Source: a virus
Direction: 5' to 3' (one strand)
Length of the DNA: 57,498 nt
Virus record (IMG/VR): IMGVR_UViG_3300046524_000318
Coordinates: 1 to 57,498 of that record
The translations under genes were made by a program, and so were the position numbers. The notes beneath the pieces were generated by a model, which saw only the letters and a list, made by a program, of their open reading frames with translations, had not been told where the DNA came from and made no database searches. This document shows, piece by piece, positions 1 through 57,498 of the stretch (position 1 is its first letter; each line of letters opens with the position of its first letter).

Positions 1-2
1 TT

Positions 3-71
3 GTCGTTATGCCCAAGGGAGTGCCGGAATTGGCCGGCCAGAGGGCCCCTCTTGAGCTGATGGCGGGATGA
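3..71 (+). CDS. possible C-terminal end of a chromosomal gene (partial)
   Basis: An open frame enters from the left window edge and stops at 69-71, giving about 22 residues of ordinary-looking C-terminal sequence ending in LELMAG. It lies outside attL and so belongs to the host chromosome, converging on the old tRNA-Pro terminator. The fragment is too short to identify, and chance openness cannot be excluded. Confidence 0.25.
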   Translation, partial: VVMPKGVPELAGQRAPLELMAG

Positions 72-259
72 TAGCTCTTCTAGTGAAAGCCGTAATGTGC
101 CTTTGGTCGATACTGATTTCTCATCCCATCATCGAATGGCCGCTAGATAGACCGAAGCAATCCACCTGTCAAACGCCCCTAGGACAAAATCCTATTATTG
201 GTAATACATCCGAAAAATCCACTCAGAGCCAGCCGTTTTGTGGGGGTAAAAACGCGGAC

Positions 260-297
260 AAATAAAAAAGGGTCGCGAGATAAAATCTCGCAACCCC
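260..297 (-). terminator. original terminator of the tRNA-Pro gene, now separated by the prophage
   Basis: On the minus strand a stem of about ten pairs (GCGAGA with TCTCGC plus outer pairs, one mismatch) is followed by a T-rich run. Before integration the tRNA-Pro gene would have read straight into this hairpin. It now lies about 57 kb from the intact tRNA. Confidence 0.7.
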
Positions 298-305
298 TTG
301 AATTA

Positions 306-355
306 TATGGTCGGGACGGAGTGATTCGAACACTCGACCCCTAGCACCCCATGCT
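306..355. repeat. attL core (50-bp direct repeat)
   Basis: Identical to 57377-57426, where it forms the 3' part of the intact tRNA-Pro gene, from the anticodon arm to the encoded CCA. Sequence identity ends at 356 versus 57427. This copy is only the tRNA fragment, so it marks the phage-chromosome junction at the left. Confidence 0.93.
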
Positions 356-470
356 GGGGACTGTAGCTCCCCAAGCTATTGTTTTATAAAGATAACGCCC
401 TGTTTTACGCCTAGCAAAACATCCGTTTTTTTGTGCTTATGCAAACGAAAACACGCGGCCTCCAGAGGAG

Positions 471-480
471 GTTTTGCGCA
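471..480. repeat. candidate integrase arm-type site, left arm
   Basis: The decamer GTTTTGCGCA occurs here, 115 bp inside attL. It recurs in three 11-bp-spaced copies just after the integrase stop codon at the other end. One copy on one side and a cluster on the other, both flanking the core, fits lambda-type arm-binding sites. The function is inferred. Confidence 0.5.
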
Positions 481-592
481 ACCTAGCGGAGATTGAACAC
501 TTGACAGGTTCTGCCTGCTACCAGATCGTACCGAGCATGTACTTTTTCCCTTGAGCTCCCACAGCACATAGGGAGTTCTGCGAGAATTTCTG

Positions 593-1204
593 ATGGCTAG
601 TGTTGGTAATTCAGTTCGAAAGGCGATCGAAGACTGGTCCATCGGCGATTATGAATTCGCAATGCTTCATGCTTGCAATGCGATAGATGGCACTGCAAAG
701 AAGATATTTCCCAACCTACAAAACAATGCACGCTTTACGAAGTTGATCCGAGACAACTACGCTATTTTCGGTCCGATGGGTCTTCCGGGGATAAATTTGG
801 AAGACACTCGTTGGCCTATTGCTGTGAAAAGCCCTAAAGCCCCTGGAGGCTTACCCGACATAGCAGACGTAATTTATGGCGTCCATCGCTGCACTCATGG
901 TCACGGCGATGAGTTACCTGACGGGTTCGACCTTTGGCCGAATGCTTCGGTGAAGGATGGAAAAACTCGGACTTGTATTGAGCGGGGCAAAATCCAGCTC
1001 TCGGATCGAGTGATTTTCGCACTACTAGGTGTAGCGGTGTTATCCAAAGCCAATATCGGACAAATCGTTCCGGAGGGTTACTTCTTGAGTTTTGCCGATA
1101 CGGTAATGCCCATCAACGAGTGGTGGGGACGCGCTGACGATTTCGTTCCCCTTGTCGCAGCAGAACAGCTGCCATCTGTGATCCTAAATTTTCCAAATTG
1201 GTAA
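593..1204 (+). CDS. HEPN-like protein, left-end moron
   Basis: 203 aa. The first helices (residues 8-38, with GDYEFAMLHACNAIDGTAKK) have the layout of HEPN domains. R99-x4-H104 (RCTHGH) matches the R-x4-6-H signature of HEPN ribonucleases. No other domain is recognised. The gene is alone on the plus strand directly inside attL, pointing away from the late operon, which is the usual position for cargo picked up at a prophage end. A GAGAA stretch precedes the ATG by about 7 nt, and a TTGACA hexamer lies at 501-506. The HEPN assignment is pattern-based. A structural or regulatory role is also possible. Confidence 0.6.
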   Translation: MASVGNSVRKAIEDWSIGDYEFAMLHACNAIDGTAKKIFPNLQNNARFTKLIRDNYAIFGPMGLPGINLEDTRWPIAVKSPKAPGGLPDIADVIYGVHRCTHGHGDELPDGFDLWPNASVKDGKTRTCIERGKIQLSDRVIFALLGVAVLSKANIGQIVPEGYFLSFADTVMPINEWWGRADDFVPLVAAEQLPSVILNFPNW

Positions 1205-1446
1205 TCACCCTACCCACAACTCGCGCCAATCACCACCACCATGTCAAGGTGACTTCGGAATCAACGTAAGATACTGATATAAAAGGGAAACCACCCTAAA
1301 ATTACCGGGTAAAAAATCGCCTTTACACGCTATAAGAATCAACAACTTAGCGCTGTATTTTCCTACAGTGCTTTGCCCTCCTACGGCGTTCTGCCGACTG
1401 AACACACACCCTGCTACTCTGGTTTACTCCACAGAGGAAACCGAAA

Positions 1447-1656
1447 ATGCCCAACTCTGACCTACTCCCTTCCCTGCTTTTCAAGATCAACGAAAACCAA
1501 CTCGCCCTCGAAGCCGCCATCATGGAGCTATCGAACTGGGTCGAGCAGCGCGGATCGGCCGATGTGGCCGAGAATGTCCGCGGCGCGCTTTGGGCAATCG
1601 ACAAGAACGAGGAATTCATCAAGATGACGCTCGCCGTTTTGATGACACCCGACTGA
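1447..1656 (+). CDS. small conserved Pseudomonas phage protein
   Basis: 69 aa, helical and without membrane segments, preceded by AGAGGAAA at suitable spacing. The pattern LLFKINENQLALEAAIMEL...NVRGAL resembles a short protein commonly seen near the lysis end of Pseudomonas prophages, from memory of the family. No function is known. It lies on the strand opposite to the lysis genes. 1205-1446 upstream holds no gene, only AT-rich sequence that could carry a promoter. Confidence 0.7.
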   Translation: MPNSDLLPSLLFKINENQLALEAAIMELSNWVEQRGSADVAENVRGALWAIDKNEEFIKMTLAVLMTPD

Positions 1657-1728
1657 CAGTTCGTCGCTTCACCCTCGCCCGCTCCCTGCGCCTCGATTAC
1701 TGTATATAAAACCAGTACTCAGCAAGGC

Positions 1729-2061
1729 ATGCCCGTGGATCCCCTCTATATAGAAGACACCGACGATTGGCTCGGCACCCCGACTTCGCTCGAAACCTGC
1801 CGGCATCAGCTCAGGATGTATGAAAACGAATTCGAAGCGCTCACCCTCAAGCTCGATCGGGCAATTGAAAATATTGAGGGATTGGTTCGTGACAATGACG
1901 CGCTCACCCAGGAGAGAAATTCTCTTAGGGCAAAGCTTCAGTACGCCGAGGGGGATTTGCTGAGCGAAAAGCGCAGATTTGCGGACGTGGCGCACCAGAG
2001 GGACCACCTCTTCCACGAAAATCAGCGCCTTCTCAGGGAAGCGCGGGATCGGAGGCGCTGA
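1729..2061 (+). CDS. coiled-coil hypothetical protein
   Basis: 110 aa. Residues 20-110 are almost entirely charged heptad-like sequence (long coiled coil), and the N-terminus is acidic. Its 3' end overlaps the 3' end of the Rz gene on the other strand by 29 bp, so the two are convergent. It may form a small opposite-strand pair with the upstream 69-aa gene. No domain is recognised. Confidence 0.6.
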   Translation: MPVDPLYIEDTDDWLGTPTSLETCRHQLRMYENEFEALTLKLDRAIENIEGLVRDNDALTQERNSLRAKLQYAEGDLLSEKRRFADVAHQRDHLFHENQRLLREARDRRR

Positions 2062-2560
2062 CAGCCTTCACATACGCCTGGCACGCCTGCAGCGCTATCA
2101 GTCCCCGGTCACCGGTGTCGGTAATGGCGATAATTCGTTGAGCATGCGCTGGGTCAAGTCGGGCGCGTACGGCTGCATGATCCACGCGGCCGGCGCCGGC
2201 GGTGGCAGGCACGTCGCAGTCTTTGGCAACGTCGGTTGCGTCGAGGAGGACTGACAGCCGCAGATCAGAAGTGGCAAGGCGATCACGCAGGCGATCTTGG
2301 TCACGTTGGGCATCGGTCATTTTCTCGAAGTGGGTTTTCTCGCTGGCCGAAAGCTTCTGCTCGAGCGCCAGGCGCTTGTCCTGCTCGACCTGTTGGGCGG
2401 TAGCTGCAGCGATGGTCAATTGATTGAGGGTTTCCGCGCTCAGCCTCGCCTGCTCCGCCAACTGTTGCCCATAACGCCAGTCCTGAAACTGCCAGGCGCT
2501 GCCGAAGCCGGCGAGCACCAGCGCAAGCGCGCCCACCGCTTTCCAAGGTACGACCATCAC
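2033..2560 (-). CDS. Rz: i-spanin Rz
   Basis: 175 aa. It has one N-terminal membrane segment (about residues 6-23) followed by a long periplasmic coiled coil rich in Q, E, K and A, the form of inner-membrane spanin subunits. It carries out the last lysis step by linking to the outer-membrane spanin and fusing the membranes. The GTG at 2560 overlaps the endolysin stop and has AGGGA 6 nt upstream; ATG at 2557 is the alternative. The Rz1 frame is nested inside. Confidence 0.85.
   Translation of the reverse strand: MMVVPWKAVGALALVLAGFGSAWQFQDWRYGQQLAEQARLSAETLNQLTIAAATAQQVEQDKRLALEQKLSASEKTHFEKMTDAQRDQDRLRDRLATSDLRLSVLLDATDVAKDCDVPATAGAGRVDHAAVRARLDPAHAQRIIAITDTGDRGLIALQACQAYVKAVSASDPALP
2098..2313 (-). 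CDS. Rz1: o-spanin Rz1 lipoprotein, nested in Rz
   Basis: 71 aa, wholly embedded in the Rz gene in another frame, as in lambda. The signal peptide ends in a lipobox LLICGC (acylated Cys about residue 20). The mature part is proline-rich, typical of Rz1. It would be anchored in the outer membrane and bind the periplasmic end of Rz. Nesting plus lipobox makes the call strong despite low sequence conservation. Confidence 0.85.
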   Translation of the reverse strand: MPNVTKIACVIALPLLICGCQSSSTQPTLPKTATCLPPPAPAAWIMQPYAPDLTQRMLNELSPLPTPVTGD

Positions 2561-2979
2561 GGCACATCCCTGAAGAACACGTGACCACCCAACTTGAGCG
2601 TCTGCTTTGCCTTCGCCGCCCAGGCCGGGGCCTTGATGCTGGTGGCGTAGTAGTGCGTGGCACCGCCGGTAGGATCCAGCACTTTCCCGTCGATCACTTG
2701 GTCAGCCGCGATCCGGCACTGCGCCAGCTCGCGGAACGGAATCTGCTTCACGCCAATCAGGAACTGATAGTTCGGGTCTGTCTTGTTCCAGCAGCTGAAC
2801 TGGTACTTTGCCTGGCAAACGCCAGCGTAGCCCTCACCCCACCACGAATTTTCCCTCCCATCAAACACGCGGTTGCGAATCGTCCAGGCCACGGCGATCT
2901 GGCCGGCAGTTCCTTCGCCGCGGGCCTCTCCCCACAGCGTGCGCGCGAGGATGTCTCGATCTTTTTCGGTTGCAGTCAT
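2557..2979 (-). CDS. endolysin, SleB/CwlJ cell-wall hydrolase family
   Basis: 140 aa from the ATG at 2979, which has GGAG 6 nt upstream (2982 is an alternative). It shows the Hydrolase_2 pattern: ARTLWGEARGEG, the catalytic Glu region near the N-terminus, then AVAWTIRNRV and GATHYYA. The family cleaves peptidoglycan. No signal peptide is visible, so release would depend on a holin. The likely holin is 26 kb away at 29102-29434. It forms a lysis cassette with the overlapping Rz/Rz1 genes downstream. Confidence 0.85.
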   Translation of the reverse strand: MTATEKDRDILARTLWGEARGEGTAGQIAVAWTIRNRVFDGRENSWWGEGYAGVCQAKYQFSCWNKTDPNYQFLIGVKQIPFRELAQCRIAADQVIDGKVLDPTGGATHYYATSIKAPAWAAKAKQTLKLGGHVFFRDVP

Positions 2980-2993
2980 CATTATCTCCAAGC

Positions 2994-3027
2994 ACAAAAA
3001 AACCGCCTCATGGGCAGCCGGGTATTC
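2994..3027 (-). terminator. imperfect terminator before the endolysin gene
   Basis: On the minus strand a GC-rich imperfect hairpin (CCG..C with G..CGG) is followed by seven T residues and then directly by the endolysin Shine-Dalgarno. It shares its arrangement with the terminators at 9256, 10646 and 22815. Confidence 0.45.
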
Positions 3028-3036
3028 TTGATTCGA

Positions 3037-3279
3037 TCACGCCGGATTGGCTTGCGGCAGTGGGTACCGCGCTTTAATCGCCGCTACTGAGGCGACCCAC
3101 GGCGAATAGTCCGGCTCCAGTCCCTGACTGAGTGCGTCATAGGCGATTTCCAAACGCAGCGGATCCGACTCCGCCTGATAGGCCGCACGGCGCTGCGCAC
3201 GGGCTGTTTCGAAATCGGCCTGAAACTGCTCAGACTTCCGCTGCTCGGCGGTGATCACTTTGCTGAAGTCGATGTTCAT
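3037..3279 (-). CDS. putative tail-fibre-associated small protein
   Basis: 80 aa from the ATG at 3279, which overlaps the stop of the upstream gene (ATGA type). The start at 3333 in the same frame would overlap far into that gene and lacks reason. The sequence is helical and charged, with AEQRKSEQFQADFETARAQRR, resembling the short proteins that follow tail fibre genes in Pseudomonas phages. A fibre chaperone role is possible but unproven. Confidence 0.65.
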   Translation of the reverse strand: MNIDFSKVITAEQRKSEQFQADFETARAQRRAAYQAESDPLRLEIAYDALSQGLEPDYSPWVASVAAIKARYPLPQANPA

Positions 3280-3566
3280 TCCGGCAGCCTCACTTCGCCG
3301 TCTGGCGGGTTGACGATATCGACCGGAAAGCACGCAGCCTCACCGGCGTCCACGGCAATTGGAAGTGACAAAGTGATAACCAGCTGGCCGTTTACCCGCT
3401 CAACCGGGAGTTCGACCCGCCGGCATCCTACGGCTTCGGCCGGCAATGTCGCGCCGTCCGGCAATGCAGTGAAGTCGAAGGTCTCACCGTCAATGGTGAG
3501 CGCGTCGCCAGACTTGGAAAGCGTCATGACGCCGTCCATGCGGATGGGGGAAAGCTTGATGATCAT
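3276..3566 (-). CDS. conserved small tail-region protein
   Basis: 96 aa. A beta-rich sequence with repeated short strands (MIIKLSPIRMDGVMTLSKSG, then LTIDGETFDF) that recurs in Pseudomonas and related phages after fibre genes. It is translationally coupled to the next gene by a 4-nt overlap. No catalytic motif is seen. Likely a fibre or baseplate accessory, by position only. Confidence 0.65.
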   Translation of the reverse strand: MIIKLSPIRMDGVMTLSKSGDALTIDGETFDFTALPDGATLPAEAVGCRRVELPVERVNGQLVITLSLPIAVDAGEAACFPVDIVNPPDGEVRLPE

Positions 3567-3576
3567 GAAGTACTCC

Positions 3577-4578
3577 TTAGAACCAGCGGCCGGTTGCGAA
3601 CAGACGCGAAGCGCGACCGGTGGAATCGTTGTAGAAAGCCATTCGCGACCAGTTCACGCTGGTTGGTGTCGGCGGTGCATTTTGGGTCATGACGCCGTTA
3701 CCCGTGTTGGGCATCCCGAGGAATACCGGTTCTGCCCCAGCCACGAACGCGGCAGGAAACGTCCAGACGGTACCGGAGCTCATCCAGCCATTCCCTTGTG
3801 CTGTCGTCGCCGTAGTCGCACCGGTCGTGCAAGTACAGAACTGCGTCCCGTCAGCAAAACGAACCCAGGTCCCGTTGACGTTCGACCCACTCTCCACGAC
3901 ATTGCGCCCAGCAAGCTGAAGACCCACTGGTACGTTCAGCACGCCTGCATAGGAGTAGGTCATGAACGGGCCGCCGGCGGTGTTGGCGTGGTTGACGGTT
4001 CGCCAACTGAAACCGCCGGTTCCGCCGCCTTGATTGCAGGTGAAGGACACTGCACCAGACATACCGCTGCCATTACCGGTTTCGTTCCAGCCTAGGAAAC
4101 CACCACCGCCCGAGGGTACTGCCCCGGTCACCACACGAAGCGAATTGAAAATGGGCGTATAGGCGCCACCCGCCACAGGCATAGCACCAATAGCAGCAAG
4201 CAATTCAGTGTTGTTGTTCGTCGCGACCCCGACACCGCCCTTGGTCAATGGCAGGATTTCGTAGTTACCCGTGGTGCCGAGGGCAGCGAGTTTCCCTCCC
4301 CACTGCAGGTTGATGTTATTAAAGGCATCAGCCAGCGCTTTCGGATAACCCTGAACCGGCATAATTGCGTATGTTGCCCCGCTCGCAGTTGCACCTTTGT
4401 AAGCCGGTATAATTGAAATAACTGTCGCGCTAGCAACATTTCCTATTTCGTAATTCAAACCATCCGGCCCAACGAAGGCGTCACCTATCTTTGCGTTTGC
4501 GGCAAAGTCTGCATTCACACCAATAACCGTCGTCGATCCGTTCATGACATTAACTGTCCCGCCTCTAAGCCAAGGCAT
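3577..4578 (-). CDS. tail fibre protein
   Basis: 333 aa. The N-terminus MPWLRGGTVNVMNGSTTV matches the phage-attachment end of fibre proteins of lambdoid and P2-like phages. The C-terminal two thirds is glycine-, threonine- and asparagine-rich, as in receptor-binding fibre tips. GAGGGGG precedes the ATG. It lies downstream of the J gene and two small structural genes, where side or central tail fibres are expected. The tip is probably the host-range determinant. Confidence 0.8.
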   Translation of the reverse strand: MPWLRGGTVNVMNGSTTVIGVNADFAANAKIGDAFVGPDGLNYEIGNVASATVISIIPAYKGATASGATYAIMPVQGYPKALADAFNNINLQWGGKLAALGTTGNYEILPLTKGGVGVATNNNTELLAAIGAMPVAGGAYTPIFNSLRVVTGAVPSGGGGFLGWNETGNGSGMSGAVSFTCNQGGGTGGFSWRTVNHANTAGGPFMTYSYAGVLNVPVGLQLAGRNVVESGSNVNGTWVRFADGTQFCTCTTGATTATTAQGNGWMSSGTVWTFPAAFVAGAEPVFLGMPNTGNGVMTQNAPPTPTSVNWSRMAFYNDSTGRASRLFATGRWF

Positions 4579-4634
4579 AGTTACCCCCTCTTTGGCAAAA
4601 TACCAAACATGTAATTTAAATTAATACCATTGTA

Positions 4635-5318
4635 TCAGCCGAGCTTTGCAAACATCGCCGGCAACCAGAATGCATAAGGGTTTGAGAATGCGACAGTTAC
4701 CGCATATAGCGCCTTATTTTTGAAATCCCACCACGAATAAAGAGCCCTACCAACGTTATCATTGTTATACATTCGGGTGGAAAACGAGTTAGCCAGAAGG
4801 TATTCATTTTCAGGAAAATCAAATGGTACAGTATAGTAGTTAATATATTCGCCCTGCGCCCCTCGACCAGTCATCACGTAAGTCCAGTTTTGGAACGCGC
4901 GAGTAAACAATACGCTCGGCGTACCAGTATCGAAAATAGGCTTGGCAGTCTCGGAGAAAAGTCTGACTCCGTATTCTGCAATCGACTGAGCACCAAACGA
5001 AGCGACGATATACCTGCCGTTTGGATAAAACCCGATCTGGTTGTACATCCCCGTCAAAAAACCTGTCCAGTTACCGGGACTACCTATCAAGCCAGCAGCG
5101 CCGCCCAACTGTGCCATCCCGTCAACCGTATCCGGCCTGATGAAAATAAAGGGCTGTTCGATGGTGGTTATAGGGGTTGGGAAGGTGACCACAGAGCCAT
5201 AATTACCGGCGCCGTAGTTCGGCGAATATCGCCCTGTGAAAATCACACACAGCCTTGCATATTCCGAATCCAGGACAACTTCATTGTCTTTATTGACAAA
5301 ACTCAGACCATAGGTCAT
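4635..5318 (-). CDS. phage structural protein of unknown role, tail tip region
   Basis: 227 aa, aromatic-rich (many Y, F, W, N, G), beta-type composition, no signal peptide or membrane segment. The start overlaps the previous stop by one base (TAATG). It sits between J and the fibre gene and is coupled to its upstream neighbour, suggesting a virion tail-tip accessory. Family not recognised with certainty. Confidence 0.7.
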   Translation of the reverse strand: MTYGLSFVNKDNEVVLDSEYARLCVIFTGRYSPNYGAGNYGSVVTFPTPITTIEQPFIFIRPDTVDGMAQLGGAAGLIGSPGNWTGFLTGMYNQIGFYPNGRYIVASFGAQSIAEYGVRLFSETAKPIFDTGTPSVLFTRAFQNWTYVMTGRGAQGEYINYYTVPFDFPENEYLLANSFSTRMYNNDNVGRALYSWWDFKNKALYAVTVAFSNPYAFWLPAMFAKLG

Positions 5319-5635
5319 TAGCGAAACCTCACAACAAACAATCGCATAGAACCTGCTGATGTATTACTGGCCTCGAACATGCGCGTATAGTTATACACGC
5401 GCGCGACACCATTCAGCATTTCAGTCTCAAACTGTCTATCATTTGACGTAGGTGTTGTTATTGGCAGGATAAACGCGATTGCATTATTTGGATTACAGCC
5501 GGGAACAGCAAAGTCCTGTGTTCCTTTTGCGTTAGGAAAGGTCACCACCACTGACAATACCAACCTAACAGTGAATGAGTTCTCGTCAATCTCCGGAAGT
5601 CCTTGTGCACTCCACGTGCCCAATCCATATTCCAT
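5318..5635 (-). CDS. small tail-tip region protein
   Basis: 105 aa, beta-rich, joined to J upstream and to the 227-aa protein downstream by one-base TAATG overlaps, so the three are translated as a block. No motif is recognised. A minor virion component is the simplest reading. Confidence 0.65.
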   Translation of the reverse strand: MEYGLGTWSAQGLPEIDENSFTVRLVLSVVVTFPNAKGTQDFAVPGCNPNNAIAFILPITTPTSNDRQFETEMLNGVARVYNYTRMFEASNTSAGSMRLFVVRFR

Positions 5636-8600
5636 TATGAAAGCCTCCCGAATTTGGCTCGCAGTGTTCCAGCTGCATCGAATGCCGCAAGTCCATCATT
5701 ATTGAGAAGAGACGAACCTCCAGAGCCAGCGCTTCGCAGTGTCAATGTCCCGGCTGGAATGTTGATTTCCAACAGCGGCTGGCCTTGAGAGTTTAATGTT
5801 GCCGAACGCAGCGTCATGCCTAGGACCAGATCCTTGATGAAGGCTTGGCTGATAATTGCGGTGTTCATGAACACCTGGCCACTCTGTACAACAAATGGCG
5901 CAATCATTTGGCCGCTCACTTCATCAAGGATCGCGAAACGTTGAGCGAACGCAAGGATCTGCGACTCTTGCTGTTCACCCTCCACGCCGATGGCGAGGCC
6001 AGCCATCACTGTTCTGTTCCCCACAGTGGTGGAAGTTTTGATGGTGGTCAGCGCAGACACTTTGCCGTTCAAACCAGAAACGGCGGTGCTCGCGGTTTCT
6101 GCTTTTGCGGTGGCGTTGTTGGCGGTAGCCGAGATGGTCTCGATGCGCTGCGCCGTGGCTTCCTTATCTGTTGCAACCGCAGATTCCAGCGTTGAGAGAT
6201 TCGCGGCATTTTTCCCTACCGCAGCATCGAGGGACGTGAAGCGCGTCGCTGACGCAAGCTTTTCCTCTGCTATCACCTTCTCGTTCGTCACGATGCTGGC
6301 GGTATTCTGATACGCCTTCAGCGCCTCGCTCATTGCACCGGTGCCGTCATCCTCTCGCCACGCCGCTTGCAGGGCCTGCATCGTCGACGCCTGCGCGGTG
6401 ACCTTGCCGTCGAGGGTTTCGATCTGCGTTGAATGCGTCTGAATTTGGAGAGCCATTGCACTGCTGGTTTCGGCAATCGTCCCCATGTCGTACCAGAACT
6501 CAGCATTCGGCGGAGGCGTTCCAACTGGTACAGCCTTGATGGCCGAGAACAGGCGACCATCGAGCCGCACCACTTCACCTTTCACGTACGGTTTTGCCGG
6601 GTCATAAACCATGGCATCGGTGATTTCGCCGATCAGGTCTTCAAGTTCTTGTTTGGCCTGCTCAAGCCGCTCATTGACTGAGCCCTCGCCATCACCGGAA
6701 ATCTTTCCGATCTCCGCAAGCAGCTTCTCACCAAGGGCAGACTCCTGAATCCTGCCTAGGAAGTATTTTTCGTACTCGGACTGGTCGACGCTCACCTGCC
6801 CATTGATCCCATTCACTGCGGGAAACCAAGGACCGATGTTGCCAATGCGGTCCACCAAGCGCCCCCAGAAAAACAGACTCGTACCTGGCACGACATTCTG
6901 CATTTCGTGGTTCGATTGGGGATAGGCGAAATCGGCCAGCTTGACGGCCGTGGTCAGGTCGTTGACCTCGTTGTTCCAAATTTCAGTTCGCTGGGTATCT
7001 TCTGCACCAAGTGGGAATCCCCATTCGAGTCCAATGCCATAAACCTTGCTGATCGTTCTCAGATACGCCAGCGCAGGCGGCAACCCCTGCTTACCGCTGA
7101 GGTTGGTCAGAATCGAATTGCGCCATGGCGAAGAGATGTCGAACGCACTTACCGCGCGCACCCGGGCCACGTAGGCGCCCGCGTAGATGCCGACCACGTC
7201 CACGTTGGTCATACCGGTGCGCTGCAGCTTGATCCAGTTGCCGCTGTCCTTGCGCCATTCCACGTCATAGCCGACCGCACCATCCACGGCGGGCCAACTG
7301 ATGGTCATGGTGGCCACGGCCAGACCCTGCACAACCGATGAAGTCGACGACAGCGAAACGCTCGCCGGCGCCGGAACGACGGTGATCGGGATCACGCTGA
7401 TCGGGCGCTCTTCCAGACGTGCACCAGTGTCGATAAAGGCAAACTTGCTCGGCTCGAACTGCAGCGCGCTGATTTCGTAGTCTCCCTCGGTGGTGCGCTT
7501 AGTGCGCAGCACACGGTAAAGCGGGATCGCCAGATCATCCGCATCGAGCGCCCATTGCAACTGCGCCACCGGCGGTTCGCTATAGGCAACCGTGACGGTC
7601 ACGGCGCGGCCGTTTACGCTCTGCACGGTCCGACCTTCGGCGCGGCCGCCCGGCAGGTTGATGATCAGTCGGTCGCCGGCCTTGGCCTGGGTGTCGCGAT
7701 CAAGCGTGACCACCCGCCCCGCCACCGCCGAGATCCGGCCACCGACTTCTCGACCAGCGAGCAGCGAATCGGCCACCGGGATGATGTGCCCCGGCAGCGG
7801 AATTACGCCTTCCATGCCGGTCTTGAACGAGACAGTGCGGTCTTGGTTGTTGCTGAGGATTGCCCACTTGCCACGGCGCTGAGCCTCGGATGCGCGCGTG
7901 CAGCCGATCGCGCTCAGTTCTGTAGGCCGGTCGCCGTAGCGGCGCTGCAGATTCAGATCCGCGAAGGGGATGACGTCGGTGTCGTAGTTGTTGGCCGGGT
8001 TGTCGTAACTAACCAGTGCCCGGGTATAACGGGTTTTCGCCGAGGCACTGCCATACGAAAACTTACCGTCGATCACATTGGACCGGGTGAAGACGTAGTC
8101 GAAGTCCTGAGCGCGCGGCATGTCCGCCTGCATCACCAGCTGGCCTTGAGCCCAGTAGGTCATCCCCCTGTAAATCGCCGAGATATCGCGCAGGAGCGAC
8201 CAGGCGTCAGCCTTGCCCTGTAGGTTCATGTCGCAGAGGAAACGCGGTTCCACGCCGTCCAAGCCATTCGGCACCAGCTGATCGCAGTATTGAGCAATTC
8301 GGTAAAGCTCCCACTTGTCGACCATGAAAGACTTGATGCGCTTGCCCAGACCGAAACGGTCTTCGGTACAAATCCCGTAAGTGATCCACGCCGGGTTGTT
8401 GGTCCAGGCCGACTTCATCGAGCCGTCCCAAGCCCCCGTGTAGGTGCGCTGAATCGGGTCGTAGTTGCTCGGCACCATCCAGCGCCGTGCCTTGCACTTC
8501 ACAGTAACGGCCGGAATGTTGGTGAACTGCTCGGCGTCGAATTCGATGTAGAGCAGCGCGGTGTTCGGATAGCGCAGCTTGGCGTCGATCACTTCGGTGT

Positions 8601-9240
8601 AACCGGCCACCAGCATGGTGTCGGCGATCTTGTTGGTGTTCTGGTTCGGCGTCAGGCGGCGCACACGGATCTGCCAGCCAGTGGTTGCATCCGGCAAGTC
8701 GACGCGGCTCGATCGCTCGTAGCGCGTGGTGGTCTTGCCGTCGACGGCATCCACCAGCACCTGCTGATAGGCGCCGCCATCGGTGGCCACGTCGATGGCG
8801 TATTCGATTCGGTAGCCGCCTACGTTGCCCTGATCATCGGAGCGTTGCAGAGCTGGCCACGCCAAACGTATGCGCACGGCGGAAAGCTGGGTGTTAGTGA
8901 TGGATCGTACCCACGCGGTATCGCTGCGCAACTCGATGTTCAGCGACGTCTCATTCTCTACTGACGGGATGCCCGGGATGTAGGTCTGATCCACCGAACC
9001 AGGCCGCCAGTCCCATTTCACGTTCGGGAAGTTGTAGTTGCCGCTGGCGTCGCGAATCGGGGTGTTGTCTAGATAGATGTCGTAATCGGTCGGGCCGCTG
9101 TCGAACTCACCCTCGCCCACTGCTATCAGCAGCTTGGCCAAGTTGGTCGAGCGCAGGCTGTCGCTGGCTTCGGTCGGCGACTTCGGCTTGCTGCTGCCGC
9201 CCTTCTCGCCGTGGATGTCGATCTGTGCTGCTGCGCCCAT
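5635..9240 (-). CDS. J: tail tip / host specificity protein J
   Basis: 1201 aa from the ATG at 9240, which has a GGAGG 5 nt upstream; the in-frame ATG at 9288 lies before a terminator and has no such site. Residues 1 to about 650 match the lambda J core (N-terminal GEKGGSS...EASDSLRSTNLAKLLIAVGEGE). Fibronectin-like segments follow (about 660-830), then a helical DUF1983-type C-terminal region. It forms the central tail tip and contacts the host receptor. Preceded by tail gene I with a moron between. Confidence 0.92.
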   Translation of the reverse strand: MGAAAQIDIHGEKGGSSKPKSPTEASDSLRSTNLAKLLIAVGEGEFDSGPTDYDIYLDNTPIRDASGNYNFPNVKWDWRPGSVDQTYIPGIPSVENETSLNIELRSDTAWVRSITNTQLSAVRIRLAWPALQRSDDQGNVGGYRIEYAIDVATDGGAYQQVLVDAVDGKTTTRYERSSRVDLPDATTGWQIRVRRLTPNQNTNKIADTMLVAGYTEVIDAKLRYPNTALLYIEFDAEQFTNIPAVTVKCKARRWMVPSNYDPIQRTYTGAWDGSMKSAWTNNPAWITYGICTEDRFGLGKRIKSFMVDKWELYRIAQYCDQLVPNGLDGVEPRFLCDMNLQGKADAWSLLRDISAIYRGMTYWAQGQLVMQADMPRAQDFDYVFTRSNVIDGKFSYGSASAKTRYTRALVSYDNPANNYDTDVIPFADLNLQRRYGDRPTELSAIGCTRASEAQRRGKWAILSNNQDRTVSFKTGMEGVIPLPGHIIPVADSLLAGREVGGRISAVAGRVVTLDRDTQAKAGDRLIINLPGGRAEGRTVQSVNGRAVTVTVAYSEPPVAQLQWALDADDLAIPLYRVLRTKRTTEGDYEISALQFEPSKFAFIDTGARLEERPISVIPITVVPAPASVSLSSTSSVVQGLAVATMTISWPAVDGAVGYDVEWRKDSGNWIKLQRTGMTNVDVVGIYAGAYVARVRAVSAFDISSPWRNSILTNLSGKQGLPPALAYLRTISKVYGIGLEWGFPLGAEDTQRTEIWNNEVNDLTTAVKLADFAYPQSNHEMQNVVPGTSLFFWGRLVDRIGNIGPWFPAVNGINGQVSVDQSEYEKYFLGRIQESALGEKLLAEIGKISGDGEGSVNERLEQAKQELEDLIGEITDAMVYDPAKPYVKGEVVRLDGRLFSAIKAVPVGTPPPNAEFWYDMGTIAETSSAMALQIQTHSTQIETLDGKVTAQASTMQALQAAWREDDGTGAMSEALKAYQNTASIVTNEKVIAEEKLASATRFTSLDAAVGKNAANLSTLESAVATDKEATAQRIETISATANNATAKAETASTAVSGLNGKVSALTTIKTSTTVGNRTVMAGLAIGVEGEQQESQILAFAQRFAILDEVSGQMIAPFVVQSGQVFMNTAIISQAFIKDLVLGMTLRSATLNSQGQPLLEINIPAGTLTLRSAGSGGSSLLNNDGLAAFDAAGTLRAKFGRLS

Positions 9241-9255
9241 GCTTTCCTCCAAGCA

Positions 9256-9281
9256 TAAAAAAACCGCCTCGCGGGCGGTTT
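9256..9281 (-). terminator. intrinsic terminator after the DUF4145 moron
   Basis: On the minus strand a perfect 7-bp stem (AACCGCC with GGCGGTT, 5-nt loop) is followed by seven T residues. It ends the 9298-9990 gene and lies immediately before the J ribosome-binding site, so late transcription must read through it, presumably by antitermination. Confidence 0.85.
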
Positions 9282-9297
9282 GTAACAAAAATTAGAT

Positions 9298-9990
9298 CTA
9301 ATTCGGTGGTTCCTTCGCGAGCGAGTCTTCTAATTCCTTGATCTGACTTGGAAGCACATACAGATAAGAAATCAGATACTTCAGCAGCTCAACCATTTGC
9401 TGCGCCATCAATTCCGTTGGTTCATTTTCTTCGTCAAAGTGAGCACCAAGATTGCCACCGTCACGAATAGCATGTGCCAAGGTAGCCAGAGGAGCTGCCA
9501 AATTATGTTGTTCCATCGCTTGTTTTATGAGCGCCGCCAGGGTTCCCTTTCTGTTCCCTTCGGGAAGCAGATATTTAAATATGCCCTCCAACGTTCTACG
9601 GGCCATAACAGCTGTAGCTGGATAATTTTTGGTCATAAACGATGTGGATGTAGACTCAAAGGATTTCCTTATCGCAACAGGCACGGACTCGGGAAAGTCG
9701 GTAACCAGCAATGAAGGTCGCGACCTTGGGTACATAAACACTTCAGCGGGGTTGCCATCGTTTATTTCAGATGCCGAAGACCTGACAGCCCAAAAAGAGA
9801 CGAACTCACCGCAAGACGGACACGACGCACGCAACCCAATGCTGCCAGTTGCAGAGTCATGATGTGACGTGGCAGTGGTATAAGTTACCAAATCTCCACA
9901 AAAGGGACACATTTGGCTAATGGACTTTGGATACTTATTACCTCCGCTTGCTCCCCACTGCCGAACCATCGCAAACGATATGCTTTCCAT
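9298..9990 (-). CDS. DUF4145-like zinc-ribbon protein (moron)
   Basis: 230 aa. Two CxxC knuckles near residues 29 and 59 (CPFCG and CPSCG) form a probable zinc ribbon. The C-terminal half has the DUF4145 pattern (AVMARRTLEGIFKYLLPEG, then GNLGAHFDEEN), a HEPN-related all-helical domain. It interrupts the tail operon between I and J and is followed by its own terminator, the definition of a moron. DUF4145 proteins are often found in defence or restriction contexts. The function here is unknown. Confidence 0.75.
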   Translation of the reverse strand: MESISFAMVRQWGASGGNKYPKSISQMCPFCGDLVTYTTATSHHDSATGSIGLRASCPSCGEFVSFWAVRSSASEINDGNPAEVFMYPRSRPSLLVTDFPESVPVAIRKSFESTSTSFMTKNYPATAVMARRTLEGIFKYLLPEGNRKGTLAALIKQAMEQHNLAAPLATLAHAIRDGGNLGAHFDEENEPTELMAQQMVELLKYLISYLYVLPSQIKELEDSLAKEPPN

Positions 9991-10027
9991 AGACCTCTTC
10001 GCCCCTAGACCCTGAGAGTTGAGGATG

Positions 10028-10630
10028 TCATGTCTTATCTTCAGCGTAAATCGATGCAGATATGATCATCCCGCCCCACCGGCGCTCGCCGATGCAAACC
10101 GGTACAGGGTTGCCGCTGGCTGTCGTGTTCTTGGCGCTGCCGAAGGCGTAGGACGGTGAGTTTTGGGGGGATGCGCTCTGCTTCAGGCCCGATGCTTGCG
10201 GGCTGAGCATTTGGATTACTCCGCCGGCGACCAAGCCGATACCGGCACCGATCAGCGGGGCACCAAAAGGTGTGGTCGAAAGAAACGTACCGGCAACGAT
10301 CAAAACCGCACCGACGATAGTTTGAATTAAGCCGCCTTTTTTGCTTCCGCGAATGATTGGCACGATTCGAATATCGGTAGCACCACCAAGTCCGAACTCC
10401 TCCTCGCCAACGTTCTTCCGGTTACGAAACACGGCAAAACGCATGCCCAGCCGATCTAGGCGCTGAATTTCTTCCTTAAATCCGTCTAGCGTGGCCTTCA
10501 GCGCTCTGAATGCCTCCCAAGCCTGTCCAGAATCCAGAACCCGACGATGAATTCTGCCGAATTTGGCCGCAAGAGACCCCGATAGCTTGATCGTAGCCAT
10601 GGGCTGATAGTGAGCGACGGTGTACTGCAT
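10028..10630 (-). CDS. tail assembly protein I
   Basis: 200 aa. The N-terminus (MATIKLSGSLAAKFGR after ten extra residues) and the glycine-rich hydrophobic middle (about 100-145) match lambda gpI-type tail assembly proteins. GGAG with 6-nt spacing favours the ATG at 10630. It belongs to the K-I-J tail-tip assembly series, but two extra genes separate it from K and one from J. Confidence 0.82.
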   Translation of the reverse strand: MQYTVAHYQPMATIKLSGSLAAKFGRIHRRVLDSGQAWEAFRALKATLDGFKEEIQRLDRLGMRFAVFRNRKNVGEEEFGLGGATDIRIVPIIRGSKKGGLIQTIVGAVLIVAGTFLSTTPFGAPLIGAGIGLVAGGVIQMLSPQASGLKQSASPQNSPSYAFGSAKNTTASGNPVPVCIGERRWGGMIISASIYAEDKT

Positions 10631-10645
10631 GCTTTTCTCCAGACA

Positions 10646-10668
10646 TAAAAAACCGCCCGAAGGCGGCT
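10646..10668 (-). terminator. intrinsic terminator with TTCG loop after the lipoprotein moron
   Basis: On the minus strand GCCGCC-TTCG-GGCGGT is followed by a T run. It directly precedes the Shine-Dalgarno of the tail assembly gene and ends the 10683-11105 transcript. Confidence 0.85.
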
Positions 10669-10682
10669 GATTGAAGTTTCAA

Positions 10683-11105
10683 TTACTGGTAATCGACATA
10701 CGGCCCGATGAAAAAGCCGCTCATGTCTCCGCTGATTCGGTAAAGGCTTTCTTTGCCACTTCGAACATTGGCAGAGATCGTTCGAATAGCTGCCCCACCA
10801 CAGAGTCCTGAACCAGCAAGCCCTGCGCCGATGCTTGGCGTGCCAGGCGGCAGGTAGAAGGAGACGCGTTGACCAGTTCCGATCTTCGCCGCTTTCCGCC
10901 CATCGACATAGACAACGATGTCGCAGCCAGATCCAACCATTCCGGAATCTCTGACAATAGTGATCTTGCCGCTATCCCCGGCTGGCTTGGTTTGAAAAGC
11001 GTACAACTCATCTCGCGGTACCGGCTTCGCATCTATTACCGAAATCGCCGTCGAGGCACATCCCGTCTGCATTACCACTGCCATTCCAGCTATAAAAATT
11101 CGCAT
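10683..11105 (-). CDS. putative lipoprotein moron (DUF2846-like)
   Basis: 140 aa. A short signal peptide with lipobox-like MQTGC places a lipidated Cys near residue 16. The mature part shows an R-D-S...V.VDGRKAAKIGTGQ..FYLPPG pattern resembling DUF2846-type lipoproteins. It is inserted between tail genes K and I with a strong terminator behind it, so it is probably expressed separately. A surface lipoprotein made by a prophage could block adsorption (compare Cor and Llp), but this is inference. Confidence 0.65.
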   Translation of the reverse strand: MRIFIAGMAVVMQTGCASTAISVIDAKPVPRDELYAFQTKPAGDSGKITIVRDSGMVGSGCDIVVYVDGRKAAKIGTGQRVSFYLPPGTPSIGAGLAGSGLCGGAAIRTISANVRSGKESLYRISGDMSGFFIGPYVDYQ

Positions 11106-11135
11106 ATGCAGTCTCTCCGCTCACCAGAGCGCCCG

Positions 11136-11747
11136 CTAGTTACGATATCCAAGTGTCGACAACTCTGATCTCGTTTCGCCAATTTTCTTAAACAGGACTC
11201 GTGATTCAATAACGTCATCTTGTGACATGGCTCCGGCCAATTGGAGCCCAAAGAGAATTCCGTTCAACTTGGCTATGGCCGAATCAGATGTTGCTCTGGG
11301 GCCAAGCATTCCAAACAGATTGATCAGAGCGGTACGAGCATCATTATCAAGCCTTTCTCCCAGTGCCCTGGTGAATACATCTAGCACCGCCTTGATGTCG
11401 TCATTGAATTTAACAAGCATGGCGTCTATCGCTTTTTGTCGCCCGATCCTACCGGAGGGAGCCTCTGTGCCCTCTTGGTAAATATCATACTCACCGCCGT
11501 CGGGAAAAATTGCTAATAGACCTTGGATGAGGATTTTTCCGTTGAGATGTCTTAAATCCTCCCCCCCTGGAGCACTCGAAAGGTAAAGTTCTCCCTCGTA
11601 TTTCGGGCCGACCCCTCTTACGCCTATATATCCACCTGTGCCACGCGGTCCAGAGCCGGGGTAAACATATCCATCTATGATTCGAATTTTTTCAAGTAAT
11701 GGGTTGTCCACTCTGTAGTGCACGCCTAGTTGCATCTTCTTGCGCAT
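11136..11747 (-). CDS. unidentified moron between tail genes
   Basis: 203 aa from the ATG at 11747, chosen because GAAGGA lies about 9 nt upstream. ATG 11768 is also possible, and longer versions overlap the K-like gene. Residues 20-90 are glycine-rich with GSGPRGTGGYIGVRGVGPKY. The C-terminal half is helical. No family is recognised. It sits beside the lipoprotein moron, and both separate K from I. Confidence 0.6.
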   Translation of the reverse strand: MRKKMQLGVHYRVDNPLLEKIRIIDGYVYPGSGPRGTGGYIGVRGVGPKYEGELYLSSAPGGEDLRHLNGKILIQGLLAIFPDGGEYDIYQEGTEAPSGRIGRQKAIDAMLVKFNDDIKAVLDVFTRALGERLDNDARTALINLFGMLGPRATSDSAIAKLNGILFGLQLAGAMSQDDVIESRVLFKKIGETRSELSTLGYRN

Positions 11748-11815
11748 CGGCTTTTTTCCTTCGTCCATGGCTGAATCAATGTAAATATTGAGCGAGGGAA
11801 AGCTTGAACGAGGAG

Positions 11816-12589
11816 TCAATTCGAAGCAACTTTTCCGCGCGCGGTCGAGTGTCTTAATATGAATCTGACGCGCTGTGCCCAAGGTCCGCCGTATACAATG
11901 ACCTCCGATGGCCTGCCATACAGGTGGTGCAGCAGAAACGGCCCGGGGCCGAACGTCGCCGCATCCTCGCAGGGCAGCGACGGATTAGTACCGAGAAAGA
12001 TCCCAGCGTGGTTCGGGTAAACCGTGCGCCCCACCTCCATCACGATCATGTCGCCGCGCTGCGGTTGGTCGACCCGGTAAAAGCCGGCGGCCTCGTAATT
12101 CGCCTCGTACAGGCTGGCGTTGTCCTTGCTCTCCCACCAACCATCGACGCGCTTGAAGGCATCGAACTCCAGCCCCCACTCGCGCTTGTACCAGTCGGCG
12201 CAAACCTGCCAGCAGTCCCAGGTACCGTGCACGAATGGCCGTTTCAGCAGCGGCACTTCGCCGGTTGGCATGACCGTTCTCAGATCCCCCTCCGGCCAGC
12301 TGAGAATGTGCCACGGCAGCGCGGTCGCCTCGCACATGGCCAGATCGCGCGGTGACGGCCTGCTGGTCGCGTCCGGATGCGAATGGACCACGGCGATCAC
12401 TTCGCCGATATCCTCGGCCGCAGCGTATTCCTCAGGACCGATCCGAAACTCTTCGTTCGGTTCGGTCGAGACGTTGATGCAGGGGAAGTATTGTTGCTTG
12501 CGACCGATCGCCAGCAGCAGCCCGCAACACTCTTTCGGGTACTCGGCCGCCGCGTGCGCCTGGATCGCGTTCAAGATGTGCTTTCGCAT
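11816..12589 (-). CDS. tail tip peptidase K (JAMM plus NlpC/P60)
   Basis: 257 aa from the ATG at 12589 (GGAG 6 nt upstream). The N-terminal half has a JAMM/Mov34 motif (HSHPDATSRPSPRDLAMCE). The C-terminal half is NlpC/P60 with the catalytic Cys in TWDCWQVCADWY and the His in NHAGIF. This two-domain form is that of lambda gpK, a tail tip assembly protein thought to process peptidoglycan or a tail protein. It follows L closely. Confidence 0.88.
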   Translation of the reverse strand: MRKHILNAIQAHAAAEYPKECCGLLLAIGRKQQYFPCINVSTEPNEEFRIGPEEYAAAEDIGEVIAVVHSHPDATSRPSPRDLAMCEATALPWHILSWPEGDLRTVMPTGEVPLLKRPFVHGTWDCWQVCADWYKREWGLEFDAFKRVDGWWESKDNASLYEANYEAAGFYRVDQPQRGDMIVMEVGRTVYPNHAGIFLGTNPSLPCEDAATFGPGPFLLHHLYGRPSEVIVYGGPWAQRVRFILRHSTARGKVASN

Positions 12590-12590
12590 G

Positions 12591-13340
12591 TCAGCTCCGT
12601 GCAATCAGGGAAGCGGCCGGGAAGCCACCGAACGGCAGCGGGTTTCCTTCGCCGAAGCGCGGGATGCAGCCCTTGCCCAGCGTTGCATCGCACTCGTCCA
12701 ACTCGGGGTTATCAGTAACGACACCGTCGTTTGTGACGTAAGGCCCTGTATATCCGCAGTTCGGCCCGCGATAGCCGCCGGTGAGACACCAATGGCAAAG
12801 GGTTGTTGCCTGCCGGCCGATTGACTCATTGCCGACGTCGCCCGGGCTGGCCAGCTCCCAACTGACATTCTCCCCGTCCTCGTTCGTTTTCTGGTCGATG
12901 TACCAGACCTCGATCGTCTCTTGGGTTGGATCAGCCGTCGGATTGCCGGCCGGGAAATTCGCCGCATCGAGGTAGGTGCCAAGCGTGTGGCGCATCGTCA
13001 GCTTAAACTCGAGCAGATCTTCGAAGGCCAGACAGAGCGCAGTGATGCGCCCGTTGAGGTTGCCGACGGAAAGAGTGGGTCGCACCGCCGTACCATCCCC
13101 GTTCGCCTCGATGCCTTCGATCTGCATCGGCCAGGCGCTGTACTCATTGCCCTGCCAGTAGATCGCCTTCGCTGGCAGCTGATCGGCATTGTCGCCGGCG
13201 GCGATCAACTCGGCCGCCGTGTGCGGAATCGCGTGCCCGTGGAAGCGCAAAACGTCCGCGCCGTATTCCGTGCCGTCCAATTCAAAGAGCAGCACTTCGC
13301 TACCAGGTTCAAGCACCTGGATGTCACTGATCAGCGGCAT
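12591..13340 (-). CDS. minor tail protein L
   Basis: 249 aa, matching lambda gpL in order and pattern. The C-terminal Cys set (CHWC..., NCGYTG, DECDATLGKGC) corresponds to the iron-sulfur cluster ligands described for gpL. It binds at the tail tip between M and K. Confidence 0.88.
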   Translation of the reverse strand: MPLISDIQVLEPGSEVLLFELDGTEYGADVLRFHGHAIPHTAAELIAAGDNADQLPAKAIYWQGNEYSAWPMQIEGIEANGDGTAVRPTLSVGNLNGRITALCLAFEDLLEFKLTMRHTLGTYLDAANFPAGNPTADPTQETIEVWYIDQKTNEDGENVSWELASPGDVGNESIGRQATTLCHWCLTGGYRGPNCGYTGPYVTNDGVVTDNPELDECDATLGKGCIPRFGEGNPLPFGGFPAASLIARS

Positions 13341-13349
13341 GATTGCCCC

Positions 13350-13688
13350 TTATGGTTGGAATGCTCGCTCAAACGTGGCGGTGAGTTTGAAGACGCCGCC
13401 GCCCATTGGTGTGGGAGCGGGATTTTTGCAGGTGAACAACCCGAGTTCGCCGAGCGGCGTTGTCCAGAGAAACGCTTTTGCCCCGGCGTGCCGGTCAAGG
13501 AACGCCATAATCTGCTGCACCTTGGCCTTCTGGCCGGTGCAGGTAACTGGGTAGGAGTCCTCTTTGTTGTTCGGGCCGTCGCCGACGTTTTGCGCGTAGC
13601 CGTTTCCGAACTTCGAGGTGCGCACCCGATAGGTGATATCGGGTGTTTCCCCGCGCTCGGTTGGCCAGGTGAATTTCTCGATGGCCAT
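13350..13688 (-). CDS. minor tail protein M
   Basis: 112 aa, lambda gpM family. It has the characteristic FTWPTERG and VRTSKFGNGYAQ.VGDG elements early, and GAKAFLWTTPLGE near the C-terminus. Overlaps the stop of the tape measure gene by one base. A tail tip component. Confidence 0.88.
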   Translation of the reverse strand: MAIEKFTWPTERGETPDITYRVRTSKFGNGYAQNVGDGPNNKEDSYPVTCTGQKAKVQQIMAFLDRHAGAKAFLWTTPLGELGLFTCKNPAPTPMGGGVFKLTATFERAFQP

Positions 13689-16600
13689 CAGGCCCTCCCA
13701 TTTGCATTTCGGAAGCTGGTACCGCCCGCGCGCCAGGAGTCAGCGACCGCTTTCTCGGCCACGGCCTGCATTTGCGACTGTAGGTTTTTGGAAAGCGCTT
13801 GTTGGTCGATCTGCATGCCTTCAGAGCTGCGATCCTCGGTCACCACCGTGACCGGCGCGCTGATGCTGATTGCAGTCCCGGAACCACCGCCAGCCGCGAG
13901 AACGCCCAGTTTGCCGCTGGAAGTCCGGGTCAGCGGCATGATCGCCTCCGGCCCCGCCTCACCCATGACGCCCGCCCGGCCGCAGGCCATGCCGAACGCG
14001 GTCGGCGCGCTGACGATGCTGTTGGTGAAGGCGCCGCCGTTGGCGAACATCTGCACACCCGACGACCAGGCACCACCGAGCGCCTGCGGGAAGTAGGTGC
14101 TGGAGTAACCTGCCGAGGACGCGCCGAGGTTCGAAGACGTTGCACCTGCAGATCCAGCCGCCAGCCCATTTCCGCCACCACCGCCAGTGAAGTAACTGGT
14201 GGCAGCACCGACGAGGCTGCTCAGCAACGCAGAACTGGCCTGACGGGTCGCGATCCGCGCCATATCCGCCAGAATCGACTTGGTGAAGTCAGCAAACGAC
14301 AGCTTCCCGGTCATGGCAAAGTTGACGACCGCGTCTTCCATCGAACTGAAGGCGTTGCCGAACAGGGTCTTCGTCTGGCCAGCAATATTGCTCGCCGAAT
14401 CCAGGTAGTTGGCCCAGGCCGACGTTGCGCCTTTGGTCCAGTCACCCTGCGCCGCCTCCACGTCCGCGTAGTTCTGGCGGATTTGATCGGTGGCAGCTTT
14501 GTTCGCATCGGCGAGGGCCTGCGACTTCCGAGCGAACTCCTCCTCCGACATGTTCCGCGACGGATCGGACTTCTGGTTTGCCAGTTCCAGTGATTGCTGA
14601 GCGAACCGATCCTGCTGGCTATTCAGCTCATTGTTGAGCGCGTTCTGGCGATCGCCTTGTCCGACGCCAAGCACGGCGCGCTGCCCCGCCAGTTCCAACG
14701 CTCGCTGCTGCTGAGCCAAGGCCTGAACGTAGGTCGTTATCGCACGCTCTTGTCGGGCGAGGCGGCCGGTCTCGTTTGTGGCCAAAACCTCGAGCTGGCT
14801 GTCCGCATCTTTCTGCGCTTTGACCATGCCGGCGCGCGCATCGGCGATCTTCTGGTCAAGCTGGATGCTTTGGGCGGCAGAGGTGGTCTTTTTCGCCTTC
14901 GCGGCTTCCAGAGCAGCAATCTCCGCGTCGTAGGCCGCGGTCACCTCGTCGCGCTCGTTACCGATCAGCGCTTCGCGTTTCAGGGCATAGTCGGCTTGAG
15001 AAACGAGTCCAGCCTTCTGCGCGGCGTCCAGTTCCTTCTGGGCGTTTTTATACTCTTCACTGATGGCTGCCAGGTTGTTCTTGGCGTTGTCGAATCCAGT
15101 CAGATCGACTTGTGAACCGGCCGCTTTCGAATCCTTGAACTGGTCGTTGATGTTCGCCAGGTTCTTATCGATCGCGGCCTGATTCAGGCGCGGGTCATTG
15201 GGGGCTACCTTTCGGATGTCTTCGAGCTGCCGCTTGTACTCCTTGATCGCGTCGGTACGTTTCTGCTCATTCGTCCACGCTGACTTGGTGAGAGCGTCGA
15301 CCTTCGCCATTGAGGAGACGGCATCGCCCTGAGCTTTCGCCTGCTCTCCTTGCCATTTGGCGATATCCGCTTCAGCAGCTTTCTGGTCCTCCAGCATGTT
15401 GAGACGATTCTGGTAGAGATCAATCATCTCCTGCTTGTTCTGGAACAGGCCGACATTGCCTGCCTGAGCGCCGGCCAAGTCGCGACGAGCCTGCTCAATG
15501 TCTGCGCCGATATCGGGACGGCCGATGTTCTTCAGCCCATCAGCGGCACGCGCTACAGCGTTGTAGCCCTTCTCCCAGAAGCTCAGGTTCTCCAGAATTC
15601 TCGGAGTTCGCTCGTTGATCGCGTCAGCAAACGACTCGGTAGCCAGCTTCACAGCACCAGCATGATCGCCCTGTTTCTCCAGTGCGGTGATCTGCGAGTA
15701 AACCGAAGCAGTAAGGTAGTGATACTGCTCATTCAGCGCGGCAGACGCCTTCACCGGATCGTCTGCGAGCTTGGAGAACTCGGCGACAGTCTCGCTAACG
15801 GCCTTGCCAGTTGCTTCCTGCATCGAGACAGCGGCTTGAGTGATGCCGGTGAAACTCTCGCCTGCGATCTTGCCGTTGCCCGCCAGCAGCGCCAGTACCT
15901 CGGCGGCTTGGCCGGTGGTGCCAACTGTGGCGCTAACCTGGCGCGCCATGTCGCCAAGCTGGCCTGCGCTGACACCAGCATAGTTACCCGTCAGGATCAG
16001 CGATTTGTTGTAGCTGTCCTGCTCCTCACTGCCCTTGTAGTAAGAGTACGCAAGCACTCCAACGGCTGCGGCGGCTAGAGCCAGCGGACCAAGCATCGTC
16101 AGCAATCGGGCGGCAGATATCTCAGCACCAGCTCCGAGCTGTGTGACCGCTCGAACGCCGCTACCCCAGTCACCCGAAGACAGTGCATTCCCCAGTTGCA
16201 CGACGTTTTCCTGCGCTTGGCGAGTGCCGAGGCGCAGCTTGTCGAAGCCGGTGGTGGTTTTGTTGAGTTTGTCGTAGTCCTTATCGATCTTGCTTAGGGC
16301 GGTGTTGTACTCGTCCTGACTAATTCGGCCGGCGTCCAGATGCTTGCCTAATTGCTCGACCTGCGTATCCAGCTTCGCCAGCGCGGAGCGGGCGGGATCG
16401 ATGGCGCCCAGCAGGCTATTCAGCGCCTTCTGCTCATCCATGGTCGACTTGGCCAGCGCTACCTGTTGCTTGTCGAGCTGCGCAGATATCTTCGCGGCCT
16501 CAGCCTCGCCATAGGCGCCGGTCTTGGTCAGCTTCGCCAATGCATCGCGCTGTTTGGCAAGGTCCTGTGTGGTCTTGGCGTTGGTAGAAAGCGACTTCTC

Positions 16601-16738
16601 CAGCGCCTGCATTTCGTTCATCAGCGAAACGGCGGACTGCTCGGCCCGGCCGCCTGCTTTCGCCATTTCATCTAGGCTCGTTTTGGCCTCGATCGCATCG
16701 GCCGAGTCGATCTTGACGCCGAGCTCTGCAATGTTCAT
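13688..16738 (-). CDS. tail tape measure protein
   Basis: 1016 aa. A long alpha-helical coiled-coil protein (Q-, A-, K- and E-rich, residues 20-190 and 400-760) with hydrophobic segments near 215-235 and a glycine-rich C-terminal third. The N-terminus MNIAELGVKIDSADAIEAKTSL is typical of lambda-type tape measures. It sets tail length. Placed after the frameshifting chaperone genes, as expected. Confidence 0.93.
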   Translation of the reverse strand: MNIAELGVKIDSADAIEAKTSLDEMAKAGGRAEQSAVSLMNEMQALEKSLSTNAKTTQDLAKQRDALAKLTKTGAYGEAEAAKISAQLDKQQVALAKSTMDEQKALNSLLGAIDPARSALAKLDTQVEQLGKHLDAGRISQDEYNTALSKIDKDYDKLNKTTTGFDKLRLGTRQAQENVVQLGNALSSGDWGSGVRAVTQLGAGAEISAARLLTMLGPLALAAAAVGVLAYSYYKGSEEQDSYNKSLILTGNYAGVSAGQLGDMARQVSATVGTTGQAAEVLALLAGNGKIAGESFTGITQAAVSMQEATGKAVSETVAEFSKLADDPVKASAALNEQYHYLTASVYSQITALEKQGDHAGAVKLATESFADAINERTPRILENLSFWEKGYNAVARAADGLKNIGRPDIGADIEQARRDLAGAQAGNVGLFQNKQEMIDLYQNRLNMLEDQKAAEADIAKWQGEQAKAQGDAVSSMAKVDALTKSAWTNEQKRTDAIKEYKRQLEDIRKVAPNDPRLNQAAIDKNLANINDQFKDSKAAGSQVDLTGFDNAKNNLAAISEEYKNAQKELDAAQKAGLVSQADYALKREALIGNERDEVTAAYDAEIAALEAAKAKKTTSAAQSIQLDQKIADARAGMVKAQKDADSQLEVLATNETGRLARQERAITTYVQALAQQQRALELAGQRAVLGVGQGDRQNALNNELNSQQDRFAQQSLELANQKSDPSRNMSEEEFARKSQALADANKAATDQIRQNYADVEAAQGDWTKGATSAWANYLDSASNIAGQTKTLFGNAFSSMEDAVVNFAMTGKLSFADFTKSILADMARIATRQASSALLSSLVGAATSYFTGGGGGNGLAAGSAGATSSNLGASSAGYSSTYFPQALGGAWSSGVQMFANGGAFTNSIVSAPTAFGMACGRAGVMGEAGPEAIMPLTRTSSGKLGVLAAGGGSGTAISISAPVTVVTEDRSSEGMQIDQQALSKNLQSQMQAVAEKAVADSWRAGGTSFRNANGRA

Positions 16739-16765
16739 CGACTCACCTTGAATAAGTGCCCGTGA

Positions 16766-17469
16766 TTACGGGCTGTTTTCCCTTTCCTCCGCCATCACGC
16801 GCAGGGCTTCGCCTTCCAGCACCTGCAGGTCAGGAAAGATTTCAGCGAGTTTCTTTTTCTTGATGCCGAGGAATTCGGCGACGTCGCGAATGCAGTTGTA
16901 ATCGAGACCGATCGGGCCACCGGTGCCGACCCGCCACTGCGTGGACATTCGATTGAACAGGAGAAAGGCCGGCCAGTTGCATGGCCAGACCTCTACATCG
17001 TCACCGGACAAATCGGCAGCCGTCAGCCCGAGGATTGCCAACTGCTCAGCAGATGGTCCGCTTTCGTACAACGCCGCGGCGGCCGCCCTCAGTTTCCCAA
17101 GCGGGCCTGATTGAACGCGCTCTGATAGGCATTCACTACCGCTTCAGCGGTGCCCTGACAGGACTTAACAAGGGCGAGGATGCTCTTGTCGTCGAACTTG
17201 TCATCAAAACCCCAGCCTGCGACCAAATCCTTGATCTGCTGCACCTGATACTCGGTTTCGGCAGCAACCACATCCGACAATGTGGTGCCTTCCCCGAATC
17301 CCTCGCGCATTTCTTTCGCCTTCAGGTTCCATTCATCGAAAAGCGCGGCGAGTGCCGAACGATCGCGATACTTGAAGGTGAACTCGATTGCCTCGGGCTC
17401 ACACCCAACGATTGGAATGTGCACGATGGCTTTGAACGTAGGGTTCTGAGCGATCCTGATCTTTGCCAT
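16766..17469 (-). CDS. GT-type tail assembly chaperone, made by -1 frameshift
   Basis: The zero-frame chaperone (17089-17469) ends in ...Leu-Gly-Asn-stop, encoded by TTG GGA AAC TGA. The heptamer GGGAAAC (plus-strand 17092-17098) is a canonical X-XXY-YYZ slippery site. After a -1 slip the reading continues as LRAAAAALYESG into the DUF1799-like ORF down to 16766, giving about 232 aa. This reproduces the lambda G/GT arrangement, where the T domain recruits tail tube subunits. The frameshift is inferred from sequence. Confidence 0.8.
17089..17469 (-). CDS. tail assembly chaperone (G-type, zero frame)
   Basis: 126 aa. An N-terminal beta part (IRIAQNPTFKAIVHIP) precedes a helical region with FKYRDRSALAALFDEW, typical of phage tail assembly chaperones located between tube and tape measure genes. 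It binds the tape measure during tail assembly. The last codons carry the slippery site that produces the longer form. Confidence 0.85.
   Translation of the reverse strand: MAKIRIAQNPTFKAIVHIPIVGCEPEAIEFTFKYRDRSALAALFDEWNLKAKEMREGFGEGTTLSDVVAAETEYQVQQIKDLVAGWGFDDKFDDKSILALVKSCQGTAEAVVNAYQSAFNQARLGN
17092..17098 (-). promoter_or_regulatory. programmed -1 frameshift slippery site
   Basis: On the minus strand this is G GGA AAC, immediately before the zero-frame TGA, a textbook slippery heptamer. It is placed at the end of the chaperone gene exactly where tailed phages frameshift. Confidence 0.85.
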
Positions 17470-17478
17470 GAGAAGTCC

Positions 17479-18138
17479 TTATGCTCCGGCCAGGTAACGG
17501 AGCGAACGAGCAGACAGCCCGATGCTGATGGTGCGCGTCATGACGTTGTTGCGCTCCATCGTTGGATCGGGGGTGATGCTCACATAACCCGGATAGAGGA
17601 TCTGATCGCCGTTGCGCAACTTCATGCGCACGACGGCCAGTTCTTTGGTGTCATCGAAGCCCTCGACTGTCTCGACGTATTGAGCGGTCGGCTGATCCTC
17701 CACCACGATAGTGATCGTGGTCGGGTTGCGGTTGGTTGGGAACTGCTTGTCGTCGTCATCTTCCAGGTAGCCGACAGTTTGGTATTGCTGCTCGCCGCCG
17801 GAGGATGTGAAAGAAGTGACCTTCGAGATCTGCGTCCATCCGGACACCGGGATCACTGAACCAGAACCTGCACCGGCAGTGAATTTGTCGGTGTTGGTGG
17901 TATTGAGACCAGCCAATGCAAAAGCATCGGCGGTGACGCCGGACGCCTTTACTGCGCGGTCATTGATCAGCGCCCAACCGGAGTTGATCAGCAAAACGTC
18001 GCCGTTTTCAATGTCGTGCCCTACTGAGGCACCGACCGGCGGTTTCGCATTGGTCAATGCAGTGAAAGCGACGGCGGATCCCATAACGCTGGCGATCTCC
18101 AGCACAGCGCCGTTCGGCAGCGGAAAGCGTGCGGCCAT
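17479..18138 (-). CDS. major tail tube protein
   Basis: 219 aa, with NGAVLEIASVMGSAVAFTALTNAKPP at the start and a beta-sandwich composition. TSSGGEQQYQTVGYLEDDDDKQ matches the gpV-type tail tube proteins of Pseudomonas siphoviruses. It polymerises into the tail tube. Located between the tail terminator and the chaperones. Confidence 0.88.
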   Translation of the reverse strand: MAARFPLPNGAVLEIASVMGSAVAFTALTNAKPPVGASVGHDIENGDVLLINSGWALINDRAVKASGVTADAFALAGLNTTNTDKFTAGAGSGSVIPVSGWTQISKVTSFTSSGGEQQYQTVGYLEDDDDKQFPTNRNPTTITIVVEDQPTAQYVETVEGFDDTKELAVVRMKLRNGDQILYPGYVSITPDPTMERNNVMTRTISIGLSARSLRYLAGA

Positions 18139-18177
18139 GGTGTGTTTCCTCTTGAATGCCCGCCTGACGGCGGTAGG

Positions 18178-18606
18178 TTATGCCCCAGCGGGCGGTTGGT
18201 CTGCGACACCTGCGTAGGTGAAGCTGGCCGGGACCGTGTAGGTCGCCGACTCTGTGATGGTTGGCCCCTGATCTACTGGTTCCGTGATGAGGCCATTGAA
18301 CCCGTTGCGGGCCAGTGGCGTGTCTACACGAAAGAGTCGTGTCAGCTCTTCAACAAGCGTCTCTGCGGTGGCCATGGCCTGGGCAGACGGACAAACAATG
18401 CTGATCTGATAGACGCCGGCGTACTCGTAGGCGTCCCCACCGAGATAACGGCAGGTGGTGCTGGCTGGTAGCTGAAAGGCCCGCAGATAGGTTTCAGATG
18501 GATTTGGCGTGAAAGGCTGATTTGAGTAGGCCACTCGTATTGGACGCGCAGCCGACCATGCGGCCAGCTTCGTTTCGATGGCCTGACGGGCGCGTGCGTG
18601 ACTCAT
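18178..18606 (-). CDS. tail terminator protein (DUF4128/gpU-like)
   Basis: 142 aa, with RAFQLPAST and a conserved YLGGDAYEYAGVYQISI core as in DUF4128 tail terminators. It caps the tail tube for joining to the head. Starts within the stop of the upstream gp10-like gene (4-nt overlap). Confidence 0.82.
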   Translation of the reverse strand: MSHARARQAIETKLAAWSAARPIRVAYSNQPFTPNPSETYLRAFQLPASTTCRYLGGDAYEYAGVYQISIVCPSAQAMATAETLVEELTRLFRVDTPLARNGFNGLITEPVDQGPTITESATYTVPASFTYAGVADQPPAGA

Positions 18607-19199
18607 ACCTGATTGTTCCTGATGGCCTCCTGCACGATCTGCTGGAAGCGGGCCACGGTTACCCGAACCATGCCGCCGGGGGCCTGAGTGGAATGGCCGA
18701 ACTCCAGAGGAATCGCGTAGGGCAAGTTGTTAATGATGTAGGCCATCTGGCCGGCGGTGAAGTCGCTCATTGCCGCGACCAGCGCGGCGGTAGTTTCGGC
18801 GCCGCTCGGGTCAACCTCGTCGAAGGTGACGCTTTCGACCACACCGAGGGAAATGTGCCAGTTCGCGCGGAACCGGCCGCCGACGTAGCCTTCAGGCGCC
18901 TTGATGTCCATGACGTCGTTGAGCTTGCGGCCCTTCTTCAGTCTGCCGCCCTTCGTGAGGTTGGCCGGGTCACTGCGCAAAGCGCTGTTGTGGTCGTCGA
19001 CGGCCTTGTTGTACTCGGTCGCAATCGCGTTCTGCGCCCAGATCTCCGGGTTACCGACGGGAGACATGCGGATCAGGCTGCTGCCGACCTCGATTATGAT
19101 CTCGCGCACACTCGCGTCGATAGCTTCGCTGGTCTGGGCCGCAAACTCGGCGAGACTCAGCGCGAAGCTGCCGGATTGACCGGCGCCCGCCCGGCTCAT
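18603..19199 (-). CDS. HK97 gp10-like head-tail component
   Basis: 198 aa. A helical N-terminus (AEFAAQTSEAIDASVREIIIEVGSSLI) is followed by VGGRFRANWHISLG and YAIPLEFGHSTQAPGGMVRVTVARF, the conserved C-terminal pattern of HK97 gp10 proteins. Likely at the head-tail joint. Overlaps the genes on both sides by 4 nt. Confidence 0.82.
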   Translation of the reverse strand: MSRAGAGQSGSFALSLAEFAAQTSEAIDASVREIIIEVGSSLIRMSPVGNPEIWAQNAIATEYNKAVDDHNSALRSDPANLTKGGRLKKGRKLNDVMDIKAPEGYVGGRFRANWHISLGVVESVTFDEVDPSGAETTAALVAAMSDFTAGQMAYIINNLPYAIPLEFGHSTQAPGGMVRVTVARFQQIVQEAIRNNQV

Positions 19200-19564
19200 G
19201 ACCTAACCTGCAATTCGTAGAGAATCGGCGTGCCGGCCGGGTTGATTTCTTTCAAGGGAGGAACGATTGACCAGGTACGACCTTGAACAACGACCTTGCT
19301 CAGTAACTCAGGCACCCACTCCAGCCCCTGCGCGGCGATCTTGAGCTTCTTGTCGCCCTGCTTGATGAGGCTGTTGTTCTGGAACTCCTGACCGGTGAAG
19401 TCGAGCAGGATGCCTTGGGCGGCCTGTTCAATGGTGGCGCCCGGCGTGTCGCCACCGGTCTCAGGGTCGTATTCGCCCGGAGCCGTCTTGCTGATGGTCA
19501 CGGGCTGGCCGAACTCTGTGATCATCTCCAGAGCCATCACGGCCATTTCGTCGTAAAAGGCCAT
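19196..19564 (-). CDS. head closure / head-tail joining protein
   Basis: 122 aa, beta-rich, small and acidic, with ILLDFTGQEF and TWSIVPPLKEINPAGTPILYELQVR. The pattern is that of head-tail joining proteins between the adaptor and gp10 genes. The identification rests mainly on position plus the terminal motif. Confidence 0.72.
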   Translation of the reverse strand: MAFYDEMAVMALEMITEFGQPVTISKTAPGEYDPETGGDTPGATIEQAAQGILLDFTGQEFQNNSLIKQGDKKLKIAAQGLEWVPELLSKVVVQGRTWSIVPPLKEINPAGTPILYELQVRS

Positions 19565-19606
19565 GGTGGCTCCAGATCTCGAAGTAAAAGCCTCGGCTTC
19601 AGTAAC

Positions 19607-19831
19607 TTACATGCGTAGAGGTTGTGAACTTGCTGAGCGCTTTTTTTCTGGAAATGCTTTTCGCCGCTCATCAAGCATCATATTCGCGAAGTCAGCCGCT
19701 ACAAGTGCTGGGTTACCTGTGCTTCCACCTTTGATGATCAGTGCATTAAGCGCCGCGCTTGCATATGAATCCCAAGCGTCCTTTTCATCCTGATCTGAAT
19801 TCTTTGAATTAACTCGATGCTCTGCAGACAT
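19607..19831 (-). CDS. small conserved head-region protein
   Basis: 74 aa, with DAWDSYASAALNALIIKGG and VAADFANMMLDERRKAF. Short helical proteins of this pattern occur among phage head genes and prophage accessory loci. No function is known. It lies between the adaptor and head closure genes in the same direction. Confidence 0.65.
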   Translation of the reverse strand: MSAEHRVNSKNSDQDEKDAWDSYASAALNALIIKGGSTGNPALVAADFANMMLDERRKAFPEKKRSASSQPLRM

Positions 19832-19871
19832 GACGAACTCCTTATCAATGAAAGTCCTAGCCTACGCTTGA

Positions 19872-20375
19872 TCAAGCGCGAACGGCGAACAGACCACGTC
19901 GTGACAGATAATCCGCAAACTGCGTGGCGCTCGGTCGATCCGGCGCCGCCGGCAGTAGTCGGCCGCTGGTGTTTGGGATAGTCGCGTACTCGCGCGTCAC
20001 CGCACCTTCGACTCGCTCCAGCGTTACCGCGCCTTTGCGTTTCTCGATCGGATCGACGTCGTCGGTATGGATCTCGGCCGCCAGCGCCATCTGGCCGTAC
20101 TGGATCCGCGCAGGTAGGTAGTTGTCGCGCTTGAATTCGTAATCAAGCTCGACACCGCGGCGCGGCCAGGACAGGGCCTGCTCGCTGTTGGACTTTCGCC
20201 CTTTCCACGTCATGCCATCCATTGCCAGCGCGGCTCGGCGCAACAGGGCTTCCTGTGCTGGCACATCTGCGGGGATGACCACGCCGAACTTCACGGCGTA
20301 CATGGCTAGGTCTTCGGCAGATGCGTAGCTCTCGGCGTCAGGCTTGCCGGTACCGTCCTCGATGATGAGAGTCAT
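19872..20375 (-). CDS. head-tail adaptor (DnaT-like family)
   Basis: 167 aa. MTLIIEDGTGKPDAESYASAEDL, LLRRAALAMDGMTWKGRK and ALSWPRRGV match the family annotated as DnaT-like ssDNA-binding or Gp4-type adaptor proteins. By position after the capsid gene it is more probably the head-tail adaptor than a replication protein. Confidence 0.8.
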   Translation of the reverse strand: MTLIIEDGTGKPDAESYASAEDLAMYAVKFGVVIPADVPAQEALLRRAALAMDGMTWKGRKSNSEQALSWPRRGVELDYEFKRDNYLPARIQYGQMALAAEIHTDDVDPIEKRKGAVTLERVEGAVTREYATIPNTSGRLLPAAPDRPSATQFADYLSRRGLFAVRA

Positions 20376-20432
20376 GAATCAGCTCGCTGTGGTGTTCTGG
20401 AACGGGTACCGCGTTGCCGGGCACCCGGGTTA

Positions 20433-21023
20433 TTACGCCTGCTGCAGGTCAGCAACTGCCTTTTCCAGCGATTCTACCGAGGCATTCGCCCGATACGTCA
20501 CGTTGGCGTCGTCGAGTTGCGCTTTGAGGCTCGCGATCTTCTCGGCATTGTCGACCGGTTCCGCTGCCGCCTTCAGGCGTTCGACTTCAGCACGGAGAGA
20601 TTCAACCTCGCGAGCCAGGTTGTCACGTTCACCCGCAAGGGTTTCGAAACGCTCATGAACGGCTTTCAGCGTACCGAACAGACGGATCGGCAGTTCGCCC
20701 GCGCCCGGATGTTCCAGCTCCGATTGCCCCTCGGCGGCTTCGATCAGTCGCAGGATGCCGTCGCGCTCGGCGCGCAGCGTGGCATTGTCCTGCTCAAGGC
20801 TGGCAATGACCGCAGCGCCACCTAAATCAACCGGCTCGCTGATCAAAGGGTTCGTCACCGAGACCTCAACGCCAAGCGCCTCATAAGCGTCGACCACCTT
20901 CGGCCAATCGCCAATCACAACTGCGTGTGTCACACCCGTCTCAGGCCGATCAAAGTGTGCTGGATTGCGGTACCGCTTTTCCGGATCGAAATCCGAATTC
21001 TGAGTGGAGTAAACCAGTTCCAT
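20433..21023 (-). CDS. coiled-coil head-region protein
   Basis: 196 aa from ATG 21023. The N-terminal 70 residues are globular (ELVYSTQNSDFDPEKRYRN). Residues 80-170 are a predicted coiled coil (NATLRAERDGILRLIE, LAREVESLRAEVERLK). No family is assigned. It sits directly after the major capsid gene, so a head decoration or assembly role is possible. Confidence 0.65.
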   Translation of the reverse strand: MELVYSTQNSDFDPEKRYRNPAHFDRPETGVTHAVVIGDWPKVVDAYEALGVEVSVTNPLISEPVDLGGAAVIASLEQDNATLRAERDGILRLIEAAEGQSELEHPGAGELPIRLFGTLKAVHERFETLAGERDNLAREVESLRAEVERLKAAAEPVDNAEKIASLKAQLDDANVTYRANASVESLEKAVADLQQA

Positions 21024-21068
21024 AAAAGTCTCCGTAGCGGCCACAACTGGCCGCTGTCAGGGCCAGTA

Positions 21069-22031
21069 TCAGCCGCCGGCTGGTGGCGTGGTGCCCAGAG
21101 TGATCAGCACACCGGCAGTCACCTTGTTGCTGTTGGAATGCTTGACCCAGTTCGCAGCCGAACCCACAGCGGCGAGCGTAGGGTTCGCACCGCCAGCCGT
21201 TTCCTTCCAGCTATAGCCGAGAACATCTATGTTGACGGTGCCTTCAGCGCGGTAGCCGATACCCAGGTTCTCCTCATCGTTCACCGCATACGAACGGAAG
21301 CCGGGCGCCTGAGATTCAGTGATCACCACAGCGTTCGGCAGCAGGCCGAAGATCACATCAGCCGGCGCGGTGTCGGTGACCAGCACCGGCTTGCCGAGAG
21401 TGCCTGGCAAGCCGCCGTAGATGACGACACCCGCCTCTTCGTAGACCTTGTTCGCGATCGCCTCGTCGACAATGTCGAAGTAAGCACTGGAGTGCATGAC
21501 CCACAGCGCGATGCGGCCGAACTTGTCACCGAACTTGCGCATGCCGCGGGTCAGTGTCTTCTTACCGTCGGTTTCAATGTTGGCCGAAACCACCATGTCA
21601 GCGTTGGAGCTGATCGAAGCGCGCAGTGCAGCAGTCGCGTACTGGATAAAACCTTCCAGAGTGGCGTCAGCAACGTCGGCGCCGATGATCTGGGAGAACT
21701 CGTCGACCGGACGGCCGCGGCGCTTGAAAGCTTCTTCGGTGGTCTGGTATGGGCCGTACTTCCACGGCGCCTTGACGCCGACGGCCTCACCGGCGCCGAT
21801 CTTCTTCGCGGTCACTTTACCGGTGGAGTTGACGTCGCGATGCTCCAGCGAGCCGCCGATCTTGTAGAACGAGCGCTTGCGGAAATCGCCTTCGATCAGC
21901 TCGTTGTCGAGCACGATCGCGCCGTTGGACGATGCGTTGAACACATCGAGGTTGTCCTGGACACGCTCCAGGTATGCGGTTTGCGCCTCATCGTTGTAGA
22001 TGATCAGGTCGCTGTTAACAGTCGTTGCCAT
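21069..22031 (-). CDS. major capsid protein
   Basis: 320 aa. It follows the scaffold gene and has HK97-fold-like features: an N-terminal helix region, an E-loop-like YKIGGSLEHRDVNSTGKVTAKK, then FSQIIGADVADATLEGFIQYATAAL and MRKFGDKFGRIALWVMHSS. No protease gene is seen nearby, so the scaffold may be a separate, non-fused protein. Strong by position, length and pattern. Confidence 0.88.
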   Translation of the reverse strand: MATTVNSDLIIYNDEAQTAYLERVQDNLDVFNASSNGAIVLDNELIEGDFRKRSFYKIGGSLEHRDVNSTGKVTAKKIGAGEAVGVKAPWKYGPYQTTEEAFKRRGRPVDEFSQIIGADVADATLEGFIQYATAALRASISSNADMVVSANIETDGKKTLTRGMRKFGDKFGRIALWVMHSSAYFDIVDEAIANKVYEEAGVVIYGGLPGTLGKPVLVTDTAPADVIFGLLPNAVVITESQAPGFRSYAVNDEENLGIGYRAEGTVNIDVLGYSWKETAGGANPTLAAVGSAANWVKHSNSNKVTAGVLITLGTTPPAGG

Positions 22032-22043
22032 GGGTGAATCCCC

Positions 22044-22772
22044 TTACTTGGGCAATTGCAGGTATGCGGTTTGGCCGTGCTTGCGCTGGTAATCGCGCTT
22101 TTGCTCGGCAGTCATTTCGGAGCGCTTGAATGCAGCCTGGCCGCCACCCCCGCCCGGGGCTTGTGTACCTGAGGCCCTTGGCCACAGATGAGGTGCGCTT
22201 TCGCGCAGAGATTCCGCCCATTCGAGCGGGGTCAGAGGGGTCTTGCCGTCTTTGCCGAGGATGACCTGGCCGGATTCATCAACGGCGACCGCTTCGCCCT
22301 CTTCGTTCAGCGAGAACACGCCTTTGGCGCGCAGGATGATGTCGTCGGTTGCTTCCGGCAGTGCGCCGGCTTTCAATGCTGCACCACGTACCGTATCGCC
22401 CAGGACTTTGCCTTGGAACTTGGCGGCGAATGCTTCAGCCTTTTCAGCCCGTGCGGTGACGGTCTTCAACTGCTTGTCGTAGTCGCCACGCAGGCGTTCA
22501 GTGCGGCGGTTGAATACCTCGTCCACCTTTCCCTCTGTCAGCAGCTTGGTTTCTTCGTCTTGGCCGGCCCGGCTGAGCAAGCCTTTGACGGCGTCAATGT
22601 CGATGCCTTCAAACTGAGTTTCGAACTGGGTCAGCTTGCCGGTGGTTTCCTTCAGCTTGCCCAGCAGCTCAGAGTTTTTGGTTTTAAGACCAGAAACAGA
22701 GGTTTCAACGGCAGTCGCGATAGCGGCCTTGATTGCCGGATTGTCCAGGTCGATTTCGTTTTCTTCTGCCAC
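22044..22772 (-). CDS. capsid scaffold protein
   Basis: 242 aa, highly charged and helical, with NSELLGKLKETTGKLTQFETQ and LRGDYDKQLKTVTARAEKAEAFA. It is glycine-rich near the C-terminus, then ends in a basic tail (AEQKRDYQRKHGQTA), as in phage scaffolds. It directly precedes the capsid gene. A terminator lies just ahead of its ribosome-binding site. Confidence 0.85.
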   Translation of the reverse strand: MAEENEIDLDNPAIKAAIATAVETSVSGLKTKNSELLGKLKETTGKLTQFETQFEGIDIDAVKGLLSRAGQDEETKLLTEGKVDEVFNRRTERLRGDYDKQLKTVTARAEKAEAFAAKFQGKVLGDTVRGAALKAGALPEATDDIILRAKGVFSLNEEGEAVAVDESGQVILGKDGKTPLTPLEWAESLRESAPHLWPRASGTQAPGGGGGQAAFKRSEMTAEQKRDYQRKHGQTAYLQLPK

Positions 22773-22814
22773 GTTGATGCACCCCTTGGGTATGTGTTGC
22801 CCGCTTTGCAGGCA

Positions 22815-22838
22815 TAAAAAAACCCGCCGAAGCGGGTT
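22815..22838 (-). terminator. intrinsic terminator with TTCG loop after the 22852-23517 moron
   Basis: On the minus strand AACCCGC-TTCG-GCGGGTT is followed by a run of T residues, a strong perfect 7-bp stem. It separates the moron from the scaffold gene. Confidence 0.88.
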
Positions 22839-22851
22839 AGATTCATGATCG

Positions 22852-23517
22852 TCAAATGTATAAGTCGAATCGATTCAGAAGGATGTTATCCATCTCTCTC
22901 AAGCTTAATGGTCGCTCCAGATAATCTTCGAAAAGCTGGCGAGCCCGAAGGAAGTGATCCACGTAAACCCTGTAGTTTTTAGATTGCCCTGCAGTTGTAT
23001 GTGCGAAAACCCAATCGTGCTCATCTGCCACCCATTTCAAAGCCGTTCGAGCTCTAGAGTCCATCATCGGAAACAGCTTTGGGCGATGAAAATGGAGATA
23101 TTTTGAAGAGAAACTGCTGCAATCTTTTTCAGTTATTTTGGTGACTGCATCGCATAGAAAAGCATGGGCCTTTACAACGTCGCCGATCAACATCGGCGTG
23201 AGTTCCTGATCCTCATCCAGCATATCGAGCAACTCTCCGACCATCGAATCGGCAATGGTCTGCCCCAATAGGTCGTAGAAATTAGCTGTACCAGTGACGG
23301 GGTCAACTTCGCTTGGTGTGCGCCGCTCGGCAGATGCAGAGAGGCTTCGTCCAATGATCAATGCCTTAGATGCGATCTGAGCCTTGTCAGTATTGCTCGG
23401 GTTATCTTTCACAAACTGATAAAGCATTCGGTTAGCAGGGATGAAAATCCCACAACCTTCATCAGTGCCGATGATCTCACTGGTCAAATACGGAATGTCT
23501 GGCTTGGTAAGGTGCAT
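22852..23517 (-). CDS. unidentified moron in the head gene cluster
   Basis: 221 aa, helical. It contains SFSSKYLHFHRPKLFPMMDSRA (about residues 133-154), a pattern that recurs from memory in uncharacterised proteins often encoded near mobile elements; I cannot name the family. No signal peptide or membrane segment. It interrupts the head operon between the morphogenesis protein and scaffold and has its own terminator. The DNA is less GC-rich than its neighbours. Confidence 0.7.
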   Translation of the reverse strand: MHLTKPDIPYLTSEIIGTDEGCGIFIPANRMLYQFVKDNPSNTDKAQIASKALIIGRSLSASAERRTPSEVDPVTGTANFYDLLGQTIADSMVGELLDMLDEDQELTPMLIGDVVKAHAFLCDAVTKITEKDCSSFSSKYLHFHRPKLFPMMDSRARTALKWVADEHDWVFAHTTAGQSKNYRVYVDHFLRARQLFEDYLERPLSLREMDNILLNRFDLYI

Positions 23518-23568
23518 GTGTAACTCCCTGTCTATGTCAAAGACACCTTAACGAAGCCAATCGCTATT

Positions 23569-24657
23569 TCAAGCCAAACCCGCCCTTTCAAATGCCAAGG
23601 GCTCCAAGCCTTTCATCTGCAACAAAGTCAGCGGAGCGAAGTTCCGATCGAGTTGCAGCTCCGCGAAACGCTCGACGCTCAGCCCGCCCTCGCGGAACAG
23701 CTTTGCCCGCACCGGCCCGATCGCCACATCCTGAAACGACGCCGGCTGCTGCTGTAGCCAGTGGTAATAATCGAGGCTCGCACTGACCTGCCCTGCCCCA
23801 TCTGCGCCCACCGACGCTCGGGTAGCGCCCTTGGCGAACATCTCGCTGAGCTTGGTCAGCAAGATAAACGTGGTGCGGCAATTCGGGTGAAAAGGTGGCC
23901 GCGGGCCTGAGTCGACCGGAAACCGTCGCTTATCCATCGACCGACACTGCTGGCTGGTCTTGCTGTCCAACGTGGCGACCATCTCCACTCCGGACACGAT
24001 GTCAGTGTTGGCCTTTGCCACCTCCATGCGCGCCTGAGACGACACATGTTGAATCGCGGTGTGCACCACCGTGCTGGCATTGCGGTTGGTGGTAGCGAGG
24101 ATTCCATCTTTGTAGCCCGCCGCCTTGGTGCCGCGAATGTTGCGGATGATTTGGAAGTTCGTTTGCCCTTCGAAGAATCCCTGCCGGATCGTACCGGTGA
24201 CGCGATCGCGCTCAGCACTTGTCCATCCCTTAATGAACGACTTGAGCAGCTTGCCGCCGCCGGTGCCGCGCACACTGAGAGGATTGGTGAGCACCGCTGT
24301 GCGGATGGCTGCCGCCGTCGGCGCCACCACATCCAACGAGACACCAACCGGCGCTGACCGGACCAGGCTCGACGCTTCAAACTCAGCCTCGTAATTGGCG
24401 ATGTCGATTAGGTCGAGGTTTAGCTGCGCGCTGTAGCGGTCGAAGATGCCCAGCAGCAGACTGTCGACCTCCTTCAGCAGCGCCTCAAGACGCTTCACGT
24501 TGTAATCGGTCAGATCTGACTGCGTGAGCCTGTCGCGAATAGAGCGGTCGATCTCCTTCAGGAAGGGGGCGAACTTGCCGACCTCGCCAGCCTTCAGCTT
24601 TTCGAGGAAGACCGCGTGCCGAATCGTGGCGTCAAGGATTGCTTGGTTTGCCGCCAT
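23569..24657 (-). CDS. head morphogenesis protein (SPP1 gp7 / Mu gpF type)
   Basis: 362 aa. The C-terminal half holds the family core: TVVHTAIQHVSSQARMEVAK, then LDSKTSQQCRSMD and PPFHPNCRTT with Cys and His positions typical of this minor head family. It acts in procapsid assembly next to the portal. Its start overlaps the end of the portal gene. Confidence 0.88.
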   Translation of the reverse strand: MAANQAILDATIRHAVFLEKLKAGEVGKFAPFLKEIDRSIRDRLTQSDLTDYNVKRLEALLKEVDSLLLGIFDRYSAQLNLDLIDIANYEAEFEASSLVRSAPVGVSLDVVAPTAAAIRTAVLTNPLSVRGTGGGKLLKSFIKGWTSAERDRVTGTIRQGFFEGQTNFQIIRNIRGTKAAGYKDGILATTNRNASTVVHTAIQHVSSQARMEVAKANTDIVSGVEMVATLDSKTSQQCRSMDKRRFPVDSGPRPPFHPNCRTTFILLTKLSEMFAKGATRASVGADGAGQVSASLDYYHWLQQQPASFQDVAIGPVRAKLFREGGLSVERFAELQLDRNFAPLTLLQMKGLEPLAFERAGLA

Positions 24658-26050
24658 CTAGTTTGTCCTCATCATCCAGACCCAGGCCATCGCCCTGCTC
24701 CGCCAGCTCACCGTCAATTTGCTGGTCTGTGCGCTCAGGCGCGATCAGGCCCAACTTGCGCAGGTACGCCCGAAGATCCGCCTTGGCGAATCCACCGTTC
24801 TGCCAGAGGCCGACCAGTGCGGTGATCATTTGCGGATCAGCCGTCAGTTCCACGAATTCCTGGTTGATCTGGTAGGCGACCTTTGCGTCGTCAACCCCCA
24901 TGTAGGTGCAGCACCACATGATCGCGCGGGTATAGGCCTCGCTGACGTTGGCCACGCAGCCGGCGAGCACCGACGTCGATGCAGATTGATCACCACGTGC
25001 TTCGGTCGCCGTCTTGGACGACAGAGAGGCTACGACCATGCGGGCGCCCAGCTCGATCATCATCTGGTTCTTGTCAGCCATGGCCTCCTTCACCAACGTG
25101 TTCGGCAGTGGCTGGGCATAACCGAAGGCGCCACCTGTTGGCAGCATCATCGGGGCGCGGGAGCCGACGTAAACGCCGTTCTTCTCCATCCAGTCGCGCC
25201 ACTGCTCATCCAGACCGGAAATCCAAGGCTGGGCTTGGCCGCACCAGAAGACGCTGTCTTCATAGTCAGCGCTGTTCCGGTAGTGGCCCAGGTTGATCAT
25301 TGCAATGTCGTATAGCGGTGACTCGTCAATGCTTGGGTCATTGTTCTGTGCGCCTACGAAGGTGAACGGGATCTCCTTCAGGCGGCCGGCGGCGCCGGTG
25401 GGTTTGAATTCCTGCACAACGGCCAGCGGCCCGCCACCTTTCGGCCCAGATCGGCGCCAAACGCGGCAGACAAAGCCATCATCCTCGAGCGCCAATTCCC
25501 GATATTGCTCTACCACCTTGAAACCGAAGCCGTCTTCGATCTCCGGCGACTCGCGCAGCACAACCAAGGTCAGCACGCTGTGACCGTTCACCATGCCCGT
25601 GCGCCAGTTGATGATGTCTTCGGCGCAGTACGAGAGGATCACCGAGTGCCCGCCAGCGCCGGCGTCTTGGTGATAGTCGACGTACAAACCGTGGCGCCCA
25701 GCCTCAAGCACTTTTTCAAGTGTGCCCTGTGAGTGCTGATAAATGCTCACCCCGGATCCGTTGGCGTTGTCCTGCAGGTATTCCATCTTCTTGGCGACGG
25801 TCAGCGTCGGGTCTTTGTGAAACGCCAAACCGAGCAAACCATTGCGCGTGTGACCGGTGGCGTTCTTGAACACCGCCCGTTCGCGATAGGCCTTGTTTCG
25901 ATCTACGTTCTCCGGCGACTTGTCGTGAGCATTGATGTACGGCAGTCGGTCAACAACCCTGTGCTGACCGGCGCAAACATCGCGCACGGTTGCCCAGCGA
26001 TCCAGCACTTCGATGTAGTCCGCCCGCTTGAAGGAGACGTCGTTGCTCAT
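24632..26050 (-). CDS. portal protein (DUF4055)
   Basis: 472 aa from ATG 26050 (MSNDVSFKRADYIEVLDRW), which overlaps the terminase stop by 4 nt. The frame is open further upstream, but that part is terminase sequence read in another frame. DUF4055 elements include AYRERAVFKNATGHTRNGLLG, DYHQD and SSKTATEARGDQSASTSVLAG. Forms the DNA entry pore of the head. Confidence 0.9.
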   Translation of the reverse strand: MSNDVSFKRADYIEVLDRWATVRDVCAGQHRVVDRLPYINAHDKSPENVDRNKAYRERAVFKNATGHTRNGLLGLAFHKDPTLTVAKKMEYLQDNANGSGVSIYQHSQGTLEKVLEAGRHGLYVDYHQDAGAGGHSVILSYCAEDIINWRTGMVNGHSVLTLVVLRESPEIEDGFGFKVVEQYRELALEDDGFVCRVWRRSGPKGGGPLAVVQEFKPTGAAGRLKEIPFTFVGAQNNDPSIDESPLYDIAMINLGHYRNSADYEDSVFWCGQAQPWISGLDEQWRDWMEKNGVYVGSRAPMMLPTGGAFGYAQPLPNTLVKEAMADKNQMMIELGARMVVASLSSKTATEARGDQSASTSVLAGCVANVSEAYTRAIMWCCTYMGVDDAKVAYQINQEFVELTADPQMITALVGLWQNGGFAKADLRAYLRKLGLIAPERTDQQIDGELAEQGDGLGLDDEDKLDGGKPSNP

Positions 26051-27348
26051 CGGGCGTATCCCATTTTGATAGCAGTGACCGGTTTGATGATCGGGTACTC
26101 GCGGTGAATGAAGTAACCGCCGCCGTCGTTGGCGTGGTCGTTTCCTTGGCTCTTGTCCGGCTCGCCGTTCGGCGCCCAGATCTGCTGTTCCAGGCCATCG
26201 GCGTAGGTCGGGCATGTAAACGGGTTGACCAGGTAACGCCGCTCGCCCTGTGCATTGCAGAACATGGCGTTCATGGCGTTGATCCGATCCTTGACCGGCG
26301 GGTTGGCCGCCGGCGCGATGACTGTGAAGCCCGCCTGCTTGAGCATGGCGATATCGGTGAGGCTCGCATTGACCGACTTACGCGAATCACCGGAGGCGTC
26401 CGGGTAGATCCGAATCTCGCAGGTTTTCTTGTAGTCGTTGCCGGTGTGTTGCCAGTACCGTTCTTTGAGGCGGCGGATCATGTCCGGCGTGTCATAGCCA
26501 TCCATTAACTCGTCCACGGCGCGCGGCAGGCCCTGATCACGTTTGACGTGGGTAATCGCGGCCATCTTCCCGACGTTGAAGTCCATGCCGATGAACAACG
26601 GCTCACCGGGCTGCACAGTGTCGAAGCACTGGTTCAACTTGCGGTCGTAAGCGTGGTAGATCGATCCGGACGTCAGGTTGACGAACTGGCCGTTCAGGTA
26701 CGCGCGAATCAATTGCTCAGGGTATGACTCCATCAGCGATGCGATGTAGTCATCCGGCAGGTTCAGCTCGTTGTCGAAGGTGCTGGCCTGAATCAGTCCA
26801 TACATTTCCTTCAGCGCCGGCTTGTCGCGCAGCTGCTTGACGAACTGGAGAAAGACGAACTTGAAGCCTTCCGGCGTCGTGGTCACGTCCACGCCGTTTT
26901 TAAGCCCGGGCAGGTTGTAACGCATCCGAGCAATGATCTTGCGCCAGGCTTGCTGAGCCTTGATCGACGTCAGCACGTCCAGTTCATCGACCAGAGCGTG
27001 ACCGATCTTGAAGCCGACGATTGTTTGCGGCTTCTCCATCGACCGGCAAATCACAGTACCGCGATACTGCCGGCCGCTGTAGATATGAACCTCATGGTTC
27101 GCCTGATTGATCTTGGTCTTTAGGCCCCAGTCGTAAGCCACCTCCTCCATCGTGGGATAGAAGATGTCGCGGATCTGCGGGTATGTCGGCGCGAAGTACC
27201 CAGCGTTGACGCCGGGCCACTCCATGAAATGCTTGCTCAGCGCCGAGCATCCGACCCAGGTCTTCCCGGAACCGAATCCAGCAACGAATGCGCGAAACTT
27301 GTGGGGCAACAGGAGGAACTGCGACTGCGGAACATTAAGGCTCGGCAT
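26047..27348 (-). CDS. terminase large subunit
   Basis: 433 aa from ATG 27348. Walker A-like GFGSGKTW near residue 25 and Walker B HALVDELD near 122 form the packaging ATPase. The C-terminal nuclease part contains GMDFNVGKM and later acidic residues (DASGDSRKS). It overlaps the small subunit gene by 14 nt. Cuts and pumps phage DNA. Confidence 0.93.
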   Translation of the reverse strand: MPSLNVPQSQFLLLPHKFRAFVAGFGSGKTWVGCSALSKHFMEWPGVNAGYFAPTYPQIRDIFYPTMEEVAYDWGLKTKINQANHEVHIYSGRQYRGTVICRSMEKPQTIVGFKIGHALVDELDVLTSIKAQQAWRKIIARMRYNLPGLKNGVDVTTTPEGFKFVFLQFVKQLRDKPALKEMYGLIQASTFDNELNLPDDYIASLMESYPEQLIRAYLNGQFVNLTSGSIYHAYDRKLNQCFDTVQPGEPLFIGMDFNVGKMAAITHVKRDQGLPRAVDELMDGYDTPDMIRRLKERYWQHTGNDYKKTCEIRIYPDASGDSRKSVNASLTDIAMLKQAGFTVIAPAANPPVKDRINAMNAMFCNAQGERRYLVNPFTCPTYADGLEQQIWAPNGEPDKSQGNDHANDGGGYFIHREYPIIKPVTAIKMGYAR

Positions 27349-27796
27349 TCGGCTTCCTCGCATCCACTACGTCGACCTGGATGCGCGTCGGGATTGCCGG
27401 TTCATCGTCGGGCTCGTCCTTCCGGTTGCGGTTGACGTAGACGTCGCCGACTTCCTTGGCGGCCTGCTCGAGGATCTGCATGGCGAGTCCGATGTTCTTC
27501 ATCGTCTCGGCCCGTTCGACAAACCGATTCATGGCGCGGAGCCGGAACGCTCGGTTGGCGATTGGGATCTCAGCCGTCTCTTCGCGGAAGCGCTTGCGGG
27601 TATCTTCAAACACCGCCTTCCACTTCACGCCAAGATCACGGCCAGCGTGTTTCGTTGGGTCGTACTGCTCGCACTGCTGGCGAGACACCTCGACGCCGAA
27701 TGTTTCCTTGACCGCCTGCACTACCTGAGTCGGCGTATCAAAGCAGGCCAACGCCTGCACAATGAAGCGCTTCACCTCATCTTTCAGGGCTGCCAT
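27335..27796 (-). CDS. terminase small subunit (DUF2280)
   Basis: 153 aa. MAALKDEVKRFIVQALACFDTPTQVVQAVKE is the conserved helix-turn-helix N-terminus of DUF2280, found immediately before large terminase genes. It recognises the packaging site. No cos or pac site can be named from sequence alone. Confidence 0.9.
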   Translation of the reverse strand: MAALKDEVKRFIVQALACFDTPTQVVQAVKETFGVEVSRQQCEQYDPTKHAGRDLGVKWKAVFEDTRKRFREETAEIPIANRAFRLRAMNRFVERAETMKNIGLAMQILEQAAKEVGDVYVNRNRKDEPDDEPAIPTRIQVDVVDARKPNAEP

Positions 27797-27828
27797 ATGG
27801 GTTTATTCCGTCAAGGTCCTGTCAAGGA

Positions 27829-28452
27829 TCAGGCCGACTTGAGCAGACAGGTTCCGCAGGCCCTCGATATGTTCATTTTTCCTACCTCAGCAGGATTGTT
27901 TGCAGCGTCCACCAGCTCTTGCACTTGAGGACTTGCCCCATAGCGACGCACCACACCGACGAACTCTTCAACGTCGTGTCCGCGCATCTCGAGCTTGGGT
28001 AAGCCTTCTTGTGTGAACGCTGGTTGACCGTACCTATCGGTCGCCTGGGCTATGTGATACAGCTCATGTTCGACCAGCGCACAGAACTCAGCGTCAGAAC
28101 ACTGGGCGCAGTAGTCGGCAGCCAAGGTGATGATGAAGTCCGGCACATCGCCGAACCATTCACGCATCTGCTGTTCCATCCGGGCCTTCTGCCAACCTCC
28201 AGCGCGGAACGCGACCTGCTCGGCCTGGCCGACGACTGTGCGCCCCTTCTTCGTGAAGGCAGCAGACGCCCACATCACACGAATGTCCGCATCGATCAGA
28301 TGGTCGTGCTCTTCGTTGTGAATGCTTCCGGTATCGGCGAGGATCTCAGCGTGGAGCCAATCCCAGACATCTGTAGCGGGTTCAAGCGATATTTCAATTG
28401 AGCTGATCTTAGATGGCGCAAGAATAGATGCAGGTGGTTGTGGCCTGTTCAT
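27829..28452 (-). CDS. putative phage metallopeptidase
   Basis: 207 aa. VEHELYHIAQ (about residues 126-135) is an HExxH zinc motif. A C-terminal CGTCLLKSA adds two Cys. Proteins of this kind, annotated as putative phage metallopeptidases, sit before terminase in Pseudomonas and enteric phages. The substrate is unknown. It is the first gene of the packaging block after holin. Confidence 0.78.
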   Translation of the reverse strand: MNRPQPPASILAPSKISSIEISLEPATDVWDWLHAEILADTGSIHNEEHDHLIDADIRVMWASAAFTKKGRTVVGQAEQVAFRAGGWQKARMEQQMREWFGDVPDFIITLAADYCAQCSDAEFCALVEHELYHIAQATDRYGQPAFTQEGLPKLEMRGHDVEEFVGVVRRYGASPQVQELVDAANNPAEVGKMNISRACGTCLLKSA

Positions 28453-28559
28453 GGTTCTCCAGCCACTGATAGAATGTTGAATTAGGTCACTCTATTGACA
28501 GCATCCGCTGCTTATAAGTGAGACATTGAAATTCAGAATATCTAGGTAGATAAACGTTC

Positions 28560-29069
28560 ATGAAATGGAGTCGTTCCGCAACAAGGCTAATCGCTGCCGT
28601 ATCGGTCATTGGCGGTATCATAGGGCTTTTTCTCAACGGCCCATTTTTAGACGAAATCCGATTAAACATCTTGAGAACAACGAAATACTTTTACAATTCA
28701 GATTACACGATCGACGGCAAGACACTTCTTATTATATGGTCAACGTATGCGCTTTGCCTTGCCGGCTTCTGTTTTTTGTGGTTCCGCTACCAAAAAAGAA
28801 CCGCGGCTCTGGATGTCGCAATAAAGAAACTGACCGGGCAAGACCTATCACCTGCGCACTTAGAAATGCTATTTAATATGTCAACCAACAATGGATTAAT
28901 GTTATTCGACCCTTTCCCTTCGCCTAAAACATTTATCCTCCAGCAACTCATAAGCTGGGGTTATGCGTATACCCCAGTGCATCCAATTTTTGCACAGAAG
29001 ACAATACTCACTGATAAGGGTTATATGGTCCTGTATGCCCATGAAGTAGCCAAGTCAGCTAAATTGTGA
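28560..29069 (+). CDS. membrane protein moron, opposite strand
   Basis: 169 aa with two membrane segments (about 7-25 and 56-75) and a cytoplasmic C-terminal domain. It is on the plus strand between holin and metallopeptidase, opposite to the late operon, and its DNA is AT-rich compared with the neighbours. No family is recognised. Orientation and composition suggest a recently acquired gene expressed in the lysogen. Confidence 0.65.
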   Translation: MKWSRSATRLIAAVSVIGGIIGLFLNGPFLDEIRLNILRTTKYFYNSDYTIDGKTLLIIWSTYALCLAGFCFLWFRYQKRTAALDVAIKKLTGQDLSPAHLEMLFNMSTNNGLMLFDPFPSPKTFILQQLISWGYAYTPVHPIFAQKTILTDKGYMVLYAHEVAKSAKL

Positions 29070-29101
29070 CCACGCATTCCTAGATTCTGATCAGTTTACA
29101 A

Positions 29102-29434
29102 TTACTCAACCTTCCTACTTGGCAACTTGAAGTCAGTCACCCGATCCGCGATGTTGCGGATCTTCTCCACTCCAAGGAAACCCACCCAACCGCCGGCGAA
29201 TGTCGCCATGCTCTGCGGCAGACCGAAGAAGTCTAGGCCGCTGATGATGGTCAATGTGAGGCCGCCGCAAATGGCGCCCTCCACCAGCATCTGGCGACGA
29301 GTGCCGCCACCGTAAGTGATCCTCAAGACGGCCATCGCGCAGGACAGTGCAGCCGCATAGAGGATCGGCGAATGCTGGCCCAACCACGCAAGCGCTATCG
29401 CCCATGTGTCTGGTTTGTCTGGCATGTTTGGCAT
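29102..29434 (-). CDS. holin (lambda S-like)
   Basis: 110 aa with GGGAGG ahead of ATG 29434. Three hydrophobic segments (about 22-42, 52-68, 74-92) and the family pattern LAWLGQHSPILYAAALS, YGGGTRRQMLVEG and GFLGVEKIR match lambda-family holins of Pseudomonas phages. It times lysis by opening the inner membrane. Unusually it lies before the terminase, about 26 kb from the endolysin and spanins. Confidence 0.85.
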   Translation of the reverse strand: MPNMPDKPDTWAIALAWLGQHSPILYAAALSCAMAVLRITYGGGTRRQMLVEGAICGGLTLTIISGLDFFGLPQSMATFAGGWVGFLGVEKIRNIADRVTDFKLPSRKVE

Positions 29435-29547
29435 CTCGGTTCCTCCCGGTCAGGGAGTGGTGGTCAATGGGCAGGAGTTCACCTGCATATTTGATCCGGC
29501 TCCAACTGCACTCACGATTTAGGCGATGGCGTGGCAGAGCCGAAAAC

Positions 29548-29574
29548 GAAAAAGCCCCTGCGAATGCAGAGACT
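29548..29574 (-). terminator. intrinsic terminator before holin
   Basis: On the minus strand a 9-bp stem with wobble pairs (AGTCTCTGC with GCAGGGGCT, ATTC loop) is followed by five T residues. It lies downstream of the 29596-29949 gene and upstream of the holin. Confidence 0.75.
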
Positions 29575-29595
29575 TAGATAAGAAGAGTAAAACAG

Positions 29596-29949
29596 TTAAT
29601 TACCGAATTTAAACTTTATCGGCTTTAATGGATTTATAGGTTTACCACCATTTACATTGGGCGGGGGGAGTTCACATGTAGGATCTTCAGCGCCGCACTC
29701 AGGCAATTTTTTCGCCGCCTCTTTTGCAAGATCCTCTGTTTCTAAGGGGCCGATTCTTATCTTCCCCTTGCAATAAACAAACCATCCCGTACCAACACCA
29801 TAACCATTCAACGGACCACTATTTTCAAAGCAAGCATCACTTGTTTTTGCCCATTTCTCGGCGGCATTTTTAGTAGCGAATGCAGTACCTTTCTTGCCAC
29901 ACCGAAGGAACCATCGTTCAACAATATTAAAGCCGTTAAAAGTACTCAT
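29596..29949 (-). CDS. hypothetical protein upstream of holin
   Basis: 117 aa from ATG 29949 (GGAG 6 nt upstream). It contains several Cys, a basic middle and a proline-rich C-terminus (LPPPNVNGG). The DNA is AT-rich. It is followed by a terminator, so it is another moron-like insertion. No family is recognised. Confidence 0.6.
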   Translation of the reverse strand: MSTFNGFNIVERWFLRCGKKGTAFATKNAAEKWAKTSDACFENSGPLNGYGVGTGWFVYCKGKIRIGPLETEDLAKEAAKKLPECGAEDPTCELPPPNVNGGKPINPLKPIKFKFGN

Positions 29950-30042
29950 AGTAAGCTCCATCTATCTAGAGCACCAAAATATAACATGCCCTCCCCAACA
30001 AGAATATCCGCGAATGCATCTAGGGCCATTTAATGGGGAGCA

Positions 30043-30219
30043 GTGAACGATTCGTCGACCCTTGAATTATCAGGCGCAGCCAAGGAGCAGCTTGAAACCA
30101 TACTGCGAGGGCTGCCGGCGTTGATTCAGTACGTCGCACTCTCCGGCTATCGACGTCCAAGTCTTCCCGAGGGCTGCCCTGGATATAGGAAAATTCGAAG
30201 CATAAAAAACCCGCATTAA
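30043..30219 (+). CDS. possible 58-aa protein, GTG start
   Basis: The frame runs from GTG 30043 (GGGGAG just upstream) to TAA 30219. It encodes a helix (TLELSGAAKEQLETILRGL) and a basic tail, which looks protein-like. Its end overlaps a minus-strand terminator hairpin, which counts against it. Uncertain. Confidence 0.3.
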   Translation: MNDSSTLELSGAAKEQLETILRGLPALIQYVALSGYRRPSLPEGCPGYRKIRSIKNPH

Positions 30220-30226
30220 GCGGGTT
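30203..30226 (-). terminator. intrinsic terminator
   Basis: On the minus strand a 7-bp stem (AACCCGC with GCGGGTT) is followed by six T residues. It ends the small 30232-30411 gene. Confidence 0.8.
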
Positions 30227-30231
30227 GATTT

Positions 30232-30411
30232 TCAGTTTTTCTTTTCGGAGGCTTTGGCTTCTGCCATCGCCTGATATTGCTTTCGTCTGTTAGCTATGAG
30301 GGCATCTGCTTCAGCCTCATACTTTAGCTCGCCAATGAGCACCATGCCGTCGAATACGTTGTATCGCGGTATCCCACGACCTGGGCAGAGTACTTTTCTC
30401 AGCTTGTCCAC
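30232..30411 (-). CDS. small 59-aa phage protein, GTG start
   Basis: Starts at GTG 30411 with GGGG about 7 nt upstream and stops at 30232, six bases before a strong terminator. The product has an N-terminal basic part (MDKLRKVLCPGRGIPRYN) and a charged helical C-terminus (ANRRKQYQAMAEAKASEKK). It is just below a usual 60-aa cut-off. The function is unknown. Confidence 0.6.
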   Translation of the reverse strand: MDKLRKVLCPGRGIPRYNVFDGMVLIGELKYEAEADALIANRRKQYQAMAEAKASEKKN

Positions 30412-30522
30412 AGTTCACCCCTGTTACAAAGGGAAGAATGCTACCAGAAATGAAAAATCCGGCGCAGTGGCCGGACTTAAAGGAAACCCGGCATTAGGCG
30501 GGATTCTAAATAAACAAAGTGG

Positions 30523-30825
30523 TTAGCCGTGGGCCATGAAAGGATTGTCCAAAAGCACAGGGCGCTTGCTGACACTATCAAGATAGTCATAACCAGCCCA
30601 AGTGATTCGCACAACCTTGACCAGGTCGTCATCGCTCATTTCAACGTAGCCTACGTCCGCAAGCAGACGAATGTGGCCGTTAACCAAGTAAAGCGGCCAC
30701 TCCTCAGCCTTCTCAACCGATAGGTTTTGAAACAACTCCAAGGCTGAGATATTCAGATCCCACTCAGCCGTGGCTTTCACACAGTAGTGAACAATTGACG
30801 CGAGCAAATCCGGGCTTCGTTCCAT
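30523..30825 (-). CDS. DUF2513-like protein
   Basis: 100 aa from ATG 30825, which has GAGGA 5 nt upstream. MERSPDLLASIVHY at the start, then HIRLLADVGYVE and ITWAGYDYLDSV match the ends of the DUF2513 winged-helix-like family (LTW.GHDFLD pattern). A regulatory role is likely, but no target is known. Ends before the 30232-30411 gene in the same direction. Confidence 0.65.
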   Translation of the reverse strand: MERSPDLLASIVHYCVKATAEWDLNISALELFQNLSVEKAEEWPLYLVNGHIRLLADVGYVEMSDDDLVKVVRITWAGYDYLDSVSKRPVLLDNPFMAHG

Positions 30826-30883
30826 TTTTTCCTCATAAGCGCTGGATGCGCGCTCGGATGATATCTGAAGCCAACCCACAAAC

Positions 30884-30908
30884 AAAAAACCCGGCGCTCG
30901 GCCGGGCT
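30884..30908 (-). terminator. intrinsic terminator below the Q-position gene
   Basis: On the minus strand CCCGGC-CGAGC-GCCGGG is followed by six T residues. It lies where the early transcript ends in lambdoid phages, after the antiterminator gene. Late transcription would have to pass it. Confidence 0.8.
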
Positions 30909-30984
30909 TGAATGCCTATGTGCGTTGCGCGTTACTTATGCACTATGAGGAAAATACGCTCGAAACGCCGTCATGTCAAGATGA

Positions 30985-31662
30985 TTATGCCGCCTCTTGA
31001 TCTTTTTCCGCGTGAATAACCTGCCATAGCGGTTGCTGCGCCTGAATATCCACTTCCTGAATGACTTCTTTCAGGGATCCCCACAATCCCAACCAGTCAC
31101 GCGTCCAGTTTTTCGGATCGATTGTCACACCGAAGAAGGCATCCATCTCAGCCGCCACCCGCGCGGGCCCCCACTCCGCCGCGCCCTGCACCTCCCCCTT
31201 GTACGACTGCAGGGCCAGAGTGACCAAGTACTGCGCCTTGACGCGCTTGGCCGAAGTCAAGTCGGGCAATCCCGCCTTGGCGGTGATCAGCAATACCGCA
31301 TTCAGCAAATGCCGCAGGTTCATCGCCGGGTGATACAGGTAGTGCCCAAATTGCTGAACCTGGAACGGCAGCGTGTCGATCGCACGCAGCACTTTTCCGA
31401 TCATCGCCAGATGTGCGGCGCGGGCAGTGGATCGGCCAACTGGCGTGCGCCGCGTCTCGCTAATGCTGATCCTCTGACGAACGATCTCGATACGCTCCTC
31501 CTTGTCACCACCCAGTGCCGCGAACACAGCCTCATGCCTGCGCATGCGGGCGCCCTTCTTCACCGGTGCCGATTCACCCCGCTCAATTGCTACAGCGCTG
31601 ATCGACGCGTTCGATTCGTGCTGAGCCTCAGTCCATACCTGCCTTGCGTTGATCAGTTTCAT
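30985..31662 (-). CDS. protein in the position of late antiterminator Q
   Basis: 225 aa from ATG 31662, overlapping the NinG stop (ATGA). The longer frame to 31863 is NinG sequence. It is basic and helical, with RRHEAVFAALGGDKEERIEIVRQRIS and IGKVLRAIDTLPFQVQQFGHYLY. It lacks the clear pattern of classical Q families, yet it is the last gene of the nin-like cluster, followed by terminators and then lysis and packaging genes, where Q is expected. The function is inferred from position. Confidence 0.6.
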   Translation of the reverse strand: MKLINARQVWTEAQHESNASISAVAIERGESAPVKKGARMRRHEAVFAALGGDKEERIEIVRQRISISETRRTPVGRSTARAAHLAMIGKVLRAIDTLPFQVQQFGHYLYHPAMNLRHLLNAVLLITAKAGLPDLTSAKRVKAQYLVTLALQSYKGEVQGAAEWGPARVAAEMDAFFGVTIDPKNWTRDWLGLWGSLKEVIQEVDIQAQQPLWQVIHAEKDQEAA

Positions 31663-32240
31663 GCTGCTTCCTTTTTCAGTTCTCTGGTCTTTGCCCGATA
31701 TTCGGCCTTGATGGTTTTGATTTCTTCGACGGTTTGCTTGCAGGCCGGGTGCGGCCCTTCCAGCCAATCGACCTTTTCCGGGCCGATCAGCTGCAGGAGC
31801 GAAAGCCGGTAATTCACCAGGTTGCCGGACAGGTGCGTGTTGCATGGCGCGCACTGCTTCCACACGTTGAGCGGTTCGAATCGCAGCTCAGGGTTCGCTC
31901 CTACAGAGCGGTAGTGCCCGGCGTGGTATTGGCCTTCGTGGTGACGACCGCAGCTCACGCATGGGCGATCGGCATCACGCAGGCGGATCCACTCGTTGAA
32001 AGCTGCTTGTGCTTCGCGCATATGCTCCGCCCTGCTCTTCAGCTTCTCCTTGCGGACTTTGATCTCACGGCGCTCGCACTGGTCGATTGCCTTGCGAGCT
32101 TTCTCTTGATGACGCGGGGCATCAATGGCTGCACAGGCCGGACTGCAAACGGCCTGCCCCATGCGCGAAGGGATGAAGGATTTCCCACACGATACGACAC
32201 AGCATTTCTTCGGCTTTGGCTGCCTCCTTGCGATCGTCAT
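31659..32240 (-). CDS. ninG: NinG (Rap) recombination protein
   Basis: 193 aa. Two Cys clusters near the N-terminus (CCVVSCG and CSPAC) and PCVSCGRHHEGQYHAGHYRSVGA followed by CAPCNTHLSGN are diagnostic for lambda NinG/Rap, a structure-specific endonuclease acting on recombination intermediates. Overlaps NinB upstream and the Q-position gene downstream by 4 nt. Confidence 0.92.
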   Translation of the reverse strand: MTIARRQPKPKKCCVVSCGKSFIPSRMGQAVCSPACAAIDAPRHQEKARKAIDQCERREIKVRKEKLKSRAEHMREAQAAFNEWIRLRDADRPCVSCGRHHEGQYHAGHYRSVGANPELRFEPLNVWKQCAPCNTHLSGNLVNYRLSLLQLIGPEKVDWLEGPHPACKQTVEEIKTIKAEYRAKTRELKKEAA

Positions 32241-32707
32241 GCAGCCTCCTGGCTCAAGAGATCGTCGAAGTGCACGCCCTGCTGAGCGAAGCGCGCGACT
32301 ATCCGGTCGGTGTAAGCCACGCCTTGGGCGCGGTTAAACAGGCTGGTTACAGGGAAGCCATCCGGACCGAAGAGCTTGCAGCCGCCCATCATGGCCAGTT
32401 TCGTCTCGTACGGGAGGTGACGCATCACCCGGTACCACTCCGCCTGAAACCCGGCATCCTCGTTCAGCAGGATCTGCACGCCGACGTGCAACTTGCAGTA
32501 CCGGCGAGCGTCGGCCTCGTCGCCGATCTGGGTCATCTCTGCGATGCGCTTGTACATCGCGAACCACAGCCGGTTTTGGTCGAGCGTGCGGTCCTTTCCC
32601 GGGCGCAGCGATACGACGACGAACTTCTTGTCGCGGTACATAGCGCTAAGCTTCGTGATGGCCTCGGAGAGTTTCGCCTGACAGTTCACTGAGATTTTGT
32701 CAGCCAT
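32237..32707 (-). CDS. ninB: NinB recombination mediator
   Basis: 156 aa. KFVVVSLRPGKDRTLDQNRLWFAMYKRIAE and WYRVMRHLPYETKLAMMGG match NinB (lambda Orf), which binds single-stranded DNA and helps annealing pathways. It sits directly before ninG as in lambda. Confidence 0.9.
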   Translation of the reverse strand: MADKISVNCQAKLSEAITKLSAMYRDKKFVVVSLRPGKDRTLDQNRLWFAMYKRIAEMTQIGDEADARRYCKLHVGVQILLNEDAGFQAEWYRVMRHLPYETKLAMMGGCKLFGPDGFPVTSLFNRAQGVAYTDRIVARFAQQGVHFDDLLSQEAA

Positions 32708-32927
32708 GGGTGGCCACCTTGTTCGGCAATCCGTTGATCAGCTCGCCGAGTTGCCGTGTCAGTCGCTCGTTCTCGGCCAGCAACTCCAGCGCCACCTCTT
32801 CCACTGTTTTCTCCCCGAGAAAGTCTTGCAGCGCCTCGGTGTTGCGCTTCCAGTCTGCACAATCGGTACGGTACGACGCCGCCTCGGCCCACAGCAGCTT
32901 CTGGAGTTTTTGTTTGTCGATGGTCAT
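32700..32927 (-). CDS. small phage protein before NinB
   Basis: 75 aa, helical, with SYRTDCADWKRNTEALQDFLGEKT and a C-terminal ELLAENERLTRQLGELI coiled coil. Overlaps both neighbours by a few bases, so it is part of the replication/nin operon. Unknown function. Confidence 0.65.
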   Translation of the reverse strand: MTIDKQKLQKLLWAEAASYRTDCADWKRNTEALQDFLGEKTVEEVALELLAENERLTRQLGELINGLPNKVATHG

Positions 32928-33721
32928 TGAGCCGCGCTCCTTGCTTCCAATTGTTCGGCCTGCTGAATGAGCAGCGCCCGGCGATCCGCCAGCTCATTGG
33001 CTGCCAGAATTCGCAGTTCTGTTTTTTCCTCGGCCGATGCTTGGCGCATGGCAAGCATCGAATCCTTCACCGCGGCGAGCTTCTCGCGCAGTCTTGTCGA
33101 AGCTCGGGTTACATCACCGGTGAGCAGCGCAACGACGGCCCGGCCGTCTTCAGTGACCGGCGCGACACTCAAGTTGGCCAGGTACTGCTGAGCGCGCTCC
33201 TGAGGGATTCGCTGCATCTGCACGGCTTTGGCAATCGCCTGTGTGCGACGGTTGGCGTCGAAGCCGACAGACACATGCCAGTTCACTTCTTTGCTGTCCT
33301 CCCGAGCCTGCCCCACCAGACGCTCGTAAGCGCTGTTGAACGCCATGCGCGCACCAACCTTGTCGCCGGCATCGAGTACAGGTTTCGCAGCAGCCAGCGC
33401 GAGCTGGATTTCGTCGGTCAGCACCACGGTTTCGAACTCGTCGTTGGTAGTCATGGCGATCGCCCAAGCCTCGTCCTTGCCCGGGCGGCCATCAGCGGCC
33501 TGCACTCGCTGGAGAATATCGGCCATCGCCAGCTTGCCTTTCACCTCGAAGCGGCAGGCCTTCAGCGCGGCTTTCACCGCGGGCACCGAGTAAGCGCAGA
33601 GGTCTTCGGCCATCATCGCCGCGGTGCCTGGGTTCATTTCCTGACCCATGGTTTCGGCGGTGGCGCAGATCGCTGCAGCTAGCCCAGCAACCTGTTGGTC
33701 GTTCATTTCAAAGGTATTCAT
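32924..33721 (-). CDS. replication-region protein, possible helicase loader
   Basis: 265 aa from ATG 33721. It has EDLCAYSVPAVKAALKACRFEVKGKLAMADILQRV, then DGRPGKDEAWAIAMTTNDE and VGARMAFNSAYERLV, a conserved set found after O-like genes in many phages. The first part resembles P-type loader proteins (recruiting host DnaB), but no direct motif proves it. Starts inside the end of the O-like gene by 14 nt. Confidence 0.68.
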   Translation of the reverse strand: MNTFEMNDQQVAGLAAAICATAETMGQEMNPGTAAMMAEDLCAYSVPAVKAALKACRFEVKGKLAMADILQRVQAADGRPGKDEAWAIAMTTNDEFETVVLTDEIQLALAAAKPVLDAGDKVGARMAFNSAYERLVGQAREDSKEVNWHVSVGFDANRRTQAIAKAVQMQRIPQERAQQYLANLSVAPVTEDGRAVVALLTGDVTRASTRLREKLAAVKDSMLAMRQASAEEKTELRILAANELADRRALLIQQAEQLEARSAAQ

Positions 33722-34679
33722 TGCGCTCCCCGGCTTGGCGCTTGGCCAAGACCATTTGCGCGGCCTGTTCGGCGGCGGAGACATTCGCCTCGGTACGTTC
33801 CATTTGGCGTGCGGTAGTCCCGTTGATGCGCTGACCGGTCACCCACTGGGTGTGGTAGCTCTCGGCGTTGGCCAGCAGTTCGTTGAGGCTGTGGCACTTG
33901 CGTAGGACGGCGGCATCGCTGGTTTTCAGGTAGTGCGCGGCGACGTGATGAGCGACATCGGCGCCGAGGCGGTCGACCAGTTGTCCAAGCTGGCCACCGA
34001 CCTTGGCGTTCCACACAGGCCAGGTGCTGTAGCGCTTGCGGTAGGCCATGGCGTAGTTCGCCCAGACCTTGAAGGTTTTGCAGGACTGATCTTTTGGGCC
34101 TGGCATGTCGGCAGGAATCTCAACCCGTGGCGCATCGGTGCGATCTACCACCAGAACCAGATTGCGGGCCGGCTTGTCCGGGCTGCCTTGCAAGTCCTGA
34201 CTGGTATCCTGATTAGTACCCTGATGATTGGTATCCTGATTTGTCGGAGATTTTTCCGACCCTTGCTCGGATTTTTCTCCGACCTTGATCGGATTTTTTT
34301 CCGAGGTAGATCGGATTTTTTTCCGACCTTCGTTCTTTGGTGGGGTCGGATATTTTTCCGACCCATCCAGTTTCTGATTCCACTCGATCGCCTTCTCGGT
34401 CAGGCGGAACAGCGTGATGTTGGAAGTGCTGGAAAGCTGAATCAAACCCGCCTCTTCCAGGGCCTTCAGCATGCGATAAGCAGTGTCTGGCTTGTCAGTG
34501 AGCAGCGGCAGCTCCTCGATGATCTTGGCCTTGCTCAGCGCGAAGAAGATCCCGTCATCAGTCTTGATTGGCTTGGTCCAGCTCGGGCAGCCGTAGACGA
34601 ACGCGAACAGCAGGGCTTGCTGAGAATTCAGCCCCCACTCCAACGCCTTCACCTGATTGATCGTGACGGTGAATTGCAT
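33708..34679 (-). CDS. O-like replication initiator containing the origin iterons
   Basis: 323 aa from ATG 34679. The N-terminal 100 residues form a winged helix (VKALEWGLNSQQALLFAFVYG and TDKPDTAYRMLKALEEAGLI). The linker (about 105-175) is low-complexity and is encoded by five near-identical 18-bp iterons. The C-terminal domain contains WANYAMAYRKRYSTWPVWNAKVGGQLGQLVDRLG. As in lambda O, the gene would carry its own origin and the product would bind the repeats. It is followed by the loader candidate. Confidence 0.8.
   Translation of the reverse strand: MQFTVTINQVKALEWGLNSQQALLFAFVYGCPSWTKPIKTDDGIFFALSKAKIIEELPLLTDKPDTAYRMLKALEEAGLIQLSSTSNITLFRLTEKAIEWNQKLDGSEKYPTPPKNEGRKKIRSTSEKNPIKVGEKSEQGSEKSPTNQDTNHQGTNQDTSQDLQGSPDKPARNLVLVVDRTDAPRVEIPADMPGPKDQSCKTFKVWANYAMAYRKRYSTWPVWNAKVGGQLGQLVDRLGADVAHHVAAHYLKTSDAAVLRKCHSLNELLANAESYHTQWVTGQRINGTTARQMERTEANVSAAEQAAQMVLAKRQAGERNEYL
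34243..34362. repeat. five 18-bp iterons, candidate replication origin
   Basis: Copies start at 34243, 34266, 34288, 34310 and 34345. Each is an inverted repeat of the form NTCGGA-(6 bp, T-rich)-TCCGAN, with about 22-bp spacing for the first four. Together with the AT-rich spacers they lie inside the O-like gene, as the lambda origin does. Just to the left (34200-34242) GGTATCCTGATT-like repeats add to the array. Confidence 0.8.
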
Positions 34680-34680
34680 A

Positions 34681-35439
34681 TCAGGCCTCGGCCAGCTTGT
34701 ACTGAGCCCAAAGGCCGGCAATCCAGTTGACGCCCTTGGGAGTGAATTTGGATTGGTTGTAGGCGTGGCCGCTGTCGCTGGTGCCGGCTTTTACTTCGAA
34801 GCGGCCGGCGTCGATGTGAGGCTGGTAGGCCTGCCATTCGCCGCCCATGCGGTACATGATTTTTTTGTCGAGCAGGAACTCTCGGAATCGCGACTCGTTG
34901 GCCTTGAGCAGCTTTGCTACCTGGCGGAAGCCCTTAAGGCCTGTCGACTCGACATAACGCTCGACGAAGGCGATCTTTGGCGCTGCCTCAATCAGCGCCT
35001 GATTGGCTGCCTGCTGAAGTTCGAACTGTTCGGCCCAAGCGCGGGCGGCAGCGGCGGGATTGGAAAAGTCAGGCAGTGTGGCGAGCACCCGCGGCCCTTC
35101 CAGCTCTTTGAGCTTTTTCAGGACAGATCGGCGAACGGCTTTCGACTCGCGCATCCCCACCAGCATGCATTGGTCCAGGGTCAGGCCATAAGTGGCGACC
35201 TGATTGCCGTGCAGGGGGGTGAAATATTTTTGCACCCCCTCCAGATCATCGCCCAGCTCATCCTCGACCCGGGAAAGGAAATGATCATTGCGAACCTTTG
35301 GCTCTCCAGCCTGCTGGCGTGCTTCATTGATCATGTCGCGCAGCGTGATCGTTGAAACGGTACGCGACACGTTTTCAGAATTCGAAAAACGTGTCGCGAC
35401 ACTTTGGGGGATATTGCTTGAATTGGGTTGGCTCTGCAT
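34681..35439 (-). CDS. phage antirepressor, KilAC domain
   Basis: 252 aa. The C-terminal 110 residues (APKIAFVERYVESTGLKGFRQVAKLL to the end) are a KilAC/ANT domain. Residues 70-115 (YFTPLHGNQVATYGLTLDQCMLVGMRESKAVRRSVLKKL) resemble the Rha-type N-terminal region. Such proteins bind DNA and oppose repression. It lies between the CII-like and O-like genes. AGAGG precedes the ATG. The candidate OOP-like RNA starts within its first codons on the other strand. Confidence 0.85.
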   Translation of the reverse strand: MQSQPNSSNIPQSVATRFSNSENVSRTVSTITLRDMINEARQQAGEPKVRNDHFLSRVEDELGDDLEGVQKYFTPLHGNQVATYGLTLDQCMLVGMRESKAVRRSVLKKLKELEGPRVLATLPDFSNPAAAARAWAEQFELQQAANQALIEAAPKIAFVERYVESTGLKGFRQVAKLLKANESRFREFLLDKKIMYRMGGEWQAYQPHIDAGRFEVKAGTSDSGHAYNQSKFTPKGVNWIAGLWAQYKLAEA

Positions 35440-35492
35440 AATCGGGCCTCTCTAGTTTTGCGAATCAGCCGACCTTCTCCGTCGGCTTTTTT
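35411..35492 (+). ncRNA. candidate OOP-like antisense RNA with promoter and terminator
   Basis: On the plus strand TTGCTT (35414-35419), 17 bp, CATAAT (35437-35442) is a plausible sigma-70 promoter. A perfect 7-bp stem (AGCCGAC with GTCGGCT, 35467-35487) plus six T residues is a terminator. The predicted RNA is about 44 nt, runs against the lytic operon and ends 12 nt before the CII stop codon. Lambda OOP occupies the same place between cII and O. The promoter -35 is weak and expression is unproven. Confidence 0.5.
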
Positions 35493-35503
35493 GTGCCCGG
35501 AAT

Positions 35504-35926
35504 TCAGGCGGCCTTCACCGAGGCATCCATCACGTCTAGGCTCTGCCGAACGTGGTTGATCTCCTGGCAGATCAAGTTTTTCTCGAAAGAACTGACGTGG
35601 TTGTCATCCAGCGCCTGGTGCACCGCGATGGTCAGATCGGCGACCTCTTTGCCGACGTTGATCAGTGATTTGGTCAACGCTTGCGGCTCCGGCGCAGCTT
35701 TCGCAACGAGGTCGAAACCAAATTCACTCGCCAGTGCAGCCAGAGGGCGCATGTCGCCGGTGTGCAACAGAATCCCGAACAAATGCTCTACGGTCAGGTG
35801 GTGTGCGTCGTTGTCCGGATTGGCGCGCTGAAGCAGGCCAACGTGAGGAACGCCCATCTTTGCAGCAAGGGTCTTGGCTTCGTTGTCCAGGACAGCGCTC
35901 TGGCAGGCCCGTAGAAAATCTTCCAT
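35504..35926 (-). CDS. CII-like phage regulatory protein (CP76 family)
   Basis: 140 aa from ATG 35926, preceded by GAGG at 8 nt. EDFLRACQSAVLDNEAKTLAAKMGVPHVGLLQRANP and HHLTVEHLFGILLHTGD match the Phage_CP76 (CII-like) family. It follows cro, as cII does. It is expected to influence the lysis-lysogeny choice, perhaps by activating the repressor or integrase promoter. Confidence 0.85.
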   Translation of the reverse strand: MEDFLRACQSAVLDNEAKTLAAKMGVPHVGLLQRANPDNDAHHLTVEHLFGILLHTGDMRPLAALASEFGFDLVAKAAPEPQALTKSLINVGKEVADLTIAVHQALDDNHVSSFEKNLICQEINHVRQSLDVMDASVKAA

Positions 35927-36007
35927 TCGTAAAACCTCAAATTTGTTTCCGTGGCGCCCTGCCAGTGCGTGGGCGATCATTTGCTCTGGCAGTAAGCAAT
36001 GACTGCC

Positions 36008-36211
36008 TCAGGCTGCTGTGCGCTTTGGGCGCGCCGGGATCGGACGAATCTCATTCGCCTCAATACGGCCGTCGTCATAAAGGGTGATTTCGATGCTTCT
36101 GCCGGCTCGAACCATTTGCGAGATCGCGCTCTGGTTCACGCCGAGAGCAGCAGCAAGCGCGGCTTGAGTGCCGTGCTCTTCTAGGTATTTGCTCAAAGGG
36201 ATCTTTTTCAT
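36008..36211 (-). CDS. Cro-like repressor
   Basis: 67 aa, lambda Cro type: MKKIPLSKYLEEHGTQAALAAALGVNQSAISQMVRAG holds the helix-turn-helix, and a C-terminal basic tail follows. It is the first gene of the lytic transcript from PR and faces the cI gene across the operators. It should compete with CI for the same sites. Confidence 0.9.
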   Translation of the reverse strand: MKKIPLSKYLEEHGTQAALAAALGVNQSAISQMVRAGRSIEITLYDDGRIEANEIRPIPARPKRTAA

Positions 36212-36241
36212 GGAATTTCCACGGCTTGATATCTGCCATGG

Positions 36242-36270
36242 ATAGTAGCAGCGCTGCTTTTTATCAGCAA
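36242..36270 (-). promoter_or_regulatory. PR promoter for cro and the lytic operon
   Basis: On the minus strand TTGCTG (36270-36265), 17 bp, TACTAT (36247-36242). The perfect CI/Cro operator 36247-36258 sits in the spacer and touches the -10, so a bound repressor would block it. Confidence 0.75.
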
Positions 36271-36312
36271 CAAAATACTAGCAGCGCTGTTTGCTTGGAT
36301 ATCAGCTCTGCT
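36247..36312. promoter_or_regulatory. right operator region, three sites
   Basis: Site 1 AGCAGCGCTGCT (36247-36258) is a perfect palindrome. Site 2 AGCAGCGCTGTT (36280-36291) and site 3 ATCAGCTCTGCT (36301-36312) are close variants. They fill the interval between cro and cI, and two more copies recur 5 kb away at 41226 and 41248, forming the left operator. Confidence 0.85.
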
Positions 36313-36320
36313 AATACTCT
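36291..36320 (+). promoter_or_regulatory. PRM promoter for cI
   Basis: TTGCTT (36291-36296), 18 bp, TACTCT (36315-36320). The start point would fall at or next to the cI ATG at 36328, so the mRNA would be nearly leaderless, as for lambda PRM. Sites 2 and 3 of the operator overlap it. Confidence 0.55.
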
Positions 36321-36327
36321 TATTCGT

Positions 36328-37116
36328 ATGAAAATACGTCGCCCCCTCACCCCCGAAGAAGTTGCCGAGAGCGCCAGGCTCAAAGCTATCTACGAACAGC
36401 GGAAATCAGCTGCTAAAGCGGCCGGGCGCAGCCTGACGCAGGCGGACGTTGCCGAAGCATGCGGATGGTCCGGGCAAAGCGCATTCAGCCAATACGCAAC
36501 CGGGAAGGTGCCACTAAATGTTGAAGCGCTGCTGAAGCTCGCAAAGGCGCTCAACTTCGATGCAAGCGAGGTCAGCTCTCGACTGTTATCCACTGTTGCC
36601 AGCGTGCAGCAGGACCGCATACAGCCAAACGTGAAATTAGGAAGCATCGAGACTTGGGACGACGAAACCCCGCTCGATGACGATGAGGTCTACGTTCCCT
36701 TCCTTCATGAAGTCGAGCTGGCGGCTGGATCCGGCAGGTTTGCAATTGAGGAAAGCGCTAAGTCACGCCTTCGCTTCAACAAGAAAGATCTTCGTCACAA
36801 CGGCGTTCAGTTCAGCAACGCGAAGTGCGTGAGAGTTGGCGGGAACAGCATGATGCCCGTGCTGCGCGACGGCGCCACAGTTGGCGTAAACGTGGGGAAA
36901 AACTCACTGAGCGACATCGTCGACGGCGAGATGTACGCCATCAACCACAACGGCCAGCTACGCGTGAAGCAGGTCTACCGCATCCCGATCGGGATTCGCC
37001 TGCGCAGCTTCAACCGTGACGAGCATCCAGACGAGGACTACACGTTCCAGCAGATCCAAGAGCAGCAGATATCGATCCTCGGGCATGTGTTCTGGTGGGC
37101 GATGTATTCCAGATAG
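36328..37116 (+). CDS. cI: CI-type repressor with S24 autoprotease domain
   Basis: 262 aa from ATG 36328. The frame is open back to 36226, but that part is operator DNA and PRM lies inside it. Residues 32-75 carry the helix-turn-helix (LTQADVAEACGWSGQSAFSQYATG). The C-terminal half is an S24/LexA-like protease with Ser174 (GGNSMMP), Lys214 (LRVKQ) and a probable Ala133-Gly134 cleavage site. RecA-induced self-cleavage would trigger induction. No ribosome-binding site precedes the ATG, fitting a leaderless start. Confidence 0.92.
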   Translation: MKIRRPLTPEEVAESARLKAIYEQRKSAAKAAGRSLTQADVAEACGWSGQSAFSQYATGKVPLNVEALLKLAKALNFDASEVSSRLLSTVASVQQDRIQPNVKLGSIETWDDETPLDDDEVYVPFLHEVELAAGSGRFAIEESAKSRLRFNKKDLRHNGVQFSNAKCVRVGGNSMMPVLRDGATVGVNVGKNSLSDIVDGEMYAINHNGQLRVKQVYRIPIGIRLRSFNRDEHPDEDYTFQQIQEQQISILGHVFWWAMYSR

Positions 37117-37188
37117 GCTGAACTCCTCTATTAGAGCCGCTACGACGTCGGGCGAGGACCTTTTATCAGCATTGCAAAGGAGGGCGAT

Positions 37189-37530
37189 ATGCCGGTTGTG
37201 GCCGTTTTGAATGATGAGTCAGATCTAGATCGGATTGTTAGCGTTTTGAAAGCTTATGGATGTGTGGTGGCTAACCATCACAATCGCCCTGGTGCTTCAA
37301 TCCTCACAAGCTCACTTCGAATTGCACTCGGTCCGAGATCTGATGAGGATGATCTGCAGTGTCACGAGCTACCCCTGCTGATCGACGGAGAGCCTTGGTG
37401 GACTAGCGTATTAGTCATGCCTCCGCGCTACGATTTCGACCATCATAAAACCGCGGCGCTTGCAGCTCGAGCTCTGACGGCTTCAAACGAATCCGGCGAG
37501 GAAGGTATGTTTCTGTACCACGATTCTTAG
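37189..37530 (+). CDS. hypothetical protein after cI
   Basis: 113 aa. It starts with MPVVAVLNDESDLDRIVSVLKAYG, an alpha/beta pattern, and has VLVMPPRYDFDHHKTAALAARAL near the end. GGAGGGCGAT lies just before the ATG. First gene of the lysogenically placed block between cI and the left operator. No family is recognised. Confidence 0.65.
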   Translation: MPVVAVLNDESDLDRIVSVLKAYGCVVANHHNRPGASILTSSLRIALGPRSDEDDLQCHELPLLIDGEPWWTSVLVMPPRYDFDHHKTAALAARALTASNESGEEGMFLYHDS

Positions 37531-37595
37531 CTGAAGTTATTAGGTCATACGGCAGGCGAGTTGACACATAAGGTACGGGATTCGGAAGAACAGAG

Positions 37596-37814
37596 ATGGC
37601 CGGATGGAGAAATATTGGCTTCTGGAGAAACGCTCGGGCCTCTGTCTGGGTGCTTCTCCTGATACTGACCGCCAGCGAATCAGGCGCTAACTGGATGGAT
37701 GGCAGCTCTTCCGGCCGCAAGCGGGTTTTCACCCCTGGCTTCTTTGTGCTCTGCGCCTTCGTGGCTGTGATTGAGCTAGTGGCGCTGAGCCATTATTATT
37801 ATACGTACAGATGA
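37596..37814 (+). CDS. small two-segment membrane protein
   Basis: 72 aa with hydrophobic stretches at about 14-26 and 48-64 and a basic, aromatic N-terminus (MAGWRNIGFWRNARASVW). A GGAAGA lies upstream of the ATG. It sits between cI and the OLD-like gene. In lambda this interval encodes RexB, a small membrane protein, but no sequence relation is claimed. Confidence 0.55.
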   Translation: MAGWRNIGFWRNARASVWVLLLILTASESGANWMDGSSSGRKRVFTPGFFVLCAFVAVIELVALSHYYYTYR

Positions 37815-37893
37815 GCTAACCGCCTTTTGTGGGCATACTGATACAGGCGCCACAGAGCTTTACTGACAAAAAATGTGGGGCTGGAAACGCCGC

Positions 37894-37903
37894 GGGGGGG
37901 GGG
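37894..37903 (+). repeat. poly-G tract (10 G) upstream of the OLD-like gene
   Basis: Ten consecutive G residues about 40 bp before the -35 of the candidate promoter for 37993-39696. Tracts of this length are prone to slippage. Whether it changes expression is unknown. Confidence 0.7.
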
Positions 37904-37940
37904 ATGTTTTTTGACTAGAACGCAAGCACCAACTGCAGCG

Positions 37941-37968
37941 TTGTATAAAACCAAATGCATCTTATAAC
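37941..37968 (+). promoter_or_regulatory. candidate promoter of the OLD-like gene
   Basis: TTGTAT (37941-37946), 16 bp, TATAAC (37963-37968), 24 bp before the start codon. AAAGGA at 7 nt from the ATG is a good ribosome-binding site. This would let the gene be expressed independently of PRM. Confidence 0.5.
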
Positions 37969-37992
37969 AGATAAATAATAAAGGATTATTTT

Positions 37993-39696
37993 ATGGCCGA
38001 TTTCAAACTTAGCAAGCTCACAATAAATGAGCCACCATTCAGAAAACTGAAGAGCATAGAGTTTGAATTCGCACCAAGAATTACCCTGATCGCCGGCCAT
38101 AATGGCATTGGAAAATCTACGATCCTCGGTCTTGTCGCGAATGGCTCCGGACTAACAGATTCCGAATACAGTAGTTATACTGGAAAAACCTATCAAGGCA
38201 ACCTCAATGAAATCATACACCTTGATTACATTTCGGAATTCAGATCCAAACAAATTTCTAAAACTTTGCCAAAACCGATATTAGAATATTCTTTAAACGA
38301 CATACCTTTTAGAAAACGCTGCGCACTTACCAAGCGCACGATTCCCGCTACAGAATCTAGGCCTTTGAGACTTGAGGCCAGGGTAGTCCCAAGAAACATC
38401 CCTGCAAAAGACTATCTTTTACCTGGCACCGATGTAGAAATTGGTGACTCATCGAAGGTTCCAATCCCAACAATCTATCTAGGCATGACTAGAATGCTGC
38501 CGATCGGGGAAAGTGATCCGGAGATGGTTGAAAATACTCCCGACACAACCATTCACCCAATGGACGCGGACTTTATCAGATCTTTTGTAAATGGAGTGAT
38601 AGGTGTAAGCGCTCTTCAGGGAGCGAACACGTCTATAACCACTCAGTCAATAAAGGGCACGAACAAAACCACTAAACACCCTGAGTATACTCACAGCCCG
38701 AAAACCGTTTCGCTTGGGCAGGACAGTCTCAGCGCAATAGCGACTGCTCTTGCATCCTTTCAAAAGCTCAAGCGTGACTGGAAGGACTATCCGGGAGGGA
38801 TACTTGTAATAGACGAGTTAGACGCTGGCTTCCACCCACACGCCCAACGAAAGTTAATTCAGAGTATCGGAAACGCGGCCAAAAAACTCAAACTCCAAGT
38901 CATAGCAACGACTCACTCATTATGCCTAATTGAGAGCATTCATCCTGATACCAATCCAATTGGAGATAAAGGGAGCTATGTAGACAAGGTAATCTACATA
39001 AGAGATACCACAAGACCAAAAATAACAGATTCTTCGCTTGTATCTATTCAAAATGACATGAACCTTACTGCACCGAAGCCGATAAAAAAGGCTAAAACCC
39101 AACACATCAAAGTCTACTTAGAAGACGCAGAAGCAAATAGATTCATAAAAAAACTAATAACTCGAAAAGTACAAAACCGCGTAAAAAGTGAAACCGGCAG
39201 ACTCCTGAAAGCCATTCCTATAAGTGTAGGATGCGACAACATGCAGGGACTACAAAATTTTGACCCTCACTTTAAAACGGTTTTGATAGCAGTCGATGCT
39301 GACTCGACAATTAAGACTGGGCGAGGAAGAAAAAAAATCACCAACGTTGTTAAGCTACCCGGAGGCCAAGACTCTGCCGGCCGTGGATATAACCCAGAAA
39401 GAACAATATATGAGTTTGTGAAAGAACTCATAGAAACGGATGAAAACTACCCTATTGCAAGAGCACATCTTGAAGAGCTAGGCGTAACTACTGATCAGCT
39501 CTTCCACCATCTCATTGATTGTGACGTGACGATAACGAAGAGAGTATCTTCAAAAAACTGGATGAAGGCTCGACTCGACTTTATAGATGATTGGAGCCTG
39601 ATAGATCTTTGGCTTAAAGAACATCCGGAAAAGGTCGAAATATTTGAAAATGAGCTGACGGAAGCGGCCAAGATCACAGCGAAGCTCACAATTTAA
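37993..39696 (+). CDS. OLD-like ATPase/TOPRIM nuclease, candidate exclusion protein
   Basis: 567 aa. The N-terminal two thirds is an ABC-type ATPase split as in OLD and RecF-like proteins: Walker A GHNGIGKST (35-43), signature-like SLGQDS, Walker B ILVIDELDAGF (about 270-278) and switch His in ATTHS (about 305). The C-terminal part looks TOPRIM-like: KVYLEDAEANRF (about 372-383) supplies a Glu-Asp pair and IAVDADS (about 432-438) the D-x-D. OLD-family nucleases (P2 Old, Gabija GajA, retron-Eco8 effector) kill or block infected cells. The DNA is markedly AT-rich. It lies between cI and OL, the rex position, and precedes a Dam methylase. Confidence 0.8.
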   Translation: MADFKLSKLTINEPPFRKLKSIEFEFAPRITLIAGHNGIGKSTILGLVANGSGLTDSEYSSYTGKTYQGNLNEIIHLDYISEFRSKQISKTLPKPILEYSLNDIPFRKRCALTKRTIPATESRPLRLEARVVPRNIPAKDYLLPGTDVEIGDSSKVPIPTIYLGMTRMLPIGESDPEMVENTPDTTIHPMDADFIRSFVNGVIGVSALQGANTSITTQSIKGTNKTTKHPEYTHSPKTVSLGQDSLSAIATALASFQKLKRDWKDYPGGILVIDELDAGFHPHAQRKLIQSIGNAAKKLKLQVIATTHSLCLIESIHPDTNPIGDKGSYVDKVIYIRDTTRPKITDSSLVSIQNDMNLTAPKPIKKAKTQHIKVYLEDAEANRFIKKLITRKVQNRVKSETGRLLKAIPISVGCDNMQGLQNFDPHFKTVLIAVDADSTIKTGRGRKKITNVVKLPGGQDSAGRGYNPERTIYEFVKELIETDENYPIARAHLEELGVTTDQLFHHLIDCDVTITKRVSSKNWMKARLDFIDDWSLIDLWLKEHPEKVEIFENELTEAAKITAKLTI

Positions 39697-39760
39697 CGGC
39701 TGGCCAAGTATACTGCGCGCCGCTAAACTGAGGCTCGCGCGCCTCAAAGGATGAGACAAA

Positions 39761-40639
39761 ATGTACTCCAACAAGCTATACAGCCCACTACGCTACCCCG
39801 GCGGAAAGGCCCGCTTTGCGCCTTTCATTGCGGAGGTGATGCGGGCTAACAGTCTGGAGGGCGGGCATTATCTAGAACCGTTTGCAGGCGGAGCCGGTGT
39901 AGCTCTTGAGCTACTATTTGACGGGCATGCAACCCATATTCATATCAACGATCTCGATCCAGCCGTCTACGCGTTCTGGTCAGCCGCGACTACCGATCCA
40001 GACGGAATTCTAAAGCTCCTCAGGGACATTCCAATCACTATGGAGCAATGGCATCACTGGCGCTCGATAATGCTTGGCCAAGACCCTAACCTCTCCCTTG
40101 CGATGAGAGGTTTTGCTACGCTTTTTGTGAACCGAACGAACCGATCCGGCATCCTTAAGGGCGGGGTTATTGGGGGGAAGGCACAGGCTGGCACCTACAA
40201 GCTCGATGCACGTTTTAGCAAGGAGATGATTGCCTCCAGGCTTGAGCGAATAGCACTGAACGCAGATCGCATTTCGGTATATTGCGAGGATGCTTTTCTT
40301 TTGCTAGGTCGCGCAGCAGAGTTTTTGCCTAAGCAATCGCTAATCTACCTTGACCCGCCTTACTACGTTAAAGGTCGTGGCCTGTATCGAAACTTCTATA
40401 AGCATGATGATCACCTGCAGATCGCTCGACTGCTTCAATCGCCTGATTTTGATCGGCCTTGGGTCGTCTCATACGACAGCGCACCAGAAATCTGCGAGAT
40501 GTACAGCCAGAACGAAGCACTGACTTACGGCCTGCACTACACCGCTCAAGCACGCTACGTGGGAGACGAGGTTATGTTTTTCAAGGAAGGTATCTCTGTG
40601 CCTGACGCGAAAATCCCTAGAGCCACTGTAGCTGCCTGA
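39761..40639 (+). CDS. DNA adenine methylase, D12 class (Dam-type)
   Basis: 292 aa. PLRYPGGK (residues 9-16), EPFAGGAGVALELL (about 39-52, AdoMet site) and LIYLDPPYY (about 196-204, catalytic DPPY) are the three diagnostic Dam/D12 motifs, in the alpha-class order. It probably methylates N6 of adenine at a short site such as GATC, unproven. It follows the OLD-like gene by 64 nt, is more GC-rich than it, and is closed by a strong terminator. Confidence 0.9.
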   Translation: MYSNKLYSPLRYPGGKARFAPFIAEVMRANSLEGGHYLEPFAGGAGVALELLFDGHATHIHINDLDPAVYAFWSAATTDPDGILKLLRDIPITMEQWHHWRSIMLGQDPNLSLAMRGFATLFVNRTNRSGILKGGVIGGKAQAGTYKLDARFSKEMIASRLERIALNADRISVYCEDAFLLLGRAAEFLPKQSLIYLDPPYYVKGRGLYRNFYKHDDHLQIARLLQSPDFDRPWVVSYDSAPEICEMYSQNEALTYGLHYTAQARYVGDEVMFFKEGISVPDAKIPRATVAA

Positions 40640-40644
40640 ATGGA

Positions 40645-40669
40645 AGCCCGGCCTAGCGCCGGGCTTTTT
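40645..40669 (+). terminator. intrinsic terminator after the Dam gene
   Basis: Perfect 8-bp stem AGCCCGGC with GCCGGGCT, five-base loop, followed by five T residues, 5 nt after the stop codon. Confidence 0.9.
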
Positions 40670-40749
40670 CATGTCCGCCCTTCCCTCGTGCCAATGGTGG
40701 CGCTGCGCCACGAATGGTAAAATCTCGCCTCAATTGATGGAGGGATCCA

Positions 40750-41160
40750 ATGAAGATCGTAGGCCTGATTCTGCTCGGGATTGTTTGCCTGGTCAGCTAC
40801 CTGATCGGGAGCGGCACCAACGGCTTTGCAATGGTCGCAAGTATCGTTTTCTTTCCCAGCGCGATCGCGCTGTACTTCTACCCGACAATTTGCGCTGTTG
40901 GCGAACACCCCAAGGCCACGCCGATCTTCGCGCTAAACCTCCTCGCCGGCTGGACGTTTATCGGCTGGGTTGCGGCGTTCATTTGGGCACTCAACAAGCC
41001 CGCCATGCACACTCCCCGTCCGGTCGAGACCACAACTTACGCCGAGGATCTTGCTGCCGCTGCCGCGAACAAGGAATGCCCGTTCTGCGCGGAAACCATC
41101 AAGGCCGCCGCCAAGAAGTGCCGATACTGTGGCTCTGATTTGGAGCAACAGGCGGTGTAG
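40750..41160 (+). CDS. superinfection immunity protein with zinc ribbon
   Basis: 136 aa. Three hydrophobic segments (4-19, 26-44, 60-79) include the Imm_superinfect pattern [32 protein letters not shown]. In T4 Imm proteins this membrane domain blocks DNA entry of superinfecting phages. A C-terminal zinc ribbon ([19 protein letters not shown], about 110-128) is added. It is separated by a terminator from the Dam gene and followed by another, directly before the left operator, so it should be a stand-alone lysogenic unit. Confidence 0.85.
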
Positions 41161-41179
41161 ATAGCACGAGCTTCATCTG

Positions 41180-41204
41180 AAGCCCGCCATGTGCGGGTTT
41201 TTTT
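41180..41204 (+). terminator. intrinsic terminator before the left operator
   Basis: CCCGC-CATGT-GCGGG followed by seven T residues, 20 nt after the superinfection immunity stop codon. It isolates the lysogenic block from the PL operon. Confidence 0.88.
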
Positions 41205-41225
41205 ACGCCCGAAGAAATTATTATT

Positions 41226-41259
41226 AGCAGCGCTATTTACTTTTAATAGCAGCACTGCT
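41226..41259. promoter_or_regulatory. left operator, two CI sites
   Basis: AGCAGCGCTATT (41226-41237) and AGCAGCACTGCT (41248-41259) match the three sites beside cI. They overlap the candidate PL promoter, so CI would silence the rightward operon. Confidence 0.82.
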
Positions 41260-41264
41260 ACTTT
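41236..41264 (+). promoter_or_regulatory. PL-type promoter
   Basis: TTTACT (41236-41241), 17 bp, TACTTT (41259-41264). The second left operator site fills most of the spacer. It would drive the recombination-to-integrase operon on induction. Confidence 0.6.
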
Positions 41265-41309
41265 TATTCGCAAGCCAAGACAACAACGGCCCAGCAGCGA
41301 AAGCCGCGC

Positions 41310-41322
41310 CGCTCTTTAACAA
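41310..41322 (+). promoter_or_regulatory. boxA antitermination element in the PL leader
   Basis: CGCTCTTTAACAA matches the boxA consensus of rRNA leaders and lambda nut sites, about 40 nt after the expected PL start. It should recruit NusB/NusE for antitermination through this 16-kb operon. No N homologue is recognised. Confidence 0.75.
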
Positions 41323-41397
41323 CCAGCGCCATGAACGACTACCCGGCCAGTCCGGTTAGGTCACTCCCGGCTCCATCGGTGGGAGGTCAGTAAACCG

Positions 41398-41496
41398 ATG
41401 AACAAAACCGCACTTGCCTCTACCGGCGACCGGCGATCCGACAGGCTCGAAAGCCTGCCCACGCGCAGCCCACTGCGACGGCGGACGAGGTGTTGA
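41398..41496 (+). CDS. possible 32-aa arginine-rich leader peptide
   Basis: ATG 41398 with GGGAGG upstream (wide spacing). It encodes MNKTALASTGDRRSDRLESL and an Arg-rich end (SPLRRRTRC). Flanking inverted repeats CATCGGT/ACCGATG overlap the start. Could be a leader ORF or an N-like remnant, or chance. Confidence 0.3.
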   Translation: MNKTALASTGDRRSDRLESLPTRSPLRRRTRC

Positions 41497-41608
41497 CCGA
41501 ACTGAGTGAATGACCTGGTAAGCATGTGCGGAGAAACACGGAATTTTTCACTGATGCACCTGGTGACGGGTGCATTGGGAAAACAACCGATCAAGCACGG
41601 AGCATCAA

Positions 41609-42373
41609 ATGAGCGAACAAACACTTCAATCGCTGCTCGCCGAGCGCGTCACTGCTTTTGCAAACAGCGAAAAGCCAGTCGAAATCATCGACGAGCACGT
41701 CAAGAAGATGTTCACGAACGTGGTCGACAATTGCTTCGGCCGTTACGGCGACATGGGCAAGCAGGTTGAAGAGGCAATCAAGGCCGCACTGCCGGCCAAT
41801 TTGACCGAAATCTTTGAGCTGACTCGCTACAACGCAATGGTCGCTTCCGCGTTGAAGGAAAAGTGGGAAAACAGCGGCGTCGAAGCCGACATGGTGCGCC
41901 TGGCGCAGAAACAGATCGACGAAGTGCTGAACAAAGATGCAATGCCGGAAGTGATCAGCTTGCAGGCGCTGCTGGAGGCCTTCGTCGAAGACCATAAAGA
42001 GTCGGCAGCCGAAGAACATTGGGAAGCCCCAGACATCCGCTTCCAGCCATCCGACTACGGTGGCATGCACATCTACTTCGACAAGGAACCGAAGGATCAC
42101 GGGATTTCAACCTATTCCCGAAGCTCCGAGCGAAGCGAGTACATGCTCGGCAATGCGATCCACATCAGCTTCGACCGCTACGGGAAAGACCGAAACGAAG
42201 AAGGTCATGAAGTTGGCTCGGTGTACGCCGCCAAAATCGACAACGAGAAGATCAGCCAAACACTGAAATTCCGTTCTCCATTCGAAAAGATGGTCGCTGC
42301 ACTCTACTTCGGTAAATCCAAAATCATCGTCGACTGCGATGAGGATGAGTTCAGCTACGGCATCTACGACTGA
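41609..42373 (+). CDS. conserved phage protein, first main gene of the PL operon
   Basis: 254 aa from ATG 41609 (GGAG 6 nt upstream). An acidic helical protein with HVKKMFTNVVDNCFGRYGDMGKQVEEAIKAALP, and a C-terminal beta region with IYFDKEPKDHG and IDNEKISQTLKFRSPFEK. Similar proteins, as far as I recall, lie near recT in Pseudomonas phages. No enzymatic motif. Function unknown. Confidence 0.75.
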   Translation: MSEQTLQSLLAERVTAFANSEKPVEIIDEHVKKMFTNVVDNCFGRYGDMGKQVEEAIKAALPANLTEIFELTRYNAMVASALKEKWENSGVEADMVRLAQKQIDEVLNKDAMPEVISLQALLEAFVEDHKESAAEEHWEAPDIRFQPSDYGGMHIYFDKEPKDHGISTYSRSSERSEYMLGNAIHISFDRYGKDRNEEGHEVGSVYAAKIDNEKISQTLKFRSPFEKMVAALYFGKSKIIVDCDEDEFSYGIYD

Positions 42374-42385
42374 ACAACCAGCGCC

Positions 42386-42546
42386 ACGACAGCCTTGTCG
42401 TTAACTGCCCGATCCTCTCTATGAGAGCGCATCGGGGTGTGATCTGAGGCTAAGACTCGGGCAGCGGATGTGCCAACCGGTCGCCAACAGGGCTACCCCT
42501 TCCGCCGAATGCCGGTTGAGCCCCGGCCAGATCACACCCCGATGCG
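42386..42546 (+). ncRNA. candidate structured RNA in the PL operon
   Basis: 42374-42837 has no convincing gene on either strand. It contains a perfect 19-bp inverted repeat (42428-42446 with 42528-42546) enclosing 81 nt. Inside is a 7-bp stem CAACCGG/CCGGTTG (42474-42480 with 42512-42518). Upstream, ACGACA-GCCT-TGTCGT (42386-42401) is a boxB-like hairpin. CCCGAT (42408-42413) could pair with the ATCGGG of the long stem's left arm, giving mutually exclusive folds. It could be an antitermination or switch RNA. No known class is matched, and no reverse transcriptase is nearby to make it a retron. Confidence 0.5.
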
Positions 42547-42837
42547 GACGAAACTGCGGCCTATAACCGCCCACCTGCATAAAGCAACACCAGAGACCGG
42601 CTAGCGCCCGCCAAGATGCCAACGGCGCGCATTGGAGGATGACCATCATGTGACAAGAAGCGATTCACCTGCGCGGCGCGGCAAGCCTGAAGGCCGGCGC
42701 CCATCACCCATACAGGCAGCGGACTGTAGGCCGTCGATGTCACCGCGCATCGGCCGAATGAGGTAGGCCACCCCCACGCACGTCGACAATTTGATGCTAG
42801 AAACCCAGGACGTCGCCAGTAGCGGTCCTGGGACAGA

Positions 42838-43176
42838 CTACTTGCTAGCTTTCGGCGCATAGCTCGGGCAGAAATGTTTTGCTGCCGACGGATCACCTGC
42901 GGCCTGCACTTGAACTGCCTTGATTTCATCCTGAAATGCCGGATTGGTATCAACTGCAAGAATCTCCTTCTTCAGATCTGCGTTTGCCGCTATATCTGGA
43001 AGGGAGAAGATGTTCTGCAGCGAGTAATTCATTCCGGGCTTTTGCTCTGCACACATGCGCCCCATAGCCACCATGGTTATAGCAATGTCGTGATCCTCGG
43101 TAGCCGCTTGGGCCTGCCCCAAATTACTGAGCGCGACCAAAGCAACTAGACAGACAGTCTTCGAAATTACACGCAT
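42838..43176 (-). CDS. small secreted protein, reversed in the PL arm
   Basis: 112 aa. A clear signal peptide (MRVISKTVCLVALVALSNLG, cleavage probably after AQA) and a mature periplasmic part with two Cys. It is transcribed against the surrounding operon, so it is likely expressed from its own promoter in the lysogen. The family is not recognised. Confidence 0.7.
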   Translation of the reverse strand: MRVISKTVCLVALVALSNLGQAQAATEDHDIAITMVAMGRMCAEQKPGMNYSLQNIFSLPDIAANADLKKEILAVDTNPAFQDEIKAVQVQAAGDPSAAKHFCPSYAPKASK

Positions 43177-43359
43177 GGGAATTCATCCTTAGAAGTTCTG
43201 CGCTTTATCGGCAGTGAAATCAAAAAATTCAACTCGCCACTTTGCAAATCGTTCGACACAACCCGAATGCACTCCCCTCCGCGCCCAACGGCAACCAGCG
43301 GAGCGTACGAGTGCATCCGAGTTTTGTTGGATCAACACCCCGCCACTCTGGAGACGACC

Positions 43360-43764
43360 ATGTCAGCTCTACGCAAGCCCATCCCGGAAGACGACTTTCT
43401 CGATACGGAGGCAGGTCAAGAATGGCTGACCGAGTCGGTCGACGATCTGCTTCATCGGCGCCACGTAGAGGCGCCAAATCCGGTAGGTCGAAGCAAAGTC
43501 CTGGTCAACGCCGATCACCTTCCGGAGGCGCTGGCGGATCACATGGCCGCGAACCCAGATCCAGATCGGTACATTGAGAAAATTTTAATCGAGCTGATCA
43601 GGCGCGCCGATAGTGGAATTCTGCACACCTGGGCCATCGAAGCCGTCGGCGGTGATCCGCAAATTATCCGCTCACTCGCCGGCGACCTGGTGGCGGTGCA
43701 CGCCAACCAATACCGCGACGCCAAACGCGAAAGCGATCGCGTCGAGCGGGAGTGCGGGTTTTGA
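43360..43764 (+). CDS. hypothetical phage protein
   Basis: 134 aa from ATG 43360 (GGAG 6 nt upstream; the in-frame ATG at 43267 lacks one). It has PEDDFLDTEAGQEWLTESVDDLLHRRHV and YIEKILIELIRRADSG. Acidic and helical. First of four overlapping small genes leading to recT. Confidence 0.7.
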   Translation: MSALRKPIPEDDFLDTEAGQEWLTESVDDLLHRRHVEAPNPVGRSKVLVNADHLPEALADHMAANPDPDRYIEKILIELIRRADSGILHTWAIEAVGGDPQIIRSLAGDLVAVHANQYRDAKRESDRVERECGF

Positions 43765-43952
43765 GCCCTCACATCCTGATCGATCAAGCTCTTGATGGTG
43801 TATCGGCGCCCGCCGGCGAAGAAGACATCAGTCTGCTGGTTCAGGCGTTGATCACCCGTCTCTTCACCGACGGCGCGATCACCACCGACGAGTTCAACCA
43901 CTACTGCAAACGCCTGCGTGACACCTGTCAGCGGCGCAAGGAGGACGCATGA
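43752..43952 (+). CDS. small hypothetical protein
   Basis: 66 aa from GTG 43752 (TTG 43761 also possible), overlapping the previous gene. The helical sequence has ISLLVQALITRLFTDGAITTDEFNHYCKRL. Coupled by ATGA to the next gene. Function unknown. Confidence 0.6.
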   Translation: MRVLSPHILIDQALDGVSAPAGEEDISLLVQALITRLFTDGAITTDEFNHYCKRLRDTCQRRKEDA

Positions 43953-44143
43953 GTACGGCACCGGTTAAATCACTCCTCGACGAACAGCTCGAAGACATCG
44001 AACACAAGATCGCCCTCCTCGGTTTCGGCCTTCCCTTTAATGAGGTGATCGGCCGCAAGCGCGAGGACTTGGTCGCCAATCTGCCGCAGCGTCTGGCGCC
44101 TTCCATGAAGGGTAAGCGCATCGCCGTGAGAGTTCGGCCGTGA
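43949..44143 (+). CDS. small hypothetical protein
   Basis: 64 aa, ATG overlapping the previous stop. It has LLDEQLEDIEHKIALLGFGLPFNEVIGRKRE and a basic C-terminus. Function unknown. Retained because of tight coupling and codon usage like its neighbours. Confidence 0.55.
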   Translation: MSTAPVKSLLDEQLEDIEHKIALLGFGLPFNEVIGRKREDLVANLPQRLAPSMKGKRIAVRVRP

Positions 44144-44256
44144 CCGGTCGCCAGCTTGCTCGCCGCATTCTGATTCGCCGCGGATCGTTTTCTGCCATCG
44201 GCGTTTTCACCTTCCTGATGCTTCTCAGCGCCCTCGCCGACCACATCACTCAGTAA
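44140..44256 (+). CDS. possible 38-aa membrane peptide
   Basis: GTG 44140 overlaps the previous stop (GTGA). It encodes a basic N-terminus (MTGRQLARRILIRRG) and one hydrophobic segment (FSAIGVFTFLMLLSALA). Short, but coupled and in register with the operon. Confidence 0.45.
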   Translation: MTGRQLARRILIRRGSFSAIGVFTFLMLLSALADHITQ

Positions 44257-44299
44257 GCAACGCATTCAATCGCTGCGCATAGCGCGGCAAGGAACAATC

Positions 44300-45187
44300 A
44301 TGTCCGCTCAAAGTGTGACGCCAGTGGCGCACGACCGAAACCTCCACGTTCTTCCGCACGCCGCAACCAGCACCAGTTCTCTGGTATTGGACGGCGACAG
44401 CCTAGACAAAATGATGCGTCTGGCCGAAGTCATGGCCACCGGCAGAGCCACACTTCCGAAGCATTTCAACGGCAACCCGGCGGATTGTCTGGCGGTCGTC
44501 ATGCAATCGATGCAGTGGAAGATGAACCCGTTCGCCGTGGCGCAGAAAACGCACTTGGTGAACGGAGTATTGGGATACGAGGCACAGCTGGTGAACGCCG
44601 TGATCACCACCTGCGCACCGGTGCTGGATCGCCTTCACTACGAGTGGTACGGCGCGTGGGAAAAGGTGATTGGCAAATTCACCATTAAGAACGGCGATAA
44701 AGGCGAGTACCGCGTCCCGGGCTGGAAGCTCGAGGATGAGCAAGGGTTAGGCGTGAAGGTCTGGGCGACCTTCCGCGGCGAAGACGAGCCGCGCGTCCTT
44801 GAGCTGCTGCTGGCCCAGGCTCGCACCCGAAACAGCACGCTCTGGGCGGATGATCCTCGCCAGCAGTTGGCGTACCTCGCCACCAAGCGCTGGTCGCGCC
44901 TCTATTGCCCTGACGTGATCCTCGGTGTGTATAGCCCGGATGAGCTGGAAGAAACCACACCAACCATTCGCGACGTGTCACCGGCGCGCGGCGCAGCACC
45001 GTCAGAACTCCCGCCCTACCCCGACGAAAAGCTCACAGAGAACTTGCCCAAATGGCAAATCGCTGTCGACGCCGGCCGCTCCGCCCCTGATCACCTGATC
45101 GCAACTGTCAGCAGCAAATTCACCCTGAGCGAAGAGCAGATCGCCAAGATCAAAGCACTCGCGCCAATTGAAGGAGACCAAGAATGA
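44300..45187 (+). CDS. recT: RecT single-strand annealing protein
   Basis: 295 aa. The core MATGRATLPKHFNGNPADCLAVVMQSMQWKMNPFAVAQKTH, then LGYEAQLVNAVI and LAYLATKRWSRLYCPDVILGVYSPDE, is the RecT/Bet-like family. It anneals strands for phage recombination together with the exonuclease gene that it overlaps by 4 nt. Confidence 0.93.
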   Translation: MSAQSVTPVAHDRNLHVLPHAATSTSSLVLDGDSLDKMMRLAEVMATGRATLPKHFNGNPADCLAVVMQSMQWKMNPFAVAQKTHLVNGVLGYEAQLVNAVITTCAPVLDRLHYEWYGAWEKVIGKFTIKNGDKGEYRVPGWKLEDEQGLGVKVWATFRGEDEPRVLELLLAQARTRNSTLWADDPRQQLAYLATKRWSRLYCPDVILGVYSPDELEETTPTIRDVSPARGAAPSELPPYPDEKLTENLPKWQIAVDAGRSAPDHLIATVSSKFTLSEEQIAKIKALAPIEGDQE

Positions 45188-46812
45188 AAATCCACAATGT
45201 CGCTCAGGGTTCCGAAGCCTGGCATGCGCTTCGCGCCAACTACTTCACTGCTTCAGAAGCGCCGGCGATGATGGGCGCCTCGAAGCAGATGAAACGCACC
45301 GAACTGCTGCACGCAAAAAAGACAGGCCTCGATCGAGACGTGTCGTGGTGGGTGCAGAAAAACCTCTTCGACAAAGGGCACGAAGCGGAGGCACTTGCTC
45401 GGCCGATTCTCGAAGGCCGAATCGGAGAAGATCTGTTCCCCGTCGTCGGCACCGAAGGTGACCTGCTCGCATCCCTCGACGGCTGCACAATCCTCGGAGA
45501 CGTGCTGTTCGAACAAAAAATGTGGAACGAGCAACTTGCTGCCGACGTTCGCGCCAGCAACCTCGATGCGCACTACTACTGGCAGCTCGAACAACAGCTG
45601 CTGGTGAGCGGCGCCGAGAAGGTGATCTTCGTCTGCTCCGATGGCACTGAAGAAAACTTCGTTTCGATGGAATACACACCGGTACCGGGCCGAGCCGCGA
45701 CACTCGTAGCAGGCTGGAAGCAGTTCCAAGCCGACCTTCTGGACTTCACTCCCGCCGAGGTGGTGCCGGAGGCCGTCGGCAAAACGCCGGAATCCTTGCC
45801 AGCGCTGCGTATCGAAGTGACCGGCATGGTCACCGCCAGCAACCTAGAGCAATTCAAAGCTCACTCCCTCGCTGTTTTCGGCTCGATCAACACCGAGCTG
45901 CAAACGGATCAGCACTTCGCCGACGCCGAAAAAGCGGTCAAATGGTGCGGCGATGTCGAGGAGCGTCTGGAAGCTGCCAAGCAACACTCGCTGAGCCAAA
46001 CCGAAAGCATCGACGCACTGTTCAAGACGATCGATGACATCGCGGCGGAGGCACGGCGCAAGCGCCTAGAGCTGAACAGTTTGGTAAAAGCCCGCAAGCT
46101 CAGCATCCGTGAAGACATCGTCATGGATGCGGCCAAGGCACTGCAGGCCCACATTGACCAGATCAACGCTTCACTGGGCGGCAAAGCGCGTATGCCGGCG
46201 GTGCCTGCAGATTTCGCTGGAGCCATCAAAGGCAAAAAAACGATCAGCAGCCTGCGCGACTCTGCCGATTCCGAGCTGGCCCGGGCAAAGATTGCCGCCA
46301 GCCAAATCGGCGACAGCATCCGGAGCAACTTGGCCAGCCTAGACGAGCTCGCCGCCGACTGCATGTTCCTCTTTAATGATGTGCAGCAATTGGTGATGAA
46401 GGCGAACGAAGACCTGATCGCGCTGATCAAGGTGCGGATCTCAGAACATCAGAAGGCAGAGGAGCAGAAAGCCGAAGCGCAGCGCGAACAGATCCGACAA
46501 CAGGAGCTGCAACGGATTGAAGCTGAGGCGAAAGCCAAGGTCCCTGTTGAGCCTGCACAAGTCACCAGTCCGGCACCGGTGAAAGCCGCTGCGCCGGTTC
46601 AGTCTGCATCCAAGCCAGCGACCACAACCACGGCGCCGGTGAACCTGCAAGCTGAGGTGTTCGATCTGGAAGCGCTGATCCATGCCGTCGCTGGTGGCCA
46701 TGCCCCGATTTCGGTTCTGACCGTGGACTGGGAGAAGCTCGACGCAATGGTCGCGGCCCAAGGCGACAAGTTCAGAATGGCCGGCGTGAGGCTGGTGAAG
46801 GTAGCAGCGTGA
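45184..46812 (+). CDS. YqaJ exonuclease fused to a DUF1351-like coiled-coil domain
   Basis: 542 aa. Residues 1-190 are a YqaJ-type PD-(D/E)xK exonuclease (QGSEAWHALRANYFTASEAPAMMG, KGHEAEALARPILEG, LASLDGC...FEQKM...YYWQLEQQLLVSG). Residues about 225-430 are a long helical region resembling DUF1351, which in many phages is a separate gene beside RecT. A Pro/Ala-rich linker and a 50-residue C-terminal domain follow. It resects DNA ends for RecT. The fusion is longer than single-domain YqaJ proteins. Confidence 0.88.
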   Translation: MKIHNVAQGSEAWHALRANYFTASEAPAMMGASKQMKRTELLHAKKTGLDRDVSWWVQKNLFDKGHEAEALARPILEGRIGEDLFPVVGTEGDLLASLDGCTILGDVLFEQKMWNEQLAADVRASNLDAHYYWQLEQQLLVSGAEKVIFVCSDGTEENFVSMEYTPVPGRAATLVAGWKQFQADLLDFTPAEVVPEAVGKTPESLPALRIEVTGMVTASNLEQFKAHSLAVFGSINTELQTDQHFADAEKAVKWCGDVEERLEAAKQHSLSQTESIDALFKTIDDIAAEARRKRLELNSLVKARKLSIREDIVMDAAKALQAHIDQINASLGGKARMPAVPADFAGAIKGKKTISSLRDSADSELARAKIAASQIGDSIRSNLASLDELAADCMFLFNDVQQLVMKANEDLIALIKVRISEHQKAEEQKAEAQREQIRQQELQRIEAEAKAKVPVEPAQVTSPAPVKAAAPVQSASKPATTTTAPVNLQAEVFDLEALIHAVAGGHAPISVLTVDWEKLDAMVAAQGDKFRMAGVRLVKVAA

Positions 46813-46893
46813 GACGAAACATCAACCGGGCGGCCACACGCCGCCGACAGACCTGGCTGGACTTGTCGGCCAGCGGAATTGAAGAGGTGGGCC

Positions 46894-47208
46894 ATGGCCA
46901 AGAGCAACGCGGAACGGTCAGAGAAAGCCGCGGTGAAGAGGAAGAGCCGCGGCGAAGTAGAGGTTCGGTTCCACACTCTGCCCGCTACACGCCAAGCACT
47001 TGCTGAGCTGATGGCGTGGAGCGGCATCGAGGAACAGGGCGAGGCGATCACGCTGATGATTCACCACCTGCACGGCCTTGGACCGGGCGGCGCTCTTCCA
47101 CTGCTTGAGCCGCCGCCGCGACACAAATACGTGATACCCGAAAACGTGTCGCAGAGATTGAAACTCGCCCATGACCGTGAAGCACTTCGTATTTGTAACG
47201 ACGGGTAG
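46894..47208 (+). CDS. small conserved phage protein, possible DNA-binding
   Basis: 104 aa from ATG 46894 (GAGG 6 nt upstream). MAKSNAERSEKAAVKRK is a basic lead, then EVEVRFHTLPATRQALAELMAWSGIEEQGEAITLMIHHLHGLG resembles ribbon-helix-helix-type proteins common in Pseudomonas phages. Related in pattern to the frameshifted gene at 48119. Confidence 0.72.
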   Translation: MAKSNAERSEKAAVKRKSRGEVEVRFHTLPATRQALAELMAWSGIEEQGEAITLMIHHLHGLGPGGALPLLEPPPRHKYVIPENVSQRLKLAHDREALRICNDG

Positions 47209-47778
47209 CTACCAAGTACAGATTAGCTCTGCTGTACCTTGCGGAATGGAAACCTCGGCCCTCGATTTTACCGGCCAGAACAGACGGTATTCAGCTTGCC
47301 ATTCATCAAGATTTGACTTGAGGAAATGGTTACGTTGATGCCCTGACGTGTAACGGCAAGGACCGGCTTTTGACTCAACTCCAAGCTGCTCATCAAGATC
47401 TTCTTTCAAGCGCTTTATGTCTATTATTTTTACGCAAGATTTCTTCTTCATTTTCCGCGCAACTGTCCGAGTTAGACGGTAGCTAAAGGAAAGTATGAGG
47501 CCGTCGTCTTCAAAGTAATAGGCATCCCGAACATCCGGAATTCTCACTCCTTCTACTACCACGTTTTGCAAAGTCAGGCCGTAAGCATTGCCGACCTGAA
47601 CGCCTGGACCAAGATTCTTCAAATCGAATTCTGATTTATGAATTAGGTTCTCGTCAGGAGTATAAATCCCACTCCGATCTGTGCTCTTGTAATAGCTAGC
47701 CGGATTGATTGGAGCTACACCGCCATTTATCCATGTATTCGCATACGAATGTTCGTTTAGATATAGATACAGACTCAT
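47209..47778 (-). CDS. unidentified moron, reversed in the PL arm
   Basis: 189 aa. The N-terminus MSLYLYLNEHSYANTWINGG precedes VAPINPASYYKSTDRSGIYTPDENLIHKS, a pattern seen, as far as I recall, in scattered uncharacterised proteins of mobile elements. The region around residue 105 is basic (ARKMKKKSCVKI). The stop abuts the stop of the preceding gene tail to tail. The DNA is AT-richer than the operon. The function is unknown. Confidence 0.65.
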   Translation of the reverse strand: MSLYLYLNEHSYANTWINGGVAPINPASYYKSTDRSGIYTPDENLIHKSEFDLKNLGPGVQVGNAYGLTLQNVVVEGVRIPDVRDAYYFEDDGLILSFSYRLTRTVARKMKKKSCVKIIDIKRLKEDLDEQLGVESKAGPCRYTSGHQRNHFLKSNLDEWQAEYRLFWPVKSRAEVSIPQGTAELICTW

Positions 47779-47848
47779 TCAGCCCCCTCCCTGTCAGCCC
47801 AAATGCCGGGCCGAACACAAATACCGCAACGGTCGGATATACCCCAGC

Positions 47849-48037
47849 TCAGACGAAATTCGGCGGCTCAACGACTCGATGCGCCGACTCCATGTAGCTG
47901 GCCAGGTCGATCACCTCCCGAAGGAACACGACCACCTCCAGCTTCACTGCGTCGTCGGGCAGCCCTATCCGTTTCAGCATTGCTTTAGCGTCTTCTTCGA
48001 TAGCCGCTAGCGCATCTACATCGCTCTGCAACCTCAT
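47849..48037 (-). CDS. small hypothetical protein
   Basis: 62 aa from ATG 48037, which has an excellent AGGAGG 5 nt upstream. The helical sequence has DVDALAAIEEDAKAMLKRIGLPDDAVKLEVVVF. Reversed relative to the operon, like its neighbour. Function unknown. Confidence 0.6.
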   Translation of the reverse strand: MRLQSDVDALAAIEEDAKAMLKRIGLPDDAVKLEVVVFLREVIDLASYMESAHRVVEPPNFV

Positions 48038-48118
48038 GTCGGCCTCCTGCCTATTTGAGCTGAGTGATACATACACCAGTTATGGATTCTCTTGCCAGCG
48101 GAAATAAAAAGGTAGGCG

Positions 48119-48432
48119 ATGACTGAGCGCAATGCGCAATTGCTGAAGGACAAGCGCGCCAAGGAGAAGGCGTTGCTCGACAGGATCGGCGCCGAGAAGC
48201 GATCACTGATTATTTCGAAGGCGCTTACTGATGCACCTCAGATGCTGGGCGAACGCCACGGATTCGAGAATGGCAAGAAACGGTTTCGTCGTTCATTATC
48301 AATTTGGCTGCTGCTCCCGCCGAAGAGTCAGAAAATTTCGCGAGCATGTCGCGAGCTAAATTGATCGTTAAGACTAAATGGTGGCGGCAGCTTGAAAAAT
48401 TCGCCGCGACAAGTATTGAGCAAACTTTCTAG
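48119..48432 (+). pseudogene. frameshifted small DNA-binding-type gene
   Basis: The zero frame starts MTERNAQLLKDKRAKEKALL and reads like a phage ribbon-helix-helix-type protein up to GFEN (about 48268), then degenerates and stops at 48364. In the -1 frame from there the sequence continues naturally as QETVSSFIINLAAAPAEESE and ends at 48432. A single missing base near 48268-48275 explains this. There is no classical slippery heptamer, so mutation or sequencing error is likelier than programmed shifting. Confidence 0.65.
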
Positions 48433-48441
48433 TGAGAACAC

Positions 48442-48993
48442 TCAATAAAACGTTTTATATATCATTACAGCAAATAAATTGACCATTCCGAAAACAAAAA
48501 AACCAAGTGATACCGCTTTGAGAAGTCGAAAAGATAGCTCGCCTCTTTTTACTCTATTCCATTCAGACTTCAATACACCCTGCACTTTCTCAACGAGCTC
48601 AAACGCTGCATGATCAATCTGATGCCTGCTCGCCGCTTCATTCACTCGAAAAAAATCCAATATTCTTATGATTTCTACATGCTCTACTGGATTTAGTCGT
48701 AGACGTATCTTTACGCTTAAGCTTTCCATTTTCGTTATATCGTCATGCCTACCAAGCAAGTATTCCTTAATACTCTCACCATCTTTCTTTTTCAGCGCAG
48801 CAAATGAAGCCATCGAATGAGCGGTTCCGGCGAAATCAGAGACATCTGACCTCAGCCCATCGATCCAAGCTTGACGAAACTCGGAAGTCTTTTGATCTTT
48901 CGCCAACACAGTTATCGTGAAAGAGATTATCCCAGCAATTAACGCCGCTGTGATAGGCCCGGCAATCGGTAATAACGTCCTCAGCAATTCCAT
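48442..48993 (-). CDS. membrane-anchored protein, reversed moron
   Basis: 183 aa. Membrane segments lie at about 11-31 and 158-178, with a cytoplasmic helical middle. QKTSEFRQAWIDGLRSDVSDFAG after the first segment is a pattern I recall from many uncharacterised bacterial membrane proteins. AT-rich, transcribed against the operon. Could act in exclusion or sensing, but nothing direct shows it. 48994-49208 beyond its start holds no gene. Confidence 0.65.
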   Translation of the reverse strand: MELLRTLLPIAGPITAALIAGIISFTITVLAKDQKTSEFRQAWIDGLRSDVSDFAGTAHSMASFAALKKKDGESIKEYLLGRHDDITKMESLSVKIRLRLNPVEHVEIIRILDFFRVNEAASRHQIDHAAFELVEKVQGVLKSEWNRVKRGELSFRLLKAVSLGFFVFGMVNLFAVMIYKTFY

Positions 48994-49208
48994 AATTCAC
49001 TCCCGTCTATAAATCTTCAATCGATTTAGACAAACATAACCAACGTCAGCTCGTTTACGCAACCGGTCCCGGGAGCGGTGCTCTATCCGCAAATGTTATG
49101 AAACGATTCCGCAGCACCGCATCACGTTGGTTAGCGCGTCGAGATATCAACAAATGACCCTGCTCCTCAATTCAGTACCGGGTCGCACTGACTACTTTTA
49201 AAATGCGC

Positions 49209-49703
49209 TTAATGCATGACAAGCAAAGCAGCGTGAGCAGACTCAATTAATTCCAGTCTTTTCCGAACTGAAAGACACGAATTCTCAGACCAATTGTGTT
49301 CGGGGGTAATTGCACTTACAAAAAGGGCGACATCCTCAACTGCCACTCTTGTTAAAAATAATTGTGTATGGATTACAGAGTCAACACCATCGCTTAAACT
49401 AACCTCCGTCAGGTGTTGAAGCGACTGGCTCAATCCCGTGGATACCAAGTCCTTCTGAGGTAGTGTTATATCTTTATTCACGTCAATAGCTAAACGCACC
49501 CTTAAAGCGGCTTCCTTAACGACAGCCTCCGCCCGAACAGCAGCATTTTTTCTGCTTTCGACTTCCGCGTTTCGCCTCATCCTTGAATCACGCGATGCTA
49601 TCCAGATCGCCGCCAGAATCGCCGCTATTGAACCAACCGCCTGAACCCACGACGCCAGACCTGGATGATGCTCAATCCAGTACGACACACAATCCCAGCT
49701 CAT
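49209..49703 (-). CDS. membrane-anchored protein, reversed moron
   Basis: 164 aa with one N-terminal membrane segment (about 18-37, VQAVGSIAAILAAIWIASRD) and a cytoplasmic helical domain (AAVRAEAVVKEAALRVRLAI). It is a neighbour of the 48442 membrane protein and has similar topology. No family is recognised. Confidence 0.6.
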   Translation of the reverse strand: MSWDCVSYWIEHHPGLASWVQAVGSIAAILAAIWIASRDSRMRRNAEVESRKNAAVRAEAVVKEAALRVRLAIDVNKDITLPQKDLVSTGLSQSLQHLTEVSLSDGVDSVIHTQLFLTRVAVEDVALFVSAITPEHNWSENSCLSVRKRLELIESAHAALLVMH

Positions 49704-49750
49704 ATCTCACTCCCCTGTAGATCCCGGAACTATACCGGCGAGGATCCCCT

Positions 49751-51796
49751 ATGTCCGCACAACAGAAGAAACACCCCTTCGATTTCAAAACTCAATACGG
49801 ACTCGGCTTCAGCACTCAGGACGATGAGATCGTTGTCGACTTCTTCTGCGGTGGCGGCGGCGCCGGTACCGGGCTGGAGATGGGTCTGGGCCGCGCGGTG
49901 AATGTCGCCAAAAACCACAGCCCACAAGCGATCAGCATGCATACCGTGAATCACCCGGGCGCCGTGCACTACACCACCGATGTGTTCGAAGGTGATCCAG
50001 ACACCGAGTGCGGCGGCAAGGCCGTTGGCTGGTTCCACATGTCGCCGGATTGCACGCATCACAGCCAGGCCGCCGGCGGGCAACCGCGCAAGCGCGAGAT
50101 CCGGAATCTGTCGTGGATCGGCCTGAAGTGGGCCGGCAAGAAGAAGCCTCGCGTCATCAGTCTGGAAAACGTGAAACAGATCCTCCAGTGGGGGCCGCTG
50201 ATCGCCAAGCGCTGCAAGTCGACCGGCCGTGTCATGAAGTTGGGCGGCGCCATTGCTGAGCCTGGCGAAGTCGTCCCGGTTCACCAGCAGTTCCTGGTGC
50301 CTGACCCAAAGCGCCGCGGGCAGACTTGGGCAGTGTTCGTCGCCGAACTGAAACGCCTGGGCTACGCCGTTGAATGGCGGGTCATCAAGGCCTGCGACTT
50401 CGGTGCACCAACCAGCCGCGAGCGACTGTTCATGATCGCCCGTTGCGACGGCCAGCCGATTGTGTGGCCTGAGCCAACCCACGCGAAGAACCCAGCCAAG
50501 GGCCAACAGAAGTGGCGCACCGCCGCCGAGTGCATCGACTGGACCATCCCGAGCAAAAGCATTTTCGACCGGGCAAAGCCGCTGGCTCCTGCCACCCTTC
50601 GCCGAATCGCCAAGGGCATGAAAAAGTTCGTCATCGATGCCGATGATCCATTTATCGTGCCGATCGCGAACTGGTCCGGCGAAAGTGTCCAGTCTGCCCA
50701 TGAGCCACTGCGCACGGTGACGTCATGGCCGCGCGGAGGATCGTTCGCGATGGCAAGCCCGATCATTGCTCCGGCAACGCATCAGGGTAGCGACCGGATC
50801 AACGATCCCCACGAACCGCTACCTACGGTCACCTGCGCGAATCGCGGCGAGCTGACGCTGATCAGTCCTGTGCTGGTCGGCGCTGGTGGCCCGGTATATG
50901 CCGGAAATCCGGTAGCTGCGAATAAACCTCTCGGCACCTTGATGACGCGTGGTCACCGCGCGCTTGCCGCCGCGCACCTGGTCAAGTTCCGGTTTGCCGA
51001 CGAAGGCAAGGCGCTCGACGAGCCGCTGCCAACCATCACCAGCGGCGGCGACTACAAGCGCCCGGCCGGTGCCGCTCACGCCATGGGTATCTCAACCGTG
51101 TTCATGGCCCAGATGAACGGCGGGTTCAACACCACCGACGCCAAGAGCGTCGACGATCCGATGACCACGGTGACCAATACCGGAAGCCAGCAGCAGCTGG
51201 TGACGGCGAATCTGGTGCACTTGCGCGGCAACTGCGATGCGCGGGACACCGCCGATCCGCTGCACACCATCAGCGCCGGCGGCACTCATCACGGTCTGGT
51301 CACCGCATTCATGGAGCGCCAGTTCGGCGCTAGCGTCGGCCAAGGTGTGGACGAGCCGGCGCCGACCATCACAGCAGGCGGTGGCGGCAAGAGCTCGCTG
51401 GTCGAGCTGCAGCTCTCGCCAGAGATTGAGGCCGGCGCACTGCGGGTCGCGGCATTCCTGATCAGCTACTACGGCACCGAGAACATGAGCGCCGCCGACG
51501 CGCCAGCGCCAACCATCACCACTAAGGATCGGCTGGGCTTGGTCACCGTCACCATCAAGGGCACGCCTTACGTGATCGTCGACATCTGCCTGCGGATGCT
51601 GCAACCGGCCGAGCTGTACAAGGCTCAGGGTTTCCCCGCCGACTACATCATCAGCCACGGCGCCGACGGCAAACCGTTCACCAAAACTCAGCAAGTGCAC
51701 ATGTGTGGCAACAGCGTCAGCCCGCCGCCGATGGCTGCACTGGCGCGGGCCAATGATCCGTGGCGTGTTGTCGAGCAGCAGGCCGCAGCGGCGTAG
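49751..51796 (+). CDS. C5 cytosine DNA methyltransferase with repeated variable region
   Basis: 681 aa. Motif I VVDFFCGGGGAGTGLEMG (28-45), catalytic Cys101 in SPDCTHHS (a variant of the usual PC), ENV at 139-141, TSRERLFMIA and the C-terminal MCGNSVSPPP (motif X). Between about residues 310 and 590 the target-recognition region contains about eight degenerate copies of D-x-P-x-x-T-(I/V)-T at roughly 30-45-residue intervals. It is far longer than a typical phage C5 enzyme. Probably protects phage DNA from host restriction. The target sequence is unknown. Confidence 0.9.
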   Translation: MSAQQKKHPFDFKTQYGLGFSTQDDEIVVDFFCGGGGAGTGLEMGLGRAVNVAKNHSPQAISMHTVNHPGAVHYTTDVFEGDPDTECGGKAVGWFHMSPDCTHHSQAAGGQPRKREIRNLSWIGLKWAGKKKPRVISLENVKQILQWGPLIAKRCKSTGRVMKLGGAIAEPGEVVPVHQQFLVPDPKRRGQTWAVFVAELKRLGYAVEWRVIKACDFGAPTSRERLFMIARCDGQPIVWPEPTHAKNPAKGQQKWRTAAECIDWTIPSKSIFDRAKPLAPATLRRIAKGMKKFVIDADDPFIVPIANWSGESVQSAHEPLRTVTSWPRGGSFAMASPIIAPATHQGSDRINDPHEPLPTVTCANRGELTLISPVLVGAGGPVYAGNPVAANKPLGTLMTRGHRALAAAHLVKFRFADEGKALDEPLPTITSGGDYKRPAGAAHAMGISTVFMAQMNGGFNTTDAKSVDDPMTTVTNTGSQQQLVTANLVHLRGNCDARDTADPLHTISAGGTHHGLVTAFMERQFGASVGQGVDEPAPTITAGGGGKSSLVELQLSPEIEAGALRVAAFLISYYGTENMSAADAPAPTITTKDRLGLVTVTIKGTPYVIVDICLRMLQPAELYKAQGFPADYIISHGADGKPFTKTQQVHMCGNSVSPPPMAALARANDPWRVVEQQAAAA

Positions 51797-51901
51797 TCAC
51801 AGCCACGGCAACGCCGACAGCCAGTCAGACAAACGCATCAGCGACTGGCTCAAAAGTTCGACAAACACCTGGTACATCAGATCAGCGATCAAGCGCTTCA
51901 T
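51797..51901 (-). CDS. possible 34-aa hydrophobic peptide
   Basis: ATG 51901 with GGAG 9 nt upstream. MKRLIADLMYQVFVELLSQS and a Trp-rich amphipathic end resemble small membrane-active peptides. It lies antisense just after the C5 methylase stop. May be chance. Confidence 0.25.
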   Translation of the reverse strand: MKRLIADLMYQVFVELLSQSLMRLSDWLSALPWL

Positions 51902-51968
51902 GCGGCGACACTCCATAACGATTGGTATGTCGCAATTCTCCACTGACGCTGATGCTCGATGGACTGGG

Positions 51969-52006
51969 GAAAGTTGTGCCCGGCGCTGGCACAACAAGAA
52001 ACTTTC
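51969..52006 (+). terminator. strong hairpin after the C5 methylase gene
   Basis: GTTGTGCC-(7)-GGCACAAC, extended by GAAAGTT/AACTTTC, forms a stem of about 12 pairs with a small bulge. A T run is lacking, so a processing or pause site is as likely as a terminator. Confidence 0.45.
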
Positions 52007-52068
52007 TCTCAGCCCCTACCCCCTTGACACCCTCCACCGCCCGGGCATGCCCCGGCATAGGACGCCCC

Positions 52069-52347
52069 ATGCCCACAGAAAACCAGCCAGGCGCAGCGCT
52101 TGGCAAAACCAACCGAACTATTCACTGCTGCCTCGACGTGCGCGGCTCGCTGAAAAACATGAGCAAGCGCCAGCTCACCGGTTTGTTCCGGCGCGTAGAT
52201 GGAACCAAGTGCACCGCCGATGAAGCGAAGGATCACCTGATTGAGGCGCTGGCCCAAGGCAAAGAAGTGCTGCCATTCGGGCCACCTTGTGAAGGTTTCG
52301 ATTACGCAGGCAACGGTTGCCCAGGGCACGACACGGTGATCGCATGA
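52069..52347 (+). CDS. small phage protein, Cys-rich end
   Basis: 92 aa from ATG 52069 (AGGA 6 nt upstream). KNMSKRQLTGLFRRVDGTKCTADEAKDHLIEAL is helical. The end FGPPCEGFDYAGNGCPGHD is Cys/Gly-rich. Overlaps the next gene by ATGA. Unknown function. Confidence 0.65.
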   Translation: MPTENQPGAALGKTNRTIHCCLDVRGSLKNMSKRQLTGLFRRVDGTKCTADEAKDHLIEALAQGKEVLPFGPPCEGFDYAGNGCPGHDTVIA

Positions 52348-52658
52348 AGCGCGTCTACCTCAGCGGGCCAATGACCGGCCTGCCCGAACTCAACTTCCCC
52401 GCCTTCGCCTCAATGACCGCCAGCCTGCGTAACTCCGGCCACGCCGTCACTAACCCCGCCGAGCTCAACCCTGATGGTGGTTCTTGGAACGACTGCATGC
52501 GCCGTGACATTGCCGCCCTTATGGACTGCGACACCGTGGCCACGCTCCCGGGCTGGGAGCATTCAAAGGGCGCACGCCTCGAAGTGCTGATCGCTGAACG
52601 CCTCGGCATGACCGTTGTGAATGCCCATGATCTGGTATCGATGGAGATTGCAGGATGA
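52344..52658 (+). CDS. DUF4406 / nucleoside deoxyribosyltransferase-like protein
   Basis: 104 aa from ATG 52344. MKRVYLSGPMTGLPELNFPAF and RRDIAALMDCDTVATLPGWEHSKGARLEVLIAERLGM are the DUF4406 pattern, a Rossmann-like fold related to nucleoside 2-deoxyribosyltransferases. Common in phage accessory regions. The substrate is not known. Confidence 0.85.
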   Translation: MKRVYLSGPMTGLPELNFPAFASMTASLRNSGHAVTNPAELNPDGGSWNDCMRRDIAALMDCDTVATLPGWEHSKGARLEVLIAERLGMTVVNAHDLVSMEIAG

Positions 52659-52897
52659 GCGAAGTCAGCCGGTATTGGGTGAATGGTGAGGGATATCTGT
52701 TCGGGTGCTCCACAGCGTGGGAGCCGAAAGACGATGAGCTGGTGATGTGGCCGGACTTCAAGCGCGTGCAAGACGAGCGTGACGCCCTGCAACTGCGCCT
52801 GAACGCGGCGGATCAGCAAAACGATGATCTGGTGGCAGAGCTCGCAAATGTTCGCAAAGGCCCGTGCAAGATGATCGTCGGGGACGAATTGCCATGA
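52655..52897 (+). CDS. small phage protein, coiled coil
   Basis: 80 aa, with a Trp-rich N-terminus (SRYWVNGEGYLFGCSTAW) and a coiled coil (RVQDERDALQLRLNAADQQ). Overlaps both neighbours by a few bases. Unknown function. Confidence 0.65.
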   Translation: MSEVSRYWVNGEGYLFGCSTAWEPKDDELVMWPDFKRVQDERDALQLRLNAADQQNDDLVAELANVRKGPCKMIVGDELP

Positions 52898-53190
52898 CCC
52901 ACAAAAGCTACAGGCTCGACCCGAACGTGAGAACCATCACCGACCTGGTGACTGATGATCAGGTTCAGAGCTCGTTCCAGGGCACGAACTTCGGCCACGA
53001 CGACTTTCGCGGACTACTGGCCCAAGGTTGCATCAAGGCGCTGGCTGGTTGGCATCAGGGCCACACGCTTACCTGCATCCTCGAAGAACTGCGGCTGATC
53101 AGCTGGAACCGTCAGGTCGGCAAGATCAAGGTCACCGCCAAGGGCCGTCACTACATCTGGCTTGCCTTCAAAGGCCGCCCGGGCGTCTAA
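52894..53190 (+). CDS. small hypothetical phage protein
   Basis: 98 aa from ATG 52894. CIKALAGWHQGHTLTCILEELRLISWNRQVGKIKVTAKGRHYI suggests a winged-helix-like fold, a guess from helix and strand order. Coupled to the previous gene. Confidence 0.6.
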   Translation: MTHKSYRLDPNVRTITDLVTDDQVQSSFQGTNFGHDDFRGLLAQGCIKALAGWHQGHTLTCILEELRLISWNRQVGKIKVTAKGRHYIWLAFKGRPGV

Positions 53191-53276
53191 TTCCGCAAAG
53201 AGTACATCTGTACTCCACCCGAAAAATTACTCCCTCCCCCTTCAAAGTCAGCCGCTATAGCGGCAAGGACGAAGTC

Positions 53277-53699
53277 ATGTCTGAAGAAAAGAAAAAAACA
53301 GGGCCAGACCACTTTCGCTACGTCGACCATATCGGCCCGGAAGGGGTAACTATCGTCTGCCGGAAATATGTAGTCATCCGTGAAAGCGAGTACTGCTACT
53401 GGATCGTCCCTGAGGGATCGGAAGGCTGGGCGCTGGCACGGCAGACCGCAACAGGTAAGACCTTCAAGGATGCGAAGCGGGTATCGAAGGATTCGTGGCG
53501 GCGATTCGCGTACCCGGAGAAAGAAAAAGCGTTTTCCTCCTACAAGGCCAGAAAGCGGCACCAGCTCAGCCACGCTGAACTCGCCCTTGAGCGTGCGAAA
53601 ACCGCTCTTGCTGACATCAAGGACATTGAAGCGATCAACGACGAGCATCTGTGCTCAGGCGGCGATTACATCAAACAGCTCAACTGGACGGACTGCTGA
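53277..53699 (+). CDS. hypothetical phage protein
   Basis: 140 aa from ATG 53277. A strand-rich N-terminal part (EGVTIVCRKYVVIRESEYCYWIV) is followed by a basic helical C-terminal part. The stop overlaps the next start (TGATG). No family is recognised. Confidence 0.65.
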   Translation: MSEEKKKTGPDHFRYVDHIGPEGVTIVCRKYVVIRESEYCYWIVPEGSEGWALARQTATGKTFKDAKRVSKDSWRRFAYPEKEKAFSSYKARKRHQLSHAELALERAKTALADIKDIEAINDEHLCSGGDYIKQLNWTDC

Positions 53700-54346
53700 T
53701 GGCTACCTCACCACAATCGAAAGAACGGCCAATCCTGTTCTCGGCGCCGATGGTGTGCGCCATTCTGGATGGCCGGAAGACTGTCACGCGCCGGCCGGTA
53801 AAGGTTCAGCCGCGTTCACGGGCCGACATTGGCAGCTACGGCAAAGGCCAGCCCTTCATCCGCAACCCAGACGTCACGAAGCGCAATCCGGAATGTCCCT
53901 TCGGTAAGCCCGGCGAACGGCTGTGGGTTCGCGAGACCTGGTACTGCGATCACAGCGAGGTCATGAGCGGCCCTTACCTCAAACCGGATGACTTGGATAT
54001 CAGCGAGGCGCGCGACGACGGCACGATGGTTTACGCCGCCGATGGGCTGACCCCATATGAAGCCGATCAGCCAGTCTGGAAACCAAGCATCCACATGCCG
54101 CGCTGGGCGTGCCGCATCCTGCTGGAGATCACCGACGTCCGCGTCGAACGGTTGCAGGACATCAGCCGCTCCGATATCCGGACGGAAGGCCTGCAGTGTC
54201 CGCCGGAGCTGGCAAGCGATGACGTTTCGCCGAATTACCGAGACTGGTACCCGGCGGCGTGGAAGGAGTTGTGGAACTCCACCGGCGGCGACTGGGACGC
54301 AAACCCGTGGGTCTGGGTCGTCGAGTTCAAGCGGGTGACGCCATGA
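53699..54346 (+). CDS. ASCH/PUA-like phage protein
   Basis: 215 aa from ATG 53699. ERPILFSAPMVCAILDGRKTVTRRPVK, GERLWVRETWYC and WKPSIHMPRWACRILLEITDVRVERLQDIS are the conserved blocks of a phage family with an ASCH-like (RNA- or nucleotide-binding beta barrel) fold. The role is unknown. Confidence 0.82.
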   Translation: MATSPQSKERPILFSAPMVCAILDGRKTVTRRPVKVQPRSRADIGSYGKGQPFIRNPDVTKRNPECPFGKPGERLWVRETWYCDHSEVMSGPYLKPDDLDISEARDDGTMVYAADGLTPYEADQPVWKPSIHMPRWACRILLEITDVRVERLQDISRSDIRTEGLQCPPELASDDVSPNYRDWYPAAWKELWNSTGGDWDANPWVWVVEFKRVTP

Positions 54347-54399
54347 TCTTCGCCCCGCTCTACATGGCCTACCTCATCTATAAGGGGCCGTGGCGATGA
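54343..54399 (+). CDS. possible 18-aa membrane micropeptide
   Basis: ATG 54343 overlaps the previous stop and its TGA overlaps the next ATG, a double coupling. The peptide MIFAPLYMAYLIYKGPWR is hydrophobic with a basic end. Very short, kept as a candidate only. Confidence 0.3.
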   Translation: MIFAPLYMAYLIYKGPWR

Positions 54400-54590
54400 G
54401 CCGCATGGAAGAAGCCCTCATGAGGAAGCCTGGGTACACGCCATATTGCGGCGCTGACGCTTGCATGGTTTGGGCGAGAACGCGATGGAATGGCGGACAG
54501 TTCCAGTGCCAATGCGGCTGGACCAGTTCGTACGCTTCCGAGTTCATTGCTCAATACAAGGCGCGCTGGCATCCCGAGCCCAAGCCATGA
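54396..54590 (+). CDS. small zinc-finger-like phage protein
   Basis: 64 aa from ATG 54396. Cys residues in YCGADAC and FQCQCGW could bind zinc. Overlaps the following gene by ATGA. Function unknown. Confidence 0.65.
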   Translation: MSRMEEALMRKPGYTPYCGADACMVWARTRWNGGQFQCQCGWTSSYASEFIAQYKARWHPEPKP

Positions 54591-54904
54591 ACCGCATGGT
54601 CAGCGTCCGCACCGAGGAACTGACCGGCCCGGCGCTGGACTGGGCAATCAACGCGATCGAGGGTGATCGGCAACCCGGTACAGGTCAGCTGCAACTCTTC
54701 GCTCTGCCCGACGCCGAGCAACTGATCACGAAGTACGGCGTCTGGGTCGATGTTGGTCACCGTCACCCTTGGCTGGCTGATATGACCAACAATCCGTTCA
54801 ACCGGCAGCCCGGCGAAACCCGAACCATCGCAGTGTTCCGCGCCGTGGTCTTCGCCAAGCGCGGCGCTACCGTGAAAGTCCCTGCCGAACTCATCCAGCA
54901 GTAA
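54587..54904 (+). CDS. NinX-like protein (DUF2591)
   Basis: 105 aa from ATG 54587. VRTEELTGPALDWAINAIEG at the start and ETRTIAVFRAVVFAKRGATVKVPAELI at the end match DUF2591/NinX, common in phage early regions. Function unknown. Confidence 0.82.
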   Translation: MNRMVSVRTEELTGPALDWAINAIEGDRQPGTGQLQLFALPDAEQLITKYGVWVDVGHRHPWLADMTNNPFNRQPGETRTIAVFRAVVFAKRGATVKVPAELIQQ

Positions 54905-54955
54905 CCCTTCCCCCAACTCAGCAGCCTGCCGGTGTACGGCGGGCGAGGACTGCGC

Positions 54956-55201
54956 GTGAATATTTACCGACACAACTTCGCAGCCGTCTGCCCCGCCGAC
55001 GGCGAGACGATCATTTACCGGCTTGAGTTGCGATCGACCTCGATGATCCACGTCGAACACATCAAAACCGCCACCGCGCTGATCAAGCAAGGTTGGCATG
55101 AGCAGATCGCTGACACCCTTTCCGAAACGCTCGGCGGTGATCAAACCATCATCGCAACCCATCAGGGCGTAGAAATAGAAACAGTGAGGCTTAGCGGATG
55201 A
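54956..55201 (+). CDS. small hypothetical protein
   Basis: 81 aa from GTG 54956, with GAGGA 6 nt upstream. The strand-rich start (VNIYRHNFAAVCPADGETI) is followed by a helix with HVEHIKTATALIKQGWHEQIAD. Coupled to the next gene. Unknown function. Confidence 0.6.
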   Translation: MNIYRHNFAAVCPADGETIIYRLELRSTSMIHVEHIKTATALIKQGWHEQIADTLSETLGGDQTIIATHQGVEIETVRLSG

Positions 55202-55923
55202 TTCATTACCACGGCACGCCTGTCGGCGGTAAGCGCGAGGACGCCGCTAAATTCTTGGCCGGCCGGCATGCGCTGGTGCCGTACCCACGCAAGGACGATC
55301 TCGGGATCGTCGCCGACGTATGCAAATCGTTTGTTTTCGATAACGGCGCATTCACCGCGTGGCAGAAAGGCGGCCAGGTAGACGTCGACGGCTACACGCG
55401 CTGGGTCGAAGATTGGCACCGACACCCCGGATTCACTTGGGCGCTCATTCCGGACGTTATCGACGGCGACGAAGAGGCCAACGACGACCTCGTTCGGCAG
55501 TGGCCAGAGGAGCTTCGCGGCGTGCCTGTCTGGCACTTGCACGAATCGCTTGAGCGGTTGCAGCGGCTGGCGAGGTGCTGGCGTACGGTCGCCCTAGGTA
55601 GTTCTGGCCAATGGGCTTCACCGGGCACTGGTGCATGGTGGAAGCGGATGGGCTTCGCGATGGATGCCATCTGCGATGACCAAGGCCGCCCTACTTGCAG
55701 GCTTCATGGCTTAAGAATGCTCGACCCTGCGATTTTCCAGCACCTGCCCTTAGCGTCCGCCGACTCCACAAACGCCGCGGTAAACGGCGGCAGCATCAGC
55801 CGCTTCGGCATGTATGCCCCGCCGACCGCCGGCCAGCGCGCCAACGTTATCGCCGACCGCATTGAGTCGCACAACAGTTCGCCTATCTGGCAGCGAGAAA
55901 CCCAGGCCGAGATGGCCATCTAA
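55198..55923 (+). CDS. possible TGT/DpdA-like base-exchange protein
   Basis: 241 aa. Ordered motifs suggest a TIM barrel: VFDNGAFTAW (about 46-55, compare the DSGGFQ region of tRNA-guanine transglycosylases), LIPDVIDGDEEAND, VWHLHESLERL, VALGSSGQWASPG, LHGLRMLDP and PLASADSTNAAVNGGS. Short DpdA-type proteins of phages insert 7-deazaguanines into DNA. If this is one, it would use a host-made precursor, as no queuosine genes are in the window. The family assignment is my inference; it may instead be a phage protein of unknown reaction. Confidence 0.6.
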   Translation: MIHYHGTPVGGKREDAAKFLAGRHALVPYPRKDDLGIVADVCKSFVFDNGAFTAWQKGGQVDVDGYTRWVEDWHRHPGFTWALIPDVIDGDEEANDDLVRQWPEELRGVPVWHLHESLERLQRLARCWRTVALGSSGQWASPGTGAWWKRMGFAMDAICDDQGRPTCRLHGLRMLDPAIFQHLPLASADSTNAAVNGGSISRFGMYAPPTAGQRANVIADRIESHNSSPIWQRETQAEMAI

Positions 55924-55964
55924 TCCACCACCTTCTGCCGCCACGCGCGGCATGGAGCATCACA

Positions 55965-56177
55965 ATGAGAAAAGAACTGATCAAGATCAGTGAATTCCAG
56001 CGCCGGCGCTGGGGTGAAAACGGCACACCACCCTGCCCCCAGGCGATCCGCAACTACATCCGCAACGGCCAGGTGCCCGGCGAGCAAATCGGCAAACTCT
56101 GGTACGTTGATTGGACAGCGTTCAGCCGGTCTGACGGCAATGACCTGGTCGCGATGGTATTGAAAGGAGCTGCATGA
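55965..56177 (+). CDS. xis: excisionase
   Basis: 70 aa. LIKISEFQRRRWGENGTPPCPQAIRNYIRNGQVPGEQIGKLWYVDW is the winged-helix excisionase pattern. It overlaps the integrase start, as in lambda xis-int. Bends att DNA and directs excision. Confidence 0.88.
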   Translation: MRKELIKISEFQRRRWGENGTPPCPQAIRNYIRNGQVPGEQIGKLWYVDWTAFSRSDGNDLVAMVLKGAA

Positions 56178-57289
56178 TGGTCCCACGGCCGCGCAACAAG
56201 GCGAACAAGAGCCTGCCGCAGAACCTGTATTTCGATTCGCGGCGCTCAACCTATCGCTACCGCCGGCCCACCGACGGTAAGTGGTTCCAGTTCGGGTCTG
56301 ACCGCATCAAGGCGATCGATGCCGCGAAGCAGTTGAATCTGGAGTTCATGCGCGGCGCTGACCTGGTCGGCGCCGTGATGGGCAGCACATCGGAATCGTT
56401 CGCCGGCTTCCTGGACGCATACGAACGCGACGTTCTGCCGCCGAGGGAGCTCGCAAAAGGAACGCTGGGCTTGTACGCCGTGCATTTCCGTCGCTTCCGG
56501 AAACAATTCGAAGGTAAAGCGGTCGACCAGATCACAATCCGCATGATCGCGGAGATGCTCGATGCGCTCACGCCGCGCACTGCCAACCAGTGCCGCGCGC
56601 TGTTGATCGACATCTTCAACCACGCAGCGGCCAAAGGCCTGTGCCCGGACAACCCGGCCGCCAGCACCATAAACCGCATCGAGAAAAAGCAACGCAAGCG
56701 ACACACCGTCGAAGGCCTGAAGGCCATCCGGGAGAAGTCACCGTTCTGGCTACAGAACGCCATCGACCTCGCGCTCATTACTGCGCAGCGCCGGACGGAC
56801 ATCTTGAATATGCGGTTCGATGGTGTTCGGGAAGGGTTTTTGTATGTCGTGCAGCAGAAGACGGCCAAAGCCAGCGACGCGGCGTGGATCCGGTTCAAAG
56901 TGACCGAAGAACTCCAGGCGGTGATCAGCCGTTGCCGGGATGACATCGTCTCACCGTACCTGATTCACCGCAGGCCTGATCGCAAAAAGCAGAAGCAGGC
57001 GCAGACGAAGGAGCATTGGACGCAGGTCGAAGAGCGATATTTGACGCGAGCCTTCAAGGAGGCCCGGGAAGCGGCGGGTTGTTACAAGGGATGGAAGGAA
57101 GAGGAAATGCCAGGCTTCCACGAAGTGCGGGCGCTGTCGTTGCACCTGTACCAGAAAGCCGGAAAGGACGGTCAGAAGATCGCCGGCCACGCCAGCGAAA
57201 CCATGACCAAAAACTACCAGAAGGACCACGCCGAGATCGTCTGGTCGGAGGCAATTCCAGACCTGAATATCAGCGAAATCACCGGTTAG
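56174..57289 (+). CDS. int: tyrosine integrase
   Basis: 371 aa, GGAG before ATG 56174. The N-terminal arm-binding domain (RSTYRYRRPTDGKWFQFGSD) and core-binding domain (65-165) precede the catalytic domain with Arg in TAQRRTD (about 203), Lys in QQKTAK, HEVR (about 315), His in AGHAS and the nucleophile Tyr in KNYQKD (about 346). It integrates the phage into tRNA-Pro at the adjacent att site. The candidate arm sites begin at its stop codon. Confidence 0.95.
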   Translation: MMVPRPRNKANKSLPQNLYFDSRRSTYRYRRPTDGKWFQFGSDRIKAIDAAKQLNLEFMRGADLVGAVMGSTSESFAGFLDAYERDVLPPRELAKGTLGLYAVHFRRFRKQFEGKAVDQITIRMIAEMLDALTPRTANQCRALLIDIFNHAAAKGLCPDNPAASTINRIEKKQRKRHTVEGLKAIREKSPFWLQNAIDLALITAQRRTDILNMRFDGVREGFLYVVQQKTAKASDAAWIRFKVTEELQAVISRCRDDIVSPYLIHRRPDRKKQKQAQTKEHWTQVEERYLTRAFKEAREAAGCYKGWKEEEMPGFHEVRALSLHLYQKAGKDGQKIAGHASETMTKNYQKDHAEIVWSEAIPDLNISEITG

Positions 57290-57320
57290 TTTTGCGCAAG
57301 TTTTGCGCGGGTTTTGCGCA
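57289..57320. repeat. three tandem candidate integrase arm sites
   Basis: GTTTTGCGCA, GTTTTGCGCG and GTTTTGCGCA start at 57289, 57300 and 57311, an 11-bp (one helical turn) spacing, overlapping the integrase stop codon. The same decamer occurs once near attL at 471-480. Confidence 0.65.
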
Positions 57321-57324
57321 GGCA

Positions 57325-57352
57325 CAAAAAAGCCGATCCATCTGATCGGCTT
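57325..57352 (-). terminator. phage-supplied terminator for the tRNA
   Basis: On the minus strand AAGCCGATC-AGAT-GGATCGGCTT (imperfect at the loop) is followed by six T residues. It ends tRNA-Pro transcription before it can run into the integrase gene, replacing the displaced terminator at 260-297. Confidence 0.82.
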
Positions 57353-57376
57353 AACTGTCTGATTTTACTCAGGAAT

Positions 57377-57426
57377 TATGGTCGGGACGGAGTGATTCGA
57401 ACACTCGACCCCTAGCACCCCATGCT
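57377..57426. repeat. attR core (50-bp direct repeat)
   Basis: Identical to 306-355. It forms the 3' part of the functional tRNA-Pro gene, so integration restores the tRNA. Confidence 0.93.
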
Positions 57427-57455
57427 AGTGCGCTACCGGACTGCGCTACGCCCCG
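57379..57455 (-). tRNA. tRNA-Pro (anticodon GGG)
   Basis: 77 nt read on the minus strand, with a 7-bp acceptor stem CGGGGCG/CGTCCCG (one G-U), T arm GTTCGAATC, anticodon stem CTAGC/GCTAG with loop ATGGGGT (anticodon GGG) and an encoded CCA. It is the integration target and remains intact at the right end. Confidence 0.95.
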
Positions 57456-57498
57456 ACTGGTCTTGCAACTCGTTCTTCATCTCGAAGAACGCTCAAGA

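Follow-up and report, generated by a model that had tools for sequence, protein, structure and literature searches.

The stretch of DNA examined here, which we call the window, is a virus record of 57,498 bases that contains phage head, tail, portal and terminase genes as well as a CI-like repressor, RecE/RecT, an integrase and a tRNA-Pro at the right end, and judging from this gene content it looks like a prophage. Genome matches were found in Pseudomonas, Stenotrophomonas, Xanthomonas, Enterococcus and Paenibacillus, and since relatives in Pseudomonas genomes are up to 92% identical, Pseudomonas is the probable host. An ORF at 49751–51796 on the plus strand encodes a protein of 681 aa. Just ahead of it the plus-strand early region is broken by three minus-strand ORFs (47209–49703; 189, 183 and 164 aa), which had no Pfam or PADLOC matches and are likely a lysogeny cargo cassette. 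They occupy the place that a phosphoadenosine phosphosulfate reductase gene takes directly ahead of the methylase in two phages (L085:1-487 and L090:1-502).

By its Pfam score and the order of its motifs, the 681-aa protein is a C5-cytosine DNA methyltransferase (MTase). The match to PF00145 (DNA_methylase) reached 86.9 bits (E 2.2e-24; Pfam cut-off 22), phrog_116 was matched along the full protein (residues 5–679, E 7.9e-102), and motifs I, IV, VI, VIII, IX and X were located in canonical order, with an alignment to C5 MTases in the PDB. The protein belongs to the same family as phrog_116, and 301 of 50,697 phage records contain relatives; the library labels that family only 'DNA methyltransferase', and neither a repeat array nor a specificity is described there. 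The gene and its catalytic motifs are as follows:

49751–51796, plus strand: C5-cytosine DNA methyltransferase, 681 aa, apparently orphan and prophage-borne (PF00145, phrog_116, predicted fold)
49844–49861, plus strand: motif I (FCGGGG), SAM binding, aligned to PDB C5 MTases
50042–50053, plus strand: motif IV with the catalytic Cys in S-P-D-C, which aligns with the P-P-C of 3g7u
50165–50173, plus strand: motif VI (ENV), from its motif location
50408–50425, plus strand: motif VIII (PTSRER), located and aligned to PDB C5 MTases
51593–51637, plus strand: motif IX (RMLQPAELYKAQGFP), located and aligned to PDB C5 MTases
51707–51727, plus strand: motif X (GNSVSPP), located and aligned to PDB C5 MTases

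In an alignment with known C5 MTases, the Cys of SPDC (aa 98–101) falls on their catalytic Cys, with Asp in the place of the usual Pro; a Pro before this Cys (PC) is the usual form in C5 MTases and lies outside the Pfam definition of PF00145. An earlier sequence-only reading had remarked on SPDC in place of the common PC form, which is correct, but the feature is family-wide and therefore says nothing about the window gene alone. SP[DE]C was present in 11 of 11 aligned phage members of the family, and SPDC in 324 of 326 relatives, a set partly collected by that very motif (326 distinct proteins of 345; as SP[DEA]C was a condition of extraction, the census of the motif is biased). Because the remaining motifs are conserved, we read SPDC as a presumably active variant rather than a decayed site.

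An array of about 300 residues, in which the same reading had proposed about eight repeats at 50690–51520, is located after motif VIII (aa 220) and before motif IX (aa 615). Eight P-x-x-T-(I/V/L)-(T/S/M) sites were indeed found at aa 319, 356, 393, 425, 470, 503, 536 and 585 (window 50705–51520), more than expected by chance in shuffles. The recurrence of D-x-P-x-x-T-(I/V)-T that had been described applies in its strict form to only four of them (aa 423, 468, 534 and 583), and the other four are the variants HEPLRTVT, HEPLPTVT, NKPLGTLM and ADPLHTIS. A loosened pattern gave five sites, whereas 20,000 shuffles of the array region averaged 0.013 and never exceeded two, and the flanks of the sites are in register, with a mean BLOSUM score per pair of −5.3 as opposed to −17.5 (sd 2.3) for random registers, a value reached by only 1 of 20,000. 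A family-wide unit profile, built from 673 seeds with the window protein among them, placed the eight units at aa 300–333, 337–369, 374–408, 405–438, 450–484, 483–517, 516–548 and 566–600. Each unit spans 32–50 residues and consists of a hydrophobic stretch (e.g., VTAFL..YYG), the D-x-P-x-x-T-I-T motif and then the next LV(T/A)A-like junction. The units share a mean identity of 21% within the window protein, and at the DNA level only stretches of 20–48 nt at 65–85% were alike; from this divergence we consider the units to be old. The NKPLGTLM type at site 393 recurs in 75 proteins and is therefore not a decayed copy. The resulting modules, which resemble target-recognition domains (TRDs), are listed here with their fate among the 124 close relatives defined below:

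50651–50749, plus strand: TRD-like module 1 (HEPLRTVT), exchanged in 0 of 124
50750–50860, plus strand: TRD-like module 2 (HEPLPTVT), replaced in 1 of 124, missing in 2 of 124
50861–50956, plus strand: TRD-like module 3 (NKPLGTLM), replaced in 64 of 124; an extra module can be inserted beside it
50957–51064, plus strand: TRD-like module 4 (DEPLPTIT), replaced in 19 of 124
51065–51202, plus strand: TRD-like module 5 (DDPMTTVT), exchanged in 0 of 124
51203–51301, plus strand: TRD-like module 6 (ADPLHTIS), replaced in 11 of 124, most cleanly in L018
51302–51400, plus strand: TRD-like module 7 (DEPAPTIT), missing in 9 of 124
51401–51550, plus strand: module 8, the last (DAPAPTIT), adjoining motif IX; its type is restricted to the array end (160 proteins)

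Relatives were gathered from viral contigs, genomes and annotated phages, and a first set of 303 loci gave 280 proteins, including the window's own, of which 261 were distinct. Using the unit profile on 134 representatives, we found 2–10 units per protein, and 11 units in 1 of the 261 proteins. Protein length followed 384 + 36.0 n, where n is the unit number (r = 0.845, representatives shorter than 780 aa). This stepwise growth is seen in L161 with five units (569 residues, 65% identity to the window protein), L155 with six (611 residues, 72%), L137 with seven (647 residues, 81%), the window protein itself with eight (681 residues) and L042 with nine (720 residues, 87%). Fresh local duplication as the source of array change was considered and rejected on the low identity between units of one protein, in favour of exchange between genomes: among 5,113 within-protein pairs no recent duplication was seen, the best pair being 50% identical and the mean 21%.

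An AlphaFold model of the window protein, built with an alignment of 68 relatives, had a core with pLDDT above 90 and an array with pLDDT below 50. The predicted window core aligned with M.HhaI, M.HaeIII and DNMT1 over 257–292 residues (Z 25–27). The low-confidence window model contains one strand per unit at aa 447–455, 480–490, 514–521, 565–572 and 594–602, a pattern that we set aside as the confidence in the array was too low. A shorter, well-covered member with three units (L095, 462 aa) was modelled with a mean pLDDT of 77 and a pTM of 0.78; one whole unit and a portion of a second had pLDDT below 50, and the part adjoining motif IX was folded best. This model aligned with M.HhaI over 290 of 327 residues and with M.HaeIII over 275 of 324 residues, with a Z of 28.4 to both, so the catalytic fold appears to be shared with these two enzymes, in which motif IV has P-C where the present family has D-C. 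M.HhaI and M.HaeIII have a single TRD each. Since three units already go with a complete C5 MTase fold in the L095 prediction, the five further units of the window protein would be additions to it.

In an ordinary C5 MTase there is a single TRD, which contains a conserved Thr-(Val/Ile/Leu), and a few Bacillus phages combine two or three methylation specificities in one protein; a 1996 study by Trautner is said to be the key paper on the size of a TRD. For the comparison below we take M.SPR to have three known targets and M.phi3TI two, with the Thr sites scored by our matrix being their TRDs. A local profile-HMM of the unit found nothing significant in M.SPR, M.phi3TI and their relatives (best −0.7 bits, shuffles up to 4.7), and an ungapped position matrix of the units was applied after that, scanned over whole proteins with 200 shuffles as control. 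In M.SPR the top three places were its three TRD Thr-(Val/Ile/Leu) sites at aa 358, 280 and 310 (scores 11.6, 2.4 and −13.6; best of 200 shuffles −3.5), and in phi3T/SPbeta mtbP, to which M.phi3TI is identical, the top two places were its two TRD sites at aa 372 and 325 (4.8 and −9.0; shuffle maximum 4.3), the lower-ranked sites being distinguished by rank only and not by score. The three best places in SPbetaL3 were likewise Thr-(Val/Leu) sites. M.phi3TII gave no matrix signal (−22.8), and the best score in the C5 MTase of Staphylococcus phage CUB-EPI_14 (3.6) was below its best shuffle (5.0). In 32 of 41 C5 MTases of the SPR type or the ordinary kind, the highest-scoring position was a Thr-(Val/Ile/Leu/Met) within the TRD region (41 of 56 proteins were evaluable, and the TRD region averages 45% of the length). 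With three targets for M.SPR and two for M.phi3TI, the matrix match to these enzymes fits one unit per target.

Like M.SPR and M.phi3TI/mtbP of the SPbeta group, the window protein is thus an apparent temperate-phage orphan C5 MTase with tandem TRD elements between motifs VIII and IX. The two differ in motif IV, which is SPC or FPC in the SPbeta group and SPDC in the window family, and in the array, which has two or three units in the former and 2–10 units, 109 types and a fixed end unit in the latter. No phage was common to the matches of the window protein and of M.phi3TI among the matches listed, beyond which lie a further 241 and 920 records, and the catalytic cores may therefore be only distantly related. 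It is conceivable that stacked units each read part of one long composite target, with array length setting the length of the site, and the regular spacing and the single predicted strand per unit in the low-confidence window model would suit such an arrangement. However, the unit matches whole TRDs in enzymes whose targets are short and separate, members with two and three units exist, and genomes would hardly ever contain a site long enough for 10 units, so that methylating it would do little against restriction. We consider a composite target very unlikely.

Exchange of single modules was examined in a close set of 126 of the 326 relatives (at least 72% identity, more than 90% coverage), 124 of which had a core identity of at least 85%, and a module was called replaced when it fell below 55% identity to the window module. 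The replacements of modules 2, 3, 4 and 6 listed above left the flanks intact, though as the relatives are not independent these counts do not equal counts of events. Modules 1, 5 and 8 were replaced in none of the 124, so some units may be structural. The clearest example is L018, which is 100% identical to the window protein over residues 26–240 and over the C-terminus and has modules 1–8 at 97, 94, 97, 91, 100, 38, 100 and 100% identity, departing from it in module 6 only; L020 and L027 depart in module 3 only. Borders of exchange were sharp and fell at the junctions between units. The nine-unit protein L042 kept a module 3 of the window type and has one additional 39-aa module ahead of it, and the module that takes position 3 in L027 is found at position 2 in L315. 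When the 2,058 modules of 324 of the 326 proteins were typed at 55% identity they fell into 109 types, giving 208 different arrays among the 324 proteins and 26 among the 126 close relatives alone. Fifty-five types occurred in at least five proteins, and 50 of these varied in their distance from the array end, with at least two distances seen for each. Module order was mostly kept, with both orders seen for 35 of 575 common co-occurring type pairs. No clear 'code' columns emerged, as among close orthologues only the pre-motif residues and module 3 were hypervariable.

With unit numbers of 2–10 in steps of 36 aa, single-unit cassettes exchanged and inserted, and the match to the TRD sites of M.SPR and M.phi3TI, the earlier suggestion of a modular recognition domain holds up well, and at the sequence level these comparisons establish both modularity and the exchange of single modules. 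The fixed last module nevertheless leaves room for an enzyme with a single target, read by one module, likeliest the last, with the others being silent or spare TRDs that serve as a recombination reservoir. Its type always sits at the array end (160 proteins), it was exchanged in 0 of 124, and it was the part beside motif IX that folded best in the three-unit model. Decay would be expected of silent units, though, and most modules are ~85–100% conserved among relatives with similar cores; moreover, M.SPR and M.phi3TI show the same element once for each known target. On balance a single target seems unlikely to us.

The composition of the array also has to be weighed. It is Gly/Ala/Thr-rich and slightly acidic, with a net charge of −7 compared to +6 for the TRD region of M.SPR, and with such a charge it may be that only some modules contact DNA at any one time, or that some never do. 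The units could on that account form a scaffold that makes protein contacts or non-specific DNA contacts, leading to broad or processive methylation without discrete motifs. Yet acidity itself counts against non-specific DNA binding, and the sharp-bordered exchange of cassettes between intact neighbours, together with the TRD match, points to specificity, making a scaffold quite improbable. Given the acidity and the three units that were never exchanged, some units perhaps may not be DNA readers.

Our preferred reading, which we consider likely, is that the window encodes a phage orphan C5 MTase with one core and eight modules, which acts in anti-restriction through several specificities. One catalytic core with one active site would be served by several alternative recognition modules, each carrying the Thr-(Ile/Val/Leu) element known from the TRDs of C5 MTases. 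The fixed last module probably completes the small domain beside motif IX, and the modules ahead of it would be interchangeable cassettes, several of which (three or more are expected) would each direct the core to a short sequence of its own, where a cytosine would be flipped out and methylated. The marks would protect phage DNA from many host restriction enzymes, and as restriction systems change, phages residing together would re-sort the modules by recombination. Multi-specific recognition is our best inference for the window enzyme, and in our judgement methylation of three or more unrelated targets is fairly likely. Likewise, we infer that one module stands for one target, that the enzyme is active in vivo and that its role is anti-restriction; one enzyme probably marks phage DNA at several sequences and in this way escapes many host restriction enzymes. 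PADLOC gave no defence-family match in seven neighbouring ORFs scanned for a restriction partner, although there are neighbours of unknown function, and the lack of a recognised partner is what phage self-protection would predict. For the family as a whole, we see about an even chance that phages share a large circulating stock of over 100 portable target-recognition cassettes of 36 aa, with as many as about ten strung on one core, and that single-module recombination re-sorts them so that each phage has its own combination of specificities.

Tandem TRDs in phage C5 MTases are already known, and passages of PMC12707154 and PMC8936443 describe how those of Bacillus phages give several targets and shield against many restriction systems. 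The enlarged variant described here reaches ten or eleven units, with 109 types and single-module exchange, and it occurs in many hosts. No description of the repeat array was found in searches of CC-licensed PMC papers, and an earlier account elsewhere is possible. M.BatI of Bacillus (GCDGC) is likewise an orphan C5 MTase carried by a prophage, and according to PMC8936443 it has more than one subsite; it was considered as a relative and set aside since the same paper describes its TRD as shorter than one ordinary TRD and its mechanism as unlike that of tandem-TRD enzymes. Occurrence of the window family in 301 of 50,697 phage records suggests that the tandem-TRD principle is apparently widespread, with far more modules and diversity. 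If our reading is true, it would explain how one gene keeps a temperate phage abreast of many restriction systems. Natural enzyme pairs that differ in one module only, such as the window protein and L018, offer a direct handle on whether one module means one target. If modules are portable, new sequence-specific cytosine methylases would be obtainable from them, and should a module type retain its target in every position, the array would amount to a natural plug-in code for cytosine methylation.

The C5 MTase of Staphylococcus phage CUB-EPI_14 mentioned above (L390:201-2006, 601 aa) is of the SPR type with at least three TRD-like sites and a long insert, and from these sites it is another candidate multispecific enzyme. 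Further genes related to DNA modification were observed in the window. A second DNA methyltransferase at 39761–40639 on the plus strand is of the D12 class N6-adenine type (PF02086, E 8.8e-17; phrog_56), and with both methyltransferases in the same prophage the phage may mark both adenine and cytosine. Directly upstream of it lies a gene for a 567-aa AAA ATPase (37993–39696, plus strand; PF13175, PF13304), which is possibly OLD-like and may act in defence or anti-defence. The product of 55198–55923 on the plus strand matched phrog_887 'queuine tRNA-ribosyltransferase' (E 1.3e-67) without a Pfam match; we presume that it may be DpdA-like and place 7-deazaguanine in DNA, which would make it a further DNA-modification gene near the methylase.
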